Positions 1 through 64,000 of a stretch of 64,000 bases of DNA are shown here, one piece after another (positions within the stretch are counted from its first letter, which is position 1; each line of letters starts with the position of its first letter). The translations under genes were made by a program, and so were the position numbers. The DNA is taken from positions 2,046,001 to 2,110,000 of the forward strand of contig NZ_CP019067.1 in assembly GCF_001989615.1 (NCBI RefSeq), read 5' to 3'. A model generated the notes under the pieces. It was not told where the DNA came from, did no database searches, and saw nothing but the letters and a program-made list of their open reading frames with translations. The DNA is from Halorientalis sp. IM1011 (GTDB lineage Archaea; Halobacteriota; Halobacteria; Halobacteriales; Haloarculaceae).

Positions 1-811
1 TGCGGTAGATGCGGTTGCGCTTGTCGAACGGTTCGAAGGTGTCCCGGCACTCGTAGGGGAGCGTCTCGGTCATCCCGATGACGAGGAAGCCGTCACCACG
101 CAACGATCCCTCGATGGTCTCGAAGATGGGCACCTTGTACTCCGAATCGATGTAGATCAGCAGGTTCCGACAGAGCACCAGGTCGAAGTCGTGCTTGGGA
201 TCGCCCCGGATGAGGTCGTGGTTCTCGAACTCGACGAGGTCTTTCACCCGGTCTTTCACCTGGAACCGGTCGCCGTCCTGTTCCACGTAGCCCGTCGAGT
301 CGGCCAGCGGGGCGAGTTCGTCGCCGATGTCGGTCGTCTGGGAGGTCTCGTAGACGCCCTCGCGAGCGACGTTCAGGGAGTCGTCGCTGATGTCGGTGCC
401 CAGGACCGAGAGGCGGCGTTCGTCGATCTCCGGGTCGTCGAGCGCGAGCATCGCGAGCGAGTACGGTTCCCGGCCGTCGGCACAGGGGGCGCTCCAGGCC
501 CGGACCGTCCGGCGCTCGTCGGTCAACCGCCGCAGCACGTCCCGGATGCCGCTCCAGGCCTCGGGGTTGCGGAAGAAGCCGGTGACGTTGATCGACAGCG
601 AGTCGAGCAACTGGGCCTGCTCGCCGCCGTCGTCGATCAGTTGGCGCTGATACTCCTCGTAGCTGTCGGCACCGGTCCGGCGCATCCGGGCGGTGATCCG
701 CCGGTCGAGATAGGCGTCGTTGTAGAAGCCGGTCTCGAATCCCACGTCGCGCTGGATGTACCCGAGGAGGTCGTCGAAGGCCTCGCGGGACTCCTGCCTG
801 CTGTCGGTCAT
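1..811 (-). CDS. cheR: CheR chemotaxis protein methyltransferase, 3' part cut by window edge
   Basis: SAM-dependent methyltransferase that methylates glutamates on chemoreceptors for sensory adaptation. The leftward frame from the ATG at 811 is open to base 1 (270 codons visible). Its N-terminal helical CheR domain (about residues 1-75) is followed by the Rossmann methyltransferase domain, with NVTGFFR, the SAM-binding stretch around WSAPCADGREPYS, and LCRNLLIYID typical of CheR near residue 210. The start lies 1 base beyond the cheA stop codon (TGA at 813-815), so it is the third gene of the cheB-cheA-cheR transcript. The C-terminus lies outside the window. Identification is secure; completeness cannot be judged. 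Confidence 0.95.
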   Translation of the reverse strand, partial: MTDSRQESREAFDDLLGYIQRDVGFETGFYNDAYLDRRITARMRRTGADSYEEYQRQLIDDGGEQAQLLDSLSINVTGFFRNPEAWSGIRDVLRRLTDERRTVRAWSAPCADGREPYSLAMLALDDPEIDERRLSVLGTDISDDSLNVAREGVYETSQTTDIGDELAPLADSTGYVEQDGDRFQVKDRVKDLVEFENHDLIRGDPKHDFDLVLCRNLLIYIDSEYKVPIFETIEGSLRGDGFLVIGMTETLPYECRDTFEPFDKRNRIYR

Positions 812-812
812 C

Positions 813-2801
813 TCAGAGAGTCACCACGTCGAGGATGTGGACGATGTTGCCGTCTCCGAGGACGGCAGTTCCCGAGAGGCCGGGCGTCCCGCTGAGGATG
901 CCCTCCAGGGGTTTGACGACGACTTCCTCCTGCTGGGTGACGGCGTCACACTTCAGTGCGACCTGCCGTTCGGACTCCCGGATGCGGACGAGCATGCCGT
1001 CGCCGTTTTCCTTCGCGTCGGGCACGTCGAACGCCTCGGCGATGTCGACGATCGGGTAGATGTCGCCGTCGTGTTCGACGACTTCCTCGCCGTTGATCAC
1101 CTTCGTCCCGTTCTTCTGGCTGATCTCGTCGATGTTCTTGATCGGGACGCCGTACTGCTCGTCGCCGACCTGCACGAACAGGACCTTGACGATGGCCATC
1201 GTCACGGGCAGGCGAAGCGAGACGGTCGTCCCCTCGCCGGGCTCGGAGTCGACCGAGACCGACCCGTCCAGTTGCGTGACGGTGTCGTGGACCACGTCCA
1301 TCCCGACGCCGCGCCCACTGGTGTCGGTGACCTCCTCCTTCGTCGAGAGGCCGGGGTGGAAAGCCAGGTCGTAGATCTCGCCGTCCTCCATCCGATCGAG
1401 TTCCTCCTCGCTCCGGACGCCGTGTTCCAGCGCCTGCTGGCGGATGTCCTCGACGGCAAGCCCCGCGCCGTCGTCCTCGACCTCGATGATGACGTGATCC
1501 CGTTCACGGGTTGCCCGCAACTCGACGGTCCCCTCGCGGGGTTTGCCCGTCCGTTCGCGTTCCTCGGGGGGTTCGATCCCGTGGTCGACGGAGTTCCGCA
1601 GGATGTGCATCAGGGGGTCCGAGATTTCGGTGAGGATCGTCCGGTCGAGTTCGATGTCCTCGCCCTCGATCTCGAAGTTCACCTCCTTGTCGAGTTCTCG
1701 CGCCAGGTCCCGGACGAGTCGCGGGAACTTGCCCACGACCTTCTTCAGCGGGATCAGGCGCATGTCCATGACGGTGTTCTGGAGGTTGGCGCTGATCTTG
1801 TCCAGTTCGTTGAGGTTCTCGCTGGCGGCGTCCGTGTCGCCGTCGTCGACGGCCCGGCGGAGCTTGATCCGGCTGGTCACGAGCTGTTCGACCTGCCCGT
1901 GGAGTTCGTCCAGTCGGTCCACGTCCACCCGGACGGACTTGATCTCGTCGACGGAGGAGTCCGTCGAGGCCGCCGTGGCACCGCCGTCGTCGCCGTCGTC
2001 CTCGCCGTCGGCGAACCCGTCGACCACCTCGACCGCGTAGGCGTCGATCTTGGAGACCCGTTCGAGGCTTCCCCGCAACACGTCGACGTCGGGGGCGTCC
2101 ACCAGCAGATCGAACCCGGCCTCGTACTCGCCGTCCTCGATCTCGGCCCGGGCGGGTTCGGCCGCCAGGAGTCCGAAGGTGTCGGCGACTGCCTCGACCG
2201 CGAGCATGCCGTCGACGCCTTTCATGTTGCTGTCGCCGATCTCGACACGGATCTGGTAGGCCTCGTCGGCGTCGACGCTCGCGTCGGCGAACATCGCGGT
2301 GTCGACTTCGACGCTCCCGTCACCGTCGGGGTCGTCGCTCACCTCCGCCGCGTCGTCGGCGTCGCTGCCGGCCGCTTGCTCGTCGTCGGCCTCCTCGGTC
2401 CCGTCGTCTTCGGCGGCTTCGGAGCCGTCCTCCAGAACCCCCCGGATCTCGGCGACCATCTCGGAGGTGTCGGTCGACGATTCTCCGTCGGCTTCGATCT
2501 CTCCGACGATGACCTCGATCTGGTCGACGCCGGCGAAGATCATGTCCATCCGCTCGGGGGTGACCTCCATCTCCCCCTCGCGCATCTCGTCTAAGAGGTC
2601 CTCGATGGCGTGGGCGAGGTCGCTCGCGTCCTCGAAGCCCATCGCGCCGAAGTTGCCCTTCAGCGTGTGGGCCTTTCGGAAGATCGACTCCATCGCCTGC
2701 TCGTCTTCCGGGTCGGACTCCAGGGCGAGCAGGGAGTTGTTCAGTTCGGTGATCGCTTCCTCGCTTTCGCGGATGAACGCGTCGAGATACTGGTCCTCCA
2801 T
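813..2801 (-). CDS. cheA: CheA chemotaxis sensor histidine kinase
   Basis: Autokinase that couples receptors and CheW to phosphorylation of CheY and CheB. Domains in order over 662 residues: HPt domain with phospho-acceptor His45 in FRKAHTLKGNFG; an acidic linker (about 120-185); a P2-like response-regulator docking region (about 190-265); dimerisation helices (about 280-345); HATPase with N box ILRNSVDHGIE, G1 DDGAGL and G2 GRGVGMDVV; and a C-terminal CheW-like SH3 domain beginning near residue 525. All catalytic motifs are intact. It lies 3 bases downstream of the cheB stop, so the genes are co-transcribed leftward. The Asp/Glu-rich linkers are normal for haloarchaea. Confidence 0.97.
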   Translation of the reverse strand: MEDQYLDAFIRESEEAITELNNSLLALESDPEDEQAMESIFRKAHTLKGNFGAMGFEDASDLAHAIEDLLDEMREGEMEVTPERMDMIFAGVDQIEVIVGEIEADGESSTDTSEMVAEIRGVLEDGSEAAEDDGTEEADDEQAAGSDADDAAEVSDDPDGDGSVEVDTAMFADASVDADEAYQIRVEIGDSNMKGVDGMLAVEAVADTFGLLAAEPARAEIEDGEYEAGFDLLVDAPDVDVLRGSLERVSKIDAYAVEVVDGFADGEDDGDDGGATAASTDSSVDEIKSVRVDVDRLDELHGQVEQLVTSRIKLRRAVDDGDTDAASENLNELDKISANLQNTVMDMRLIPLKKVVGKFPRLVRDLARELDKEVNFEIEGEDIELDRTILTEISDPLMHILRNSVDHGIEPPEERERTGKPREGTVELRATRERDHVIIEVEDDGAGLAVEDIRQQALEHGVRSEEELDRMEDGEIYDLAFHPGLSTKEEVTDTSGRGVGMDVVHDTVTQLDGSVSVDSEPGEGTTVSLRLPVTMAIVKVLFVQVGDEQYGVPIKNIDEISQKNGTKVINGEEVVEHDGDIYPIVDIAEAFDVPDAKENGDGMLVRIRESERQVALKCDAVTQQEEVVVKPLEGILSGTPGLSGTAVLGDGNIVHILDVVTL

Positions 2802-2804
2802 AAG

Positions 2805-3926
2805 TTAGGCCTCCGTAATCGCCTCGAGTACGGCGTCGGTGATCGACTCCAGCGCGAGTTCGTCGTCGACGACGCCTGTCTCGACGGCTCGTTTCGGCAT
2901 GCCGTACACCGCGGAACTCGCCTCGTCCTGGGCGATCACGTGACCGCCCGCCTGCGCGACAGCCCGGACGCCCTCGGCACCGTCGGTCCCCATGCCGGTC
3001 AGGATGACGGCGACCATCGGGTCGGTGATGCAGTCGGCGGCGCTCCGCATCGTCACGTCGACGGCCGGGCGAACGCTGTTCTCCGGCGCTGTCTCCGTAC
3101 ACGCCACGCGGAGTCGCCCGCGGGCGTAGTTGGTGACGTCCATGTGTTTGCCGCCAGCCGCCACGAGCGCCTCGCCGCCGCCGATGCGTGCCCCGTCGGT
3201 CGCCTCGCGCACGTCGTAGTCGCTACGGCCGTCGAGCCGTTCTGCGAACCGGCTCGTGAAGCCGTCGGGCATGTGCTGGACGATCAACACGCGCAGATCC
3301 GCCTCCAGGGGGAGCTCGGCCATGATCTGCTCGACCACGGTCGGTCCGCCCGTCGAGGAGCCCAGCAACAGCGTCGGACGATCGACGTACGACGCGTCCG
3401 GTTTCGTGACGCTGCTGGCCTCCCCTGTCGCGCTCGCGGGTGTCGCCGTCTCGGCCGCTTCGACGGCCTCGGTGTAGGCTTCCTGGGGCGTGGTCGCGTC
3501 GGTGCCAGGCCCGACGCTCACGTCGACGTCGGCGACCGACTGGACCATCTCCGTCAGCTGGTCCGCCAGACGCGACATCTCCATCGAGACCTCGCCGCCG
3601 GGCTTGGTGAAGAAGTCGACTGCGCCCTTCTCCAGGGCCTCGAAGGTCACGTCGGCGTTCTCGTCGGTATGGGCCGACAACATGAGCACCGGTGTGGGGT
3701 TTTCGGCCATGATCTCCTCGACGGCCTCGATGCCGTTCATCTCGGGCATCTCCACGTCCATGGTCACGACGTCGGGTTCGTGTTCGCGGACGGCCCGGAC
3801 GGCCTCGTGGCCGTTCCGCGCCTCGGCGACGACCTCGACGCCGCTCTCCTCGAGCATGTCGGAGATGACGCTGCGCATGAAGTGCGAATCGTCCGTGACG
3901 ACGGCCCGTGTCGGGCGTTTCGGCAT
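2805..3926 (-). CDS. cheB: CheB receptor methylesterase / response regulator
   Basis: Phosphorylation-activated esterase/deamidase that removes receptor methyl groups. Receiver domain residues 1-115 with phospho-Asp57 (VVTMDVEMP), acid pair TDDS at 11-14 and Lys108 (FFTKPGG); a variable linker rich in Ala/Thr; then the CheB esterase domain with the triad Ser191 (GSSTGGP), His218 (VQHMPDGF) and Asp315 (MGTDGAEG). At 373 residues it is near the family norm. I chose the ATG at 3926 because it leaves little sequence before the first receiver strand and lies about 37 bases from a TATA-like TTTATT on the minus strand. First gene of the cheB-cheA-cheR transcript. Confidence 0.97.
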   Translation of the reverse strand: MPKRPTRAVVTDDSHFMRSVISDMLEESGVEVVAEARNGHEAVRAVREHEPDVVTMDVEMPEMNGIEAVEEIMAENPTPVLMLSAHTDENADVTFEALEKGAVDFFTKPGGEVSMEMSRLADQLTEMVQSVADVDVSVGPGTDATTPQEAYTEAVEAAETATPASATGEASSVTKPDASYVDRPTLLLGSSTGGPTVVEQIMAELPLEADLRVLIVQHMPDGFTSRFAERLDGRSDYDVREATDGARIGGGEALVAAGGKHMDVTNYARGRLRVACTETAPENSVRPAVDVTMRSAADCITDPMVAVILTGMGTDGAEGVRAVAQAGGHVIAQDEASSAVYGMPKRAVETGVVDDELALESITDAVLEAITEA

Positions 3927-4068
3927 CCGTGAGTTCTGTCACGGTGGTATCCGCGAGCGACCAATAAAGACACCGCCCCCGTAATCAAATGTGATAGCCC
4001 GGGGGGCAGTCTTAAGTCCGGATCCGGCCTCAGTTGGAGACAGACCGACCACTGCGGTCGAACCCACT
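3927..4068. promoter_or_regulatory. Divergent che promoter region
   Basis: Gap of 142 bases between the divergent cheB and cheW genes. On the minus strand TTTATT (3968 down to 3963) lies about 37 bases before the cheB ATG, the spacing expected for a short-leader haloarchaeal message. On the plus strand TCTTAAG (4010-4016) is the best TATA candidate for cheW, predicting a leader of about 30 bases. Assignments come from spacing and composition only. Confidence 0.5.
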
Positions 4069-4524
4069 ATGTCACAGGCGACACCGACGGACACCGTCGA
4101 GGCGACCGGACAGGTCCTGGAGTTCGAACTGGGGCCGGAGACGTACTGCGTCGACATCGACTACGTGACCGAGATCGTCGACGTCGGCGAGTTGACGGGG
4201 CTGCCGAACGCGCCCGACTACGTGCGAGGCGTGATGGACCTGCGCGGGCGGACGACGGCCATCGTCGACCCGAAGTCGATCTTCGACATCGACGGGACCG
4301 ACGCCGACGGCCAGCGGATCATCGTGTTCGATCCGGAGATCATCGGCGACCGCAAGGCTGCGGGGTGGCTCGTCGACGAAGTCCGCCAGGTCGTCAAACT
4401 CGATTCCGACACCATCGAGGCCGCACCCGACGGCGGCCGCGAGGCGGTTCGGGGCGTTATCAACCACGAGGACGACGACAGGGGGTTCGTGATCTGGGTC
4501 GATCCCCAGGCCGTCCACCGGTGA
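4069..4524 (+). CDS. cheW: CheW coupling protein
   Basis: Adapter that links chemoreceptors to CheA in the signalling array. The 151-residue product is a single CheW domain: VLEFELGPETYCVDIDYV at the first strands, then the conserved LPNAPDYVRGVMDLRGR stretch and a middle IIVFDPE strand, ending in an acidic region. The frame is open further upstream, but the ATG at 4069 gives the normal CheW N-terminus and sits downstream of the TATA candidate at 4010. It is divergent from cheB and leads into the rightward motility genes. Length and motifs fit the family; no domain is missing. Confidence 0.95.
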   Translation: MSQATPTDTVEATGQVLEFELGPETYCVDIDYVTEIVDVGELTGLPNAPDYVRGVMDLRGRTTAIVDPKSIFDIDGTDADGQRIIVFDPEIIGDRKAAGWLVDEVRQVVKLDSDTIEAAPDGGREAVRGVINHEDDDRGFVIWVDPQAVHR

Positions 4525-4622
4525 GCGTTCGGGCGAACGGGCATCTCGGGACTCAAGCCCCCGCCTGGGCGGCACTTACGATCAGTTGGGGAACAAGATT
4601 TTTCTACTCGGACGACGGACCC

Positions 4623-4632
4623 TTTTTTAATT
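4623..4632 (+). promoter_or_regulatory. TATA box for the KaiC-like ATPase gene
   Basis: TTTTTTAATT lies about 30-35 bases before the ATG at 4661 in otherwise GC-rich sequence. This spacing predicts a leaderless or nearly leaderless transcript, common in haloarchaea. Confidence 0.55.
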
Positions 4633-4660
4633 CGCGGCGTGTACGCCTCTCCAAGAGAAC

Positions 4661-5386
4661 ATGATCGAGCTAACGAAGACGGGGATCGACGGACTCGACC
4701 AGATCCTCAACGGTGGGATCGTCACGAACTCGACGACGCTGGTCAGCGGGAATCCGGGGGCGGGCAAGTCCATCCTGGGACTCCAGTACATCTACAACGG
4801 CGTCGAGATGTTCGACGAGAAGGGGATCTACCTGTCCTTCGAGGAGAACGAACAGGACATCCGTGAAGCCGCGGAATCCATCGGCTTCGAGAACTGGGCC
4901 GACCACGTCGAGAGCGGCGACATCAAGGTGTTCGACAAGCAGGTGCTGCTCCGGGAGAACGACTTTACTTCTTCGCTGGACCTGTTGCTCGACGACATCC
5001 AGGACGAGGACTACCAGCGGATGGTACTCGATTCGCTGACGATGTTCCAGCTCTTCTTCGAGAACGAACAGGAGAAACGAACCTACCTGCTGAAGTTCAC
5101 CGACATCCTCCGGCAGAACGAACTGACGACGCTGATGACCAACGAACAGGGAGCCGTCTTCCCCGACACCGACATCGGCCTCGAGAACTACCTCACCGAC
5201 GGGAACATCTACCTGATCCAGACCCCCACGGAGTCCGGCGTCAACCGCTACGTCTGGGTGGCGAAGATGCGCAAACAGAACATCGAGACCGACATCTTCC
5301 CCATGGAGATCGAACACGGCGGGATCACCGTCCACCAGAACGCCAGCGCGTTCTCGATGATGAGTGAGGACGAATCGCCGATCTGA
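4661..5386 (+). CDS. KaiC/RAD55-family RecA-like ATPase of the motility island
   Basis: Single-domain RecA-fold ATPase of the archaeal KaiC-like group (241 residues). Walker A GNPGAGKS is at residues 30-37, preceded by the family TGIDGLDQILNGGI motif; YLSFEENEQDIREAA follows, and a Walker B-like strand ends in RMVLDSLTMF. It has one KaiC domain, not the two of cyanobacterial KaiC, and lacks an obvious C-terminal phosphorylation segment. It has its own promoter and sits between cheW and a winged-helix regulator. Haloarchaeal KaiC-like proteins near arl genes have been linked to motility control (CirA in Haloferax), so a regulatory role in motility is a reasonable inference; the exact partner is unknown. 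Confidence 0.85.
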   Translation: MIELTKTGIDGLDQILNGGIVTNSTTLVSGNPGAGKSILGLQYIYNGVEMFDEKGIYLSFEENEQDIREAAESIGFENWADHVESGDIKVFDKQVLLRENDFTSSLDLLLDDIQDEDYQRMVLDSLTMFQLFFENEQEKRTYLLKFTDILRQNELTTLMTNEQGAVFPDTDIGLENYLTDGNIYLIQTPTESGVNRYVWVAKMRKQNIETDIFPMEIEHGGITVHQNASAFSMMSEDESPI

Positions 5387-5513
5387 GGCGCTCTCCCCGA
5401 CGTTATAGACGACGATAACGGGTATCAACGACCGAAATCCGAGCGCGACCGGACGAAACCGCACGCGACGGCACAGGTCGTGGATCGCTTCAATGATTCG
5501 TTTGACCCGTCAA

Positions 5514-5546
5514 TTTTATAATTGGGTAAATTCATTATCTGATAAT
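5514..5546 (+). promoter_or_regulatory. Promoter with palindromic operator candidate for the winged-helix gene
   Basis: TTTTATAATT at 5514-5523 is a good TATA box 26-35 bases before the ATG at 5549. Between it and the start codon is a perfect palindrome, ATTATC-T-GATAAT (5534-5546), overlapping the expected transcription start. That position suits autorepression by the downstream regulator. The palindrome is seen directly; the operator role is inferred. Confidence 0.5.
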
Positions 5547-5548
5547 CA

Positions 5549-5884
5549 ATGCCACCTGCTGAGATTCTACGAACGCTTGGAAACAAGTACAGTGCCGAGA
5601 TTCTGGAGGCCACGGACGAGCCCCAGTCGGCACAGGGGTTGAGCGAGGAACTCGACATACCCATCGCCACCTGCTACCGCCGGATCGACGAGTTGACCGA
5701 GCACGATCTGCTCGAACTCCACGACAACATCCTCTCGGACGACCGGCGTCGGATCAAGGTCTACCGGCGCAACGTCGACGAGATCACCGTCGACTTCTCG
5801 GGGGAACTCTCGGTGGCCGTCGAAGAGCGGTCGGAAGTGACCAACAAACTCGACGAGGCCTGGCGGACGCTCTCGGAGAGCTAA
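5549..5884 (+). CDS. Winged helix-turn-helix transcriptional regulator (ArsR/MarR-like)
   Basis: Small DNA-binding protein of 111 residues. An N-terminal winged helix (about 1-75) includes ILRTLGNKYSAEILEATDEP, recognition-helix segment IPIATCYRRIDELTEHDLLEL and a basic wing (DDRRRIKVYRR); the C-terminal 35 residues look like a short dimerisation or partner-binding tail. The gene is followed after 142 bases by a DUF7521-like three-helix membrane protein. The same two-gene arrangement recurs at 56152-56891 with a clearly related regulator, so the pair is probably a functional unit. Location inside the archaellum island suggests control of motility genes. A perfect palindrome precedes its start codon. 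Confidence 0.85.
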   Translation: MPPAEILRTLGNKYSAEILEATDEPQSAQGLSEELDIPIATCYRRIDELTEHDLLELHDNILSDDRRRIKVYRRNVDEITVDFSGELSVAVEERSEVTNKLDEAWRTLSES

Positions 5885-6026
5885 TTTCAGTACTGGGCAC
5901 TGGGGGAACGGGAGACCGACGACGTCCTGCGGTTTTTCGCCGTCTGTAACGGGTAGTTATCAGCATAGATATTTTCAAGCATGGATTTAAGGTAGGTTCT
6001 GCCGTGGGTGGTCTTAGAGCACTGTG

Positions 6027-6305
6027 ATGACAGTAGAAATCCTCTATGCCGCCTCCACCTTGGTCTTCGTCGTGGCCGGGTTGACGATGGTCGGCATGGC
6101 CATACGCGCGTACGTACAAACGTCACGACAGGCGATGTTACATCTCTCGCTGGGGTTCTCGCTGGCCGTCGCTGGAGCCGCCGCGACGATGATCAGTGCG
6201 TTCATCAACGACTTCTCGGGCACCCGGTGGCTGTTGCTGGTCAACAGCGGGTTGACGACCTTCGGCTACCTGTTCGTGATGTACAGCCTCGTCACCTACG
6301 AGTAA
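6027..6305 (+). CDS. Small three-helix membrane protein (DUF7521-like)
   Basis: A 92-residue hydrophobic protein with three predicted membrane helices (about residues 4-27, 34-60 and 68-90) and little soluble sequence. A GTG at 6024 is directly adjacent, but the ATG at 6027 is preferred. It resembles the haloarchaeal DUF7521 family as I remember it, which is found beside winged-helix regulators. A second member occurs at 56589 next to the second regulator. A plausible role is membrane sequestration or sensing for the cognate transcription factor, but nothing in the sequence proves it. Upstream, ATTTAAGG near 5982-5989 may be its own TATA element. Confidence 0.7.
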   Translation: MTVEILYAASTLVFVVAGLTMVGMAIRAYVQTSRQAMLHLSLGFSLAVAGAAATMISAFINDFSGTRWLLLVNSGLTTFGYLFVMYSLVTYE

Positions 6306-6376
6306 CTCCCGCCGCCAGCCGTTGGGTGAACCACGGCTTGCACGGAGTGTTATCATCGGCGAAATCGTGGCCTACA

Positions 6377-6480
6377 CTCGATTATCACATCCAAATTCGC
6401 GAAACAGCGGTTACAAATCGCTATAATCGAGAGCTAATTGGTTGTTTTCAGACGAGATAATTGGCAGGTCAGGTTTATTA
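6377..6480 (+). promoter_or_regulatory. Archaellin gene control region: inverted repeat, half-site and TATA
   Basis: The 245-base gap before the archaellin gene holds a 9-base inverted repeat, CTCGATTAT (6377-6385) and ATAATCGAG (6423-6431), separated by 37 bases; a GATAAT half-site at 6456-6461; and a TATA box TTTATTA at 6474-6480. The predicted transcript starts near 6505, giving a leader of about 45 bases, unusually long for this region. ATTATC/GATAAT also forms the palindrome before the winged-helix gene. Confidence 0.45.
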
Positions 6481-6550
6481 CCAAGACTTCGTTCTGTCAG
6501 TGTAGAGTCCGGGTCGGCCGTGACGGTCGCTCGGGCACAGGTAACAAACC

Positions 6551-7216
6551 ATGTTCGAGATATTCAGAGAAGACGAAGACAAGGGTCAGGTCGGTATCGG
6601 GACCCTCATCGTGTTCATCGCGATGGTCCTCGTCGCGGCGATCGCGGCGGGCGTCCTGATCAACACGGCCGGCTTCCTGCAGAGTCAGTCAGAAGAGACC
6701 GGTGAACAGAGCAGTCAACAGGTCACCAACCGGCTGCAGGTCCAGCAGTCGAGCGGACTGGTCGAGGATAACGGCGGCGCCCTGACCGTGGGCGGCGTCG
6801 AGATGATCGCCACCAAGGCCCCCGGTGCGGAGGACATCGACCTCACGGGAGTGTCGATCCAGTGGGTCGACGACTCCGGGACGTACGACCTCGTCCACGC
6901 TGACGTGATCGACGCCGAGGGGAACAACGCCGACGGGGCGTTCGACCACGTCGGAATCAAGGACCAGGACAACTCGCTCGGCGGGGACGTCCCGGTCATC
7001 AACAGTCCCGACGACCGGGCGAAGCTGGTGATCAGCATCGGTGACGAGTACACCCAGGATAGCGCCTTCCCGTCGGACGCGATCCGCAGCGACACTACGG
7101 GCCTCCAGGAGGGTGACACGGTGACGCTCCGTATTACCACCCAGTCCGGGTCCGTCTCGACCGTCCGTCTGGTCGTCCCCGAATCGCTGAGTGGCAAGTC
7201 CGCCGCCACGCTCTAA
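6551..7216 (+). CDS. arlA: Archaellin (archaeal flagellin), class III signal peptide
   Basis: Filament subunit of the archaellum. The N-terminus [12 protein letters not shown] precedes the processing site G12/Q13 for the prepilin peptidase, followed by the conserved [19 protein letters not shown] hydrophobic stem that polymerises into the core. The rest (about 50-221) is an acidic beta-rich outer domain. Length 221 is normal. It is the only archaellin gene in the window. I find no N-X-S/T sequon in it, unusual because well-studied haloarchaeal archaellins are N-glycosylated. Two cluster-specific unknown genes follow. The family name is secure; haloarchaeal databases may still use flgA or flaA. 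Confidence 0.95.
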
Positions 7217-7328
7217 TCCGGTCGCGCACTTTTCGTTTTCTTCACGCCGATCAGAGACATCTCGATGCTTGCCAACTACATCGATACCACCGACGGAATT
7301 ATTGCCCTCGGTCACGGCAGACCCTAGC

Positions 7329-7970
7329 ATGTCCCCGGGCCCAGACGAGGAGCCGACCGGTGGCGACCCCGAAGAGGGGCCCGTCCTCTCGCCGGAGGAA
7401 CTCGACATCGGCGAGGACGAACACGTCAGGGAACTCGACGACGGGCGCTACGTGGTCTCGCCGAACGAACCCATCGCCGACTCCAAACCGGCCGGGCGGA
7501 TCGACGGCAGGACGACCGACGACCGACCCGTGCCGCCGGAACCCGACACCGATCCCGACCCGACCGGTGTGCCGTCGGCCACTGCACCGCACGAAACCGA
7601 ACCGGGCCCGGAACCGGAACTGACGGCCGACCAGGTTCACGAGTGGCTCACGAAGGATCTCGACGCGTCGAACTCCCGGTACGGCTTCGACATCACCGCG
7701 GCGTTCGACAGTGGGGTCTCCCAGCAACGGATGGTCTCGAACGACGTGGTCACCATCTTCGAGAACCTCGTCATGTGGTACGCCCAGCAGATCGACCGGA
7801 ACACGCCCGTCGAGGAGGTGCTCGGCATCCTCCTGATGGAGGCGTCGGTGCCGGTCCGGTACCCGCCCGACGCCATCGTCCGGACGCTCGAATCGACGGA
7901 CCTCTCGCCCGAGGACTCCATCGCCGATCTGCTCTCCGAGATCCGCGAGGACGACGGGTTCCAGCTCTGA
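7329..7970 (+). CDS. Motility-island protein of unknown function
   Basis: A 213-residue soluble acidic protein starting at the ATG at 7329 (the frame is open upstream but the extension is not protein-like). The N-terminal 100 residues are Pro/Asp/Glu-rich and probably disordered, with a short conserved-looking LSPEELDIGEDEHVRELDDG block. A helical domain follows (about 100-213) with VHEWLTKDLDASNSRYGFD and a long helix FENLVMWYAQQID. Such proteins sit between archaellin and cheY in other haloarchaea. I do not recognise a biochemical activity. Its stop is 3 bases before the next gene, so the two are co-translated and may work together. Confidence 0.75.
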   Translation: MSPGPDEEPTGGDPEEGPVLSPEELDIGEDEHVRELDDGRYVVSPNEPIADSKPAGRIDGRTTDDRPVPPEPDTDPDPTGVPSATAPHETEPGPEPELTADQVHEWLTKDLDASNSRYGFDITAAFDSGVSQQRMVSNDVVTIFENLVMWYAQQIDRNTPVEEVLGILLMEASVPVRYPPDAIVRTLESTDLSPEDSIADLLSEIREDDGFQL

Positions 7971-7973
7971 CGG

Positions 7974-8483
7974 ATGGGCGACCGCTCGATCCCGTCGGTC
8001 CGGCGACTCCAGTTCGGCACCGCTGCCGTCGTCCTCGCCGTCCTGCTGTTATCGGGCCCGCTCGTCGGTATCGTCGACCTTACACCCGAGTCCCGGGGCG
8101 CCGCTGAACTCGGGGCTGGCACCGCCAACGCTACCGTGGTCGGCGATCCGACCGCCGAGCTCGCGATCACGTCCGGCCGGTTCGGGACGAACGTCTCCTA
8201 CCTCCGGATCCCGCCGGCGAGTGTCGACGTCGACCGCGTCGAGCAGCGCCCGCGACTGCTCTACGTCGTTCGCGTCCCGCAACTCGACTTCGAACGGTCG
8301 GTGACACACCCTCTGGACGAGAGCGTCGACGGGCGCGTCACGCTCCGCATGGACGACCGTGCGTTCCCGAACCGGGTGATCCGAACGGACAGCTACCGGG
8401 CGACCGTCATCGTCCGGGTCCAGAGCTTCGACGGGACCCGGACGATCTACCGGCGCAACGCGACCGTGCCGGTCCGCCGGTGA
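7974..8483 (+). CDS. Motility-island membrane-anchored exported protein of unknown function
   Basis: 169 residues: a short basic N-terminus, one hydrophobic segment at about 13-35 (FGTAAVVLAVLLLSGPLVGIV) acting as signal anchor, then an extracytoplasmic beta-rich domain with several Arg-rich strands. Two N-X-S/T sequons (NAT and NVS) in the first third of that domain fit exposure at the cell surface. It follows the preceding unknown gene by 3 bases. Context suggests a part that faces the pseudoperiplasm, perhaps near the archaellum base or S-layer, but no known domain is visible to me. Confidence 0.7.
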   Translation: MGDRSIPSVRRLQFGTAAVVLAVLLLSGPLVGIVDLTPESRGAAELGAGTANATVVGDPTAELAITSGRFGTNVSYLRIPPASVDVDRVEQRPRLLYVVRVPQLDFERSVTHPLDESVDGRVTLRMDDRAFPNRVIRTDSYRATVIVRVQSFDGTRTIYRRNATVPVRR

Positions 8484-8582
8484 TCGCGGACGAAACCGCT
8501 GATAACGGCCCGCCCGTCGGAGACCGAACGTCGGCCAGCCGTGTGCGTGTTCGGAGCCGCTGTCCGGGACGTATTCAAACGC

Positions 8583-8606
8583 GATAATCTGACGGAAGGG
8601 TTTATC
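8583..8606 (+). promoter_or_regulatory. cheY promoter with GATAAT element
   Basis: TTTATC at 8601-8606 is about 30 bases before the cheY ATG, predicting a leaderless message for cheY-cheC-cheD. GATAAT (8583-8588) lies 12 bases upstream of it, the same hexamer as in the winged-helix and archaellin promoter regions. Confidence 0.45.
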
Positions 8607-8634
8607 CCGATATTCGCAGTACCAACCGGTAACA

Positions 8635-8994
8635 ATGTCAGAAGTACTGATCGCGGACGATTCGGAGTTCATGCGGAACCTGCTGCGGGAGATTCTGGAG
8701 GAGGACCACCAGATCGTCGGGGAGGTGGAGAACGGCGTCGAGGCCGTGGAGGTCTACAAGGAGGAGCGGCCGGATCTGGTGATGATGGACATCGTGATGC
8801 CGATCCGGGACGGGATCGAGGCGACAGACGAGATCAAGAACGGTGATCCGGAGGCGACGGTCATCATGTGTACCAGCGTCGGGCAGGAAGAGAAGATGAA
8901 GGAGGCGGTCAAGGCCGGCGCTGACGGGTACATCACGAAGCCCTTCCAGAAGCCGAGCGTGATCGAGGCGATCGAGGACGCGGTCGGGGCGTAG
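8635..8994 (+). CDS. cheY: CheY chemotaxis response regulator
   Basis: Single receiver domain of 119 residues that carries the phosphoryl signal from CheA to the archaellum switch through CheF-type adapters. Phospho-acceptor Asp52 (LVMMDIVMP), acidic pair Asp8/Asp9, Thr80/Ser81 region (IMCTSVG) and Lys102 (YITKPFQ) are all present. It is the first gene of a tight cheY-cheC-cheD group: cheC starts 3 bases after its stop. No output domain is attached, as expected. Confidence 0.97.
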   Translation: MSEVLIADDSEFMRNLLREILEEDHQIVGEVENGVEAVEVYKEERPDLVMMDIVMPIRDGIEATDEIKNGDPEATVIMCTSVGQEEKMKEAVKAGADGYITKPFQKPSVIEAIEDAVGA

Positions 8995-8997
8995 GCG

Positions 8998-10203
8998 ATG
9001 GAAGTCGATATCCAGTCGCTCGAGACGGTCAACCAGCTCGCATCCGAGGGGGCCCAGCGAGCGACGGCCATGCTGGCCCAGATGACGGGTATCCAGGCCG
9101 ACGTGGAGGTGACCAAGATCTCCCTCACGGACCGGGCGGACATCGGCGAGGAACTCACCGGCCATGAACTGGTCGGGATCGACTTCGATCTGGAGGGCGG
9201 GCTGGTCGGCGATACGACGCTCGTGTTCGAGGCGGCCTGTACCGGCCCCATCGTCGAGGCGCTCCCGGGCGATGGGGCCGGCGACGGGATGATCGAGTCG
9301 AGCGTCGAGGAGATCGGCAACATCATGATGAGCGGTTTCATCGACGGGTGGGCCGACTTCCTCGGGACGACGATCGAACACTCGCCGCCGCGGTACGTCG
9401 AGGCGACGGGCGCGGACGTGCTCCCGGCCGCCGAGGATCCGGCCGAACAGGTGTTCGTGTTCAAAAACCACATCGAGTGGCCGGGTGAGGATCTCAGTTT
9501 CTACATCTACATGCTGCCGGCTTCCGACCGGCTGACCGAACTGATGAGTGACCTCGGGACCGGTGGTGACGCCATCCCGGTCGACAAGCTATCGGTGTTC
9601 AACGACATGACCCGGGAGGGCACCCGCAAAGCCGCCCGGAACGTCACCGAGATGACCGGCATCGAGACCCGCGCGGAGGTGACCCAGATCAGTTTCGCGC
9701 CGGTCGAAGACGTCCCCAAACAGGTCGACAACAGGCCCTGCGTCGGGACGGCCGTCGAGTTCTCCGGGACGCCGAGTGGCTACCTGATGGTGCTCTTCGA
9801 CGAGGAGTCGGCGACGGCCGTCGCGGAGGCGCTGATGCCGATGGAACCCGACGGCGAGGGCTTCACCGACATGCACGAGAGCGCCATCGAGGAGATGGGC
9901 AACATCATGACCAGCGGGTTCATCGACGGCTGGGCGAACGTCCTCCAGACGTCCATCGACCACACGCCGCCCCGCGTCGTCCACGACATGGGTCGGGCGA
10001 TCATCGACCCGCTGGCGGCCCAGGTCGGCCAGCACCAGGAACACGCGTTCATCATCGAGTCCCGCATGCAGACCGAGGATCTGGAGTTCGGCTGTGAGAT
10101 TCACGCCCTCCCCGACGACGCGGAGCTGCGTCAGGCGCTCGCGGAACTGGACGTCGAGCGGAGTGAGGAGACCGAACCCGACGTGGAACGGATCTTCGAA
10201 TGA
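8998..10203 (+). CDS. cheC: CheC-type CheY-P phosphatase, two CheC domains in tandem
   Basis: CheC-family protein that dephosphorylates CheY-P and can bind CheD. At 401 residues it is about twice a single-domain CheC: two homologous halves (about 1-195 and 196-401). Each keeps the active-site signature S-x3-E-x2-N followed by Pro: Ser101, Glu105, Asn108 with SP near 130, and Ser295, Glu299, Asn302 with the P of HTPP near 324. Both halves contain the SGFIDGWA motif. Thus both sites look functional. It overlaps cheD by 4 bases (ATGA), implying coupled translation. An internal duplication of this kind is known in some haloarchaeal CheC proteins. Confidence 0.93.
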   Translation: MEVDIQSLETVNQLASEGAQRATAMLAQMTGIQADVEVTKISLTDRADIGEELTGHELVGIDFDLEGGLVGDTTLVFEAACTGPIVEALPGDGAGDGMIESSVEEIGNIMMSGFIDGWADFLGTTIEHSPPRYVEATGADVLPAAEDPAEQVFVFKNHIEWPGEDLSFYIYMLPASDRLTELMSDLGTGGDAIPVDKLSVFNDMTREGTRKAARNVTEMTGIETRAEVTQISFAPVEDVPKQVDNRPCVGTAVEFSGTPSGYLMVLFDEESATAVAEALMPMEPDGEGFTDMHESAIEEMGNIMTSGFIDGWANVLQTSIDHTPPRVVHDMGRAIIDPLAAQVGQHQEHAFIIESRMQTEDLEFGCEIHALPDDAELRQALAELDVERSEETEPDVERIFE

Positions 10204-10718
10204 AAGTATACGACAGTACCACGAGGACGGCGAGCAGTCCCGAACAGGAACGGCTCAAGGTCGGTATCGCCGAGTACGAGGTGACGACCGAGGACGCGAC
10301 GCTGACGACCAGCGGCCTCGGGTCCTGTCTCGGCGTCGCGCTGTACGACCCCGAGGCCGGCGTCGCCGGACTCGTCCACGTGATGCTCCCCTCCGCCGAC
10401 GGCGTCGAGGACCCAAACGTCGCCAAGTACGCCGACACCGGAATCGAGACGCTGCTCCTGGAGATGGAGCGCGTCGGCGCGGATCGGGACCGCGTCCGCG
10501 CGAAAGTCGCCGGCGGGAGCGACATGCTCGACTTCTCGGAGAACGGGTCGGGCATCGGCGTCCGGAACATGCAGCAGGTCGAGGCGACGCTCGAGGAGTT
10601 CGGCGTCCCCCTCGTCAGCCAGGACGTCGGCGGCGACCACGGCCGCTCGCTCCGCCTCGACGGTGCCTCCGGCGACCTCACGGTCAAAAGCGCCAACGAC
10701 GGCCGGAAGACGCTCTGA
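10200..10718 (+). CDS. cheD: CheD chemoreceptor glutamine deamidase
   Basis: Deamidates receptor glutamines and, in complex with CheC, links adaptation to CheY-P levels. 172 residues with catalytic Cys43 in GLGSCLGVALYD and His60 in GLVHVMLP, and the family C-terminal GGDHGRSLRLD motif. The start overlaps the cheC stop in an ATGA. Length is normal. Its neighbour CheC is also its known protein partner, which supports the assignment. Confidence 0.96.
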   Translation: MKVYDSTTRTASSPEQERLKVGIAEYEVTTEDATLTTSGLGSCLGVALYDPEAGVAGLVHVMLPSADGVEDPNVAKYADTGIETLLLEMERVGADRDRVRAKVAGGSDMLDFSENGSGIGVRNMQQVEATLEEFGVPLVSQDVGGDHGRSLRLDGASGDLTVKSANDGRKTL

Positions 10719-10926
10719 GCCGTTCGGGGATACGTAAACAGCCGCTGTTTCTATCGGTGATAACAGAACCGTCTATATCGGTACTTCTGCAGGAACGGAT
10801 GCATGGGGTGCTAGGTGACGATATCGGCCAATTCGACCGAAATCTCCAGTCGAAGCGTCTGACGAATATCACTCATGATACCATAGCCGACAGGTTGAAG
10901 GTCGTAAGGGGAGAATAGCGACAGTA
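10719..10926 (+). other. 208-base leader/promoter gap before arlCE
   Basis: AT-richer than the flanking genes. It contains TATATC near 10773-10778 as the best TATA candidate, which would give a long leader of about 120 bases before the arlCE ATG, and ATACCATAG near 10879 as a weaker, nearer candidate. I see no gene or strong hairpin in it. Confidence 0.35.
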
Positions 10927-12603
10927 ATGAGTAGTCTCGCCGCGGGCCCGGTCGGGTTCGCGATCGCCACTGGAACAGGGGGTCAGGTACCCGAGGGGCT
11001 GGCTCCCCTGGTGGCGCTCGTGGCCAGCGGCGTCGTCGGCATGAGTATCAAGAACGTCTTCGATTCGATCCTCTCCGACGAGGACGAGGACGGTGATATC
11101 GGCGGCGATATGGGCGAGGATATGAGCAGCGACGGCGGCCTGATGGCCGAGGGCGGTGACGACGACCTCGACGATCTGGGCGGTCTCGGCGGCGACGACG
11201 ATCTGGGCGGATTCGACGACGACGGTGACGGGTTCGGCGACATGGACGGCGGCGGTGGCGGTCCGGCCACCGACGAGCTGGAGAACCGGCTGGACGAACT
11301 CGAAAACGAGGTCGGCAGTCTCCAGTCGACGGTCAACACCGTCCGCAACGAGAACGAGCAGATCGGCGAGCAGGTTCAGGACCTGGACGAGAACATCCGG
11401 AAACTGCTCGACATCTACGAGATGGTCACGCGCGGCGTCAATCCCTTCGCCGACGACATTCAGGCGGGTGCCGGCGGTGGCGGGATCGAGGAGGGAAGCT
11501 TCGGCCTGTTCAGCGACGACGACGACGGCGAGGACGACGAGGAGATCGACGACGAGATCGCCAACGCCGACGCCGAGGGCTTTTTCGACGAAGACCTCGT
11601 CGAAGACGGAGAAGACGACGTCGAAGACGTGGGCGACGACTTCGGCAGCGTCAGCGACGTCGTGGACGACGACGGTGCGGACGACGACATGGGCGAGTTC
11701 GAGGACGACTTCGACGACTTCGACGATGGCGGCGACGAGTTCGACGATATGGACGACCTCGACGACGACGGTGACGATTTCGGCGACCTCGACGACGGCG
11801 ACGACGGCGACGACGGCGGAGACGGCGGAAAGTCCTTCCAGGAACTCAAACAGGAGTACGAGTCCGGCGACGCCGACTGGGCCGAAGGCGAAGAGCCCGA
11901 CGGCGAGGGCGACGAACTCGCGGACGATTCCGACGACGAACTCGTCGACGAGGACGCCGACGCCGGTGACGACCTGGACGACCTCGACGACGAGATGGAC
12001 GGCGACGTGGTCGAGTCAACCGACGTCGACGACGTGCTCCCGTCGGCCGGTGACGACGAGGAGGACGACGAGGCAGTCGACGCGGGCGGGACAGCAGCCG
12101 TCGAGCCCGACGAAGAGATCGAGTCCGACCCCGAACTGGCGGCGGAGTCGGAACTCGAGTCGGAGTCGGAACTCGAGTCGGAGTCGGAACCCGAGGCCAC
12201 GACGGCCGCGCCCGCGGGAACGGAACAGGCTGGCGCGACCGACACGGACGGGGATTCGGCGGCCGACGGGCCGGGGAAGCCGTACCTGCGGACGCTTCCG
12301 GACGGGTACGCGGCCGATCTGATCGTCATGGAGTGGCTGGAGTTCCTCGTCGAGGAGTCGGACGTGCGCGAGACGGCCGAAGCGATCCAGTACTACGAGC
12401 GGATCGACTGGGTCAGCGAGCCGGTCGCCGGAGAGTTGCGGTCGTTCCTGTCTGGGTTCGACGGCGGGTCGGGTGGATCGCTGACGATCGATCACCACAC
12501 CCGGAGTCTTCGGTACATCAGCCAACTCGACCAGGACGCCGGCGACGGGGCGGCCATGCAACTGTTGGCCCGTGGAGGTGGTGGTGATGGGCTTCAGCGT
12601 TAG
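10927..12603 (+). CDS. arlCE: Archaellum protein ArlCE (FlaCE) with long acidic linker
   Basis: Component near the cytoplasmic switch complex that receives chemotaxis input. 558 residues: a hydrophobic N-terminal region (about 1-45), a Gly/Asp-rich stretch, a coiled-coil segment (about 110-160, LENRLDELENEVGSL), an extremely acidic low-complexity linker (about 170-440) and a conserved C-terminal FlaD/E domain starting at KPYLRTLPDGYAADLIVMEW. The fused C-E form is usual in haloarchaea. The tandem codons GAC/GAG in the linker produce strong false reading frames on both strands. The stop overlaps the next gene by 17 bases. No separate ArlD gene is seen in the window. Confidence 0.88.
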   Translation: MSSLAAGPVGFAIATGTGGQVPEGLAPLVALVASGVVGMSIKNVFDSILSDEDEDGDIGGDMGEDMSSDGGLMAEGGDDDLDDLGGLGGDDDLGGFDDDGDGFGDMDGGGGGPATDELENRLDELENEVGSLQSTVNTVRNENEQIGEQVQDLDENIRKLLDIYEMVTRGVNPFADDIQAGAGGGGIEEGSFGLFSDDDDGEDDEEIDDEIANADAEGFFDEDLVEDGEDDVEDVGDDFGSVSDVVDDDGADDDMGEFEDDFDDFDDGGDEFDDMDDLDDDGDDFGDLDDGDDGDDGGDGGKSFQELKQEYESGDADWAEGEEPDGEGDELADDSDDELVDEDADAGDDLDDLDDEMDGDVVESTDVDDVLPSAGDDEEDDEAVDAGGTAAVEPDEEIESDPELAAESELESESELESESEPEATTAAPAGTEQAGATDTDGDSAADGPGKPYLRTLPDGYAADLIVMEWLEFLVEESDVRETAEAIQYYERIDWVSEPVAGELRSFLSGFDGGSGGSLTIDHHTRSLRYISQLDQDAGDGAAMQLLARGGGGDGLQR

Positions 12604-13024
12604 CGGCTCGGCGGCGATTCTCTTCGTCGGGCTGTTCATCGGCTTCGGCATCCTCTTTGGCGCCGTCTCCGACGGCTTCGAACGCGTCTCGGACGCACAG
12701 GACGCCCAGACCGACGACGCCCTCGACACCGAAAACACCGCGATCAACGTCACGTCGACCGAGTACGTCGGTACCACCGACCGACTCACCGTGCTGGTGG
12801 AAAACACCGGTTCGACGTCGATCGGGCTCAACACGACCGACTTCCTGGTCGAGAACGACTACGTGACCGACTGGCGAGGGTCGGCGACCGTCGACGGACA
12901 GGACGACACGTGGCTGTGGTTGCCGGGCGAACAGCTCAACGTCACGATCCGGACGAGTGACGTGCCGGCGCGGGTGACGGTCGTCACCGGCAACGGCGTC
13001 ACCCGGACGACGGAGGTGAACTGA
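12587..13024 (+). CDS. arlF: ArlF-like archaellum stator-type protein, first copy
   Basis: 145-residue protein with an N-terminal membrane helix (about 8-30, AAILFVGLFIGFGILFGAV) and an extracytoplasmic immunoglobulin-like beta domain containing LTVLVENTGS and a TDFLVENDYVTDW block. ArlF binds the S-layer and with ArlG anchors the motor. A GTG at 12572 precedes, but the ATG at 12587 gives the normal MGFSVSGSA start. It overlaps arlCE and lies 1 base before a second, clearly related gene. Sequons N-V-T and N-T-T occur in the outer domain. Confidence 0.85.
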   Translation: MGFSVSGSAAILFVGLFIGFGILFGAVSDGFERVSDAQDAQTDDALDTENTAINVTSTEYVGTTDRLTVLVENTGSTSIGLNTTDFLVENDYVTDWRGSATVDGQDDTWLWLPGEQLNVTIRTSDVPARVTVVTGNGVTRTTEVN

Positions 13025-13025
13025 G

Positions 13026-13481
13026 ATGGGCGTCAGCGTGAGCTCCTCGTTCGCCGTGATCGTCGTCGGCGCGCTCGTCGCCTTCGGCGTGTTCTACAGC
13101 GCCTCGGCAAACTCCTTCGAGCGCGTTCAGGAGGCCAATCAGGGGCAAAATGACCGGTTCGACCGCGTCCAGAATACCCGCATCACCGTCACGGCGGCCG
13201 AGGTGATCGACTCGACGCCCTGCACGGTCCGGGTGAACGCCACCAACGACGGGGAGACCGCACTCGCGCTCCCGGACACGGACGTACTGGTCGACGGCGT
13301 CTACGCGACGGACTGGGCCGCGGACACGCGCGTCGAGGGCGACCGGAACACCAGCGACTGGTTCCCGGCCGAGCGGCTGAGCCTGAACGTCACCGTCGAC
13401 GGGACGCCCGAGCGCGTCAAGGTCGTCACGGGCTCCGGCGTGGCGGCGACGAGACCGATCACGGGTGGTTCGGCATGCTGA
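13026..13481 (+). CDS. ArlF-like archaellum protein, second copy
   Basis: 151 residues with the same plan as the gene before it: MGVSVSSSFAVIVVGALVAF as the membrane helix, a FERVQEANQG heptad-like segment, then a beta domain with VRVNATNDGETAL and TDVLVDGVYATDW matching the equivalent blocks of the first copy. The two are tandem paralogues, both of ArlF type by position and fold; annotation as ArlF or ArlG may vary between databases. One Cys in the domain and one at the last residue. Followed after 16 bases by arlG. Confidence 0.8.
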   Translation: MGVSVSSSFAVIVVGALVAFGVFYSASANSFERVQEANQGQNDRFDRVQNTRITVTAAEVIDSTPCTVRVNATNDGETALALPDTDVLVDGVYATDWAADTRVEGDRNTSDWFPAERLSLNVTVDGTPERVKVVTGSGVAATRPITGGSAC

Positions 13482-13497
13482 CGGAGGTGCGTGACTG

Positions 13498-13959
13498 ATG
13501 GCGAGCGTCTCCGTCTCCCACATGATCCTGTTTATCGCCTCCATCGTGATCGCCGCGAGCGTCGCGGGCGTGTTCACCGACAGCATCAGCCAGGTGAGCC
13601 AGGCCATCGACGACCGCGGGCTATCGGTCAGCGAGAACGTCCGGACGGACATCGAGGTGATAAGCGACAGCGGGTCGGCCGCCGTCTACGACGAGACGAC
13701 CGAGAACGTCACCATCTACGTCAAGAACACCGGATCACGGGAGTTACGATCCGAGTCCGCGGCCATCGACGTGCTGGTCGACGGGCGGTACGAGACCGAC
13801 GTGACGGTGACGGTACTCGACGGGGCCGACGGCTGGGGGCCCGGCGACGTGGTTCGACTGGATATCAGTCCGAACGACGGTGGCGGGCTCCAGGCCGGTG
13901 ACCATCGCGTGAAGGTCATCGTCAACGACGACGAGGAGGTGTTTAGATTCCGCATATGA
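13498..13959 (+). CDS. arlG: ArlG-like archaellum stator protein
   Basis: 153 residues: N-terminal helix (about 8-28, [18 protein letters not shown]), a short coiled segment and a beta-sandwich domain with [15 protein letters not shown] and [11 protein letters not shown]. ArlG forms filaments at the motor base capped by ArlF. Its helix and domain are related to the two preceding genes but more divergent, which is why I assign ArlG to this third copy. Its stop overlaps arlH by 4 bases (ATGA). Confidence 0.82.
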
Positions 13960-14720
13960 GTATCGCAACACAAGATCTCTACTCGCTCGGACTGGGCGAT
14001 CACGACCGACTGAACAAGGAACTGGGCGGCGGTATTCCCCCCGGGAGCATCGTCCTCGTCGAGGGCGACTACGGGGCCGGGAAAAGCGCCATGAGCCAGC
14101 GGTTCACCTACGGACTCTGTGAGGAGGGGCACACGGTGACGATGCTCTCGACCGAACTCACGGTTGGGAGTTTCCTCGACCAGATGCACTCGCTGTCCTA
14201 CGACATGGTCGATCACCTGCTCCAGGAGAGATGCCTGTTCCTCCACGCCGACATCGGCGACACGAACACGCTGACCGGTGGCGACGAGGCGGAGGGAGAC
14301 CGCAAGGAACTGCTCAAGCGCCTGATGGAGGCCGAAGTGATGTGGGGATCCGACGTGATCATCATCGACACGTTCGATTCGATCCTCCGGAACGATCCGA
14401 AGTTCGAGGCGCTGGTCCGTCAGAACGAGGAACGCCAGGCCGCACTGGAGATCATCGGCTTCTTCCGGGACGTGATCTCCCGGGGGAAGGTGATCGTCCT
14501 CACTGTGGACCCCTCGACGCTGGAGGAGGAGGCCATCGGCCCGTTCCGTTCGATCGCCGACGTCTTCCTCGAACTGGAGATGGTCGAGGTCGGCAACGAC
14601 GTGCGCCGTCAGATCTCGGTGAAGCGGTTCGCCGGGATGGGTGAACAGGTCGGTGACTCAATCGGGTACTCCGTCCGCTCGGGGACGGGCATCGTGATCG
14701 AGAGCCGGAGCGTCGCATAA
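13956..14720 (+). CDS. arlH: ArlH RecA-like ATP-binding regulator of the archaellum motor
   Basis: KaiC-family protein that binds ATP and docks on ArlI in the motor complex. 254 residues; Walker A GDYGAGKS at 37-44, Walker B-like [10 protein letters not shown] near residue 133, and a conserved [11 protein letters not shown] motif. It sits in the standard order arlG-arlH-arlI-arlJ with overlapping or nearly touching ends (2 bases to arlI). Length and motifs are normal. Confidence 0.95.
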
Positions 14721-14722
14721 CC

Positions 14723-16393
14723 ATGACCGAGCACGGGACCGCCCAGCCGTCGGACGAACTCAGGCAGTACGCCGCGAGGCGTCGCCACCTGCAGGACCAC
14801 CTGAAGAAGTTCAAGCAGATCACGGGCGAGTTCCCGCTGCTCATCGACGAGGCCAGCACCGAGTACGAGTCACCGCGGCCGAACGTCCTCTACCCGGTCG
14901 GTGGCCCCATCTTCGTCCACATCTACGGCGACGTGGGCCAGGACACGAAGTACTACGCCATCGAGCCGGAACTCGACCAGACGGAGGCGACCGTCTACCA
15001 GAAGGTCCGGGACAAACTCCTCCAGAAGTCGGTGACGAAACCGGCCCCGACCGACGAGGCCGAGTACGACGACCGCATCGAGGAACTGCTCCAGGAGACC
15101 ACCCGGATCAAAGACAGCGAGGACACCGGCCTGTTTAGCAGACTCCCCTCGATTCTCGACATGGGGAAAGTCGAGGTGTCCCGGGAGACCTACGAGGACA
15201 TCCGGTACATCCTCAACCGGGACATCGTCGGGCTGGGGCCGCTGGAACCGATCATGCGCGACCCGGCCAACGAGGACATCCACGTCATCGGCCCCCACGA
15301 GACCTACGTCGACCACAGCGTCTACAGCATGCTGGAGACGACGGTCGACTTCGGCGAACCCGAGGAGTTCGACCAGTGGCTGCGCAACATGGGTGAACGG
15401 ATCGGCGACCCCGTCTCCGACTCCGATCCCATCGTCGACTCCACGCTACCCGACGGGTCGCGTCTCAACCTCATCTACTCCGACGACGTGAGCCTCAAGG
15501 GCCCCTCGCTGACGATCCGGCAGGGCGACGAGACGCCGCTGTCGATGTTCCAGATCACGAAGTGGGGCACCCTGAGCCCGCGACTGGCCGCGTATCTCTG
15601 GCTCTGTCTGGAGAACGAACAGACGGTCTTCGTCGTCGGGGAGACGGCGTCGGGGAAGACGACGACGCTGAACGCCGCCTTCGCCTTCATCCCCCGGGAC
15701 GCCAAGATCTACACCGCGGAGGACACCGCCGAGGTCATCCCGCCCCACGACACCTGGCAGCAACTCCTGACCCGCGAGGGCGAGGAGGAAGGCACGGGGG
15801 TCGACATGTTCGATCTGGTGGCGGCCGCCCTGCGTTCCCGTCCCGACTACATCATCCTCGGCGAGGTCCGTGGGGCGGAGGGTCGGATGGCGTTCCAGGC
15901 GGCCCAGACGGGGCACCCGGTCATGCTGACCTTCCACGCGAGCGACATCGTTAGTATGATCCAGCGGTTCACCAGCGATCCGATCAACGTCCCCGAGACG
16001 TTCATGGACGTGGCCGACGTCGCACTCTTCCAGAACCGGGTCAAGCAGGGTGACGAGGTGCTCCGCCGGGTGACCTCCGTCCAGGAGATCGAGGGCTACT
16101 CCAAGGAGATGGACGGGGTCGTCACCCGGCAGGCGTTCTACTGGGACCCGGTCGAAGACGAGATCGTCTTCCAGGGGATGAACAACTCCTACGTCCTCGA
16201 AGAGCAGATCGCGACCCTGCTGGGCTACGAGGACACCCGGATGATCTACGACGACCTGGATTTCCGCGCGAAGATCATCGAACGCGCCATCCAGGAGGAC
16301 ATCGTCGGCTACCACGAGGTCAACGAACTGATCGCCGACTTCCAGCGCGACGGGATCGAGGGCCTCCCCTTCGACATCCACCGGGAGACCTGA
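14723..16393 (+). CDS. arlI: ArlI archaellum assembly and rotation ATPase
   Basis: Hexameric type II/IV secretion-type ATPase that powers both assembly and rotation. 556 residues: N-terminal domain with three-helix bundle, then the RecA-like domain. Walker A GETASGKT at 306-313, an Asp box region (IYTAEDTAEVIPPHD), Walker B YIILGEVRGAEG near 376-387, and a His-box segment with GHPVMLTFHASD. Two bases separate it from arlH and from arlJ, so the three are co-transcribed. Confidence 0.97.
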   Translation: MTEHGTAQPSDELRQYAARRRHLQDHLKKFKQITGEFPLLIDEASTEYESPRPNVLYPVGGPIFVHIYGDVGQDTKYYAIEPELDQTEATVYQKVRDKLLQKSVTKPAPTDEAEYDDRIEELLQETTRIKDSEDTGLFSRLPSILDMGKVEVSRETYEDIRYILNRDIVGLGPLEPIMRDPANEDIHVIGPHETYVDHSVYSMLETTVDFGEPEEFDQWLRNMGERIGDPVSDSDPIVDSTLPDGSRLNLIYSDDVSLKGPSLTIRQGDETPLSMFQITKWGTLSPRLAAYLWLCLENEQTVFVVGETASGKTTTLNAAFAFIPRDAKIYTAEDTAEVIPPHDTWQQLLTREGEEEGTGVDMFDLVAAALRSRPDYIILGEVRGAEGRMAFQAAQTGHPVMLTFHASDIVSMIQRFTSDPINVPETFMDVADVALFQNRVKQGDEVLRRVTSVQEIEGYSKEMDGVVTRQAFYWDPVEDEIVFQGMNNSYVLEEQIATLLGYEDTRMIYDDLDFRAKIIERAIQEDIVGYHEVNELIADFQRDGIEGLPFDIHRET

Positions 16394-16395
16394 CG

Positions 16396-18150
16396 ATGGC
16401 ATCGAAGGAATCGACCAGCACTGTCGACGAAATCAGGCTCTCGCTCGCCAGTGTCGCCGACGACCTGCTGGACTCCTACCAGCAGATGCACGTCCCGATG
16501 CGGCAGTACGTGCTGACGATCCTGCTCCCGGCGACCGGCTTCATGCTGGTGACCGTCCTCGGTGCACTTCTCGTCCCCGCGCCGATGTTCGTCCGGGTCC
16601 CGGTCCCCCTGCTCGGACTGCTGGCGTTCGGTGCCGCCGTCTTCTACCCGAAGATCCTCCTCTCACAGGAGAAGAAGGCGCTGAACAACCGACTCCACCT
16701 CGTGATCACGCACATGACCGTGCTGTCGACCACCCGGATCGACCGCATGGAGGTGTTCCGGGCGCTGGCCCAGGAAGAGGAGTACGGGGCACTGGCCGAG
16801 GAGATGCGCCGGGTGGTCCAGCTGGTCGACACCTGGAACCAGAGCCTCGACGACGCGCTCCGGCGCCGCGCCCGGCAGGTGCCGAGCGACGCCCTCGCGG
16901 ACTTTTTCGACCGCCTTGCCTACACTCTCGGGGCCGGCCAGCCCCTCGAGGATTTCCTCCTCTCGGAGCAGGAGCAGGTGATGCAGAACTACGAGACCGT
17001 CTACACCGGCTCGCTGGAGAATCTGGAGGTCATGAAGGACCTCTACATGTCGATGATCCTCTCGATGACGTTCGCGCTGGTGTTCGCCGTCGTCCTCCCG
17101 ATCCTGACCGGGACGGACCCGACCGCGACCGTCAGCGCCGTCATCCTCATGTTCATCTTCGTCCAGTCGGGGTTTTACCTCACGATCCGGACGATGGCGC
17201 CCCACGACCCGCTGTGGTACCAGCCCGATGAGATCATGACCGATCTCGACACGAAACTGATCGCCGTCTTCGCCACCGGCGTCTCGCTGACGCTCGTGCT
17301 GGCGTTCGTCTCGCTGGGCGGGCTCCTCGGTATCAGCCCGATCACGCTCGAGATGCTCCTGCCCATGTCGTCGATCCCGCTGCCCCTCTACGTGGCCGTC
17401 CCGTTCACGCCGCTTTTGATCCCCGGAATCTACGTCCGCCGGGTCGAGAAAGGGATCGCCGCCCGCGACGACGAGTTCCCCTCGTTCATCCGCGCCCTCG
17501 GTGCCGCCGAAGGAGCCAAGCAGTCCACGACCTCGATGGTCCTGTCGACGCTCCGGAAGAAGGACTTCGGTGACCTCACCGGCAACATCGACGACCTCTA
17601 CAAGCGGCTGAACATGCGGATCGAACCCTCCTCGGCCTGGCGGTACTTCACCGCCGACTGTCGCTCCTACCTGATCCAGAAGTTCTCCGAGATGTACCTC
17701 ATCGGCCGGGAGATGGGTGGCTCGCCCAAACAGCTGGGTGAACTCATCTCCGAGAACATGAACGTCGTCCTCCAGTTGCGCCAGCGCCGGTCCCAGGCCG
17801 CGACGACCCTGATCGGCCTGCTGTACGGGATCTCGGCGGCCGCGACCTTCGCCTTCTTCATCGGCCTGCAGGTCGTCAACATCCTCGCCAACATGGATCT
17901 GGACCTGACGACCTCCGCCGAGTTCAACGTCAACTCGATCATCAACACCGGCGTCTACAACATCCCACTCATCGAGTTCCTGCTGATCGTCGTCATCGTG
18001 TTCAACGCCCTGCTGTCCTCGCTGATGATCCGCGAGACCGACGGCGGCCACAAGCTCAACGCCTACATGCACTTCGTGATTCTGACGTGGCTCGGCGCCG
18101 TCATCGCCATCTTCACGAAGTCGATGGTGAGCAGCTTTCTCACCATCTAG
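16396..18150 (+). CDS. arlJ: ArlJ archaellum membrane platform protein
   Basis: Polytopic core of the motor, homologous to the TadC/GspF family. 584 residues with helices at about 37-85 (two), 215-255 (two), 290-345 (two to three), 470-500, 520-545 and 560-582, and two large cytoplasmic domains containing the family HMTVLSTTRIDRMEVFRAL and FIRALGAAEGAKQS motifs that contact ArlI. Last gene of the archaellum operon. It is followed immediately by a hairpin array that could also end transcription. Confidence 0.95.
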   Translation: MASKESTSTVDEIRLSLASVADDLLDSYQQMHVPMRQYVLTILLPATGFMLVTVLGALLVPAPMFVRVPVPLLGLLAFGAAVFYPKILLSQEKKALNNRLHLVITHMTVLSTTRIDRMEVFRALAQEEEYGALAEEMRRVVQLVDTWNQSLDDALRRRARQVPSDALADFFDRLAYTLGAGQPLEDFLLSEQEQVMQNYETVYTGSLENLEVMKDLYMSMILSMTFALVFAVVLPILTGTDPTATVSAVILMFIFVQSGFYLTIRTMAPHDPLWYQPDEIMTDLDTKLIAVFATGVSLTLVLAFVSLGGLLGISPITLEMLLPMSSIPLPLYVAVPFTPLLIPGIYVRRVEKGIAARDDEFPSFIRALGAAEGAKQSTTSMVLSTLRKKDFGDLTGNIDDLYKRLNMRIEPSSAWRYFTADCRSYLIQKFSEMYLIGREMGGSPKQLGELISENMNVVLQLRQRRSQAATTLIGLLYGISAAATFAFFIGLQVVNILANMDLDLTTSAEFNVNSIINTGVYNIPLIEFLLIVVIVFNALLSSLMIRETDGGHKLNAYMHFVILTWLGAVIAIFTKSMVSSFLTI

Positions 18151-18167
18151 AACCCACTTTTTACAAC

Positions 18168-18337
18168 GGGGGGATTCGCCTGCGGCGAACCCCCCGTCTG
18201 CTCACGGGCGGCGAAGCCGCCCGTTCGCATGGTATGAGGGAGCTTCGCTCCCTCACTATTCCAAAAACTTGGGGAAAAACTCCCTCGGCGCTCAGCCTTC
18301 GGCTTCGCGCCGAGTGAACCGGCGGCGAAGCCGCCGG
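18168..18337. repeat. Array of five hairpins with trinucleotide loops downstream of arlJ
   Basis: Five consecutive inverted repeats, four of them perfect: GGGGGATTCGCC/GGCGAACCCCC (near 18169-18194, imperfect); CGGGCGGC-GAA-GCCGCCCG (18205-18223); TGAGGGAGC-TTC-GCTCCCTCA (18235-18255); CTCGGCGC/GCGCCGAG (18284-18314) enclosing AGCC-TTC-GGCT; and CCGGCGGC-GAA-GCCGCCGG (18319-18337). The segment 18198-18236 recurs inverted at 47681-47719 with one mismatch in 39 bases. The rest of the gap to 18536 holds no gene that I can see. It may act as transcript terminator or processing element for the archaellum operon. Confidence 0.75.
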
Positions 18338-18536
18338 ATGCTGGTGTTGACTCTACTACGCCACGCAAGTACCGGTACCACACCCTCCCCAACCGATTCG
18401 CTCGGGCATCCGCCCTCGCTCATCCCTCGCGATCGCTCGGCCGCTCGACGGCGCGCGCCACCGCAGGACGATTCGTACGTCGACCACTATCGGCTCCCTT
18501 CGCGTCGCTTTTGTGTCCACGGGCGCGAGAGCGGGC

Positions 18537-18965
18537 ATGGACGAGAAACGCGAGCAGTTCCTCGCGGGCGAGCGCCCCGACGACGTACTCCTCTATTTCG
18601 ACGAGCGCGCCGTCGAGGGGATGGACCGCCTCGCGAAGGTCGGCGAGAGCGTTGAAGGCGGCATCGTGCTGGTGCTCCCCGGCGAGGAGGGCCGCTCTGC
18701 CTTCCAGCGCGCCGTCGGCGTCGACCCGATGACGTTGGCCCAGTCGGCGATGGGCAACGAAAGTGAGATCGACGACGGCTGTACCGGCGGGAGCTGCCCC
18801 GATCGGGAACAGGAGGGCGACCACTTCGCCCGCTTCGTCTTCGCCTTCGCCGAGGAACAGAACGAGGACGTGGGCGGGCTCTACGCAGAGGGCGACGTAA
18901 TCCACGCCTACGCCCGGTGTGACTGCGGCACGACCTACTCCGAGAAGTGGGTCGCCGAGGACTGA
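18537..18965 (+). CDS. DUF5807-like haloarchaeal protein
   Basis: 142-residue acidic soluble protein beginning MDEKREQFLAGERPDDVLLY. The middle carries VLVLPGEEGRSAFQRAVGVDP, and there are four cysteines: two in CTGGSC near residue 82 and two in RCDCGTTYSE near the C-terminus, which could bind metal. The ATG at 18537 is preferred to an in-frame GTG 24 bases earlier because homologous-looking start sequence begins there. I believe it belongs to the uncharacterised haloarchaeal DUF5807 family; function unknown. The next gene is convergent, 1 base away. Confidence 0.7.
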   Translation: MDEKREQFLAGERPDDVLLYFDERAVEGMDRLAKVGESVEGGIVLVLPGEEGRSAFQRAVGVDPMTLAQSAMGNESEIDDGCTGGSCPDREQEGDHFARFVFAFAEEQNEDVGGLYAEGDVIHAYARCDCGTTYSEKWVAED

Positions 18966-18966
18966 C

Positions 18967-19176
18967 CTACTCGTCCGGTTCTTCGTGGGTCAGGCCGACG
19001 TAGATCGCGGCGACGACGAACATCACGACGACGAGTCCCGTCCGCGCCGCACCGCTGTCGGGGGCTGTCTCCTGCAACGCGAGGATCGCCGCACTACAGA
19101 CGCCCACGACGGCGATCAGCGCGAGAAACAGCTTCGGGTTCTTCGACGCGACGCGAGTAATGGAGGGGAAAGCCAT
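18967..19176 (-). CDS. Small two-helix membrane protein, unknown function
   Basis: 69 residues starting MAFPSITRVASKNPKLF, with two membrane helices (about 15-35 and 45-62) and a short acidic C-terminus. An ATG lies 78 bases further upstream in frame, but the sequence there is not hydrophobic or conserved-looking and a TTTTA element near 19200 suggests a leaderless start at 19176. No function is suggested by sequence or neighbours. Confidence 0.6.
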   Translation of the reverse strand: MAFPSITRVASKNPKLFLALIAVVGVCSAAILALQETAPDSGAARTGLVVVMFVVAAIYVGLTHEEPDE

Positions 19177-19265
19177 GCCTACCTCTGTCTGCCTGGTGGT
19201 AAAATCGGTTTCGGGACCGAAATCGCACGAGGGAAAGCTGATATAGATCGGCAAGTAGTGCGCGA

Positions 19266-20372
19266 CTACTCGGTCTCGACGCCTTCGTCCTCCTCGTCTT
19301 CGGCCTCCGCTTCCCGCTTGACGTCGTGGAAGGCCTCGATGATGACCTGCTGGGCGACCGCGCCCTGCGTGGTCCAGTGGTGGGCGTAGTCGAGCATGTC
19401 GTCGTAGATGTCGGGCTTACAGCCGGCGGCCTTGGGGTGGCCGCCGCCGTTGACCTTCGCGGCGACCTCGTGGGCGCGCTCGAACGCGTCGGTGCCGCGG
19501 ATGCTCGCGCTGCCGGCGGGCTTGACGATGACGGCGGCGTCGGTGCCCTGCTCGCGGAGGGCCTCGGCGACCTCGTTCTGGGAGCAGCGGCCGTAGGTGA
19601 CGCCGACGGTCCAGTCGCCGATCTCGTGGAGCTCCGCGCGGTCGACGGCCTTCTCCACGAGCGCCTCCTTCTCGACGCGCTGTTCGGCGAGGAACTCCTC
19701 GACTTCGTCGGGCAGGTCCGCGCCGTGTTCGCGGACGACCTCGATGTACTCCTCGGGGTCGGCCCAGTAGGCGTAATCGGCGAGGTCGTCGCTGCGGGGG
19801 TCCTCCCGGAGCCAGAGGTCGTGATCCCGAGTGACGGCCGCGAGTTCTTCGAGGTACTCGGGCACGTCGGCGTCGAGCGAGCGAGCGACCACGTCGGCGG
19901 TACACTCCTCGTCGGACTCGCCGACGACGCGCCGGGTGACGTGGTCGTCCACGAGCGCGCCCAGGTCGTCGTCCCACTGGTGGTGATCGAACCAGTGGAG
20001 TTCGCCCGCGCGGTCGGCGACGAGTTCGAGGTGTTCCAGATCCGACTCGGAGTCGGGACAGAGGTCACAGACGAACACGGGGATGTCGGGCTCTCCGTAC
20101 TCGGCGACGAACTCCAGTGCGGTCGCGATGTCCCGTGGGCCGGCCGGCAGCAGCGCGGCGTCGGCGACGAGTTCGCGGATCAGGGCCACACAGGCCAGGC
20201 CGTCGGCGTCGGGGTCGGCCACGACCACGGCGGGGGCGTCGGCGAGGGCGTCGCGGGCTTCCCGTTCTTTCTCGGCTTCGGCGACCGAATCGGGGTGGAA
20301 AAACCCCTCACCGGGGAGCAGCGACTTCCGGCCGAGAGAGAGTCTATCGTCGTCGATGAGCCAGTCGTCCAT
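19266..20372 (-). CDS. DHH-family phosphoesterase
   Basis: Predicted Mn-dependent phosphoesterase of the RecJ/NrnA superfamily, acting on single-stranded nucleic acid, short oligonucleotides or cyclic dinucleotides. 368 residues: DHH domain with VVADPDADGLAC near 50, VCDLCPDS and WFDHHQW near 128, and the DHHA1 domain with GGGHPKAAG near 315. All metal-binding signatures are intact. The C-terminus is acidic and low-complexity. It begins MDDWLIDDDRLSLGRKSL, a haloarchaeal-type N-terminal extension. The exact substrate cannot be deduced. Confidence 0.9.
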   Translation of the reverse strand: MDDWLIDDDRLSLGRKSLLPGEGFFHPDSVAEAEKEREARDALADAPAVVVADPDADGLACVALIRELVADAALLPAGPRDIATALEFVAEYGEPDIPVFVCDLCPDSESDLEHLELVADRAGELHWFDHHQWDDDLGALVDDHVTRRVVGESDEECTADVVARSLDADVPEYLEELAAVTRDHDLWLREDPRSDDLADYAYWADPEEYIEVVREHGADLPDEVEEFLAEQRVEKEALVEKAVDRAELHEIGDWTVGVTYGRCSQNEVAEALREQGTDAAVIVKPAGSASIRGTDAFERAHEVAAKVNGGGHPKAAGCKPDIYDDMLDYAHHWTTQGAVAQQVIIEAFHDVKREAEAEDEEDEGVETE

Positions 20373-20417
20373 ACCACTCCCTGCGCGGCCCCGGCCAAGA
20401 AGGGCACGGTCCGGGCG

Positions 20418-20873
20418 TCAGGCGCGCATGTCGGCCGTGGCTTCCTCGTCGGCGTCGAGCTGGCGGACGGTCAACACCGGCGTGGGACAGCGCCGGACGA
20501 TGCCTTCGGCGACGCTCCCCAGCAAAAACGAGTGCTCGCCGTGGCGACCGCGGGTCCCCATCGCGATCACGTCCGCGTCGAAGTCCTCGGCGTACTGGCA
20601 GATTTCACGGACCGGTTTTCCCTCCCGGACCGCGGTGTCGACCGCGCGGTCGGCGTGGTCGACGACGGTTTCGAGCGCCTCCTCGCCCGCGTCTTCGAGC
20701 GCGTCGCGGAGTTGGTCGCGCACCTGCTCGGGGGACCCACCCACGTCGCTGTCGTCGATCACGTACAGCGCGTGGACCTCGGCGTCGAACCGCGCCGCCA
20801 GGTCCAGCGCCACCGTGACGGCCCGCTCGACGCTCTCGGAGCCGTCCGTCGCGATCACCACGGTGTCGAACAT
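20418..20873 (-). CDS. Universal stress protein, UspA family
   Basis: 151 residues forming one Usp alpha/beta domain. Starts with MFDTVVIATDGSESVERAV and ends with the ATP-binding G-x2-G-x9-G-S type motif GTRGRHGEHSFLLGSVAEG followed by PVLTVR. The intact nucleotide motif points to an ATP-binding subtype. It is divergent from another Usp gene 93 bases away. Haloarchaea carry many such genes; individual roles are unknown. Confidence 0.92.
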   Translation of the reverse strand: MFDTVVIATDGSESVERAVTVALDLAARFDAEVHALYVIDDSDVGGSPEQVRDQLRDALEDAGEEALETVVDHADRAVDTAVREGKPVREICQYAEDFDADVIAMGTRGRHGEHSFLLGSVAEGIVRRCPTPVLTVRQLDADEEATADMRA

Positions 20874-20966
20874 TACCGGCGGCTACCGCTCGCGCCGGCA
20901 TAAAAGACCCGGCGACCGATCCGTGCGCTCGGTGCCTTTTTGCCCCTGCCGGGTGGACGGTCGAGC

Positions 20967-21416
20967 ATGTCAGCCGTCGCGTTCGACCGGGTCCTCGCGC
21001 CGCTGGACCGGAGCGAGGAGTCACTGGAGGCCGCCGAGTACGCCGTCGCCGTCGCCGAGCAGTACGGCGCGGACGTTCACGCACTGTACCTCCTCGAGGA
21101 ATCGGTCGTCCGCAGTCTGGAGTCCGGTGAACTCGAAGGCGACACCGTCGCCGACGACACCGAGGACCTCATGGAGACCGTCGATCGACTCGCGGCCGAC
21201 CACGACGTCTCGATCAGCCACTCGATGGCGCTGGGATTCGTCACGACACAGCTCACCCACCACCCCGGTAGCGTCATCCTCGACACCGCCGAGGCGGTCG
21301 ACGCCGACTTCCTCGTCGTCCCCCGGGAACCGATCTCGGGTAACCCCGACGAGGTCCTCGGCAAGGCCGCCGAGTACGTCCTCCAGTACGCCAGCCAGCC
21401 CGTCCTCTCCGTGTGA
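20967..21416 (+). CDS. Universal stress protein, UspA family
   Basis: 149 residues, Usp fold: VLAPLDRSEESLEAAEYAV at the first strand and helix, FLVVPREPISGNPDEVLGKAA in place of the usual Gly-rich ATP motif, and PVLSV at the end. The glycine motif is degenerate, so ATP binding is doubtful, unlike the divergent neighbour. The start ATG at 20967 is preferred to an upstream in-frame start because it gives a standard N-terminus. A separate transcription unit from the cluster that follows. Confidence 0.88.
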   Translation: MSAVAFDRVLAPLDRSEESLEAAEYAVAVAEQYGADVHALYLLEESVVRSLESGELEGDTVADDTEDLMETVDRLAADHDVSISHSMALGFVTTQLTHHPGSVILDTAEAVDADFLVVPREPISGNPDEVLGKAAEYVLQYASQPVLSV

Positions 21417-21560
21417 GTGGCTGACACAGAAGACGGCGTGTACGAACACGTATTGACCCGTTTATTCACCGGTTACCCGCGTGTTTTTCGTCGACAGCCC
21501 GAGCGACCGCCGGACGAAACCGACAGACTCCGGCCGGACTCCGGAGCGCTATAGCGACTC

Positions 21561-21664
21561 TTTATAATTCGGTTGCGAGGATTACCCAAACGTTTAACAT
21601 ACTCCTCAGCAAGTATGTGATACATACCGGACACGATCCGGGTATGCTAAGGGGGGTTTAGCAT
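21561..21664 (+). promoter_or_regulatory. Control region of the VirB-like cluster, three inverted repeats
   Basis: TTTATAATTC (21561-21570) and GTTTAACAT (21592-21600) are TATA candidates. Downstream are the palindrome GTATGT-GAT-ACATAC (21613-21627), a near-palindrome CATACCGG/CCGGGTATG (about 21624-21646) and ATGCTAA-(7 bases)-TTAGCAT (21644-21650 and 21658-21664), the last ending directly at the ATG of the first ORF. The stack of repeats suggests operator sites or a 5' RNA structure controlling translation. The 150 bases before it (21417-21560) show nothing definite. Confidence 0.55.
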
Positions 21665-21754
21665 ATGGGGAAGCAAGCAACGCAACACGTAGTAGAGACG
21701 TTAGTCAGTCGTACAGCTACCGGATGGAATACAGGCGCTCTGGGGGGTGCCTGA
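21665..21754 (+). CDS. 29-residue ORF leading the VirB-like cluster
   Basis: Starts at the ATG beside the inverted repeat and encodes a 29-residue peptide beginning MGKQATQHVVETLVSRTA and ending GALGGA. Its stop is one base before the ATG of the next gene, the spacing expected of translational coupling. It is neither hydrophobic nor clearly a signal peptide. It could be a leader peptide, a small subunit, or an accident; coupling and position favour real translation. Too short for confident calling. Confidence 0.4.
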   Translation: MGKQATQHVVETLVSRTATGWNTGALGGA

Positions 21755-21755
21755 G

Positions 21756-22301
21756 ATGGCCATCGACGGCGTGCGAGCTCGCCTCGGTGAGCCGTTCGTA
21801 AATCTCTGGATGACGTTCGATCGCCAGCTGTTCGCGCTCTCGCCGCGAGCGAGTCGGCTGCTGGCGATCCTCGTGGTGGCCGCGTCGGCACTCGTCGGCG
21901 TGATAATGGTCCGGGTCGCGGTTACGACGCTGATCCCGGTGGCGGCCGCACAGAACAACTCGAGCGCGGTCGGGGACGTCAACGACGTGCTGTGTGGGGG
22001 CGGTATCCCGATCGCGTCGCTCATCGGGTTCGGCGTGGCGGCCATCTCGCTGTTCCTGCTGGTCAAAGCGGTGATCCAGGGGACGGTGGCGTTCAACAAG
22101 CTCGGTTCGTCACGCGCACAGCAACAGTTCGAGGGGAAACAGGCACTCGCAGGTGCGGGGAAGACTGCGGCGGGCGCGTTCGTGCCGCCGCTGTTCGTGG
22201 CGCTCACCGATAGCGTGCTGGGGCTGGGCATCTCGAGTTGCCTCCTCGACGCCATCGGGAACGGCGCGATCCTCACGACGGCGGCGAGCCTGCCGTTCTG
22301 A
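21756..22301 (+). CDS. Membrane protein with VirB2-like topology (T4SS-type pilin candidate)
   Basis: 181 residues. A 33-residue amphipathic cytoplasmic start is followed by a hydrophobic segment (34-60) ending PVAAAQNN, which resembles a signal-peptidase site; then two membrane helices (about 84-107 and 139-158) joined by a basic Gln/Gly-rich loop (VIQGTVAFNKLGSSRAQQQF). Cys80 and Cys162 flank the helices and could pair. Long signal plus two helices with a basic cytoplasmic loop is the layout of VirB2/TrbC pilins and of archaeal Ced/Ted pilins, but no strong motif proves homology. It precedes VirB6-like and VirB4 genes, which is the main support. Confidence 0.5.
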   Translation: MAIDGVRARLGEPFVNLWMTFDRQLFALSPRASRLLAILVVAASALVGVIMVRVAVTTLIPVAAAQNNSSAVGDVNDVLCGGGIPIASLIGFGVAAISLFLLVKAVIQGTVAFNKLGSSRAQQQFEGKQALAGAGKTAAGAFVPPLFVALTDSVLGLGISSCLLDAIGNGAILTTAASLPF

Positions 22302-22438
22302 GGACGGCGAGGAGTGATCTCCGCCCCGGCCGGGAATCTGCGACGGATCCCGGCGAGCCGGTATCACGCGCCCGGGGGGTCGCCTCCGGACGGTCGAACA
22401 GCGACAGGACCGACTGCAGTTTCGGACGCATCGCACCC

Positions 22439-23851
22439 ATGAAACGCCACATATTGCTCGTGTTGGTACTCGTGACGGTCCTCGCGGGCCCCGCATCGGC
22501 CGCGACCGGTACGCTTGCCGGTCCGGCGGATGATCCTGCCACACAGCAGACCGTCGATACCGGGTTCGCCCTGCAGGACGGCACCGCGAACGAAACGAAC
22601 ACGAGCCAGAACGACTCGGAGGACACACAGAACGCGAGCGGCGACGGCGATGACGGCAATATCAGCGAGGACGATATCACGGATGCCTTCATCGGCGCGC
22701 TTTTCGGGTCGGACTCGGATTCGGACTCGGGTGACGACTCGGGTATCTTCACCTCGATCGCACAGGACGCCATCGAGGGGGCGATCCTCAGTCTGCTCGA
22801 CGGACTCGGCGAGGACGCTTCGGCGGTCGCACAGGACTTCACGGACCGGGGAATCATCTTCCGCGTCCCGGCACCGGGCGCGATGGGCGATCCGCCGACG
22901 TGGATCCAGCCTGGGGAGTGGCCCGAAACCGGCGATCACGGCGGGAAATGGCAGCAAACGTACACCTACTACTGGGTGATCGGGTTCCTCGGCTTCGCCG
23001 GGCTGCTCCCCGCGCTGATGCTCGCGCTGGGGAAGGGGAACCGGTCGCCCAATCGCGGAACGGCAAGGCGGTTCGTCCGCGGGTTCGTGTTGATCATGGC
23101 GGGCTGGGTCGTCGTCGCGTTCATTTATCACTCCGCGGACGCGGTCACGCAACTCCTCGCCCCTGCCCCGTCCGCGTACATGGAGGTTCTCGAGACGAGC
23201 AAGGACAGCGACCTGGCCGTACTCGGCCCGGTCCTCAGCGGCACAAAGGGGGGACTGCTGATGACCGCCTTCGGCGTCCTCTACATGCAGTTCGTCCTGA
23301 CGTTCGTGTGTGCGGCGCTGTGGCCCGCGATGTGGGTCCTGAACGCCTATCGGTCGACGATGGTCCGATCGGCCGGGAAGATCGGGCTGACGTTCATGGG
23401 CGCGTTGCTGATCATGAAGATGATGCAGGCACTCATCTTCCGGTTTCTCGTCGGGCTGGGGCTGACGGGGACCAGCGGCGAACTCGCGGCGACGGTCGGC
23501 ATCGCCGTCACGTTCGTCCTCCTGCCCTACACCGTGCTGGCGAAGATGATCCCGCGGACGCTGCTGATCTTCGGCATGCACGAACTCCGGGAGAAGGGCC
23601 ACGAGGACAGGCGATACCAGCAGCGGCTGGGGAACGTCCGCCGGAAGTTCAACCAGTCGCTCCGGCGCAGTCCCGACGGCGGCGTCGAACGGGTCGGGCC
23701 GGCGAGCCGTGGTCGGTCGGAACTACCCGACGGCCAGCCCCGGCGGCTGAACTCCGGTCGCTCGGACGGCGGGCGCAGCCTCCCGCGTGGCTCGGCCGGC
23801 GAGGGACCGAACCGGCGGACGGACGGCGGCGATACGGAGGACAGGAGGTAA
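22439..23851 (+). CDS. VirB6/TrbL-like polytopic membrane protein
   Basis: 470 residues. A clear signal peptide (1-22, ending GPASA) precedes an extracytoplasmic Thr/Asn/Asp-rich low-complexity region with many N-X-S/T sequons (about 23-100), then five to six membrane helices (about 180-200, 215-235, 275-305, 320-345, 350-375) and a long basic Arg/Gly/Ser-rich cytoplasmic tail from about 385. This resembles VirB6/TrbL channel subunits of type IV secretion systems. The gap of 137 bases before it has no gene; an in-frame extension upstream is Arg-rich and not protein-like. Followed after 6 bases by the VirB4 gene. Confidence 0.6.
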   Translation: MKRHILLVLVLVTVLAGPASAATGTLAGPADDPATQQTVDTGFALQDGTANETNTSQNDSEDTQNASGDGDDGNISEDDITDAFIGALFGSDSDSDSGDDSGIFTSIAQDAIEGAILSLLDGLGEDASAVAQDFTDRGIIFRVPAPGAMGDPPTWIQPGEWPETGDHGGKWQQTYTYYWVIGFLGFAGLLPALMLALGKGNRSPNRGTARRFVRGFVLIMAGWVVVAFIYHSADAVTQLLAPAPSAYMEVLETSKDSDLAVLGPVLSGTKGGLLMTAFGVLYMQFVLTFVCAALWPAMWVLNAYRSTMVRSAGKIGLTFMGALLIMKMMQALIFRFLVGLGLTGTSGELAATVGIAVTFVLLPYTVLAKMIPRTLLIFGMHELREKGHEDRRYQQRLGNVRRKFNQSLRRSPDGGVERVGPASRGRSELPDGQPRRLNSGRSDGGRSLPRGSAGEGPNRRTDGGDTEDRR

Positions 23852-23857
23852 GCACCG

Positions 23858-26800
23858 ATGTCGAACGATCTTCCACGACCGAGTGACGACAGGCGCGAAC
23901 AGCGAACCACGCGGGATCCGAGCCAGTTGATCCCGCCGTACATCGACACGTCGATCGAGATCCTCGGCCCGCTGACCACCGCGGATCTCCTCCTCTACCT
24001 GCCGGCCGGGATCGGGGCGCTGGTCGCCCTGTTCGCCCTGCTGTCGGATTCGTGGCTCTTCTTCCCGGCGCTGATCGCCGCCGGGGCGCTCACCTTCGTC
24101 GCGACAGCGGCCAAGCTCACGACCGACTGGTACTCCTCGCCGCGCGGGCGCGTCGAGGCGTGGCTCTCCCACCGGTGGCGGTCGCGGACGCTCCCCTGGG
24201 ACCACGAAGACGTCGTCGGCCGGTCGATGCCCGGGGTCCGCGGGTTCCAGCCCGAGGGGACCGCGAAGATGGACGACGGGCGCTACGTCGGCGTCGTCCG
24301 CGTCGATCCGACCAACGCTGCGCTCGGTTCCGAGCGGGAACACGACAACCTCGCGGCACAGCTGTCGAGCGTGATCGACGAGGGGATCAAGGACTTCGAC
24401 TTCAAGCTGTTCGCGACGACCGGCGACTACGACCCCGAGGCGGTCGTCGGCCAGTACGAACGGCGGGCGGCGAGCGCCGACACGCTCGATTCGGACTTCC
24501 AGACCGCGATGTACAAGCGGGAACTGCTGGAGGATGTGGCCGACTGGTACCGCGAAACCGACCGCCCCCAGTGGGCGGCCAACGACTGGCGCTACTACGT
24601 CGTCGTCGAGGTACCGCCCGAAGACGTCCAGTCGCCCGAGGACGTGAGCGTCTGGGACATGCTGAACCCGCTTTCGAGCGTCGACCCGGCGAAAGCGGAC
24701 GAGCGCCAGTACGCGACGCTGCTCGACCGGCTCTCGACGGTGGAGGGTGCCGTCGGCGGCATCACCGGCCTGAACGCGTCCCGGATCGGCGTGCGGGAAC
24801 ACATCGAACTGCTGAGCGAGTACTGGACCGGGCAGGACGCCGTGCCCAGCGAGAACCTGATCCGGGCCATCGAGGAGGAAGAACTCTCGGAGGCCCAGCA
24901 GGCCCGCATGGACGAACTGTTCGCACCCGACGACCTCGACGCGAGCGGGGACTTCCTGCAGGTCGGCGACGAGTTCTGCCGGACCTTCTGGATCGCCGAG
25001 TGGCCCGTCGAGCCCGAATCCCTGTTCCTGCGCGATCTCTTCACCCTCCGGGGCGTCGACGTGGACGTATGCTTCCACGTCGGGGCCGCGGACAAGCGGA
25101 CGAAGGTCGCGGAACTCGAACAGGTCATCGCCGACATCGAATCGGAGGGCCACGAACGCCGCGAGAGTTCCGACGTGTCCGCGGCCGACATCGACCGCGA
25201 CGTGGACGCCTACGTGAAGTACCGCGAACTCCTGCGGACGACCCGGACCCAGCCGTGGGACTTCTCCGGGTACGTCACCGTCCGGGCCGACACCGAGGCC
25301 GCGCTCAGACGCGCCGAGTCGGCCATCGAGGAGTTCGACGAGGTCGAGTTCGCCAAGCGGTCGGTCCTGGACGACGACACCGAGTCGGTCCGGGACACGC
25401 TCGAATCCTCGCCCGCGGACTGTTTCACCGTCGTCCCGACCAGCCGGCAACTGGAGGCGTTCCGCTCCGGCGCGCCGACCGGCCGGGACGCGTTCGACGA
25501 GGCCTCCCGGATGGACAAGACCACCTCCGTCCCGGGCGGAGCCGTCGGCGCGACCTTCCCCTTCTGCGGGACCGACGTGCGCGAACCGACCGGGATGGAC
25601 TGGGGGCGCAACAAGCAAAACGGCGCGATGCTCAAGGCCGATCCCTTCGAACGGGAGAGTGCGCCCCACCTGCTGACCATCGGGAAGTCCCGCAGCGGGA
25701 AGACCTACGCCTCGACGAAGGCGGCGGCCCGGTGGTACCTCCAGAGCGAGGACCACACGCTGATCCTCTGTGACACCCAGAGCGGGTTCGACGGCATCAC
25801 GAAACTGCTCGGCGGCGAACACATCGTCGTCGACGGCACCCAGACGATCAATCCGCTGGACATCCAGCCCCTCCCCGACCACATCCGGGAGTCCGCGGGC
25901 GGCCGCGTCGACCCCTACCGCATGAAGATCGAGGAGGCCACGCAGTTTTTCGCCGGCATCCTCCGCTCACAGGGGATCGACCCCGGTCCCTACGTCGCCA
26001 CCATCGAGGAGGGGCTGGAGGGCACCTACAACCGCGCGGGCATCTACCAGGACGACCTGGACAGCCACGCCCGCGAGAGCCCGACAATCGAGGACTTCAT
26101 CGACACGCTCGGGGACATGCTGGAGAACCCCGAGTCCTACACCCACACCGAACACGCCGCCGAGATCGACCAGAAGGTCGAACGGGTCAGCGACCTGCTG
26201 GACAAGCTCTCGGGGTTCAAGGAGGGCGGGAAGTACCACCACCTCGAAACCGGCGCGGGGATCATGAACCCCGACGTGGACATGGCCTATCTGGACCTCC
26301 AGCAACTCCGGGACGCAAGCGACGCCGAGAAGTCGATCATGCTCCAGCTCATGCTCGGGCAGGTCGCACAGAAGGCCAAACGGACGCGGGGCAAACTCGT
26401 GTTCATGATCGACGAGGCCCACGTCCTCTTTCACTCCGAGGAGATGACCCGTTGGCTCCAGAAGGCCGCCCGCGAGTGGGCGCGCTACGACGCCGCGCTG
26501 TGGTTCATCAGCCAGTCGCCACGGGAGTTCATCCAGCAGTCCTCGGAGCGAGACGTGGGTCAGGAGAACGAACGGCGCACTATCGTCGATCAGTGTTCGA
26601 CGATCAACTTCTTCCGGACGCCGCGGGTGGCCCCGGAGACGCTCGCGCAGTTCGGTCTCAATCGCCAGCAGATCGACTGGATCCGCGAGGAGGCCACGCC
26701 CGGGAAAGCCGGGCAGGGCTACTCGGAGTGTCTTACGTACTTCGAGGACTACGAGGGCTGGTTCCCGACCTACGTCGAGGCGTCGCCGTTCGAGGATCTG

Positions 26801-27163
26801 GTCTACAACTACACGCCGCGGGAACACGGGAACTTCCACGAGTACGTCCAGCGCCTCTGGGGACCCGTCGAGGAGGGGATCATCGTCGACGGGGAGATCA
26901 CCGTCGATCCGAGCGTCCCTCTGACCGACTCCCGGACCGCGGAGGCGGCGCCGGTCACCGACGGCAAGGGACAGGATCCCGGGAACGCGTCGACGCTGGA
27001 ACCGCCCGAACCCGAGGACGTGACGGCCGATCCGTTCGACCCCGGGCTCGACGACGGGCCGGACGGATCGACGACGGCGGCCGCGGCCGATCCCAACGGG
27101 ACGCCCCCGTGGCTCGAAGCCGACGACGACGAACCGGACCCGGACGACGTCGACCTATTTTAG
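23858..27163 (+). CDS. VirB4-family transfer ATPase with N-terminal VirB3-like membrane part
   Basis: 1101 residues. Residues 27-90 hold a VirB3/PrgI-like segment: YIDTSIEILGPLTTADLL and two membrane helices (about 45-85). A VirB4 N-terminal domain follows, then the HerA/VirB4 ATPase domain with Walker A GKSRSGKT at about 609-616, Walker B LVFMIDEAHVL near 848-858, and Gln/Arg-finger regions (WFISQSPREF). The C-terminal 120 residues are acidic and disordered. It would power substrate or pilin movement through the VirB6-like channel. No relaxase or VirD4 is adjacent, so it is not an ordinary conjugative element. The ATPase identification is strong; the transported substrate is unknown. Confidence 0.88.
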   Translation: MSNDLPRPSDDRREQRTTRDPSQLIPPYIDTSIEILGPLTTADLLLYLPAGIGALVALFALLSDSWLFFPALIAAGALTFVATAAKLTTDWYSSPRGRVEAWLSHRWRSRTLPWDHEDVVGRSMPGVRGFQPEGTAKMDDGRYVGVVRVDPTNAALGSEREHDNLAAQLSSVIDEGIKDFDFKLFATTGDYDPEAVVGQYERRAASADTLDSDFQTAMYKRELLEDVADWYRETDRPQWAANDWRYYVVVEVPPEDVQSPEDVSVWDMLNPLSSVDPAKADERQYATLLDRLSTVEGAVGGITGLNASRIGVREHIELLSEYWTGQDAVPSENLIRAIEEEELSEAQQARMDELFAPDDLDASGDFLQVGDEFCRTFWIAEWPVEPESLFLRDLFTLRGVDVDVCFHVGAADKRTKVAELEQVIADIESEGHERRESSDVSAADIDRDVDAYVKYRELLRTTRTQPWDFSGYVTVRADTEAALRRAESAIEEFDEVEFAKRSVLDDDTESVRDTLESSPADCFTVVPTSRQLEAFRSGAPTGRDAFDEASRMDKTTSVPGGAVGATFPFCGTDVREPTGMDWGRNKQNGAMLKADPFERESAPHLLTIGKSRSGKTYASTKAAARWYLQSEDHTLILCDTQSGFDGITKLLGGEHIVVDGTQTINPLDIQPLPDHIRESAGGRVDPYRMKIEEATQFFAGILRSQGIDPGPYVATIEEGLEGTYNRAGIYQDDLDSHARESPTIEDFIDTLGDMLENPESYTHTEHAAEIDQKVERVSDLLDKLSGFKEGGKYHHLETGAGIMNPDVDMAYLDLQQLRDASDAEKSIMLQLMLGQVAQKAKRTRGKLVFMIDEAHVLFHSEEMTRWLQKAAREWARYDAALWFISQSPREFIQQSSERDVGQENERRTIVDQCSTINFFRTPRVAPETLAQFGLNRQQIDWIREEATPGKAGQGYSECLTYFEDYEGWFPTYVEASPFEDLVYNYTPREHGNFHEYVQRLWGPVEEGIIVDGEITVDPSVPLTDSRTAEAAPVTDGKGQDPGNASTLEPPEPEDVTADPFDPGLDDGPDGSTTAAAADPNGTPPWLEADDDEPDPDDVDLF

Positions 27164-27679
27164 GGTGATCGCCATCTCCAGTTCGAAACTCTCGGTGCTG
27201 GTCATGTCGAAGCCGACTTTCTTGTAGACCGCGATGGCCGGATCGTTCCAGCGCTCGACGGTGAGCCAGACGTACTGGACGCCCTCGTCCTGTGCGTGAC
27301 CCAGCAGGTGTTCCAGCAGGTGGGTGCCGATGCCCGCGCCCTGGTAGCTCCGGAGGACGAAGATCGCCAGTTCGTAGCTCTCGCCCTCGTCGGGGACGAG
27401 CGTGGCGTGCCCGATCGGTTCGTCGTCGTGGAGCGCGACGACGTTCAGGCACTCATCGGAGAGCAACACGTCGAGCCAGTCGCGGATCGGCTCCTCGCGG
27501 ACCGGAGGGATCCCCTGTGCGCGGTCCTCGGCCTCGAAGTCGAGGTACATCTCGACGAGCGCTTCCGTGTCGTCGGCCCCGCCCGGGCGGATCTGGATCT
27601 CGCGCCCGTCGCCGTCGGTGACGGTGTCGGGCGGACTCGGGAACTCGCCGGCGGGTTCGTCGGGATACTCGCGGGTCAT
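27155..27679 (-). CDS. GNAT-family N-acetyltransferase
   Basis: 174 residues. After a short acidic lead the GNAT domain runs from IQIRPGGADDTEALVEMY to the end, with the acetyl-CoA binding motif RSYQGAGIGTHLLEHLL (Q/R-x2-G-x-G/A) and the C-terminal NDPAIAVYKKVGFD motif. The start ATG at 27679 overlaps the preceding Usp gene stop by 4 bases (ATGA), so the two are one transcript. Its 3' end overlaps the convergent VirB4 gene by 9 bases. Substrate unknown. Confidence 0.9.
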   Translation of the reverse strand: MTREYPDEPAGEFPSPPDTVTDGDGREIQIRPGGADDTEALVEMYLDFEAEDRAQGIPPVREEPIRDWLDVLLSDECLNVVALHDDEPIGHATLVPDEGESYELAIFVLRSYQGAGIGTHLLEHLLGHAQDEGVQYVWLTVERWNDPAIAVYKKVGFDMTSTESFELEMAITLK

Positions 27680-28044
27680 CTGACGAGAGTCACCGTCGTT
27701 TCGGCGTTCAGCAGGACGAACTCCAGTGTCTCGTCGAAGTTGATCTTCCCGAGCGGGCTGCGTTCGCCGCCGGCGACGACCAGTCGGTCGAACTGCTCCT
27801 GCTCGGCGAGTTCGACCAGTCGACTGCCGGGATGACCGGAGAGGTGCCTGATGTCGGGTTCCAGTCCGGTCTCGGCCAGTCGCTCGCGGACCTCGGTCTC
27901 GATCTCCGACGGCGTGAGCGCGATGTCCTCGCGGTCGATGATGGCGACCGTCACCTCGTCGCCGGCTTCCTCGGCCCGTGTGACCGTGTCGGCGAGCGCC
28001 TCGTACGATCCGTCGCTGCCGCCGATCCCCAGCAGCACTTTCAT
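27676..28044 (-). CDS. Universal stress protein, short UspA-family member
   Basis: 122 residues: MKVLLGIGGSDGSYEALADTV at the N-terminus, RLVVAGGERSPLGKINFDET in the nucleotide motif region and a final TTVTLVR strand. The glycine motif is partly kept. An in-frame ATG-free extension upstream was rejected because MKVLLGIG is the typical beta-1 start. First gene of a two-gene unit with the overlapping GNAT gene. Confidence 0.88.
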   Translation of the reverse strand: MKVLLGIGGSDGSYEALADTVTRAEEAGDEVTVAIIDREDIALTPSEIETEVRERLAETGLEPDIRHLSGHPGSRLVELAEQEQFDRLVVAGGERSPLGKINFDETLEFVLLNAETTVTLVR

Positions 28045-28176
28045 ATCCGTGTGCTCGCACCGACGGGTCAAAAACCCTCAACCCGGTTCCGCGGTCCACA
28101 GGGCCGAAACCGTGTGTGTCTGACGCACGGCCGACGACGCCGATACGCTTTTTCGGTCGGGACACGGACACGTGAT

Positions 28177-29025
28177 ATGCCCGATTCTCCCGAGTCCGAC
28201 GCCGACGACCGCCCCCACGACGACCACGACGCCCGGGAGTCCCCGACCGACGACCGTCCCGGCGAAGCCCCTCCCAATCCTGCGACCGACGAGTCGACAC
28301 CCGAGAGTGTGACCGAGGAGGCGACACCCGACCCCGAAACCGACGGGGCAACACCCGAGACCGCGGCTGAGGCGGCCGACGATCCCGAGGACCCGTCACC
28401 GCAACCGTCGGTGCCCGAGGACGGTGTCGAATCGGAGGAGTCCCCGGAAACCGCCCCGCAACCGTCCGTGCCTGATGATGTGCAGAAGTACGACCGCTTC
28501 AAGAAGATCGAGGGCGGCACCTACGACCGGGCCAACGAGTTCCTCCGGGACCGGACCTACATCACCGCCCGCGAGTGGGCCATCGCCCGCCTCTGTGCGG
28601 ACTTCCGGACCGAGACCGGCGTGGAGATGACCAAGATCGGCGAGAACCTGCCCGAACTGGTCCCCTTCATGACCGACACGTACACGCCCCAGGCGGTCAA
28701 CCAGGCCCGCCACTCCTTCGAGGAGAAGGTCCGGAAAGCCGGCGCGACCTTCCTCTACGGCGCGATGTGTGACTTCTTCACCGCCGAGGAACTCGACGAC
28801 GTGATGTACGAGGCCACCGAGGTCGCGAAGTTCCTGCTCGAAGTCGAGGGGGTCGAACTCTCCGTCGAGGAGGAACTCGAAGCCGAGGACCGCATCTCCG
28901 AGGTCATGCGGGACGTGCGCGAACACTCCGCCGCCCTGCGGCACGACGAGTGTCCCCACTGTGGCGGCGACCTCGACGGCGGGGAGAGCGACGGCAGCGG
29001 GTCGACCGCAGAAGCCGACGACTGA
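28177..29025 (+). CDS. DUF5806-like haloarchaeal protein
   Basis: 282 residues. The first 100 are a Pro/Asp/Glu/Thr-rich disordered tail containing two PQPSVP repeats. The conserved helical domain (about 105-255) contains YDRFKKIEGGTYDRANEFLR, REWAIARLCADFRTETGVEM and KVRKAGATFLYGAMCDFFTAEE. A CPHCGG motif near the end is half a zinc knuckle. I recognise it as the haloarchaeal DUF5806 type; function unknown. The domain begins with a pattern that could bind nucleic acid but I cannot support that further. Confidence 0.75.
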   Translation: MPDSPESDADDRPHDDHDARESPTDDRPGEAPPNPATDESTPESVTEEATPDPETDGATPETAAEAADDPEDPSPQPSVPEDGVESEESPETAPQPSVPDDVQKYDRFKKIEGGTYDRANEFLRDRTYITAREWAIARLCADFRTETGVEMTKIGENLPELVPFMTDTYTPQAVNQARHSFEEKVRKAGATFLYGAMCDFFTAEELDDVMYEATEVAKFLLEVEGVELSVEEELEAEDRISEVMRDVREHSAALRHDECPHCGGDLDGGESDGSGSTAEADD

Positions 29026-29029
29026 CGAC

Positions 29030-29926
29030 CTACCGGACCATGTAGTACGGGTCCTCGGCGATCCGCGATTCCAGCGCCTCACGCAGGTCACTGGCCGTCA
29101 CGGAGATGACGCGCAGGCCGTTGAGGTCGTGGTGGTCGAGGACGCCCTCGTCGATCAGGTCCTGCTGGATGCCCAGCCGGTCCCAGAAGTAGAGGTAGTT
29201 GTTCTTGCTGTAGTTTCGCTGGGCGACCTCCTCCGTTCGGCCGTCGTCGTACTCCACGGTCCCCTCGATCTCGACCGTCTCGCTGTAGGGCACGTCCGTG
29301 ACGCGCTCGATGTAGTGCAGTTGGGTGCTGATCAGCCACTTGGTCCCGATGTCGAGGATGCGCACGTCGTCGCGTTCGAGTTGGGCGTAACAGCCGTCGG
29401 GACCGAACGTGTCTCTGACCGCACAGCCGTCGAAGCGGTAGTCCCCCTGCACCTGGATCGAGTGCAGCGGGTCGGCGGTCCGGTACTCGGCGTCCTCGAA
29501 GAAGAGGCTCGCGAACGCGCCCAGTTCGGGGTCGGTCTCGGTCCGATGGAACTCGCCCGTCTCGCGGAACGACTGGGTGAACGCAGGGGTGAGGATCGAG
29601 TCGAACCGGGCGTCGAGGTGATCGATGACGAACTCGTACGGGTTGCCGTCGAAGGCCGCGTTCACGTCACTGAGGCCGACGTGGACGAACACCTCGCTCT
29701 CGTCGTAGCCGTCCAGGATCTCGGCGAAGACGCCCTCGTCGACGGGGCCGGTCGCGGTCTCGCGCTGGCGGACGGCGTAGTGTTTGGCGCTGCTCCAGCA
29801 CGTCTCCGCGAGTACCGGGAGCGGTGGCACGTGTGGGCTCCGCTCGGCCAGCGTCTCTCGGAGTCCTGCGATCGTCGGTCCGTCGGACCGGCGCAGTGAT
29901 CGCGTCTCCGGACTGTGGCGCACCAT
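29030..29926 (-). CDS. AAC(3)-type N-acetyltransferase family protein
   Basis: 298 residues with the antibiotic N-acetyltransferase fold: VFVHVGLSDVNAAF near 80, the acetyl-CoA region with LTPAFTQSFRETGEFHR, and DPELGAFASLFFE followed by RTADPLHSIQVQGD, where the His corresponds to the catalytic or CoA-proximal His of the family. Archaeal members usually act in surface-sugar or cofactor biosynthesis, not in antibiotic resistance, so I do not call it a resistance gene. No sugar-biosynthesis neighbours are present. ATG at 29926. Confidence 0.78.
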   Translation of the reverse strand: MVRHSPETRSLRRSDGPTIAGLRETLAERSPHVPPLPVLAETCWSSAKHYAVRQRETATGPVDEGVFAEILDGYDESEVFVHVGLSDVNAAFDGNPYEFVIDHLDARFDSILTPAFTQSFRETGEFHRTETDPELGAFASLFFEDAEYRTADPLHSIQVQGDYRFDGCAVRDTFGPDGCYAQLERDDVRILDIGTKWLISTQLHYIERVTDVPYSETVEIEGTVEYDDGRTEEVAQRNYSKNNYLYFWDRLGIQQDLIDEGVLDHHDLNGLRVISVTASDLREALESRIAEDPYYMVR

Positions 29927-29997
29927 CTATCGGGACACACACCGCCCGCCGGTTAGTTATGGAGCGACCCAACCGACTGCCCGGCGGTAAGCCGGGC

Positions 29998-31425
29998 TTA
30001 GTCCTCGGACCGGTCCCGGTCGTCGGCCGCGTCGTCACCCTCGTCGCTCTCCACGGCGACTTCCGTCGCACCCACGTCCGGCTCGGCCGAGCGGTCGATG
30101 GTGCGGACGTTGACGCCGACCGCGTCGCCGAACCGTTCGCTCTCGGTCTCGCCCGTTTCGGCGGCAGCGATCGCGGAATCGGGCCCGAATCGCTCGTAGA
30201 CGACCTCGCCCCGGACCAGCGTGAGTTCGGGGAACACCCCCTGTTTCCCCTCGAACGGCGTCCAGTCCACCTTGGAGTGGAGCTCCTCGCCGCGGATCTC
30301 GCGGCTGTTCTCGGGGTCGAACAGGACGAGGTCGGCGTCCATCCCTTCCTCGATGCGCCCCTTCGTCGGGAGGTCGAACACCTCCGCGACGTTCGTCGAC
30401 GTGAGGTCACGGACGCGCTCGTAGGAAATCTCGTCGTCGCGGGCGGCTTCCAGCAGGAGCGGCAGGGCGGTCTCGACGCCCGGCACGCCCGAGGGGGCGT
30501 CCCAGATGCTCGCGTCCTTCTCCTCGCGGGTGTGGGGGGCGTGGTCGGTGGCGACGATGTCGACGGTGCCGTCGACGACGCGCTCCCAGACCTTGCTGCG
30601 GAGACGCTCGCGACGCAGCGGTGGGTTCATCCGGCCGAACGTGTCGAGCTCGCGGCTGTCCTTTCGGGAGAGGAACATGTGGTGGGGCGTGACCTCGCAG
30701 GTCATGCCGTGTTCTTCGGCCACGTCGATGCCCTCGGGCGTGGAGGTGTGGGCGACGTGGAGATGGGCGTCGAAGCGGTCGCCGACCTCGGCGGCGGCCC
30801 GGACGGCGGCGGCCTCGGCGCGGGCGGTGCGGTAGGCGCTCCAGGCGTCGGCGTCGTCCCGTTCCTGCGCGCCGGGTTCGAACTCCGCGGCGTCCTCGGC
30901 GTGAACGGTGACGACGGCGTCCTGCCGGGCGGCGGTCTTGACCGCGCTGGCAAACAGTTCCACGTCGATCCCCATGTCACCCGTCGAGTCCGCGAGGAAG
31001 ACCTCCCCGAGGGCGAACATCGGGCGCTGGAGCAGGGCGCTTGGCACCCAGTGTTCGGTGACGCCGCCGTTGATCCCGAAGTCGACGAGCGAGCCCTCGC
31101 TGGCGAGGTCTTCTTTCTCGTCGAAGGCGGCGCCGTCGATGGTCGGCGGGTCGGTGTTGGGCTGGTCGACGACGCAGGTCACCCCGCCCGCCGCCGCGGA
31201 TCGACTCCCGGTCTCCCAGGTCTCCTTGTGGGCGAATCCGGGTTCCCGGAAGTGGACGTGAGCGTCGATCATCCCCGGCGTGAGCCGCTTCCCGCTCGCG
31301 TCGATCAGTCGCTCGTCGGGGCTGTCGGGCACCGGCAGGTCCTCGCCGACTGCGGCCACGGTCTCCCCCTCGATGAGCACGTCGCGCTCCCGACCGTCCG
31401 GGAGCGTCGCGTTCCGAATGAGCAT
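29998..31425 (-). CDS. pyrC: Dihydroorotase
   Basis: Third step of de novo pyrimidine synthesis: cyclises carbamoyl-aspartate to dihydroorotate. 475 residues with the amidohydrolase signature IDAHVHFREPGF, metal-binding His residues in VTVHAEDAAEF and LHVAHTSTPEG, and ATDHAPHTREEKD carrying the catalytic Asp. A GTG two codons upstream (31431) is possible, but the ATG at 31425 matches MLIRNATLPDG-type starts. The C-terminal 30 residues are an acidic extension beyond the fold. Monocistronic. Related enzymes such as allantoinase share the motifs, but the sequence pattern fits dihydroorotase. Confidence 0.92.
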   Translation of the reverse strand: MLIRNATLPDGRERDVLIEGETVAAVGEDLPVPDSPDERLIDASGKRLTPGMIDAHVHFREPGFAHKETWETGSRSAAAGGVTCVVDQPNTDPPTIDGAAFDEKEDLASEGSLVDFGINGGVTEHWVPSALLQRPMFALGEVFLADSTGDMGIDVELFASAVKTAARQDAVVTVHAEDAAEFEPGAQERDDADAWSAYRTARAEAAAVRAAAEVGDRFDAHLHVAHTSTPEGIDVAEEHGMTCEVTPHHMFLSRKDSRELDTFGRMNPPLRRERLRSKVWERVVDGTVDIVATDHAPHTREEKDASIWDAPSGVPGVETALPLLLEAARDDEISYERVRDLTSTNVAEVFDLPTKGRIEEGMDADLVLFDPENSREIRGEELHSKVDWTPFEGKQGVFPELTLVRGEVVYERFGPDSAIAAAETGETESERFGDAVGVNVRTIDRSAEPDVGATEVAVESDEGDDAADDRDRSED

Positions 31426-31494
31426 ACCCACCCTCGGGGCGGGTGGGTCCTAAAACTCGCGGACGGATCACCGTCACGTTCCACCGGTCGCAGA

Positions 31495-31953
31495 TCAGGA
31501 ACAGTCGTTCTGATCGAACGAGATCGCTGTCGATCCCTCGTTGGTTCGTAAACTGACTATCACCGTGTCGGCTACTGTATCCGATTCCTGACAATCAGGG
31601 AGGTAGTGATAATGCGACTGGGCCGTGTGATCGACCGTGACGTTCACTCGATACGGGTCCCGGCTTTCGACCGTCGTCAGCGTTCTGGTTCGGGCACCGT
31701 CCTCGCCGGAGTTTGCCGCTATCTTGACTCGCTCACGGAAGACTCTCGCCTCACTCCGGTCGTCGGTCTCGTCCGGATCGAACACGTCCACGACGACGGT
31801 GTGTCTGTGCGTGTCGTAATTGTGGATCGCGACCTCTAGCGGTTCGGCGTCGTCAGAGTCGGGCGCTCGCAGATCGGTACAGCCGGCCGCAGTGAGACTC
31901 AGCCCCGCCGCGCCGTATCTGATGAACCCGCGTCTCGACATCTGCGGTTCCAT
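31495..31953 (-). CDS. Tat-exported lipoprotein of unknown function
   Basis: 152 residues. Twin-arginine signal SRRGFIRY, hydrophobic core and lipobox TAAGC place it at the outer face of the membrane. The mature part is a small beta-rich domain containing VAIHNYDTHRHTVVVDVFD, likely immunoglobulin-like, with one Cys pair near the end (LPDCQE and NDCS). The ATG at 31953 is chosen because the TATA box at 31979-31985 predicts transcription starting near 31958; an upstream in-frame ATG at 31974 would lie ahead of that start. Function unknown. Confidence 0.8.
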   Translation of the reverse strand: MEPQMSRRGFIRYGAAGLSLTAAGCTDLRAPDSDDAEPLEVAIHNYDTHRHTVVVDVFDPDETDDRSEARVFRERVKIAANSGEDGARTRTLTTVESRDPYRVNVTVDHTAQSHYHYLPDCQESDTVADTVIVSLRTNEGSTAISFDQNDCS

Positions 31954-31978
31954 GTCGGAGCAGTCGGTGATCATCTGT

Positions 31979-31985
31979 ATTTATA
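31979..31985 (-). promoter_or_regulatory. TATA box for the Tat lipoprotein gene
   Basis: TATAAAT on the minus strand, 26-32 bases before the chosen ATG at 31953. It fixes the start choice for a leaderless transcript. The remaining gap to 32214 should hold the divergent CPBP protease promoter, but no single TATA stands out there. Confidence 0.55.
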
Positions 31986-32214
31986 TTTCGATCAACACTT
32001 CTCGTCTCGCGGTCGCCGCACTTCTGTTTCTGTTTCTGTTTTCGGTAGTTCCGGCGCACGAGTGCGGTAGACCGATGTCTGCGACCGTGTATCCGATCTC
32101 ATCGGTGAACACTTTTCACCGAACCCATCAACGTATGTGTATGTCCGTGCCCCTCCAGCTAACGCGTAGCATCGAAAACCAGACGACCTCGGAACGTATC
32201 GCGGGGTGGCAGCG

Positions 32215-33096
32215 ATGACGGGACCGAACCACGGCCGGCTCGGGCTGTTCGTCGGCATTCTGGCCGTGGCTGCGGTGGCGCTGGTCGCCGTCGCCCGACT
32301 CGCGGACGTGAGCACCATCGCGCTCACGCCGGCGTACATGTTCTCCCCGCTGGTCGCGGGACTGGTGGTCTGTCTCACCCGGGACGTATCCCTGTCGACC
32401 GTCGGCCTGCGCGTCGGTCGGCCCCGGTGGTTCGCAGCGGCCATCGGCTGCTCGCTCGCGCTGGTGGGCCTGACGCTCGGGCTGGCACTTTCGGTGCCCG
32501 GGATCGGTCTCGCGACCGGCGTCGACCCGATCCCGGGGCTGGAGCTGCCCGATGGGCTCCTCGGCCTTGCGGCGATGCTCGCGCTCGTCGTCGCGCTCGG
32601 ATCGACCGTCAACGCGGTGTTCGCCTTCGGTGAGGAGTTCGGCTGGCGCGGCTACCTGCTGTGGGAACTCGCGCCGCTCGGCTTCTGGAAGGCCTCACTG
32701 GCTATCGGGGCGCTGTGGGGCGTCTGGCACGCGCCGGTGATCGCGGCCGGCTACAACTTCCCCGACTTCCCGCTCGTGGGGATCGGCGTCATGACCGCGG
32801 CCTGCATCGCGTTCTCGCCGGTGTACACCTACCTGACGGTCCGGGCGGAGTCGGTGATCGCGGCCGCCCTGCTCCACGGCGTGTTCAACGGATCTGCCGG
32901 GCTGGTCGTCGCGTACGCGGCCACAGAGGATGTCGCGTTCGACCAGCTCGTCGCCAACCCGGTCGGTGCGGCCGGCATCGTCGCGTTCGGCCTCGCGGCG
33001 CTGGCGATCGCCGTGACTGGCACCCCCGAACTCGCGGCGACGTTCCCCGACCGCGACGGGTCGTCCCTGAGAACTGCGACACCGGGCGACGATTGA
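32215..33096 (+). CDS. CPBP-family intramembrane metalloprotease
   Basis: 293 residues with about eight membrane helices. The three Abi/CPBP motifs are present: FGEEFGWRGYLLWE with Glu140/Glu141, GVWHAPVI with His172, and LLHGVFNGSAGL with His221 and Asn225. These form the metal site of the family (Rce1-like). Bacterial relatives act in peptide maturation or self-immunity; archaeal substrates are unknown. A GTG 9 bases upstream is an alternative start. No peptide gene is adjacent. Confidence 0.88.
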   Translation: MTGPNHGRLGLFVGILAVAAVALVAVARLADVSTIALTPAYMFSPLVAGLVVCLTRDVSLSTVGLRVGRPRWFAAAIGCSLALVGLTLGLALSVPGIGLATGVDPIPGLELPDGLLGLAAMLALVVALGSTVNAVFAFGEEFGWRGYLLWELAPLGFWKASLAIGALWGVWHAPVIAAGYNFPDFPLVGIGVMTAACIAFSPVYTYLTVRAESVIAAALLHGVFNGSAGLVVAYAATEDVAFDQLVANPVGAAGIVAFGLAALAIAVTGTPELAATFPDRDGSSLRTATPGDD

Positions 33097-33117
33097 CACG
33101 TATCGAGTGGACGCCCG

Positions 33118-33828
33118 CTACTCGTCGGCCCACTCGACCGCCGGCAGGTCGTCGACCCACTCGACGCTGCCGAGGTGGTCGCCCACGAGGGCGTCTTCGA
33201 GGCGCATGATGATCGCGACGGGGTCGACCTCGCCGCCGGCGCGCTCGACGCTCCCGACGGTGTCCGGATCGAAGGCCACGTCGAGGGCGTCGTACACCGG
33301 TTCCAGCACCGTTGCGATCTCCTCGTGGCCGTCGACGACGACGATACCGGCGACCAGCGCGGCGTCGCCCGTAACCCGCTGGGCGATCCCGACCAGCTTG
33401 CCGCCGGCGGCCTGCAGCGAGTAACTCCCCGGGCAGAAGGCGTCGTCGGGCTCGCCGCGCTCGGCGTCGACGCCGATCTCGCGCAGGGCGTCCCGTACGT
33501 CGACCCGCACCGCCGCGTAGCGCTCCTCGATCCCCGACCGTTCGTTCTCGACGGGTTCGATCCGCGCGAACGCGAGGGTGTCGCCGGTGTAGGCGACCGG
33601 GTGCCCCCCGACCCGGCGCTCGGTGGCGGGGAACCCGTGCTCGCGGGCGGCCGCGACGGCGGCCTCGTACCCCTCGCTGTTGGTGTCCCGGGGGCCGAAG
33701 GCGACCTGTCGGTGGGGTCGCCAGACGCGGACGGCCGGCTCGCCGGCGGTCCCCGCGTGTTCGATCAACTGCTGGGTGACCGCCCGGTCGCGGTCGGCGT
33801 CCTCGCCCCGTCCCCGGACCACTCGCAT
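33118..33828 (-). CDS. Lipoate-protein ligase A family protein
   Basis: 236 residues of the BPL/LplA fold. RVWRPHRQVAFGPRDTNSEGY and ERRVGGHPVAYTGDTLAF form the substrate pocket, and the catalytic-type Lys lies in GGKLVGIAQRV. It could attach lipoate or octanoate, or act as an amidotransferase; the family cannot be resolved from sequence alone. I chose the ATG at 33828 (MRVVRGRGEDADRDRAV), rejecting a 31-residue upstream extension. It faces a convergent CPBP gene and diverges from the M23-like gene 82 bases away. Confidence 0.83.
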   Translation of the reverse strand: MRVVRGRGEDADRDRAVTQQLIEHAGTAGEPAVRVWRPHRQVAFGPRDTNSEGYEAAVAAAREHGFPATERRVGGHPVAYTGDTLAFARIEPVENERSGIEERYAAVRVDVRDALREIGVDAERGEPDDAFCPGSYSLQAAGGKLVGIAQRVTGDAALVAGIVVVDGHEEIATVLEPVYDALDVAFDPDTVGSVERAGGEVDPVAIIMRLEDALVGDHLGSVEWVDDLPAVEWADE

Positions 33829-33910
33829 GGTAGAGGGAGAGAGGCCAGCGGATAAGGACCTGACGCCTCGTTCCGACGGGTTGAAATCCGACCTGGCCTT
33901 CCCTCCGCCG

Positions 33911-34777
33911 ATGGCCGTCACGCTCGACGCCGCCCTGCTGGATCGGTACCCCCGCTTCTCCCTCTACAACTCGCCCTACGCCGCCCACGACGCAGGGGCG
34001 GCCATCGACCTGTACCCCGAGGTGGCGATCGACGGCGACGACGACCGGGACCCCGCGGACGGCGGTCCTGCGCCCTCGCCGGTCGCCGGCGAGGTGCTGG
34101 ACACCAGGACCGTCGACGCGCCGTCGAAACCCTACGCCGTCGAGCAGGACCACCTGATCCTCGTGGACACGGGCGAACACGTCACGAGGGTCCTCCACGT
34201 CGATCCCACCGTCTCGGCCGGGGATCGGGTCGCTGCCGGCGACTCGCTCGGACGGTTGATCCGATCCGGCTTCTTCGCCCCGTGGGTCGACGACCACGTC
34301 CATCTGGGCTTTCGCCCGTCCGAGGCCAACCACTACCGTGCGTCGGGGTCGCTTCGGCTGGAACTGGGGGTCGACGTGCGCCCCGTCCAGTGGGATGGGA
34401 CCGGAACCGTCGTCGAGACCGGCGGAACCTACGCGGTGCTGGACACACCCGCCCACCCTGACCCGGGGGACTGCTTCGCGGGCGTGGCAGCGACCGTCGA
34501 CGGCCGGCCCTGTGTGCTCGACGGCGGGTTCCCCCACTACGAGGGCGGCGGCGTCCTCGGCGGGGCCGCGGGACCGGTCGCGTTCCTCGGGGAACGGGTC
34601 GGGACGAGCGACGGGCGGACGGTCGCGTGGGACGACGTGACGGTGCAGGCGAACGGGGAGCCGATCACGGGACTGTCGCTGTTCTGCGGTCGCGACTCGG
34701 TGGGTGTGAAACTCGTCCGTCCGGATCACGGATTCGCTGTCGGGGACGGGGTGGACGTGGCGGTGGCCCGCGACTGA
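33911..34777 (+). CDS. M23/LytM-like barrel-sandwich protein, haloarchaeal
   Basis: 288 residues. The N-terminal half resembles the LytM/M23 barrel-sandwich: PSPVAGEVLDTRTV, then ILVDTGEHVTRVLHVDPTV, VSAGDRVAAGDSLGRLIRSG and DDHVHLGFR. The final H-x-H is where M23 peptidases place metal ligands, but the first ligand motif (H-x4-D) is not obvious. There is no signal peptide. The second half (about 160-288) is Gly-rich and beta-predicted. Since haloarchaea lack peptidoglycan, a non-peptidase or carrier-type role is likely. Function unknown. Confidence 0.55.
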   Translation: MAVTLDAALLDRYPRFSLYNSPYAAHDAGAAIDLYPEVAIDGDDDRDPADGGPAPSPVAGEVLDTRTVDAPSKPYAVEQDHLILVDTGEHVTRVLHVDPTVSAGDRVAAGDSLGRLIRSGFFAPWVDDHVHLGFRPSEANHYRASGSLRLELGVDVRPVQWDGTGTVVETGGTYAVLDTPAHPDPGDCFAGVAATVDGRPCVLDGGFPHYEGGGVLGGAAGPVAFLGERVGTSDGRTVAWDDVTVQANGEPITGLSLFCGRDSVGVKLVRPDHGFAVGDGVDVAVARD

Positions 34778-34845
34778 GATACACGGTTTCACGGGTCGAA
34801 AGAACCGGTGAGTAAAAGATGGGCGGGCGTCCACGTACTGTCCAC

Positions 34846-35289
34846 ATGGCCAACGACCTTCCGGAAGGCGCGCCGGTGATGCTCCGGATGTCCGTCGAGC
34901 GGGAGCACGGCTACCTCTCCTGGCTGGGCGTCCAGATGGAGGACATCGCGTACGGCGACGCCGAGCTGACGATCCCGTTCGACGAGCGGTTCACCGACAG
35001 GGAGGCCGAGCCGCCGACGGTTCACGACGGCATCGTCACGACGCTGATCGAACAGACGACCGAACTCGCGATCCGCACGACGATGCCCGATCCGGTCAAC
35101 GACAGGGTCGACCTGCTGAGTACCACGGTCAACTTCCTCGAAGACGCGGCCCACGACCTCGAAGCCACCGCCACCGTCGTCGACAGCGGCGACGGGTCGG
35201 CGGTCGCCGAGGCGACCGTCGAGAGCCGCGACCCGCAGGGAACCCCCGTGACCGTCGCCACCGGCCAGGGCGTCTTCCGGACCGACTAG
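34846..35289 (+). CDS. PaaI-type hotdog thioesterase family protein
   Basis: 147 residues of the hotdog fold: YLSWLGVQMEDIAYGDAELTIPFDERF, the helix segment VHDGIVTTLIEQTTELAIR and DLLSTTVNFLEDA. The HDG motif is the acyl-CoA thioesterase signature. It would hydrolyse acyl- or aryl-CoA esters. The ATG at 34846 gives a standard N-terminus; the frame extends 9 codons upstream. Its stop overlaps the convergent cysteine hydrolase by 4 bases. Confidence 0.87.
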   Translation: MANDLPEGAPVMLRMSVEREHGYLSWLGVQMEDIAYGDAELTIPFDERFTDREAEPPTVHDGIVTTLIEQTTELAIRTTMPDPVNDRVDLLSTTVNFLEDAAHDLEATATVVDSGDGSAVAEATVESRDPQGTPVTVATGQGVFRTD

Positions 35290-35858
35290 TCGAACGTGAC
35301 CGAATCGAGCGTCGTGACCTCGCCGAACAGCCAGTCGGCGTGCTCGACCGCGTACTCGTAGTGGTCCTCCTCGATGTATCCGATGGGGTCCTCGACCAGC
35401 ACCGGCCGGTAGTCCCGTAGCCCAGCACTCCCGGCGGTGTGGAGGACGCAGACGTTGGCCAGCGTCCCACAGAAGAGCAGGTCGTCGATCCCTCGGGCCG
35501 AGAGCCACCCGTCCAGTTCCGTCTCGTGGAAGGCGTCGTAGGTGTGCTTCTCGACGACGTGATCTTCGGGTTCGACGGCGAGTTCCTCGACGATTTCGGC
35601 CTCCCAGGAGCCCTCGACGACGTGTTCACCCCAGCGTTCGAACTCGTCGTAGTAGTGGGCGTCCTCGAACTGCTCCGGTGGGTGGACGTCCCGGGTGTAG
35701 ATCACCTGCACGCCGGCCTCGCGGGCTCGTCCGATCAGGTCGCCGACGGGCTCGATCGCCGCCTCGCTGTCGGGGGCGTAGAGGCTCCCGTCGGGGTGAC
35801 AGAAGCCGTTCTGCATGTCCACCACCACCACTGCCGTCGAGTCGCTGTCGAACCTCAT
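35286..35858 (-). CDS. Isochorismatase-family cysteine hydrolase
   Basis: 190 residues. Catalytic triad regions: Asp in VVVVDMQNGFCHPDGS, Lys in VVEKHTYDAFHET and the nucleophilic Cys in GTLANVCVLHTA. This pattern fits nicotinamidase, isochorismatase or other amide hydrolases. The FCHP-type sequence after the Asp and the nearby nicotinate phosphoribosyltransferase gene (38816) make a nicotinamidase role attractive, but the two genes are 3 kb apart on opposite strands, so this remains a guess. Confidence 0.85.
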   Translation of the reverse strand: MRFDSDSTAVVVVDMQNGFCHPDGSLYAPDSEAAIEPVGDLIGRAREAGVQVIYTRDVHPPEQFEDAHYYDEFERWGEHVVEGSWEAEIVEELAVEPEDHVVEKHTYDAFHETELDGWLSARGIDDLLFCGTLANVCVLHTAGSAGLRDYRPVLVEDPIGYIEEDHYEYAVEHADWLFGEVTTLDSVTFD

Positions 35859-35950
35859 ACCGGATCCTACGTCGGGATCGGAAAAATCCCTTTCCTGTGG
35901 GGGTCGCCGAGTGCGGACCACTTTTGACGCGCCGGTCCCAGGGTCAGGGC

Positions 35951-37468
35951 ATGCGAGCCGCGCACGGACTGGTACTCGCCGCCCTCGTCGTCCTCGCGGG
36001 CTGTAGCGGCCTGCCGGGAACTGGAACCGACGCACCCGGGACCACTGTGACTGACACCGCGACCGACGACGGTGCCGCGGACCGGATCGCCGAACCCGAC
36101 ACCGACGGTAGCACAGCTGCCGAACCCGACGCCGGTGACTCGGCCGACCGTGCCGATCCCGCGACGGACCGGATCGGCTGGGAGGACGGCTACTGGGCCA
36201 ACGAGTCGCTGTCTGTGACGAACGACGACGGGCTGAACGAGAGCGAACTCGACGCCGTCGTCGCCCGGTCGATGGCCCGCGTCGAGGTCATCCGGGATCG
36301 GGAGTTCCGCGAGTCGGTGCCCGTCGAGATCATCTCGCGGTCGGAGTTCCAGAGCGAGAGCACGCCCGACCTCACCTCCTCGCTCCGGACCTTCGACAAC
36401 GCGAAGTTCGAGGCGATGTTCTTCGTCGGCGAGGACCGCTCGTCGATCGGGGTCCAGCGTGACAACCAGGGCGAGAACGTGCTGGGCTACTTCGACCCCC
36501 GCAACGACACGATCAAGCTGGTCGCCGACGGCGGCCAACCACAATTGAGCGCCGAGCGCACGCTGGGGCACGAACTCGTTCACGCGCTGCAGGACCAGTA
36601 CCACAACCTCACCGCGATCACCGCCGGCACGCGCGACGAGAGCAACGCGCAGTCCTCGCTGATCGAGGGTGAGGCTCGGACGGTCGGGCTGGCCTATCAG
36701 GAGCGCTGTGGTGGCGAGTGGGACTGTCTCAGCGCGCCGAGTGACTCGCCGTCACTGTCGGAGATCCACGCCGGCATCTACATGCTGAACTTCTTCCCGT
36801 ACAGCGACGGGCCCGGCCTGATCGCCCACCTCCGCGAGCGTGGCGGCTGGGACGCTGTCGAGGCCGCCTACGACGATCCACCGGAGAGCGCCGAGCAGAT
36901 AATCTACCCCGAGAAGTACACGGACCCCCGCGACGCGCCCGAACAGGTCTCGCTGTCGGACGCCGCGACCGACGGCTGGACGCGGGTCCGACCCGAGCCG
37001 TCGGTTCCGGGGACCGAGCGTGCTGCCTACGGCCGAGTCGGGCAGTCCGGGCTGTCGGCGATGTTCGCGTACACCGTGTTCGACCGGTCCGGACCGGGGC
37101 TGGTGCCCCCGCGCTCGATATCGACCGGTGACCCGTCCGATCCGTACAACTACGACTACGCGATGACCGACGGGTGGGGGGGTGATCGACTCCACGTCTA
37201 CGAGAACGCAGAGGCAGGCACGAACGAGACCGCCTACGTCTGGCGACTCGCCTGGGAATCGCCGACGGAAGCGAGCGAGTTCGCCGAGGGCTATCGGCAA
37301 TTGCTCGGATACTGGGGAGCCAGTCCGGTAGACGGCCGCGAGAACGTCTGGACGATTCCCCAGAACGACACCTTCGGCGACGCCTTCCGGGTGACCCGTG
37401 ACGGCGACACCGTGACGGTCGTGAACGCGCCGACAGTCGAGGACCTGGACGCGGTGCACGGCTCGTGA
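35951..37468 (+). CDS. Hvo_1808-family surface lipoprotein, first of two
   Basis: 505 residues. Signal peptide with lipobox VLAGC (Cys18), a Thr/Asp-rich linker (about 25-75), then the family domain starting RIGWEDGYWANESLSVT. It contains HELVHALQDQYHN (His207, Glu208, His211) and the downstream LIEGEARTVGLAYQ, a layout like gluzincin metalloproteases with Glu as third ligand. The C-terminal half has NFFPYSDGPGLIAHLRERGGW and a repeated-looking YxWRLAWESPTEASEFAEGY block. Proteolysis is plausible though not proved. It overlaps the next, homologous gene by 4 bases. Confidence 0.85.
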   Translation: MRAAHGLVLAALVVLAGCSGLPGTGTDAPGTTVTDTATDDGAADRIAEPDTDGSTAAEPDAGDSADRADPATDRIGWEDGYWANESLSVTNDDGLNESELDAVVARSMARVEVIRDREFRESVPVEIISRSEFQSESTPDLTSSLRTFDNAKFEAMFFVGEDRSSIGVQRDNQGENVLGYFDPRNDTIKLVADGGQPQLSAERTLGHELVHALQDQYHNLTAITAGTRDESNAQSSLIEGEARTVGLAYQERCGGEWDCLSAPSDSPSLSEIHAGIYMLNFFPYSDGPGLIAHLRERGGWDAVEAAYDDPPESAEQIIYPEKYTDPRDAPEQVSLSDAATDGWTRVRPEPSVPGTERAAYGRVGQSGLSAMFAYTVFDRSGPGLVPPRSISTGDPSDPYNYDYAMTDGWGGDRLHVYENAEAGTNETAYVWRLAWESPTEASEFAEGYRQLLGYWGASPVDGRENVWTIPQNDTFGDAFRVTRDGDTVTVVNAPTVEDLDAVHGS

Positions 37469-38784
37469 ATCGGAGAATTGCCGCGCTAGCTCTGTTCGCG
37501 ATGCTCGCCCTGGCGGGCTGTAGCGCCCCGATCGATGGCGACGGGCGGCCGGATCCGACCTTCGACCGACTCGGCTGGGAGAACGGTCACTGGTACGACG
37601 ACCCCGTCTCCGTCACCGCCGAGGACGGGTTGAACGAGAGCGAACGCGAGGTCGTCGTCGCCCGCGCGATGGCCCGGATCGAACACCTGCGGGGCAAGGA
37701 GTTCCGCGAGTCGGTGCCCGTCGAGGTGATCTCACGGGCCGAGTACCGCGAGCGCTCCGGCGGTGGCGGTGGGCGGGATCGCTTCGGCGACCAGATCTAC
37801 GAGGCGCTCCTGCTGGTCGGGGAGGATACCTCGACGGCCGACGATCGCGGGGCGGCGCTGGATAGCTCGGTACAGGGATTCTACTCGCCCCGGCGCGACG
37901 AGATCGTGCTGGTCAGCGACTCGGCCACCCCGACCGTCGACCGGGCGACGCTGGTCCACGAACTCGTTCACGCGCTGCAGGACCAGCAACTCTCGCTCGG
38001 CACCGCGACCGAGACGGGGGACGCCCGCCGCGCCCAGCTCGGCCTGATCGAGGGCGAAGCCAACGAACTCCAGGGGATGTACGCCGACCGCTGTGGCCGG
38101 GACTGGCGATGCATCGACCGCCCGAGTCGGCAGGGAAGCGGCGGCGGTGGCGGCACCACCGACCTCAACGTCGGACTCTTCCTGACGATCTACGCCCCCT
38201 ACGCCACGGGACCGGAGTTCGTCGAGGCGATCCGGGACCGTGGCGGCTGGGCGGCCGTCGACGACCTCTACGAGCAGTTCCCGGCCAGTACGGAACAGGT
38301 GATCCACCCCGAGGCCTACCCCGACGAGTCCCCCGAATCGGTGACCGTCGCGGATCGGTCGACCGACGAGTGGCAGCGGTACGACCGGGATCCGCCCGGC
38401 GACACCGCCGGCGAGGCGGCGATCTACGCGATGCTGTGGGCCAACGGAGCCATCGACGTACGGGGATCGGCGGTCTACGACTACGAGAGCCGCTACTCCG
38501 CGGGCTGGGCGGGCGACCGGATCGTCCCGTACCGCAACGGTGATCGCGACGGGTACGTCTGGACGAGTCGGTGGGATACGGTCGCCGACGCCCGGGAGTT
38601 CGCCCAGATATACCGGCTGATCCTCGAATCGAAGGCGAGCCGACGACCCGGGCCGAACACCTACGTCCTGCCCGAGTCCGACGAGTTCGGCGACGCCTTC
38701 CGGGTGCGCAGGGACGGCCGGCGCGTCCGGATCGTCAACGGGCCGACCGTCGGCGCGCTGGAGCGGATCGGCGGGGAAGCGTAG
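37465..38784 (+). CDS. Hvo_1808-family surface lipoprotein, second of two
   Basis: 439 residues, a tandem paralogue of the gene before it. It starts with GTG in a GTGA overlap with the preceding stop, has lipobox LALAGC (Cys19) and no long linker. It shares RLGWENGHWYDDPVSVT, HELVHALQDQQLS (His165, Glu166, His169), LIEGEANELQGMY and the RDRGGWAAVDDLYEQFPAST block. A Gly-rich loop GGGGGTTDLN is specific to this copy. Both HExxH motifs and the third-ligand Glu are intact, so both copies look active. Co-transcribed. Confidence 0.85.
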   Translation: MNRRIAALALFAMLALAGCSAPIDGDGRPDPTFDRLGWENGHWYDDPVSVTAEDGLNESEREVVVARAMARIEHLRGKEFRESVPVEVISRAEYRERSGGGGGRDRFGDQIYEALLLVGEDTSTADDRGAALDSSVQGFYSPRRDEIVLVSDSATPTVDRATLVHELVHALQDQQLSLGTATETGDARRAQLGLIEGEANELQGMYADRCGRDWRCIDRPSRQGSGGGGGTTDLNVGLFLTIYAPYATGPEFVEAIRDRGGWAAVDDLYEQFPASTEQVIHPEAYPDESPESVTVADRSTDEWQRYDRDPPGDTAGEAAIYAMLWANGAIDVRGSAVYDYESRYSAGWAGDRIVPYRNGDRDGYVWTSRWDTVADAREFAQIYRLILESKASRRPGPNTYVLPESDEFGDAFRVRRDGRRVRIVNGPTVGALERIGGEA

Positions 38785-38815
38785 GTTTTTCGTCCGGGCG
38801 ACGGTATCGCAGTCC

Positions 38816-39964
38816 ATGACCGCCTTCGACATCGTCCCGCCCGAGGCCATCGCCGGGGGCCGGGCGACCGACGCCTACTTCGACCGGACCGTCGAGTCGC
38901 TCGACCACGCCGGCCGCAATCCCCACGTCGTCGCCGAAGTCACCGCCGACCAGTTCCCCACCGGCGAGTTCGAAGTTCTCGCGGGACTGAAAGACGCCGC
39001 CCACCTGCTCTCGGGTCTCCCCGTCGACGTACACGCGCTCCCGGAAGGCCAGCTGTTCGACGGCGGGCCGGTCTGCCGGATCGAGGGCCCCTACCGGGAC
39101 TTCGCCGTCTACGAGACCGCCCTGCTGGGATTCCTCTCACACGCCTCGGCGGTCGCGACGAGCGCCCTCCGGGCCAAACGGGCCGGGCCCGACTCGCAGG
39201 TGTTGAGTTTCGGGACCCGACACGTCCACCCCTCGATCGCGGCGATGATCGAGCGCAGCGCCCTGATCGGCGGGATGGACGGCATCTCGAACGTGGCCGG
39301 CGGCGAGGTGATCGATCGGGAGGCCGGCGGAACGATGCCCCACGCGCTGATGATCGCCTTCGGGAAGGGCAACCAGGAGGACGCGTGGCGGGCCTTCGAC
39401 GAGGCGGTCCCGGCCGAGACGCCCCGCATCGCGCTCTGTGATACCTACAGCGACGAGGTCGACGAGGTGATCCGCGCGGCAGAGACGATCCCCGATCTCG
39501 ACGGCGTGCGGATCGACACGACCGGCTCCCGGCGGGGCGACTTCCGCCACATCCTCCGGGAGATCCGCTGGGAACTCGACGCACGCGGGCACGACGACGT
39601 GGACATCTTCGCCAGCGGCGGGGTCACGCCCGAGGCCATCCGCGAACTCCGGGACGTGGCCGACGGCTTCGGCGTCGGCAGTTACGTCAGCAACGCCGAC
39701 CCGATCGATTTCGCGCTGGACATCGTCGAGGTCGAGGGGGAACTCGCGGCCAAGCGGGGCAAACTCTCCGGCACGAAGCAGGTCTACCGGACGCCGGACG
39801 GCGGTCACCACGTCGGGCTGGCCGACCGCGAGGGACCGGCCGACGGCGAGCCCTTGCTGGAGCCAGTGCTCGAGGACGGCGATATCGTCCGCGAGTTCGA
39901 CGTGGATGCGGCCGCAGAACGGGCGCTTTCTGACGCCGAACGGGTCGCGTTCGGCGCTCGGTAG
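38816..39964 (+). CDS. pncB: Nicotinate phosphoribosyltransferase
   Basis: Makes nicotinate mononucleotide from nicotinate and PRPP in NAD salvage. 382 residues of the shorter archaeal type: EVTADQFPTGEFEVLAGL, LSFGTRHVHPSIA, GGMDGISNVAGG, a TYSDEVDEV segment and the PRPP/phosphate-loop residues FASGGVTPEAIREL and GSYVSNADPIDFALD. The archaeal homologue of quinolinate phosphoribosyltransferase (NadC) shares the fold, but the length and motifs favour the nicotinate enzyme. A short gap (31 bases) follows the Hvo_1808 genes. Confidence 0.9.
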   Translation: MTAFDIVPPEAIAGGRATDAYFDRTVESLDHAGRNPHVVAEVTADQFPTGEFEVLAGLKDAAHLLSGLPVDVHALPEGQLFDGGPVCRIEGPYRDFAVYETALLGFLSHASAVATSALRAKRAGPDSQVLSFGTRHVHPSIAAMIERSALIGGMDGISNVAGGEVIDREAGGTMPHALMIAFGKGNQEDAWRAFDEAVPAETPRIALCDTYSDEVDEVIRAAETIPDLDGVRIDTTGSRRGDFRHILREIRWELDARGHDDVDIFASGGVTPEAIRELRDVADGFGVGSYVSNADPIDFALDIVEVEGELAAKRGKLSGTKQVYRTPDGGHHVGLADREGPADGEPLLEPVLEDGDIVREFDVDAAAERALSDAERVAFGAR

Positions 39965-39970
39965 CTTAGG

Positions 39971-40576
39971 TTAGAACGTCAGTTCCTGGATCGACCCCTC
40001 GGGCTCGCGCTCGCGGAAGACCCGGCCTTCGAACAGCGTGACCATGGTGTCCTCGTCCTCCCAGGCGTCGGGAGCGAGGCCGGAGGTCCGGCAGGCCCGA
40101 TCGAGGTACTCGGCGGCGCTCCAGTCGTTCTCGATGGGGACGGTGGGGTAGAGCCAGCCGCCCTCGGCGCCGCGCTCGACGGCGACGCCGTGGCGGCCGA
40201 GGTCGAGGTCGGCCAGCGGGTCGTCGGTCAGGACGACGTTGCCGACGACACAGACCGAGACACAGAGCGAGGAGAGTTCGGCGGTGTCGACGCCCGAGCC
40301 ACAGGAGTCCTCGCTGGCGGCGTCGATGGCCGCGTCGACGAGCGCCTCCCCGAGGTGGTCGTTCCAGTCGTAGGTGCCTGCACAGCCGCGCAGGCGGCCC
40401 CGACCGCGGGTGTTTTCGAGTCGAACGAACGCCCCGGTCCGCGTGTAGAAGGCGTCGCGCATGCTCCCGAGTTGTTCGCGTGTGCCGTTCTCCACGAACG
40501 ACTCGACGGCGTTTCGTGCCAGTTCCACGGCTCGAACGCCGTCCGTTTGGGTGAGGTCGCCCGCTGCCTCTGACAT
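39971..40576 (-). CDS. AMMECR1-domain protein (TIGR00296 family)
   Basis: 201 residues. AMMECR1 domain with RGCAGTYDWNDHLGEALVDAA (the family LRGC-type motif), SSLCVSVCVVGN and RHGVAVERGAEGGWLYPTV. Highly conserved in archaea and eukaryotes but with no settled biochemical role. The ATG at 40576 is preferred to an upstream in-frame start 18 bases away. A TATA-like AATATT on the minus strand near 40606-40611 sits about 30 bases upstream. It is divergent from the RNase P RNA gene. Confidence 0.9.
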   Translation of the reverse strand: MSEAAGDLTQTDGVRAVELARNAVESFVENGTREQLGSMRDAFYTRTGAFVRLENTRGRGRLRGCAGTYDWNDHLGEALVDAAIDAASEDSCGSGVDTAELSSLCVSVCVVGNVVLTDDPLADLDLGRHGVAVERGAEGGWLYPTVPIENDWSAAEYLDRACRTSGLAPDAWEDEDTMVTLFEGRVFREREPEGSIQELTF

Positions 40577-40669
40577 TGGTCTAGGTATGGACACCGGCTC
40601 CTTGAATATTCCTACATTATCGTTACGGCGAAATCCCGTGGCGACGGGCGGTCCCGCCCGACCGAACGC

Positions 40670-40676
40670 CTTAATC
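40670..40676 (+). promoter_or_regulatory. TATA box for RNase P RNA
   Basis: CTTAATC about 27 bases before the inferred 5' end of the RNase P RNA near 40700. The spacing independently supports that 5' end. Confidence 0.5.
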
Positions 40677-40699
40677 CCGGGCGTCGTCTACGTCCCGGT

Positions 40700-41157
40700 G
40701 GCAGAGGGAGTCCGACCACCGTGCCCCAGTCCGTGCCCGCAGGGCACGCAAGGGGCATGAGGAAAGTCCCCCCACCGTCCGGGCAGGTGACCGGGCGCAA
40801 GCCCGGAGCGGGAGACCGCTGGCTCTGGAACAGAAACGAGACCCCTCCGCGCGAGCGATGAGGCCTGCGAATCCCGACCGTAAGGGAGGGAGAGTTAACC
40901 GGCCGAGCGTGTGGCTGCGAAGCAGCCACATACTGTGCGAACGGCGCAGCCGTGAGCCGGGCGGCGACGCAGTCGCCGCCGAACGCGTGCGCGGGCCTCG
41001 CCCACGCACGCTGACCGCGGAGAACGGATGGAACGGCGAACCCTCACCGGTGCAAGCCCGCGCCGTCAGGTAGCCCGGACACCGCCGGATTCGGCGACCT
41101 GGCGCGGGCGCGCAGCCGAATGTCGGACCGAACAGAAGGGGGCTTACTCCCCTCAGC
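40700..41157 (+). ncRNA. rnpB: RNase P RNA, archaeal type A
   Basis: Catalytic RNA that removes 5' leaders from pre-tRNA. Conserved CR-I is GAGGAAAGTCCCCCCAC (starting near 40758), the central region contains CUGGAACAGAAACGAGAC, and CR-V is ACAGAAGGGGGCTTAC near 41131-41146. CR-I and CR-V pair to form P4. The outermost helix P1 can pair GAGGGAGT (40704-40711) with ACTCCCCTC (41146-41154), fixing both ends to within a few bases. Length of about 455 nt is normal for haloarchaea. The short GC-rich hairpins around 40910-40985 are its variable arms. Ends are inferred, identity is strong. Confidence 0.93.
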
Positions 41158-41230
41158 CGCTCGACACCGCGAGCCACGGCTCCCGAATCGCCCACAATTG
41201 TCTTGACGGCCGCGGCCTACGACCCGATAG

Positions 41231-42223
41231 ATGCAGCCCCGCGCCGTCGCCGTCGTCGCCGTGTTCGCCGCCGTCGTACTGGCCGGGTGTTCGCTGCCGG
41301 GCGAGACGCTCGGCACCGACACCGATCCGTGGTCCGAGACCGAGTTCGTGGTCGCCGTCGACGCCGGGCCGCGCGACTCCGAGGCCGCCTACACCGCCGA
41401 CGTTCGGACAGCCGTCGAGTTCTGGGAGGACAACGCCGAGCAGTACCTCGGCCACCCCGTCGACTTCCGGGTGGCTCCGAACGCCTCCGATCCGGACGTG
41501 GTCGTCCGGGTCGTCTCGGAGGTGACCGACTGCGGGACCGAGGACCACGCGGCCGGCTGTGCGCCGCTGGCCGAGGACCTGCGCGAACAGCCCAAACCCG
41601 TCACGGTGCGGGTCAGACGCGGCTTCGACCGCGAGTCCACCCGACAGGTCCTCAAACACGAGTTCGGCCACATCCTCGGCCAGGGCCACGACGACAGGCC
41701 GGCCGAGATCATGGTCGCCCAGAGCACGCTCGCGACCGAACCCCGGCCGAACGCGACCGAGCGGCCAGTCCCCTGGAGCGATTCCAACCTGAGCGTCTAC
41801 CTCGACGACGGCAACGTCTCGGCCGCCGACCGCGAGCAGGTCCGCGAGCAGGTCGGCCACGCCCTGACCTACTACGCCGACGGCGCAGCGGGGACGGTCC
41901 CGGAGAACGTGAGCTTCAGCCGGGTCGACGACCGCGAGGCCGCCGACGTGGTGATCACGTTCCCCGACCGGCTTCCCTGTCGCGGGACGGACCCGTCCCG
42001 TGGATCCTGCCGTCAGTTCACCGGGATCGACCCCGACGGCGACGGTGCGAGCGAGCGGTACACCCGCGCCGAGATCTACCTGACGGGGCTCGATCCCGAC
42101 GCGGTCGGCTGGCACGTCGGCCGCTGGCTGGGCGACGCCTTCGGTGCCGACGAGGCGGCAGACCTCGCGCCGCCGTTCCGTGACGCGGACTACGAGGACC
42201 GCCGGAGCGACTGGTGGCGCTAG
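41231..42223 (+). CDS. Secreted lipoprotein with matrixin-like zinc protease site
   Basis: 330 residues. Signal peptide with lipobox VLAGC (Cys20). The domain carries the metzincin zinc motif HEFGHILGQGHDD with His143, Glu144, His147 and His153, preceded by VTVRVRRGFDRESTRQVLK. A Met-turn candidate, IMVAQST, follows about 10 residues later, as in matrixins. Two Cys pairs (CGTED and CAPLAED; PCRGTDP and CRQFTG) could form disulfides. It is probably a membrane-anchored protease at the cell surface. The C-terminal 120 residues form a second domain of unknown fold. No obvious propeptide switch. Confidence 0.8.
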   Translation: MQPRAVAVVAVFAAVVLAGCSLPGETLGTDTDPWSETEFVVAVDAGPRDSEAAYTADVRTAVEFWEDNAEQYLGHPVDFRVAPNASDPDVVVRVVSEVTDCGTEDHAAGCAPLAEDLREQPKPVTVRVRRGFDRESTRQVLKHEFGHILGQGHDDRPAEIMVAQSTLATEPRPNATERPVPWSDSNLSVYLDDGNVSAADREQVREQVGHALTYYADGAAGTVPENVSFSRVDDREAADVVITFPDRLPCRGTDPSRGSCRQFTGIDPDGDGASERYTRAEIYLTGLDPDAVGWHVGRWLGDAFGADEAADLAPPFRDADYEDRRSDWWR

Positions 42224-42238
42224 CTCGTCGACCGAGAC

Positions 42239-42793
42239 TCAGACACTCGCGTCCCCGGCCTCGCTGTCGGTCTCCCAGGTCGAGTGGAACCGAACGCCGG
42301 AGACGACGATCCGCGCACCACCGTGGTCGCTCTCCTCGATGTCGACATCCCAATCGTAGGCGCGACAGAGCGTTCGGACCATCCCGAGGCCGAGCCCCTG
42401 CCGGTCTGCCCGGGTGCTGTACCCGAGTTCGAAGACCCGATCGCGGTTCTCGGGCGGGATACCGGGGCCGTCGTCCTCGACCGCGAACCCGTCGTCGGTC
42501 CTGGCGAGTCGGACCTGTACGTCCCGACCACCGTACCGAACTGCGTTCTCGAACAGCGCCGCGAACAGTTCCCGCAACTTCCCCGGATCGGCCGACACCG
42601 CCAGATCCGGGTCGACCCCGACCGCGAGGTCGGCCGACGGGGGTGCAGTACCCTCCCACGCGGCGGTCGCCGTCTCGACCAGCGACACCTGCGTCCGCTC
42701 GGACCGGCCCCACAGCCACAGCCCGAAGACGCCGAGCACGGCGAGGACGCCGCTGCCCAGCAGTGCGACCTGGAACACGGCGTCAGTGACCAT
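42239..42793 (-). CDS. Short membrane-anchored HATPase protein (histidine-kinase remnant or partner)
   Basis: 184 residues. One N-terminal membrane helix (about 5-28) leads directly into a histidine-kinase ATPase domain with N box LFENAVRYGG, G1 DDGPGIP, F box and G2 QGLGLGMVR. There is no dimerisation/His-phosphotransfer helix with an H box and no PAS or HAMP domain. The ATP site looks intact. It may regulate another kinase by dimerisation, or be a shortened gene. The ATG at 42793 is preferred over an in-frame start 39 bases earlier. The convergent protease gene ends 15 bases away. Confidence 0.75.
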   Translation of the reverse strand: MVTDAVFQVALLGSGVLAVLGVFGLWLWGRSERTQVSLVETATAAWEGTAPPSADLAVGVDPDLAVSADPGKLRELFAALFENAVRYGGRDVQVRLARTDDGFAVEDDGPGIPPENRDRVFELGYSTRADRQGLGLGMVRTLCRAYDWDVDIEESDHGGARIVVSGVRFHSTWETDSEAGDASV

Positions 42794-42927
42794 CCCTTCC
42801 GAGTTCGGTGATCGTGCTGAAAAACCCCACACTCGAGTTTTTCCGTTCGATAGCCGGGGTCTCGAAAGAAGCGCTTCCGAGCTACGACCCGGACCCGTCT
42901 GGGCCAGTCACGGCTCCCTGCGCTCTC

Positions 42928-43086
42928 ACGGGCTCCGCCCGTTCGAGTCGAGGTCGGAGACCTCGCGCTCCCCGCTCGTTTTTTGGAGGTTCTCCCGTTG
43001 GTCGAACCTCCCTACTCACGGCTCCCTACGGTCGCCGTCACCGGGCGGCGGAGCCGCCCGGTTGCCTGCGAGACCGTAGGTCTCGC
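42928..43086. repeat. Hairpin array between the HATPase and aminopeptidase genes
   Basis: The 334-base gap 42794-43127 contains perfect short hairpins: ACGGGC-TCC-GCCCGT (42928-42942), GAGGTC-GGA-GACCTC (42950-42964), GAGGTTC/GAACCTC (about 42985-43010), ACCGGGCGGC-GGA-GCCGCCCGGT (43040-43062) and GCGAGACC-GTA-GGTCTCGC (43068-43086). The last differs from GCGGGACC-GTA-GGTCCCGC at 47663 by one compensated base pair. Also several CTCACGGCTCCCT-type repeats. No gene seen. Confidence 0.7.
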
Positions 43087-43127
43087 TCCGTTCGTGTTCC
43101 CGTGGCTCTCCCTGCAGTCGAGCCACG

Positions 43128-44222
43128 CTACTCCCACCGAAACACACCGTCTTCCTGCACGACTTCGCCGTCCACTTCCAGCCGGGACCCCTCGTCCATC
43201 CGCCGGATCAGATCGACGTGGACCGCCGACTCGTTGCGCTCCTCGGCGCGGTCCTCGGGGAAGTTCGAGGCGTAGGCCCGCCCGAGCGCCATGTGGACGG
43301 TGCCGCCCATCTTCTCGTCGAAGAGGATGCGATCCGTCGGCCGGTGGATCCCTCGGTTCATCCCGATCCCGAGTTCGCCCAACCGCTTCGCGCCCGCGTC
43401 GGTCTCCAGCGTCTCGGCGATCGCTTCCTCGCCCTGCGCGGCCGCGTACTCGACGACCTCGCCGCCCTCGAAGGTCAGTTCCACGTCCCGGACTCGGCGG
43501 TCGGAGATGGTCATGGGCACGTCGAACACTACTTTGCCTTCGACGGAATCGACGACGGGTGCGGTGAACACCTCGCCGCTGGGCAGGTTGTGGGAGTCGT
43601 AGGCCACCGAGGCCGCGCTGTTGACCGCGATCCGGTTCTCGACGGACATGGTGAGGTCGGTCCCTTCACCGACGATCCGGACCTCGCTCCCGTCGTCGAG
43701 CAGGTCCTTCAGCTGGGCCATCTCTTCGGCCAGTGTCTCCCAGTCCCGGAGGACGGCGTCGTAGACGAACTCGCGGTACTCTTCGTAGGCCATGCCGGCC
43801 TGCTGAGCGAGCGAACGGGTGGGGTGCACAGTAGAAACCCAGTCGGTGTCGAGGCGGGCTTCGCGGATCCCCTCGCGGGCGCGGGCCGCGGCCTGCCGGC
43901 GGTCGCCGGGCACGTCCGCCAGCGCCGTGGTGTTCCGTCCGCCGCCCAGCGACAGGACGCTGTCGGCTCGTTCGTACATGGCAAGTTCGTACTCGGGGTC
44001 GGCGTCGAACTCGCCGTCGTGGCCGCGGAGGTACGCCCGCGATATCTCGTCGGAACTGTAGACGGTCAACAGGTTCGCGCCGCGTTCGCCCAGTTTCTCC
44101 GCGACGGCGACCGCGAGGTCGTGGGCCCCCTCGGACACCCGGAGGACCACGTCGTCGCCGGCCTCGATGCGAGCGCTCCAGTCCACCAGCGTCTCGGCGT
44201 GATCGTAGACGCGCTGATCCAT
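43128..44222 (-). CDS. M29-family aminopeptidase
   Basis: 364 residues. Thermophilic-type metalloaminopeptidase family: MDQRVYDHAETLVDWSARIEAGD at the start, IRIVGEGTDLTM-type core and NLPSGEVFTAPVVDSVEGKV, the conserved ENIP/NLPSGEVFT element. Later TDRILFDEKMGGTVHMALGRAY carries the metal-binding E and H residues. It removes N-terminal residues from peptides in the cytoplasm. The ATG at 44222 is chosen because MDQRVYDHA matches family starts. Confidence 0.9.
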   Translation of the reverse strand: MDQRVYDHAETLVDWSARIEAGDDVVLRVSEGAHDLAVAVAEKLGERGANLLTVYSSDEISRAYLRGHDGEFDADPEYELAMYERADSVLSLGGGRNTTALADVPGDRRQAAARAREGIREARLDTDWVSTVHPTRSLAQQAGMAYEEYREFVYDAVLRDWETLAEEMAQLKDLLDDGSEVRIVGEGTDLTMSVENRIAVNSAASVAYDSHNLPSGEVFTAPVVDSVEGKVVFDVPMTISDRRVRDVELTFEGGEVVEYAAAQGEEAIAETLETDAGAKRLGELGIGMNRGIHRPTDRILFDEKMGGTVHMALGRAYASNFPEDRAEERNESAVHVDLIRRMDEGSRLEVDGEVVQEDGVFRWE

Positions 44223-44330
44223 ACGCGGAGGGTCGCACGGCACGGGCAAAACGCCGGTGGTCGGTCCGCCGGGACCTGGCGAGCAAGCCGTGACAACGCT
44301 TTCGCCCGGGCCCGTGGAATCCGGGTCGGC

Positions 44331-45230
44331 ATGGGCGACATCGACATCAACATCGGGATCGACGTGGATGCGGTCGCGGGCTGGCTCGGCTCCTACGGCG
44401 GCGAGGACTCCCGGGCCGACCTCTCACGCGGGCTCTCAGCCGGCTCCGAGGGCATCCCGCGGATGCTCCAGGTCTTCGAGAGCGAGGGGATCGACACCTC
44501 CTGGTTCGTGCCCGGGCACACGCTGGAGACCTTCCGCGAGGAGATCCAGGCGGTGGCCGACGCCGGCCACGAACTCGGGATCCACGGCTACTCACACGAG
44601 AACCCGACCGACCTGAGCCGCGAGCAGGAGGCGACGATCATCGAGGCCTCGATCGACCTGATCGAGGACGTCACCGGATCGCGGCCGGTGGGCCACCGCG
44701 CGAGCTGGTGGGAGTTCAGCGAACACACCGCCGACCTCCTCGCCGAGTTCGACTTCGAGTACGACTCGAGCCTGATGGAGGGCGAGTTCGAGCCCCGGCA
44801 GGTCAGGGCCGGCGACAGCTGGGAGAAGATCGACTACGAGCAGGCTCCGGAGAGCTGGATGGAACCGTACGAGTACGGCGAGGAACTGGACGTCGTCGAG
44901 ATCCCGATCAGCTGGTACCGGGACGACATCCCGCCGATGCTGTTCATCAAACATCCCTACTACAACATGGGCTACGCCAGCCCGGCGATGATCCACGAGG
45001 AACTGTACCGCGCGCAGTTCGACTACCTCTACGACCGCCGCGGTGCCGGCGTCTACACCCTCACCATCCACCCCGACGTCCACGGCAAACCCCACATGAT
45101 CCCCCATCTGGAGTCGTTCATTCAGTACGTGAAGGGCCACGACGGCGTCGCGTTCAGGACGCTCGCCGACATCGCCGAGACGTACCGCGAGGACCCGTCG
45201 GTGTACGAACCCGAAGGCGAGTACGTCTGA
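44331..45230 (+). CDS. Polysaccharide-deacetylase-family hydrolase
   Basis: 299 residues of the NodB/CE4 fold: INIGIDVDAVAGWLGSYGGED with the metal-binding Asp region, GIDTSWFVPGHTLETF, GHELGIHGYSHENPTDLS containing the H-x3-H metal site, and GHRASWWEFSEHTADLLAEF. The tail has a TLTIHPDVHGKPHM motif. It resembles the PuuE/HpPgdA-like cyclic-imidase and amide hydrolase group, so the substrate may be a cyclic amide, not a polysaccharide. No signal peptide, so cytoplasmic. It starts at the ATG at 44331. Confidence 0.87.
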   Translation: MGDIDINIGIDVDAVAGWLGSYGGEDSRADLSRGLSAGSEGIPRMLQVFESEGIDTSWFVPGHTLETFREEIQAVADAGHELGIHGYSHENPTDLSREQEATIIEASIDLIEDVTGSRPVGHRASWWEFSEHTADLLAEFDFEYDSSLMEGEFEPRQVRAGDSWEKIDYEQAPESWMEPYEYGEELDVVEIPISWYRDDIPPMLFIKHPYYNMGYASPAMIHEELYRAQFDYLYDRRGAGVYTLTIHPDVHGKPHMIPHLESFIQYVKGHDGVAFRTLADIAETYREDPSVYEPEGEYV

Positions 45231-45245
45231 CCGACAGTCTGGCCG

Positions 45246-46223
45246 TCACTCGTCTTCGAACAGCGTCGCGACATCGACGGACACCGCGGCCGAGAGCGCG
45301 ACGAGGAGTTTCAGCCGCGCCTTCTCGGCAGGGAGGTGGCCCGCGAAGACGGCTCCGTGCTCGGCGAGTGTCTGCCCCCCACCCGACGCCCCGTACACCG
45401 GAGCGGTGGACCCGGCGCGACAGCGCGTGGTCACGACGACCGGGACGCCCCGCTCGACCGTCTCGCGGACCGCGTCGCCCAGCGGTGCCGTCGCGTTGCC
45501 CAGCCCGGTCCCCTCGAGGACGACCGCGTCCGCGCCGGCCTCTCGGGCGCACTCGAGCGCGGTCGCGTCGACGCCGATCCCGCTCGACACGATCGGGACC
45601 GACAGGTCCGGGTCGACGGCGGTCCCCGGGAACGGGTCGCTTCGGCTGCCGGGCTCGCGAACGAACCGGACGCCCTCGGGAGTGAACGACGCGACGTGGC
45701 CCGCGTCGGGCGAGGCGAACGCGTCCAGCCGCCGGGTGTGGACTTTCTGCACGTCGCGGGCGGCGTGGAGGCGCTCGTCGAAGGCGACGTAGACGCCGCC
45801 CACGTCGGCGAGTCGGTCGTGGACGGCGGCGCGGACGGCCGTCAGGAGATTCGAGGGACCGTCGGGGCTGGGTTCGTCAGGGCGACGCTGCGCGCCGGTG
45901 AACACCACCGGTACGTCGGCGGCGAACGTCAGGTCGAGGAGGTACGCCGACTCCGCCATGGTGTCGGTCCCGTGAGTGACGACGACGCCGTCGGACGAGT
46001 CGGCGGCGTCCGCGGCCGTCGTCCGGATCTCCGCGGCCGTCTCGAAGTCCAGTTCGTAGCTCGGGATCTGGGCGACCTGTTCGGTCCGCACGTCGGCGAC
46101 CTCTGCCAGGCCCGGGACGGCCTCCAGCAGCGCGTCGGTCGACAGGGTCGGCGTCGCGCCGCCCCCCTCCGCCGTACTCGCGATGGTTCCGCCCGTCCCG
46201 AGGACAGTGACAGTCGGTGGCAC
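45246..46223 (-). CDS. L-asparaginase
   Basis: Hydrolyses asparagine to aspartate and ammonia. 325 residues: VTVLGTGGTIASTAEGG with the first catalytic Thr, VVTHGTDTMAESAYLL with the second Thr/Asp, RRLDAFASPDAGHVASF and VVLEGTGLGNATAPLGD. The catalytic Lys is in the region of the C-terminal half. The chosen start is a GTG at 46223; the frame stays open far upstream but that sequence is Arg-rich and belongs to the shadow of the neighbouring genes. No signal peptide, so a cytoplasmic type. Confidence 0.9.
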   Translation of the reverse strand: MPPTVTVLGTGGTIASTAEGGGATPTLSTDALLEAVPGLAEVADVRTEQVAQIPSYELDFETAAEIRTTAADAADSSDGVVVTHGTDTMAESAYLLDLTFAADVPVVFTGAQRRPDEPSPDGPSNLLTAVRAAVHDRLADVGGVYVAFDERLHAARDVQKVHTRRLDAFASPDAGHVASFTPEGVRFVREPGSRSDPFPGTAVDPDLSVPIVSSGIGVDATALECAREAGADAVVLEGTGLGNATAPLGDAVRETVERGVPVVVTTRCRAGSTAPVYGASGGGQTLAEHGAVFAGHLPAEKARLKLLVALSAAVSVDVATLFEDE

Positions 46224-46284
46224 GCGTAGTCGTTCGCCCGGGACGGAGTTAGTTCGTCGGGGCGGACGGTCGGAGTCCGACCAG

Positions 46285-46806
46285 TCAGACCTCGAACTCT
46301 TCGGCCAGCAGCCCGAACAGGAGGGTGTCGTGGTGCTGTCCTCGAACGTAGTCCTGCTCGCGGAGTCGCCCTTCCTGCTGGAAGCCCAGTTTGTCCAGAA
46401 CTGCCATCGAGGCGTCGTTGTGCTCGAACACGCGGGCAACGACCTTGTGCAGCCCCCGATCGCCGAAGGCGTGGTCGAGACACAGCGCGGCGGCCTCGGT
46501 GGCGTACCCCTCGCCCTGTTCGTTGGGCGCGATCCAGCAGCCCAGTTCGGCGTGGTCCCGCCACGGGTCGACGTCGAAGAGGAAGACGAAGCCCACCGGT
46601 GTCTCCCCGTGGCACGCGAGGAACTGGACGGACTCGTCGTCGTCCTCGACGAAGTTGGCGAGGTCCTCCCGGGTGACCGGCGTCGGCGCGGGCGCGCCGT
46701 GACGGATCGCGGGGTCGTTACCGTGCTCCAGCAGGAAGTCGTAATCCTCGGGGGTGACCGTCCGCAGGTCGACGCGGTCGCCGCGGAGGAACGGTGCGCC
46801 GGGCAT
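46285..46806 (-). CDS. GNAT acetyltransferase, RimJ/RimL-like
   Basis: 173 residues. LRGDRVDLRTVTPEDYDFLLEHG is the usual start of ribosomal-protein or small-molecule acetyltransferases of this clade. CoA-binding region: WIAPNEQGEGYATEAAALCLDHAF; then VFEHNDASMAVLDKLGFQQEG. Substrate unknown, possibly a protein N-terminus or an amino compound. Confidence 0.9.
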   Translation of the reverse strand: MPGAPFLRGDRVDLRTVTPEDYDFLLEHGNDPAIRHGAPAPTPVTREDLANFVEDDDESVQFLACHGETPVGFVFLFDVDPWRDHAELGCWIAPNEQGEGYATEAAALCLDHAFGDRGLHKVVARVFEHNDASMAVLDKLGFQQEGRLREQDYVRGQHHDTLLFGLLAEEFEV

Positions 46807-46864
46807 GGTGAACCGTTCGGACGAGTGATGGAAAAGCGTTCGTCACGCGACCGCGGTCGGTCAC

Positions 46865-47482
46865 TCACTCCACCCGGGTGTTGACCGTCTCCGCGACGCG
46901 GTCGCCGGGGCGGCGCAGTTCCCCGCTCTCGACCTCGTAGACGTAACCCGTGATCGTAACGTCGTCGGGGATCAGTTCGGAGTTTTCGAGGTACTCGACC
47001 TGCGTCGCACAGGCCTCGTCGATGTCGTCGGTCATTTTCACCCATTCCTCGATCCCGGCGCCGCCGATTGTCAACTCCGGGAGGGCGGGATCGAGATCGA
47101 CACCGCCGAGGGCGCCGGCCTTGGCCTGCAGGCCGGAGACGACGGCCTCGTCGCCCGCACTCATCATCCCACAGTCGGTGTGGTTGATCACGATTATCTC
47201 CTCGGTGTCGAAGAAGTTGGTCGTCAGCGCGGCCGACCGGATCACGTCGTCGGTGACCTTCCCACCGGCGTTGCGGAAGATCTGTGCGTCGCCGAGACTG
47301 AGCCCCAGTGCGTCCTCGACGGGGATGCGCTCGTCCATGCACGCGATCACCAGCAGGTTCTCGTCCGTGGGGATCCCCTCGCGTCGTCGTCTGGCCCAGT
47401 CCTCGCGTCGCTCGACCCGCTCGTCGACGGCCTCGTGAACCCGGTCGTGGTCGTGTTCGTACTCGTGGTCGTGGTGGGGCAT
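46865..47482 (-). CDS. Beta-type carbonic anhydrase
   Basis: Zinc enzyme converting CO2 and bicarbonate. 205 residues; zinc ligands Cys48 (VIACMDERI), His101 and Cys104 (NHTDCGMMS), and the Asp50/Arg52 pair are present, giving the open-site type. The N-terminal 17 residues are His-rich (MPHHDHEYEHDHDRVHE), an unusual extension that might bind extra zinc. The catalytic motifs are complete. Confidence 0.92.
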   Translation of the reverse strand: MPHHDHEYEHDHDRVHEAVDERVERREDWARRRREGIPTDENLLVIACMDERIPVEDALGLSLGDAQIFRNAGGKVTDDVIRSAALTTNFFDTEEIIVINHTDCGMMSAGDEAVVSGLQAKAGALGGVDLDPALPELTIGGAGIEEWVKMTDDIDEACATQVEYLENSELIPDDVTITGYVYEVESGELRRPGDRVAETVNTRVE

Positions 47483-47577
47483 GCCCGACTCCTTTCTACC
47501 CGAATCGTGGTAAGGAATAGCGTGCCGGAGATCGCGGCCGGTAGCTGTGACGCGGGCGGTGCGGTCGCCGCCAGCAT

Positions 47578-47744
47578 CCGCGCTCGCTCCGCGAGCGCGG
47601 TTCGCCGGACGCGACCGAGGGGAGCGTCCGGATAGTTTTTATACTAAATTTTTGCGAGTAGTGCGGGACCGTAGGTCCCGCATACCATGCGAACGGGCGG
47701 CTTTGCCGCCCGTGAGCAGAGAGCGGTGGCGGCGAAGCCGCCAC
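47578..47744. repeat. Hairpin array between carbonic anhydrase and valS
   Basis: Perfect hairpins: CCGCGCTCGC-TCC-GCGAGCGCGG (47578-47600), CCGGACGC/GCGTCCGG (47605-47631), GCGGGACC-GTA-GGTCCCGC (47663-47681), CGGGCGGC-TTT-GCCGCCCG (47694-47712) and GTGGCGGC-GAA-GCCGCCAC (47726-47744). The segment 47681-47719 is a 39-base inverted copy of 18198-18236 with one mismatch. It lies 3' of valS and 5' of the carbonic anhydrase gene, and may form the valS terminator. The remaining gap 47483-47577 shows nothing else. Confidence 0.75.
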
Positions 47745-47760
47745 CCGACGAAGTAAAAAT

Positions 47761-50400
47761 TTAGTCGTAGATCAGGATCGTCGCCAGGTCGGTCTCGACG
47801 ACCTCGACCTCCTCACCGGACTCGGCGCGGTGTTCCTCGTGGATCTCGACGGCGTCGCCGGGGACGACGGCGACCTCGTCACCCAGATCCAGTTCGATCT
47901 CGCCGTCGAGCTGTTGCTGCTGTTTCACGTCTTCGGGGTCGGCCTGCTCCAGTGCGCCGACGATCTGGCCGGTCTGGTCGCCGAACTCCGGACCGATGAC
48001 GCTGTGGTCGGGGTCGATCTCGACGGGGACGAGTTCGATGGCGGGCACGCCCTCCCGGACGTGGACGGGGGCGTTGACGGCCTCGCTGAGGTCGTAGGTG
48101 TCGACGGCGCGCTCTGGGGTCTCCTCGGGGTAGACCTCGATCTTGTCGAGGTCGGCGTTCAAGGCGATGCCGGCGTCGGACTTCCAGCCCCGGACCGTGG
48201 CGGCGACCTCGGCGATGAGTTCGCCGGCCATCTCGGCCTCCTCGTCGTGCATGTCGATGTCGGGCCAGTCGGCCGCGTGAACGCTGCCCTCGGTGTGGGG
48301 CAGGCCGTCGTAGGCCTCCTCGGTCAGGAACGGGGCGAAGGGCGAGAGCATCCGCAGGGAGGCAGAGAGCGCTGTCGCGAGCGCTTGCTTCGCGGCGTTT
48401 GCCTCGCCGGGGCGGCCCTCGTAGAGCCGACCCTTGATGAGTTCGAGGTAGTCGTCGGCCAGATCGTGCCAGACGAACTCACGGAGTTCCCGCAGGGCGG
48501 CGTCGAAGCGGTACTCGTCCATGTGGGCGGCCACGCTGTCGGCGACCTCGGAAGTGCGCGAGAGGATCCACTTGTCGGCGTCGCGGTAGGCCGGATCGGG
48601 GCGTTCGAGGTCGTCCTCGCTCAGGTGGCCCGACGCGAACTTCGTGATGTTCCAGATCTTGGTGCCGAACTTCGAGGCCGATTTGACCTCCTTCCACTGG
48701 AACTGGATGTCGCTGCCGGGTTGCCCACCGAGGGCCATCGCCTGTCGGAAGGCGTCGGCGGAGTACTCTTCGACGGCCTCCTCCGGCTGGACGAAGTTGC
48801 CGCGGGACTTGGACATCTTGTTGCCGTCCTCGCCGAAGACCATCCCGTTGATGAGGGCCTCCTCCCACGGGATCTCGTCCTCGATGGCGTCGGTCCGGAG
48901 GATGGTGTAGAACGCCCACGTGCGGATGATGTCGTGGCCCTGCTCGCGCAGGCTCGTGGGCTCGAACTCCTCGTCAGGCCAGCCGCGGACGTACAGCGGC
49001 GTGATCGAGGAGTCCATCCACGTGTCCATCACGTCGGTCTCGCCGGTCCACTCCGTGCCGCCACACTCGGGACACGCCTCGATGGCTGGTCCCTCGTCGG
49101 TGGGTTCGACGGGAAGTTCGTCGGGGCCGGCGACGTGGATGTGGTCGCAGTCCTCGGTGTCACAGAACCAGGCGGGGATCGGGGTCGCGAACACGCGCTG
49201 GCGGGAGATGACCCAGTCCCACTCCATCCCCTCGGTCCAGTCCTCCAGCCGGTCGTACATGTGGTCGGGGATCCAGTCGACCTGCTGGGCGCGGTCGAGG
49301 ATGGCGTCCTGATCGACCTCGACGAACCACTGCTCCTTCGAGAGGATCTCGATGGGCGTGTCACACCGCCAGCACTGCCCGACGGCCTGCTCGGTGGGTT
49401 CGGTGTCGTTCAGGTACCCTTCGGCGTCGAGGTCGTCGGCGATTTCTTCCTTCGCCTCGTCGATCTCCAGTCCGGCGTACTCGCCGGCGTCGTCGTTGAG
49501 CCGGCCGTCCTCGGTGAAGACCATCCGCAGGTCGAGGTCGTGTTCGGCCCACCAGGTCACGTCCTGTTTGTCCCCGAAGGTACAGATCATCACCGCGCCG
49601 GTCCCGAAGTCGGGGTCCGATTCCTCGTCGGCGATGAGTTCGACCTCGTGGCCGAACAGGGGGACCTCGAAGCGGTCGCCGATGCGGTCCTCGTAGCGCT
49701 CGTCGTCGGGGTGAACGGCCATCGAGACACAGGCCGCGAGCAGTTCGGGGCGGGTCGTGGCGATCTCGATGTCGTCGGTGTCCTCGTCGGCCCCCTCGAA
49801 GGTGACGTAGTATAGCTGGCCGTCGACGCCCTCCTCGGTCTCGACCTCCGCGTCGGCGATGGCGGTCTCACACCGGGGACACCAGTTGACGGGGTGTTCG
49901 TCCCGGTAGACGAGGTCGTCGTCCGCCATCTCGACGAAGGACCGCTGGGTGGTGCCCCAGTACTCGGGGTCCATGGTCCGGAACTCGTGGGTCCAGTCCT
50001 GAGAGAAGCCGAGCGTGTGCATCGTCTCTTTCATCGCGTCGATCTGGTCCTCGGTGTGCTCGATGCACATCTGGCGGAACTCGTCGCGGGGCACGTCCGT
50101 CCGGTGGATCCCCTGGTTCTCCTCGACTTTCACCTCGGTCGGGAGGCCGTGGCAGTCCCACCCCTGCGGGAAGAGCACGTCGTCGCCCACCAGTCGATGG
50201 TAGCGGGCGGCGAAGTCCATGTAACACCAGCCCAGCGCGTTCCCGATGTGGAGGTTGCCGGTCGGGTACGGCGGGGGTGTGTCGACGACGTAGTCCGTAT
50301 CGCTCCCCCCTTCGTACTCGTAGACGTCCATCTCCTGCCACTCGTCGCGCCACTTCGGCTCCACCTGGTCCGGGTCGTAGTTGTCGGGTAACTCACTCAT
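47761..50400 (-). CDS. valS: Valyl-tRNA synthetase
   Basis: Charges tRNA-Val. 879 residues of class [14 protein letters not shown] near 47-59, the editing (CP1) domain inserted in the middle, a zinc-knuckle CPECGGTEW region, the [10 protein letters not shown] catalytic loop near 535, and an anticodon-binding domain beginning around 600. The C-terminal coiled-coil arm found in bacterial ValS is reduced, as is common in archaea. Complete and intact. It diverges from the 6-phosphogluconate dehydrogenase gene. Confidence 0.97.
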
Positions 50401-50594
50401 AGTTGAGAATGCGCTGATGGGTCGGTAGCCTCGTACAGAATACGTGTGACTGCTGTCCTCGCTAACGTACTACCGACGACATCAGGCCCATACCTCCCGG
50501 TTGTTCCGGTCGACTGTATAACTTTTCGGTCCTGCGCGCCCGGTCACTGCACGCGAACCACAACCCATACCTCACCAGCGGGGAGAGCAGGGGT

Positions 50595-51506
50595 ATGGAA
50601 CTCGGCGTCATCGGACTCGGACGGATGGGCCGGATCGTCGTCGACCGCGTCCTCGACGCGGGCCACGACGTGACTGCCTTCGACATCGACGAGGAAGCCG
50701 TCGCGGACGTGGCCGACGCGGGCGCGACCCCCGCGGAGTCGATTCCCGACCTCGCGGAGCAGCTTGGCTCGGACAAGCGCATCTGGCTGATGGTCCCTGC
50801 GGGCGATCCGGTCGATGCCGCGCTGGAGGAACTCGCACCCCACCTCGACGGCGACGACGTGGTCGTCGACGGCGGCAACTCCCACTTCGAGGACTCGGTG
50901 CGCCGGGCGGAGGCGACCGACGCGGCCTACCTCGACTGTGGCACCTCGGGCGGCCCCGCGGGCGCGGAACTCGGCTTCTCCCTGATGGTCGGCGGTCCCG
51001 AGTGGGCCTACGAGGAACTCGTACCGGTCTTCGACGCGGTAGCGACAGGACCGGACGGTCACGACCGGATGGGCCCTGCGGGATCGGGCCACTACGTCAA
51101 GATGGTCCACAACGGCGTGGAGTACGCGCTGATGCAGGCCTACGGCGAGGGGTTCGAGCTGCTGGCCGACGGGCGGTACGACCTCGATCTGGAGGCCGTC
51201 GCGCGCACGTGGAACAACGGCGCGGTGATCCGCTCGTGGTTGCTGGAACTCTGCGAGGAGGCGTTCCGCGAGGAGGGCAGCGACCTCGGGACGGTCGCGG
51301 ACCACGTCGCGGGCGGGTCGACTGGCACGTGGACCGTACAGGAGGCACTGGAACAGGAGGTGTCGGTGCCGCTGATCTATCAGGCACTCGCCGAGCGGTT
51401 CGACTCGCGCGCGACCGGCGATGGGACGGGACGGTTCTCGCGGCGCCTGGCCAACCGGCTGCGGTACGGCTTCGGCCGGCACGAGGTCGCGCGGCGCGAG
51501 GAGTAG
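50595..51506 (+). CDS. 6-phosphogluconate dehydrogenase, decarboxylating, short (YqeC) type
   Basis: Oxidises 6-phosphogluconate to ribulose 5-phosphate. 303 residues of the short family: MELGVIGLGRMGRIVVDRVL (Rossmann GxGxxG), VVDGGNSHFEDS, LDCGTSGGPAGAE and GSGHYVKMVHNGVEY with the catalytic Lys. The last 13 codons (GFGRHEVARREE plus stop) are copied 218 bases downstream, see the repeat. TATA-like GTATAACT near 50516-50523 is the best promoter candidate, giving a leader of about 45-50 bases. Two paralogues of this family can coexist in haloarchaea; cofactor not determined. Confidence 0.9.
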   Translation: MELGVIGLGRMGRIVVDRVLDAGHDVTAFDIDEEAVADVADAGATPAESIPDLAEQLGSDKRIWLMVPAGDPVDAALEELAPHLDGDDVVVDGGNSHFEDSVRRAEATDAAYLDCGTSGGPAGAELGFSLMVGGPEWAYEELVPVFDAVATGPDGHDRMGPAGSGHYVKMVHNGVEYALMQAYGEGFELLADGRYDLDLEAVARTWNNGAVIRSWLLELCEEAFREEGSDLGTVADHVAGGSTGTWTVQEALEQEVSVPLIYQALAERFDSRATGDGTGRFSRRLANRLRYGFGRHEVARREE

Positions 51507-51724
51507 CGAACTGTACCGTGAGCGCGTCGGACGCGCTCACGGGCCGAGCCCCGACCATTGGGAGGGGCGCAGGCTTTTGGTCCAGCTTTTGCGAGTGAGC
51601 GGTGCGAGATACGAACGGAGTGAGTATCTCGATGGCGAGCGGCGAAGCCGTGAGCCGCGCGAGCGAACGTGGCAAAAGGTGGTCGGGCTTCGGCCGGCAC
51701 GAGATCGCGCGGCGGGAGGAGTAA
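51468..51724 (+). repeat. Direct repeat of the gnd-type 3' end enclosing a hairpin-rich segment
   Basis: The last 39 bases of the dehydrogenase gene (51468-51506) recur at 51686-51724 with only a few mismatches, encoding the same C-terminal peptide (GFGRHEIARREE) and a stop. The 179 bases between hold GTGAGCGCGTC-G-GACGCGCTCAC (51518-51540), CGAGATAC/GTATCTCG (51605-51631) and CGGC-GAA-GCCG. The layout looks like a small insertion whose arrival duplicated or replaced the gene end. The rest of the gap to 51810 holds a TAGATAA element near 51782 that may be the ferredoxin TATA. Confidence 0.7.
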
Positions 51725-51810
51725 TCGACCGACGCGGGTGGATCGAGCCCGGGACTTCGGCCGACTCGGAGTCCGTCACTTAGATAAACCCGTATTCCGT
51801 AGCCCGCGGT

Positions 51811-52389
51811 ATGGTAGATGCAGGAATCCTGACCGGGGCGTTTCTGACGCTCGTGGCGGTCGCCCTTCACTACTCGAAGGGGACTGGCTGGGAGGCCAAC
51901 GAGGATATCTCCCAGGAGGTCCTGGAAAAACGGGCCGAGACAGTCCCCGAGACGGAGTTCCCGGAGCCGATGAACCGCTCGATCGGTGGCGGCGGCGTCG
52001 CCGCGGGTGCGGTCGCCGGCGGATCCGAGGGTGAACTCGCCGAAGGTGGCGAGGAAGAAGACGAGGGCTTCGACCCCGACGCGATCGCCGACGACGAGGT
52101 CGAGACCTACGAGATCGAGTTCGCCAAGGAGGGCGAGACCATCGAGATCGCGAACAACGAGAACATCCTCGACGTGGGCGAGGACCAGGGCTGGGACCTG
52201 CCCTACGCCTGTCGCGAGGGCTCGTGTCTCTCCTGTGCCGGCCACATCGAAGAAGGTCCGGCCGAGGAGTACATCCAGCACAGCAACAACGATACGCTCA
52301 ACGAAGAGGAGATGGACAACGGCTACTGTCTGACCTGTACGGCCTACCCGACGGATTCGTTCACGCTCGAAACTGGCGAGCAGCCCTGA
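51811..52389 (+). CDS. Plant-type [2Fe-2S] ferredoxin with hydrophobic N-terminal extension
   Basis: 192 residues. An N-terminal hydrophobic stretch (about 3-20) is followed by an Ala/Gly- and Glu-rich linker, then the halophilic ferredoxin domain (about 95-192) with the cluster-binding cysteines in CREGSCLSCAGH and the fourth in GYCLTC. The domain carries the acidic insertion usual in haloarchaeal ferredoxins. A membrane-associated electron donor is likely. The frame and motifs are intact. Confidence 0.9.
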   Translation: MVDAGILTGAFLTLVAVALHYSKGTGWEANEDISQEVLEKRAETVPETEFPEPMNRSIGGGGVAAGAVAGGSEGELAEGGEEEDEGFDPDAIADDEVETYEIEFAKEGETIEIANNENILDVGEDQGWDLPYACREGSCLSCAGHIEEGPAEEYIQHSNNDTLNEEEMDNGYCLTCTAYPTDSFTLETGEQP

Positions 52390-52440
52390 TCTCCTGCGGT
52401 TCATAACCGTTATACCGGCGCCTCCTGTAGCAGTGTTCGA

Positions 52441-52513
52441 GGGCGGCTAGTTCAGCGGACAGAACGCCTGGTTCCGGACCAGATGGTCGGGGGTTCAAAT
52501 CCCTCGCCGCCCG
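52441..52513 (+). tRNA. tRNA-Arg, anticodon CCG
   Basis: 73 bases with acceptor stem GGGCGGC/GCCGCCC, anticodon stem CCTGG/CCAGA-region closing the loop TTCCGGA (anticodon CCG), T arm with GGTTCAAATCC and discriminator G. It reads CGG. GTTATA at 52409-52414 is a promoter TATA candidate. No intron is seen. Its last 22 bases recur twice downstream. Confidence 0.93.
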
Positions 52514-52741
52514 CTATTCTGCGAGGAACGGACGTGACGAGCGAATAGCGCTGCGGCGTGGATTTGAAGTAGACCACGAGGGAGCGAAGCGATCGAAGTG
52601 GGCGTGGTTCAAATCCCTCGCCGCCCGTTGCTGTCGCGAACAATTCGTGAGCGACAGCAATCGGTACGGGGGATTTGAATGAGGCCGAGGTTCTGCGCGG
52701 AGCGCAGGTTCTCGGACGTGGTTCAAATCCCTCGCCGCCCG
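52492..52741 (+). repeat. Three copies of the tRNA-Arg 3' end at exact 114-bp spacing
   Basis: GGTTCAAATCCCTCGCCGCC plus CG (22 bases) occurs in the tRNA (52492-52513), at 52606-52627 and at 52720-52741. Copy ends are separated by exactly 114 bases each time. The sequence between copies is largely diverged, but each unit opens with an inverted repeat (perfect in unit two: TTGCTGTCGC at 52628 and GCGACAGCAA at 52651) and contains a GATTTGAA-like block. The 114-base period suggests two successive duplications or integrations at the tRNA 3' end. No integrase gene is nearby, and 52742-52860 shows no gene. Confidence 0.8.
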
Positions 52742-52860
52742 TATTCTGTCGTTCGCAAACCGCGAGCTACGAATTCGGCACGTGAATTTGAAGTCGACCA
52801 CGACCTGCGAGAGCAAGGGGCGTCTCGAATCGCTCGGGAAGCTCGCTCGCGGAGGGCTCT

Positions 52861-53781
52861 CTACTCGTGCCGTCCGAAGAGGCGGAACTTCTCTCGGTAG
52901 CGAACGCTGTCCGGGAGCGCCCAGAGCGGGACTGCCCGGATCGATCGCGTGAACACGTCGAACAGGCGCTTCCGGGTCGGGGTCATGGTGAGGCCGAACT
53001 GTTCGAACTCTTCGCGGGCGCCCGCGGGCATCGAGCCGGCACCGAGCACTCTCGCGACCGGGGCCAGCGGTCCGAGCTGGTCGAAGAGTGTCTCGACGAC
53101 GTCCTCGCCCGCCTCGCCGATGGCGAGGTCGGTTTCGATGGCGCGCTCGTAGTAGTCGTAGAAGTCCGCGAGCGTCTCGGGGTAGGCCTCGGCGGGGACG
53201 CCCATCAACCGGCCGAAGATCTGACTCTGTTCGTAGTAGCGTTCCCGTTCCGCGTCGGTCAGGTCGTCGACGTAGGTCTCGTAGCCGACGAGCGACTGGT
53301 CGATGAGGGTCGCGTGGACCCACAGCATCAGGTCCGGCCGCTCGGCGTAGTAGCCGTCGCCGGCCTCGAACCGGCCGGCGTCGCCGGGCAGTTCGCCCAC
53401 GACGGACTCGTGCATCCGGCGGACGATCATCGCGGCCTCGACGGCGGTCTCGACGTCGCCGAACACGATGGTGTCGACGATGTCGAAGGTCCGCTCGAAC
53501 CGGCCCATCAGGTCTTCGTCGAAGTCGCTGTGCTCGATGCCCGCGGCCGAGACCATCGGATGGCCGACCTGCAGGAGGACGGAGGACACACCGACCAGAA
53601 AGAGCGCGTTCTCCCGGTTGACACGCCACATCACCGAGCAGGGGCCGAAAAATCCCGTCGCCGGATCGTCGACGTCGGCGACGAGATCAGCGATGTCATC
53701 GGGCATCTCGTCGGCGTCGACCTCGATGCCGAAGTCGGCGAGCGGGTCGCTCGTGGGGCCGCGCGGGTGCGGGATTGCCAT
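52861..53781 (-). CDS. Oxygenase MpaB / DUF2236 family protein
   Basis: 306 residues. The family helical core includes FFGPCSVMWRVNRENALFLV, LLQVGHPMVSAAGIEHSDF, RTFDIVDTIVFGD and LMLWVHATLIDQSLVGYETYV. The conserved histidines (QVGHP and WVHATL) are those proposed to bind heme in the MpaB/latex-clearing group. Actual chemistry of archaeal members is unknown. The ATG at 53781 is chosen because it begins MAIPHPRG immediately ahead of the domain. Confidence 0.82.
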   Translation of the reverse strand: MAIPHPRGPTSDPLADFGIEVDADEMPDDIADLVADVDDPATGFFGPCSVMWRVNRENALFLVGVSSVLLQVGHPMVSAAGIEHSDFDEDLMGRFERTFDIVDTIVFGDVETAVEAAMIVRRMHESVVGELPGDAGRFEAGDGYYAERPDLMLWVHATLIDQSLVGYETYVDDLTDAERERYYEQSQIFGRLMGVPAEAYPETLADFYDYYERAIETDLAIGEAGEDVVETLFDQLGPLAPVARVLGAGSMPAGAREEFEQFGLTMTPTRKRLFDVFTRSIRAVPLWALPDSVRYREKFRLFGRHE

Positions 53782-54047
53782 GTGGTACCGTACATCGAAT
53801 CGGCGCCGGCACACTTAACCTTGGTGTCACGCGGCACGGGGCGGAATTATCCGCCATGCCGTCGGTGTGATCGGTTCGCGGGCGCGCGGTGTCGTCCATT
53901 GCCTGTCCGATCCCCCCATCCAAACATTCATAATTACGTAAAACACTCGTACCAAGCAAACCGGGGGAACGACGATGCAAGGAAACATCTACAGCGAGAG
54001 CCGGACGAACGGGGGCGTCACGTGTGGGAAGCGACGGGGTGAGGTGG

Positions 54048-54383
54048 ATGGTTAACAATATCATCGCCCGCGTACTGCTAGACGTGGCCATCGTGGCGCT
54101 GATTCTGGCGTCACTCGTGGAGGTGATCGTCGACGTGCGGGGGATGGACACGCCGGAGTTCCTCCCGTCGGTACTGGCGGGGCTGTCGCCGTCGGAGCCG
54201 GCGACCGCGCTCGGCGTCGGCGGGATCGCCCTGCTCGTTCTCGGAATCGTCGTCGAGATGGCGCTCGTCGGGCCGCTTCCCGGCGGGCGGTTCCTGGTCG
54301 GGACGATCGCGATTCTCGGATTCTTGCTCACCGGCGGGTTCCTCATCGGTGGGGAGGACGACGGCAGCGGTTACAGCGGCTGA
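54048..54383 (+). CDS. Small membrane protein, three helices
   Basis: 111 residues: helices at about 6-30, 58-80 and 85-105, with a Gly/Ser acidic tail. A good Shine-Dalgarno-like GAGGTG lies just before the ATG at 54048, unusual among the leaderless genes here and the reason for this start. Unknown function. The 266-base gap before it has no other gene, but AT-rich patches near 53925-53945 may contain its promoter. Confidence 0.65.
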   Translation: MVNNIIARVLLDVAIVALILASLVEVIVDVRGMDTPEFLPSVLAGLSPSEPATALGVGGIALLVLGIVVEMALVGPLPGGRFLVGTIAILGFLLTGGFLIGGEDDGSGYSG

Positions 54384-54434
54384 GCCGTTGACCCGGAGCG
54401 GCACGGTTTTGCCGGTCGAGACGCCAGTCCGCGT

Positions 54435-54731
54435 ATGGATTCTATCGACGACGTCGAGGCGTTCCGGACGGCGCTGACGGAGCTGCTCGCGGCCGCCGAG
54501 GAGGGGGACGTCTCCTCGGACGCCGTGGTCGGGCTGTTGACCGCACAGCTGGCGGGGATGCGCGGTGACGTGCGGCTCCCGCTGTCGATGCCACCCGAGC
54601 GGGCCCGGGAGTTCACCGACGAGGCGAGCGAGCACGTCGGCGAACGGATGGAGGTCGACCTGCTGGTCTCCGAGGACGTGATCCGGGATCTGGAACTGCA
54701 GTTGCAGGTCTTCGAGCGCCGCGGCGACTAA
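54435..54731 (+). CDS. Small acidic protein of unknown function
   Basis: 98 residues, predicted all-helical, with no signal peptide or membrane helix: MDSIDDVEAFRTALTELLAAA, then QLAGMRGDVRLPLSMPPER and a long C-terminal helix. The stop overlaps the convergent rhodanese gene by 4 bases. Coding bias is like its neighbours. I recognise no domain. Confidence 0.6.
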   Translation: MDSIDDVEAFRTALTELLAAAEEGDVSSDAVVGLLTAQLAGMRGDVRLPLSMPPERAREFTDEASEHVGERMEVDLLVSEDVIRDLELQLQVFERRGD

Positions 54732-55051
54732 TCCTCGGTTTCGAGGTCGAACTCCCAGGCGTCGTACCCGCCCGCGAGGCTGGCGACGGTGGCGTCGTCG
54801 TCGATGCCTTCGTAGGATTCGAGCAACCGACCGGCCTGGACGGAGCTGATCCCCTCCTGACAGACCAGGACGACCTCCTCGCCCCAGTCGATCTCGTCGA
54901 TCCGGCCCGCCAACTGCCCGTAGGGGACGTTCGTCGCACCGGGGATGTGACCGGCGGTGTACTGTCGGGGCGAACGGGTGTCGACGACCTGTACGTCCGC
55001 GCCGTCTTCGAGTTTCGTCTGTAGCTCAGACGGGGCAAGCTCCTCGACCAT
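54728..55051 (-). CDS. Rhodanese-domain sulfurtransferase
   Basis: 107 residues, single rhodanese domain. VQVVDTRSPRQYTAGHIPGA carries the family DxR-x5-GHIPGA motif and VVLVCQEGISSVQAGRLL contains the active-site loop with catalytic Cys in CQEGIS. Single-domain forms move sulfur between donors and thiols in the cytoplasm. The ATG at 55051 is chosen because MVEELAPSELQ is a standard start; a 39-residue extension was rejected. Confidence 0.87.
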   Translation of the reverse strand: MVEELAPSELQTKLEDGADVQVVDTRSPRQYTAGHIPGATNVPYGQLAGRIDEIDWGEEVVLVCQEGISSVQAGRLLESYEGIDDDATVASLAGGYDAWEFDLETED

Positions 55052-55146
55052 CGGTCCCCCGTAGCCACGGCGCAGGCTAAAGCCCATCGTCCCGATTCGG
55101 TAGGATCTGTGCCCACCAACAGACCTATGTAGTGGTGTGTCATACC

Positions 55147-55335
55147 ATGTCACGTATGGCGTCAGCACCGAGCGACGACGAGATCTTCGATCAGTTCCTC
55201 ACGGAGCGTGGGCACGAGACGGAGCAGGTCGGCTGGGACCAGAGTTATAACAAAAAGCAGTGCCCGGAGTGCGGTGGCCTCCACGACACCGCGGCGACAG
55301 AGTGCTCGGTGTGTGGCTGGGGACCGGGTAACTGA
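55147..55335 (+). CDS. HVO_0416-type small zinc-finger protein
   Basis: 62 residues with two zinc knuckles, CPECG and CSVCG, spaced as in haloarchaeal small zinc-finger proteins. Between the N-terminal helix (DDEIFDQFLTERGHE) and the knuckles lies WDQSYNKKQ. The ATG at 55147 or the one at 55156 (MASAPSDD) can start it; 55156 gives a shorter protein with a typical beginning. Such micro-proteins often regulate growth or biofilm traits, but no role for this one is known. Confidence 0.72.
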   Translation: MSRMASAPSDDEIFDQFLTERGHETEQVGWDQSYNKKQCPECGGLHDTAATECSVCGWGPGN

Positions 55336-55445
55336 CGGCTCTCACTGGCGGCGTGCAGTAATTCTTCTGGCGTCTGGGGATTCGAAAGAGAGTGTCCGGC
55401 AGGAGTGAGGAGCTCTGCGCGGGTGGGTGGTAAGACGGCGGTCGG

Positions 55446-55934
55446 CTACAGCTCGTCCAGCGAGTCGTGCAGGAACAGGCCCAGCGCCAGATGGTGGTAC
55501 ATCGCCTGCTCGATCTGCGACCGGGCAGCGTCCTCGTCAGCGACGGAATACTCCTTCGTTCGGACCAGTTCGTGCATCGACAACACGTCGTCACCTTCGA
55601 TGTCGTGGAGCCGGGGGTACACCGTTCCCGGACTCAACTGCGCGTCGAACAGCCGCGACAGGTCGTCGATCAGCGCCTTCCCGTGGGTGCCGTCCCGCAA
55701 CGCGATTAGCGCGATGAGGATCTCGTCCAGGTTCTGCTTGACGATCTCGTCGTCGAATTCGAACGACTCCTCTACTGCCAGCCGTTCCATGACCGAAGAC
55801 AACACCTGCTCTGGGTCGTCTTCCTGACCGGTCCCGGGGGCCTCGGGTGACGCGGCCTCCAGGTCGTCACCGGCCGAGAGTTCTTGTATCAGCGTATTCA
55901 CCAGCGGACTCGTACTCACGTTATCTCCGGACAT
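55446..55934 (-). CDS. PadR-like winged-helix transcriptional regulator
   Basis: 162 residues. The N-terminal 55 residues are acidic and disordered; then the PadR winged helix with EILIALIALRDGTHGKALIDD, LSPGTVYPRLHDIEGDD and the wing LVRTKEYSVADEDAAR. The C-terminal helix is short. A related frame starting with TTG just upstream exists, but the ATG at 55934 is favoured. A TATATA element on the minus strand near 55980-55988 could be its promoter. It is divergent from the second winged-helix gene; their intergenic region may be shared. Confidence 0.82.
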   Translation of the reverse strand: MSGDNVSTSPLVNTLIQELSAGDDLEAASPEAPGTGQEDDPEQVLSSVMERLAVEESFEFDDEIVKQNLDEILIALIALRDGTHGKALIDDLSRLFDAQLSPGTVYPRLHDIEGDDVLSMHELVRTKEYSVADEDAARSQIEQAMYHHLALGLFLHDSLDEL

Positions 55935-56114
55935 TGGCAATCACTTGGACTCGATCCACACCCATTCCTCTCTACCACGGATATATAATGCCTCTCCCCC
56001 GGTTTCCGAGAATGAAAATGGGTATATAAAGGTATTTTCACGTGCTGAAAGAACCCCCTTCGGGACCGGGTGGATCACCTGCCGAGGGGACTTTCTCAAC
56101 TATGATACGTCCCG

Positions 56115-56127
56115 CAATATCTTTTTA
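56115..56127 (+). promoter_or_regulatory. TATA-like element for the second winged-helix gene
   Basis: CAATATCTTTTTA, about 25-35 bases before a GTG start at 56152, implying a leaderless message. Further upstream, TATATAAA at 56023-56030 is the strongest TATA in the gap, but what it drives is unclear. Confidence 0.45.
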
Positions 56128-56151
56128 CACAGGTGGACTCTACACGGTATA

Positions 56152-56505
56152 GTGGCAGAGGAACGTAGTATCGAGGAGGTCCTCGACACGATCGGGGACG
56201 AAAACGCACGCGAGATACTCGCGGCGATCAGTATCGAGCCGCGCTCGGCCAAGGAACTGGCCGAGGAGTGTGATCTGTCCTTACCCACCGTCTACCGGCG
56301 CATCGAGATCCTCGAGGAACACGATCTCGTCAAAGATCGGACGCTGGTGGCCGACGACGGCAACCACTACAAGATCTACGAGTCGAACTTCGACAGTACC
56401 GTCATCTCGCTGGAGGAGGAAGGGGAGTACCGGGTGCGGATCTACCGTGAGGAGAACCTCCCCGACCGGTTCAGCCAGCTCTGGGACGAACTGAACCCCG
56501 AGTGA
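56152..56505 (+). CDS. Second winged helix-turn-helix regulator, paralogue of the motility-island one
   Basis: 117 residues from a GTG start. The sequence VLDTIGDENAREILAAI, ELAEECDLSLPTVYRRIEIL and EHDLVKD matches the plan of the regulator at 5549 (ILRTLGNKYSAEILEAT; IPIATCYRRIDEL; EHDLLEL). The C-terminal 40 residues (EEEGEYRVRIYREENLPDRF) differ. The GTG is chosen by position after the TATA-like element, and no ATG is suitably placed. It is followed after 83 bases by a DUF7521-like membrane protein. Confidence 0.82.
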   Translation: MAEERSIEEVLDTIGDENAREILAAISIEPRSAKELAEECDLSLPTVYRRIEILEEHDLVKDRTLVADDGNHYKIYESNFDSTVISLEEEGEYRVRIYREENLPDRFSQLWDELNPE

Positions 56506-56588
56506 GTGCGGTCGACTGCGAGTGAGTCGGACCCACACTGCCCCGGCGTCCGACGTACCTTTATGTTCGACGGGTGAGCAGTGGCGAT

Positions 56589-56891
56589 ATGGTCGAGACG
56601 GTGGCGATCGCCCGCGGGATCCTCATTCTCCTGCGACTCGTCACGTTCGGGTTGACGCTGGGGATCACGCTGATCAGCTTTCAGGCCTACCGGAAGAAAC
56701 AGTCGGAGAAACTCCAGTCGGCGTTCATCGGTTTCGCGTTCATCAGTATGGGTGTCGCGATCACCAACGTCATCACGCAACTGGGTGCCGGTGGGGACCC
56801 CTCGTCGCTGACCAACATCTTCCTCCAGATGACCGAGACGATCCCCTTCATCATCGGGTTCGCCATGCTCTACCTCTCGCTGTACCGGTAA
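56589..56891 (+). CDS. Second small three-helix membrane protein (DUF7521-like)
   Basis: 100 residues with three predicted membrane helices (about 5-30, 41-63 and 79-98). Topology and size match the protein at 6027, and it again follows a winged-helix regulator. The first loop is basic (QAYRKKQSEKLQS), suggesting that the loop faces the cytoplasm, where it could contact a DNA-binding partner. Function not known. Confidence 0.7.
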   Translation: MVETVAIARGILILLRLVTFGLTLGITLISFQAYRKKQSEKLQSAFIGFAFISMGVAITNVITQLGAGGDPSSLTNIFLQMTETIPFIIGFAMLYLSLYR

Positions 56892-56975
56892 CTGCCGACG
56901 AGGGAAAAATTCGCCCGCGTTCGGATCGGATCGAAGCCACGTTGCTTATGAGTGAGTAGCTCCATTAGTGGTCTA

Positions 56976-58817
56976 ATGACCGACACGACGCCCGAAGTGG
57001 TCCGCCTGTTCGGGGGGCCGGGGAGCGGGAAGACCACGGCATTGCTCGACCGGGTCGAACAGTTACAAGAGGAGGGGGCAGACGTTCGCGACATTCTCGT
57101 CGTCTCCTATACGCGTGCGGCGGCCGCCGAGATCCGCGAACGCCTCGCGGAGCGGCTGGACATGACGCCGCGTGCCCTCCGTGGGAACGTCTCGACGATG
57201 CACGCGAAGGCCTACGAACTCCTCAACCTCTCGCGGGGTGACGTGGTGGGCGAGTCCGACAAGGAGGACTTCTGCGAGGAGTACGGCATCGAGTACGAGG
57301 ACGAGAACAAGGGCGCACGCCGCCGGAGCGCTCGCTCGACCACCATCGGCAACAAAGTCATCGCGACCAGCCAGTGGCTCCAGCGCACCCGCCGGGACGT
57401 GGCCGACTGGTACGACGTCCCCTTCAAGTGGAACGTCGAGAAAGTACGGCTCCCGCCGGAGGAAGACCCCAACTCACAGACGGGGAACAAGTACACGCCG
57501 ACCTGGCCCTCCGACGACGACCGGATCGACGTCCCCGAGGCCATCCGCGCCTGGCGCGGCTACAAGGGCGAGAACGGCCTCGTCGGCTTCGCGGACATGC
57601 TCGAACGCGTCAAGCAGCGCTCGCTGCTCCCGAACGTGGAGTATCTGGTGATCGACGAGTTTCAGGACATCACCACCCTCCAGTACGACGTCTACGAGGA
57701 GTGGAAACCGCACATGAAGCGGGTCCTGATCGCGGGCGACGACGACCAGGTCGTCTACGCCTGGCAGGGTGCCGACCCCGACCTCCTGCTCGACGAGGAC
57801 GTGACCGAAGACGAGGTCCTCCCGAACTCCTACCGGCTTCCCTCGAAGATTCTCAACGTCGTCAACAAGGAGATCAGCCACATCGACAAGCGCCAGGAGA
57901 AAGACCTCGAACCGCGCAAGGAGGGCGGGCGCGTCGAGGCCCCGCCGAGGCCCTCGATGCTCGATCTCGTCCGGAACGTCCGCGCCACGCTCGAAGAGGA
58001 CGAGGACAGCACGTCGATGATCCTCTTCCGGGCGCGCTACCAGATGTTCCAGTTCATCGACGAGTTCATCGGCGAAGGGATCCCCTTCCAGTGTCTGACC
58101 GACCAGAGGATGTGGACCGACCGGCTGACCCAGTACGTCCGTGCAGTCGAGGCGCTGGATCAGGACGACCCGGTCACGGCCCTGCAGGCCCGACGGCTGG
58201 CGGACATGCTCGCCGACTCCGCGTTCGGGACCGGCGAGCGTGACGACCTCTTCGACGCCATCGACGAGGAACAGGAGGCTGCCGACACCGACGACCTCGC
58301 GGAGATCACGGTCGAGGCCGACTTCGTCCGCGAGTTCGTCCCGTTCATGCCCGATCCCCGGGCCGCGGCCGACATGCTCCGGAAGGTCACCAACTTCCAG
58401 GAGCGGTCGGTCGACGCCTACTTCTCGGGTGACTACCAGGGGTTGGCGACCGACGCGGTCCGGGTCGGGACGATCCACTCCGCGAAGGGTCGTGAGGCCG
58501 ACCACGTGTTCCTCGCGACCGACCTCACCGAGAAGGTGGTCGAGCAGATGGCCGCGACCGTCGAACAGGAGGGCCGCGAAGTCCCGGGCGTCGAGGAGTT
58601 CACCAAGCACACCGATCCGGTCCCGACCCTGACGGACAACGAGCGCCGCGTGTTCTACGTCGGGATGTCCCGCGCGCGCGAACGGCTGGTTCTCCTCGAA
58701 AATCTGGTCGACGGCGCGCCGACGCTGCCCATCGACGTGTTGCTGGAGAACGAACCCTCCGACAAGACCGTCGAGCAACTGCTCGACGAAGCGAAAAACG
58801 CCGTCGCGGTCCAGTAA
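56976..58817 (+). CDS. UvrD/Rep-family (SF1A) DNA helicase
   Basis: 613 residues. Motif I GGPGSGKTTAL near 15, motif Ia YTRAAAAEIRERL, motif II VIDEFQDITTLQ, motif III GDDDQVVYAWQGA, motif IV region, motif V IHSAKGREADHV and motif VI YVGMSRARERLVL. It is a 3'-5' helicase of the UvrD/PcrA group, with a smaller 2B region than bacterial UvrD. Role is probably repair or replication restart. The ATG at 56976 is preferred; the frame runs 8 codons further up. Confidence 0.92.
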   Translation: MTDTTPEVVRLFGGPGSGKTTALLDRVEQLQEEGADVRDILVVSYTRAAAAEIRERLAERLDMTPRALRGNVSTMHAKAYELLNLSRGDVVGESDKEDFCEEYGIEYEDENKGARRRSARSTTIGNKVIATSQWLQRTRRDVADWYDVPFKWNVEKVRLPPEEDPNSQTGNKYTPTWPSDDDRIDVPEAIRAWRGYKGENGLVGFADMLERVKQRSLLPNVEYLVIDEFQDITTLQYDVYEEWKPHMKRVLIAGDDDQVVYAWQGADPDLLLDEDVTEDEVLPNSYRLPSKILNVVNKEISHIDKRQEKDLEPRKEGGRVEAPPRPSMLDLVRNVRATLEEDEDSTSMILFRARYQMFQFIDEFIGEGIPFQCLTDQRMWTDRLTQYVRAVEALDQDDPVTALQARRLADMLADSAFGTGERDDLFDAIDEEQEAADTDDLAEITVEADFVREFVPFMPDPRAAADMLRKVTNFQERSVDAYFSGDYQGLATDAVRVGTIHSAKGREADHVFLATDLTEKVVEQMAATVEQEGREVPGVEEFTKHTDPVPTLTDNERRVFYVGMSRARERLVLLENLVDGAPTLPIDVLLENEPSDKTVEQLLDEAKNAVAVQ

Positions 58818-58818
58818 C

Positions 58819-59058
58819 TCACTCCTCCTCGTCGGTCTCGACGACGGAGCTCGCCACGTCCTGCGCAGCGTCGGCTGCCACGTCCGTCGGTTTCGTGACG
58901 TACTCTTCGGCGGCGACCATCAGCACGGCGATGGCGAGAAACCCGCCGCCGACGAGCCGGTTTCCGCTGACGAACATGTCCAGGCCGAACAGCGCGACCG
59001 GCGCGGCCAGGATCACCGTTCCCATCAGCCCGATCGTGTCGAGGATGCCCAGACCCAT
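58819..59058 (-). CDS. Small membrane protein, DUF7533-like
   Basis: 79 residues, with two membrane helices (about 6-25 and 33-50) followed by an acidic alpha-helical tail. Haloarchaeal family of unknown function, which I think corresponds to DUF7533. It is convergent with the helicase gene, 1 base apart. The ATG at 59058 is chosen over an upstream Arg-rich extension. Confidence 0.65.
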   Translation of the reverse strand: MGLGILDTIGLMGTVILAAPVALFGLDMFVSGNRLVGGGFLAIAVLMVAAEEYVTKPTDVAADAAQDVASSVVETDEEE

Positions 59059-59143
59059 CTCGTGCCCGCCTTGGCAGTCGCCGGACAAAAGCGGTGGGTT
59101 GTACTCGCGGCAGGTTTTTGATCGCGCCGTGAGTCGGTCCGAT

Positions 59144-59527
59144 ATGGTCTCCCGCACGACCCGCGTCACCTTCGTTGCCCTCTCGGTCGCCGCCGCCGTC
59201 CTCGTGGTGAGTCTCGCCCTGAACCTCGAAGCGATGCTCCCGTACGGGAGTGCGATCCTGTTCCTGATCGTCTTCCCCGGGCTAAGCCTGCTCGTGCCCC
59301 AGCTGTATCTCGCCCGGACGACGGACGATCCGGGGATGCGGACGTGGCACCTCCGGGCCGGCCTCGGAGTCGGCGGCCTCCTGACGCTAGCCGGTGCAAG
59401 CTTCGACCCGACGGGCCGGACGGCGTTGCAGGTGATCGGGGCCGGACTGTTGCTCGCCCTCTTCGTCTACGAGGCCGTGCAGGGCTACTACGAGTCTTCG
59501 CTGTTCGAGGACGCCAGCGCGGAATGA
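59144..59527 (+). CDS. Membrane protein with four helices, unknown function
   Basis: 127 residues. Membrane helices at about 8-28, 33-53, 69-88 and 93-112. A short conserved-looking LARTTDDPGMRTWHL lies between the second and third helices. No domain recognised. It is followed after 34 bases by riboflavin synthase, but may be separate. Confidence 0.65.
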   Translation: MVSRTTRVTFVALSVAAAVLVVSLALNLEAMLPYGSAILFLIVFPGLSLLVPQLYLARTTDDPGMRTWHLRAGLGVGGLLTLAGASFDPTGRTALQVIGAGLLLALFVYEAVQGYYESSLFEDASAE

Positions 59528-59561
59528 AAACGGGTTTCGGCCCGCCACTCGTAGGACGGGT

Positions 59562-60248
59562 ATGTTCACCGGCATCGTCGAGCGGACCGGCGAGATCACC
59601 GACGTGACCGACGACGAGGGGGGCCGCCGGCTGACGGTCGCGGCCGACCTCGACGACCTGCACCACGGCCAGAGCATCGCCATCAGCGGAGCCTGTCTGA
59701 CCGTCGAGGAGTTCGGCTCCGACTGGTTCTCCCTGTTTCTCTCCGCGGAGACGCTCGACCAGACGTACCTCGGGGAACTGACCGAGGGCGACCTCGTCAA
59801 CGTCGAGCGGGCGCTGCCTGCCGACGGCCGGTTCGACGGGCACGTCGTGCAGGGTCACGTCGACGGCACCGCCGAGGTGACAGCTATAGAGCAGATCGAC
59901 GAGGACTGGGAGTTCCGGTTCTCGATTCCCGAGGAGCTGGAGCGGTATCTCGTCGAGAAGGGATCGGTGACTGTCGACGGGATCAGCCTGACTATCGCTG
60001 ACCTGGCGTCGCGAAGCGACGCCGAACGAGCGAGCGGCGAGGACGGCGAGCCGCGAGCAGCCGAGGACGATTTCGGCGTCGCGGTCATCCCGGCGACCTA
60101 CGAGATCACGACGCTCTCGGAGAAGTCGGTGGGTGATCCGGTCCACCTGGAGGTCGACGTGGTGGCCAAATACGTCGAACGCCTGCTGGCGGCGGACGCG
60201 GACCTGACGGCGAGTCAGACGCCCTACGCCGAGCGGTTCGAGGATTAG
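59562..60248 (+). CDS. ribE: Riboflavin synthase, alpha-type, with in-frame insertion
   Basis: Dismutates two lumazine molecules to riboflavin. 228 residues; N-terminal MFTGIVERTGEI, GACLTVEEFG, then the second lumazine-binding domain with HVVQGHVDGTAEV and GSVTVDGISLTI. These mark two intact lumazine-binding domains. Between ISLTIADL and DDFGVAVIPATYE is an insertion of about 20 residues (ASRSDAERASGEDGEPRAAE) that family members lack. It is encoded by a hairpin-containing segment, see the entry at 60005. The stop overlaps the convergent PrsW gene by 4 bases. Confidence 0.92.
   Translation: MFTGIVERTGEITDVTDDEGGRRLTVAADLDDLHHGQSIAISGACLTVEEFGSDWFSLFLSAETLDQTYLGELTEGDLVNVERALPADGRFDGHVVQGHVDGTAEVTAIEQIDEDWEFRFSIPEELERYLVEKGSVTVDGISLTIADLASRSDAERASGEDGEPRAAEDDFGVAVIPATYEITTLSEKSVGDPVHLEVDVVAKYVERLLAADADLTASQTPYAERFED
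60005..60066 (+). repeat. Hairpin-derived in-frame insertion inside riboflavin synthase
   Basis: GGCGTCGC-GAA-GCGACGCC (60005-60023) is a perfect triloop hairpin of the same kind as those in the intergenic arrays, followed by GAGCGAGCGGCGAGGACGGC and CGAGCCGCGAGCAGCCGAG, with a second short inverted repeat (GGCG/CGCC type). It adds about 20 Ser/Glu/Arg residues in a loop of the protein. Confidence 0.6.
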
Positions 60249-61264
60249 TCCCAGCCCGTGCGATCCAGCCCCGACACGTCCTCGGTTCGGTCGGCCCGGC
60301 GGTAGGCGTCGTTGTACTGCGAGAGCTTCCGGAGCAGCAGGTAGACGAACAGGCCGTCGTAGAGGACGACGAAGCTCAGGAAGACGACGAACGAGTCGAC
60401 GGCGGTCGCGCCGGCGACTACCGGGACCAGCACCGAGGCAGAGACGTTGTAGGTCGCGTGGATGATGGCGGCGATGAGCAGCCCCTTCACGACGATGGGG
60501 CCGGCGTCGTCGGGGTTGAACTTCGCGAGGCCGAGGTAGTAGCCGGCGAAGGCCGAGTAGATGACGTGACCGGGGCCGGCAAGCGCCCGGATCGTGGCGA
60601 TGTCCGAGCCGGCCTGGATCAGATTCATCCCCGGGGCCACCGACTGCAGGGAGTTGGTGATGTAGAGGGCGTTCTCGATGGTCGCGAAGCCGAGGCCCGC
60701 GACGGCCCCGTAGACCGCGCCGTCGATCACCGCGTCGAACTTCGGCGAGCGGTAGGCGTACATCCGGACGGCGAGTAGTTTCACGGCCTCCTCGACGGGG
60801 CCGACGACGAGGAAGTAGAGCGCGATCAGGCCCAGGATGGGAACCAGACCGAACCCGGAGCCGATAACCTGGACGGAGGTGCCGACGGAGTCGTTGAGGA
60901 TCCCGGCGAAGTTCGCGAACAGGATCCCAAGCAGGAAGGTCACGACCAGTATTTCGAGCGGCTCGGCCGTCGTCACGTCGGCTCGCCAGAGGTACGCGGC
61001 GAGGACGAACGCCGGCACGACCGAGAGGGCGACGAACACGCCGACCCGTGGGTCGACCAGCAACCCGAACCCACCGAGCAGAAACTGGAGTCCCAGGATG
61101 AGGACCGCGACGACGATGACGGTCCATCGGAGCCCGACGATACCGGCGTGATAGAGTTGCTGGGCGAACCGGTCGAGTCCCGAGCGCACCTCCCACTCGG
61201 AGATCTCGTAGAGGTCTATCGACCCGTCGTCCATCGACTCCACCGGGTCCCGTCGGTCGTCCAT
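60245..61264 (-). CDS. PrsW-family intramembrane metalloprotease
   Basis: 339 residues with about eight membrane helices after an acidic cytoplasmic N-terminus. Family motifs: VGPVEEAVKLLAVRMYAY with the paired Glu, FATIENALYITNS, GHVIYSAFAGYYLG and IHATYN with metal-binding His residues. PrsW cleaves anti-sigma factors in bacteria; archaeal substrates are unknown. The ATG at 61264 is chosen because MDDRRDPVESMDDGS is typical; an earlier in-frame start is 24 bases away. Confidence 0.9.
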   Translation of the reverse strand: MDDRRDPVESMDDGSIDLYEISEWEVRSGLDRFAQQLYHAGIVGLRWTVIVVAVLILGLQFLLGGFGLLVDPRVGVFVALSVVPAFVLAAYLWRADVTTAEPLEILVVTFLLGILFANFAGILNDSVGTSVQVIGSGFGLVPILGLIALYFLVVGPVEEAVKLLAVRMYAYRSPKFDAVIDGAVYGAVAGLGFATIENALYITNSLQSVAPGMNLIQAGSDIATIRALAGPGHVIYSAFAGYYLGLAKFNPDDAGPIVVKGLLIAAIIHATYNVSASVLVPVVAGATAVDSFVVFLSFVVLYDGLFVYLLLRKLSQYNDAYRRADRTEDVSGLDRTGWD

Positions 61265-61312
61265 ATCCGTGGGTCGGACGACGCACACCTAACGCTTTGG
61301 CTCCGGCCTCGC

Positions 61313-62215
61313 TCAGTCGACCGCCGCTTTCGCGGCGTCGCCGAGCAGTCGCAGGGCGACCGCCCCGAGAACGAGATTACAGGCCACCAGAACGGCCACG
61401 GCGGGGACGACGGTGTTCCAGAGCCCGCCGAAGGCGGTCACGTCGAACACGCTCAGCACGTCCCGGCCGAGCATGAGCGCCCGGATGCCGTCGACGCCGT
61501 AGGTGATCGGGTTGGCGACGGCGACCGCCCGAATCCAGCCGGGCAGGACGGACAGCGGGAGGAAGGCACTGGAGACGAACAACAGCGGGAAGGTGAGCAG
61601 GTTCGCGATCATGATCGTCGCCTCCCGGTCGCGGGTTACCAGCGCGACGACGTTCGAGTACGCCATAAACAGGCCGCCGAAAAGCACCGTGACGGCGACG
61701 ATGCCAACCAGTCCCGGCAAGCCCGTCCGAAGGTACCCCGCCGTCCCGGCATCCGTCGTGAGCGCCAGCATGGCATAGCCCAGCGAGAGGATTATCAGCG
61801 TCTGGACGACGATGCGGACGACCTCCGAGCAGACCTTGCCCAGAAACATCGCGCCCCGGTGCATCGGGGAGACGAGCGTCTTCTCGAACATCCCGGTCTC
61901 CATGTCGTCGACCAGCCCGATCCCGGAGACGGCGGCCGCGGCCAGCGCCGACTGGATCACGATGGCTGGCGTGAGGTAGGTGACGTAGTGAACGTCGCCG
62001 ACGGTCGCGGCGAGCGCTGGACCGGCGACCGCACCCAGCACTTCGGCCATCAACACGAAGAAGACGACCGGCTGGACCAGCGAACTGAACGTGACGTAGG
62101 GGTTCCGGGAGGTCTTCCGGAGCCAGCGGGTCAGGCTGATCCGCATGTCCCCGACCGGCCCGTTCCCGTCAGCCCGCCGGGCGGTGTCGCTCCCGGCGTC
62201 GTCAGCGTGACTCAT
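61313..62215 (-). CDS. ABC-2 type transporter permease
   Basis: 300 residues with six membrane helices and the ABC-2 family sequence patterns: SLVQPVVFFVLMAEVLG, then DDMETGMFEKTLVSPMHRG, a conserved cytoplasmic contact region for the ATPase, and PLSVLPGWIRAVAVANPITY. The start overlaps the ATPase gene by 4 bases (ATGA). Together they form an export system of the DrrA/DrrB type; the cargo is unknown, perhaps a lipid or hydrophobic compound. Confidence 0.9.
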   Translation of the reverse strand: MSHADDAGSDTARRADGNGPVGDMRISLTRWLRKTSRNPYVTFSSLVQPVVFFVLMAEVLGAVAGPALAATVGDVHYVTYLTPAIVIQSALAAAAVSGIGLVDDMETGMFEKTLVSPMHRGAMFLGKVCSEVVRIVVQTLIILSLGYAMLALTTDAGTAGYLRTGLPGLVGIVAVTVLFGGLFMAYSNVVALVTRDREATIMIANLLTFPLLFVSSAFLPLSVLPGWIRAVAVANPITYGVDGIRALMLGRDVLSVFDVTAFGGLWNTVVPAVAVLVACNLVLGAVALRLLGDAAKAAVD

Positions 62216-63252
62216 CGAGCCACCTCCAGTTCCCGGGTCGCACTGTCCTCGACCGATTCGAGGTCCTCGTCGGTGAGCCGGAGGAACACGTCGTCGAGTG
62301 TCGGTGACCGCACGTCGAAGCCGGTGACGGCGACCCCCACCGAATCGAGCGCGCGGAACAGCCCGCCGATCCCGTCTCTGGCGTTCTCGGCCGTGATTGT
62401 GAGCCCGTCGTCAGTGGGTTCGACGGTCGGGTCCTCGAAGACGCCCGACCGGTACACTGCTCGTGTCGCCCGATCCCTGTCGGCGGCGTCGACGAGGGTC
62501 ACGTCGAATACGTCGCCACCGACGGCCGACTTCAGGGCGGCCGGTGTGTCGGTGGTGACGACCACGCCGTCCCGGAGCAAGGCCAGTCGGTCACAGAGTC
62601 GGTCCACCTCTTCGAGGTACTGGGTCGTCAGGAACACCGACGTCCCGCGGTCGTTAATCGACTGCAGGTACTCCCAGAACTGGAGCCGCGCTTCGGGGTC
62701 GAGGCCAGTCGTCGGTTCGTCGAGGAAGACGACCGGCGGCCGGTGGACGAGGACGGTCGCGGCGTCGAGCCGTTTCTGCATCCCGCCGGAGAACGTCTCC
62801 GCACGCTCGTCGGCCACCTCATCCAGCCCGACGAGTTCGAGCAGGTCGGCGATTCGCTCGTCCCGCTCGGCTTTCGGGACGCCGTAGACCTCACAGGTGT
62901 ACCGCACGTTCTCGCGGGCGGTCAGTTCCTCGTCGACGCTGGTCTCCTGAGCCATGTAGCCGATGGACTCGCGGACGGCCTGTGGCTCCTCGGTGGTGTC
63001 GTACCCGTTGATCCGCACCGAGCCCCGTGTCGGGTGCAACAGCGTCACGAGGGTCTTGATCGTGGTCGTTTTGCCGGCACCGTTCGGGCCGAGGAAGCCG
63101 AAGAACTCCCCGGCACCGACCGCGAGGTCGACGCCGCGGACGGCCTCGGTGCCGTCGGCGTAGGTGACGTGGACGTTCTCTGCTTCGATGGCGAGGTCAC
63201 CTGTCGGCGGGTCGGCCCTGTCCGTCTCGGTCGCTGGGCGTGTCGATTGCAT
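62212..63252 (-). CDS. ABC transporter ATP-binding protein, DrrA-like
   Basis: 346 residues. Walker A GPNGAGKT at 55-62, Q loop YMAQETS, signature ETFSGGMQKRLDAATVL, Walker B VVFLDEPTTGLDPEAR and a C-terminal domain (about 240-346) typical of the DrrA subfamily. It energises the permease encoded next. The 4-base overlap makes one transcript. Upstream, 67 bases separate it from the HTH_10 regulator gene, so the latter may not control it directly. Confidence 0.93.
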   Translation of the reverse strand: MQSTRPATETDRADPPTGDLAIEAENVHVTYADGTEAVRGVDLAVGAGEFFGFLGPNGAGKTTTIKTLVTLLHPTRGSVRINGYDTTEEPQAVRESIGYMAQETSVDEELTARENVRYTCEVYGVPKAERDERIADLLELVGLDEVADERAETFSGGMQKRLDAATVLVHRPPVVFLDEPTTGLDPEARLQFWEYLQSINDRGTSVFLTTQYLEEVDRLCDRLALLRDGVVVTTDTPAALKSAVGGDVFDVTLVDAADRDRATRAVYRSGVFEDPTVEPTDDGLTITAENARDGIGGLFRALDSVGVAVTGFDVRSPTLDDVFLRLTDEDLESVEDSATRELEVAR

Positions 63253-63319
63253 CGCTGGACGCAGTGGTATCCCACCGACCGGGCTAACCCTGACTCTCAG
63301 CCGTCCGGCCGTTTAAGTA

Positions 63320-64000
63320 TCAGTCGGGGAGTGGCGGCCAGGTCGAGGCGACAGTCGTCTCGATGACGTGGGCCTGGGCGCGCCGGAGGCGTTCGGATAG
63401 CGCGGAGGCAGTGATCCCCAGCTCCGCGGCTACGTCGTCCAGCGAGGCCATCCGTGGGATCTCGAAGTAGCCCATCTCGTAGGCGGTCCGGAGCGCTTCC
63501 TGCTGGCGGTCGGTCAGGCCCTCGCCCGGGGCCTCGGGTTCGCCGTCGCGGGTGAGCCGCCGGAGCCGAAAGCCCGCGTTCACCTGCCAGAACTCGCGGA
63601 ACTGATCGAATGCGTCGCGGTCGGCGAACCAGCCGGCCTGGATCCACCCGGTCGGCGTGGCCTCGATGCGCTCGATCAGTGCGTCAGTGGTCGCTAGCTC
63701 GCGCAGTCCGTCCAGGTCTTCGATGGCGTCGCCGAGCGTCCCCTCCAGACTCGTGGCGGGGACGGTCTGGTACTGCCGTGTCTCGCCCGCCTGCCCGACG
63801 AGCGTGTAATCGGCGACGAACGCTGCGGACTCGAAGGCCCGTTCGATCTCCTCGATCTCCCCGCCGGACACGTACGCGACGAACAGCGGCCAGTTCCCGT
63901 GATTGTACTGGATCTTCAGATCCAGTTGCGTCTCGGGAACGGCCTTCGCAACCGACACGAGCGGGAGCGCCTCACAGGCAATCTCGAATTCGGCGACCAG
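63320..64000 (-). CDS. HTH_10 (bacterio-opsin-activator type) regulator, 5' end beyond window
   Basis: At least 226 residues visible; the frame remains open at base 64000 and the first codons (LVAEFEIACEALPL) look like the usual start region of this family, so the gene probably begins outside. The sensor-like N-terminal domain (about 15-160) includes WIQAGWFADRDAFDQFREFW. The HTH_10 domain is near the C-terminus: LTDRQQEALRTAYEMGYFEI, MASLDDVAAELGITASALSERLRRA. An inner GTG at 63958 is probably internal. Regulators of this kind sense diverse signals in haloarchaea; the regulon is unknown. Confidence 0.88.
   Translation of the reverse strand: MVAEFEIACEALPLVSVAKAVPETQLDLKIQYNHGNWPLFVAYVSGGEIEEIERAFESAAFVADYTLVGQAGETRQYQTVPATSLEGTLGDAIEDLDGLRELATTDALIERIEATPTGWIQAGWFADRDAFDQFREFWQVNAGFRLRRLTRDGEPEAPGEGLTDRQQEALRTAYEMGYFEIPRMASLDDVAAELGITASALSERLRRAQAHVIETTVASTWPPLPD

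What the first reader, a model, noticed from the sequence alone, without database searches (positions are those of the whole stretch)
21561..27163. Compact VirB2/VirB6/VirB4-like cluster without relaxase: possible haloarchaeal DNA-transfer or import machine
Seen: a short ORF, a three-segment hydrophobic protein with possible processing site, a signal-peptide polytopic protein with about six helices and a VirB4-type ATPase with N-terminal two-helix VirB3-like part, all within 6 kb in one direction and in a chromosome-like setting beside housekeeping genes. Known: crenarchaeal Ced and Ted DNA-import systems are built from VirB2-, VirB6- and VirB4-like proteins and lack relaxases. Inference: this may be an equivalent system in haloarchaea, or a different secretion device. 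It does not look like a plasmid conjugation module because VirD4 and relaxase are missing next to it.
Basis: partly seen in the sequence, partly recalled or inferred. Interest (0 to 1): 0.85.

Follow-up and report, generated by a model that had tools for sequence, protein, structure and literature searches.

The report
Domesticated haloarchaeal DNA-transfer machine cassette
A salt-loving archaeon keeps, at a fixed place in its chromosome, the three core parts of a conjugation machine (pilus subunit, membrane channel, motor) without the coupling protein that plasmids need to send their DNA out, which suggests that the host took over plasmid machinery to exchange or take up DNA.

Summary
At 21,589-27,163 lies one operon: promoter and leader, a 29-aa ORF, a VirB2-type pilin, a VirB6/TrbL-type channel protein and an 1,101-aa VirB4 ATPase with two N-terminal membrane helices. 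Pilin and channel link to Pfam T4SS_pilin and TrbL_3 through relatives (E 6.5e-11 and 5.5e-16). The cassette sits at the same site (uspA | cassette | GNAT) in five Halorientalis species. Its VirB4 tree repeats the species tree, and VirB4 dN/dS (0.14-0.17) equals that of housekeeping neighbours. A sister species has an empty site. Its nearest relatives outside the genus are plasmid modules with the same gene order followed by VirD4, so it descends from plasmid conjugation. VirD4 is absent next to it, and three of the five carriers have no close VirD4 outside other T4SS elements. The Halocatena/Actinarchaeum lineage carries a second, independent chromosomal cassette without adjacent VirD4. Best reading: twice-domesticated, VirD4-independent minimal T4SS of haloarchaea, analogous to Ced/Ted, most likely for DNA uptake or exchange (function inferred, about 50%). 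It is not shown to be a Ced/Ted homologue. The missing relaxase is uninformative, because no archaeal conjugative plasmid has a recognised one. AlphaFold models were too poor to use.

The parts
21589..21600 (+). Candidate promoter core (AACGTTTAACAT, TATA-like)
   Evidence: AACGTTTA conserved upstream of the leader in the 5 species, one mismatch in G006; assignment as promoter is inference
21623..21646 (.). Inverted repeat 1 (CATACCGG...CCGGGTATG), candidate operator or 5'UTR hairpin
   Evidence: arms conserved in 5 species
21643..21665 (.). Inverted repeat 2, TATGCTAA-GGGGGG-TTTAGCATA; G-run (SD-like) in the loop, start codon of the leader ORF at the stem end
   Evidence: only site in the genome with up to 2 mismatches; invariant in 5 species; RNA fold of 21610-21700 z = -2.4
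21665..21754 (+). 29-aa leader ORF (MGKQATQHVVETLVSRTATGWNTGALGGA), one base before the pilin start; each ORF is preceded by the SD-like GGGGGGT
   Evidence: frame and stop kept in 5 species despite in-frame indels
21756..22301 (+). VirB2-type pilin precursor, 181 aa; signal segment ending VAAA|Q, two Cys invariant in the family, conserved positively charged loop between the two mature helices
   Evidence: T4SS_pilin PF18895 matches 6/16 family members and is the top genome hit at this gene in 6 related genomes; hhalign E 6.5e-11 to a bona fide PF18895 member
22439..23851 (+). VirB6/TrbL-type polytopic membrane protein, 470 aa; signal peptide, extracellular N-terminal part, APG...W motif, Arg-rich C-terminal tail
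   Evidence: hhalign E 5.5e-16 to proteins of PF19590 TrbL_3
23858..27163 (+). VirB4 ATPase, 1,101 aa, with N-terminal two-helix (VirB3-like) segment
   Evidence: NCBIfam VirB4_plasma E 1.5e-31; PDB 4ag5/4ag6 VirB4 profile E 1.1e-14; catalytic residues invariant; dN/dS 0.14-0.17
20967..21416 (+). Left flank: universal stress protein gene, marks the insertion site
   Evidence: adjacent to the cassette in 5 species and directly to GNAT in cassette-free G001
27155..27700 (-). Right flank: GNAT acetyltransferase, convergent, overlapping the VirB4 stop by 9 bp
   Evidence: Pfam Acetyltransf_1 2e-22; synteny

Best explanation
The cassette is a minimal type IV secretion system that the host captured from a haloarchaeal conjugative plasmid and kept on the chromosome. 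The pilin is processed by signal peptidase and assembles into a conjugative-type pilus. The VirB6-like protein forms the membrane channel. The VirB4 ATPase, anchored by its own VirB3-like helices, drives pilin assembly and DNA translocation. Because the coupling protein VirD4, which feeds outgoing substrates, is absent beside it, the machine most likely works in the uptake or cell-to-cell exchange direction, as Ced and Ted do. It is probably switched on under particular conditions through the unusual conserved leader. Shown: parts, homology, gene order, synteny, vertical inheritance, purifying selection, absence of adjacent VirD4. Inferred: pilus formation, DNA as substrate, import direction, regulation.
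For: Component identity: VirB4; pilin; VirB6/TrbL. Same site in five Halorientalis species, empty site in G001, VirB4 tree identical in branching to the species tree, dN/dS like housekeeping genes, VirB4 GC3 like the host core and pilin/VirB6 slightly lower. Plasmid relatives have the same order plus VirD4. A second chromosomal clade without adjacent VirD4 in Halocatena/Actinarchaeum, beside proteasome-alpha or ribosomal genes. G004, G005 and G383 lack a plasmid-type VirD4, and G360 has only a marginal partial hit. Ced and Ted are VirB2/VirB6/VirB4-like chromosomal DNA-import systems (PMC9905601, PMC11868833).
Against: No functional or expression data. Two of five carriers keep an X + VirD4 pair at another chromosomal site, and all five carriers have distant VirD4-like genes, mostly in other elements, so a coupling protein in trans is possible. 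No structure could confirm pilin or channel. No DNA-processing partner (nuclease, helicase) is linked to the cassette. Cassette-free sister species do well without it.
Confidence: 0.5

Rival explanations
1. Chromosomal mating apparatus used in the export direction with a VirD4 supplied in trans, so that chromosomal DNA or resident plasmids/IMEs are mobilised out.
For: Orphan X + VirD4 pair between speE-like and queC in carriers G002 and G006 only; its dN/dS is 0.28-0.31; G000 carries further VirD4 genes in other elements. Plasmid ancestors used VirD4.
Against: G000, G004 and G005 lack the orphan pair, with speE-queC adjacent, yet keep the cassette under the same selection. The elements carrying other VirD4s generally have their own VirB4.
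Confidence: 0.22
2. Protein secretion, contact-dependent antagonism or adhesion pilus unrelated to DNA.
For: Surface-exposed parts (pilin ends, VirB6 extracellular N-terminus) diverge fastest; T4SSs elsewhere were repeatedly converted to effector export (general knowledge).
Against: Effector-exporting T4SSs normally need VirD4 (general knowledge), and no effector or immunity gene lies beside the cassette in the five species.
Confidence: 0.15
3. Still-mobile integrative element, or transfer module of one.
For: Homologous modules lie on plasmids.
Against: No integrase within the inserted 5.7 kb, identical position in five species, gene tree equals species tree, only the cassette differs from the empty site.
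Confidence: 0.05
4. Decaying remnant of an integrated plasmid without function.
For: G008 lacks it, and a VirB4 fragment exists in another genus (G305).
Against: Intact ORFs, catalytic residues and leader in five species with dN/dS 0.14 for VirB4.
Confidence: 0.05

Closest known systems
Ted system of Thermoproteales (TedA/TedB/TedC; PMC9905601)
   Same: Chromosomal VirB6-, VirB4- and VirB2-like set without relaxase; pilin processed by signal peptidase at an AxA|Q site (TedC: AVA|QA)
   Different: Derived here from haloarchaeal plasmid modules; no HerA/Rad50/ParA neighbours; homology to Ted proteins not tested; no pilus or import shown
Ced system of Sulfolobales (CedA, A1, A2, B, D, E; PMC11868833)
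   Same: VirB4/VirB6/pilin-like logic, chromosomal, no relaxase
   Different: Ced splits VirB4 function between CedB and CedD and has unprocessed pilins; here one intact VirB4 and a signal-peptide pilin
Haloarchaeal plasmid transfer modules (e.g. Haloferax gibbonsii pHGLR3, Haloterrigena KLK7, Haladaptatus, Halalkalicoccus jeotgali)
   Same: Homologous pilin, VirB6 and VirB4 in identical order
   Different: These are on plasmids and carry VirD4 downstream, some also a wHTH regulator or a TAT beta-helix lipoprotein upstream
Haloarchaeal IME/ICE T4SS (Fsx1-type elements, PMC9259645; TrbL_3 family)
   Same: Distant VirB4 and VirB6 homologues
   Different: VirB4 split into two ORFs in the elements seen here; the published elements carry VirD4 and recombinases and are mobile
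Helicobacter ComB (general knowledge)
   Same: Works-like comparison: T4SS used for DNA uptake without VirD4 or relaxase
   Different: Bacterial, outer-membrane system with VirB7-10; no special kinship claimed

Membership tests
VirB-type type IV secretion system (superfamily) | VirB4-type ATPase with intact catalytic motifs | tested here: met
   (each NCBIfam VirB4 model is below its own curated cut-off; PF03135 not found)
VirB-type type IV secretion system (superfamily) | VirB6/TrbL-type polytopic channel protein | tested here: met
   indirect: hhalign E 5.5e-16 to proteins that match PF19590 TrbL_3; no direct Pfam hit of the window protein
VirB-type type IV secretion system (superfamily) | VirB2-type two-helix pilin with cleavable signal | tested here: met
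   indirect: PF18895 in family members, hhalign E 6.5e-11; cleavage site by inspection only
Conjugative T4SS (plasmid/ICE) | VirD4 coupling protein in the module | tested here: not met
   none beside the cassette in five species; plasmid relatives have it
Conjugative T4SS (plasmid/ICE) | Mobility (variable location, recombinase) | tested here: not met
   fixed site, vertical inheritance
Conjugative T4SS (plasmid/ICE) | Relaxase | tested here: inconclusive
   none seen beside it, but no relaxase is recognised on any archaeal conjugative plasmid (PMC12857230)
Ced/Ted DNA-import systems | Chromosomal VirB2/VirB6/VirB4-like set without VirD4 or relaxase | tested here: met
   for the locus in all five carriers; G002 and G006 keep an unlinked VirD4, and G000 has VirD4 genes in other elements
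Ced/Ted DNA-import systems | Sequence kinship to CedA/CedB/TedA/TedB/TedC | not tested
   reference sequences not available as alignments; NCBIfam CedD only E 0.0098, far below cut-off
Ced/Ted DNA-import systems | DNA import or exchange in vivo; UV induction | not testable with these tools
   needs experiment

The most novel reading that the evidence does not exclude
Haloarchaea have twice independently turned plasmid conjugation modules into chromosomal, VirD4-independent DNA-exchange machines (a haloarchaeal counterpart of Ced/Ted), with Halorientalis species preserving stages of the process: cassette plus unlinked VirD4 in G002/G006, cassette alone in G000/G004/G005.
Probability: 0.45. Interest if true: 0.82.

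Novelty: new variant of a known kind. Interest (0 to 1): 0.66.

Why it matters
Haloarchaea exchange DNA freely, but no dedicated cell-encoded DNA-transfer machine is described for them in the papers found here. In archaeal conjugative plasmids only VirB4 and VirD4 had been recognised (PMC12857230). These data identify the missing pilin and VirB6-type partners in haloarchaeal modules and show two independent chromosomal captures without an adjacent coupling protein. If the cassette does import DNA, domestication of conjugation for DNA exchange happened repeatedly in archaea, outside the Crenarchaea too, and it could be tested in culturable species.

Tried and rejected
AlphaFold of the VirB6 core and mature pilin from four Halorientalis sequences: pLDDT 43 and 49, pTM about 0.3, unusable, so no fold search was run. 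Profile searches of the PDB with pilin and VirB6 alignments: nothing relevant. Relatives in viral contigs: none with four VirB4 profiles. Pilin-VirB6 spacer as structured RNA: fold no better than shuffles; no Rfam family. Pfam PF03135 not in the genome. Mobile-element and decayed-remnant readings rejected on synteny and selection. No haloarchaeal Ced/Ted-like system found in eight literature searches (open-access library only).

Full report
What is there. The window lies at C1:2046001-2110000 of a 3.78 Mb haloarchaeal genome whose nearest named relatives are Halorientalis regularis, H. pallida and H. persicus. On the + strand lie a 29-aa ORF (21665-21754), a 181-aa protein (21756-22301), a 470-aa protein (22439-23851) and an 1,101-aa protein (23858-27163). 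Left is a uspA gene, right a convergent GNAT acetyltransferase whose stop overlaps that of VirB4.

VirB4. The large protein matches NCBIfam VirB4 models (best 1.5e-31, below the model's own cut-off). Its family profile finds a solved VirB4 ATPase domain (4ag5/4ag6, 1.1e-14). Walker A and DEAH residues are conserved over 11 relatives. Two hydrophobic segments at residues 44-62 and 67-85 fit a fused VirB3-like anchor (inference).

Pilin. No direct Pfam hit. Its family shares a signal segment ending in AxAQ, two invariant cysteines and a charged loop. Pfam T4SS_pilin matches 6 of 16 members (best 0.0031). In six related genomes (G012, G360, G383, G242, G019, G260) the best T4SS_pilin match in the whole genome is exactly this gene. 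Profile comparison with a pilin of another T4SS in the same genome, which passes Pfam's cut-off, gives E 6.5e-11 over the mature part. Within Halorientalis the helix-loop-helix is nearly invariant and the ends vary, as expected of a pilin whose loop faces the lumen (inference).

VirB6. No direct Pfam hit. BLAST links it to genes of integrated elements in G000 and G006 that match Pfam TrbL_3 (VirB6) at 4.5e-24 and 2e-16. Profile-profile comparison gives E 5.5e-16 over 214 columns.

Fixed chromosomal position. The same genes in the same order flank the cassette in five Halorientalis species. In cassette-free G001 the uspA and GNAT genes are directly adjacent; G003 has another insert there, and in G008 the contig ends near uspA while the genome holds no VirB4 match. 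The VirB4 tree and the tree of flanking core proteins have the same branching for the five carriers: one gain before the split of G006, then vertical descent, with one loss or assembly gap in G008. VirB4 dN/dS is 0.14-0.17, equal to housekeeping neighbours; pilin and VirB6 are faster, 0.29-0.44. VirB4 GC3 is like the core and the other two genes are slightly lower.

Origin. In 394 Halobacteria genomes and in plasmid records, the closest VirB4 relatives outside the genus lie mostly on plasmids. There pilin-VirB6-VirB4 is followed by VirD4 immediately or one gene later in Haloferax gibbonsii pHGLR3, Haloterrigena KLK7 and Haladaptatus, and about 3.5 kb later in Halalkalicoccus jeotgali. The Halorientalis clade nests among such plasmid genes.

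A second case. Four genomes of the Halocatena/Actinarchaeum group carry a related cassette (VirB4 about 45% identical to the window's) on the chromosome without adjacent VirD4, three of them beside proteasome-alpha and one beside ribosomal protein genes. They form their own clade, separated from Halorientalis by plasmid genes with VirD4, so the capture probably happened at least twice. These cassettes keep a divergent TAT lipoprotein with a possible beta-helix (Pfam 0.00081, below cut-off); the Halalkalicoccus plasmid module also has a divergent TAT lipoprotein.

Where is VirD4? Plasmid-type VirD4 is absent from G004, G005 and G383, with only a marginal partial hit in G360. G000 has one in a different complete T4SS at about 471-483 kb. 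In G002 and G006 an X + VirD4 pair (Pfam TraG-D_C 3.7e-8 in G006 and 8.1e-8 in G002) sits between a spermidine-synthase-like gene and queC; in G000, G004, G005 and G008 these neighbours are about 300 bp apart without it. The pair may be a left-over or a trans-acting partner; three of five carriers keep the cassette without it.

Leader. Upstream of the pilin two overlapping inverted repeats and the first part of the 29-aa ORF are almost invariant in all five species, more so than the pilin itself. The second repeat occurs once in the genome and would place an SD-like G-run in a hairpin loop just before the leader start (fold z = -2.4). This points to tight control; the mechanism is unknown.

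Function. All parts of a pilus-plus-channel-plus-motor are present and selected, while the module part that selects outgoing substrates is missing at the locus. The best documented archaeal machines of this make-up, Ced and Ted, are DNA-import systems (PMC9905601, PMC11868833). I therefore favour DNA uptake or exchange at about 50%, with VirD4-in-trans export at about 22% and non-DNA roles at about 15%. Absence of a relaxase should not be used as evidence (PMC12857230). Direct kinship to Ced/Ted proteins was not tested.

Limits. No usable structure model, no expression or functional data, and literature checked only in an open-access library.

Noticed in passing
L091:7657-10817 (G006) and L090:7140-10450 (G002): Orphan X + VirD4 gene pair at a conserved chromosomal site between a spermidine-synthase-like gene and queC, found only in two cassette-carrying Halorientalis species.
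   Followed up: yes
L046:3844-15555 (G000:C1 about 471-483 kb): A second, apparently complete T4SS in the same genome: T4SS_pilin above the Pfam cut-off, VirB4, X protein, VirD4 (44% identical to a Haladaptatus plasmid VirD4).
   Followed up: partly
L044 and L045 (G000:C1 about 1.00 and 2.28 Mb): Two further T4SS elements with TrbL_3 VirB6 and a VirB4 split into an N-terminal (about 340 aa) and an ATPase ORF (about 700 aa), a widespread haloarchaeal arrangement.
   Followed up: partly
L035:4072-6402, L056:11145-12428: Divergent TAT-signal lipoprotein (weak beta-helix match) next to the Halocatena cassettes, and a divergent TAT-signal protein next to the Halalkalicoccus plasmid module; possible surface part absent in Halorientalis.
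   Followed up: partly
window 21643-21665: Palindrome TATGCTAAGGGGGGTTTAGCATA, unique in the genome, invariant in five species, with an SD-like run in the loop.
   Followed up: yes
L054:17916-21827 versus L057:18195-22121: The Haloferax VirD4 (1,304 aa) looks like a fusion of the X protein (350 aa) and VirD4 that are separate genes in Haladaptatus.
   Followed up: partly
L121:8839-10161 (G305 contig 15): A truncated VirB4 (about 59% identical to the window's, C-terminal part only) standing alone: a decayed relative.
   Followed up: no
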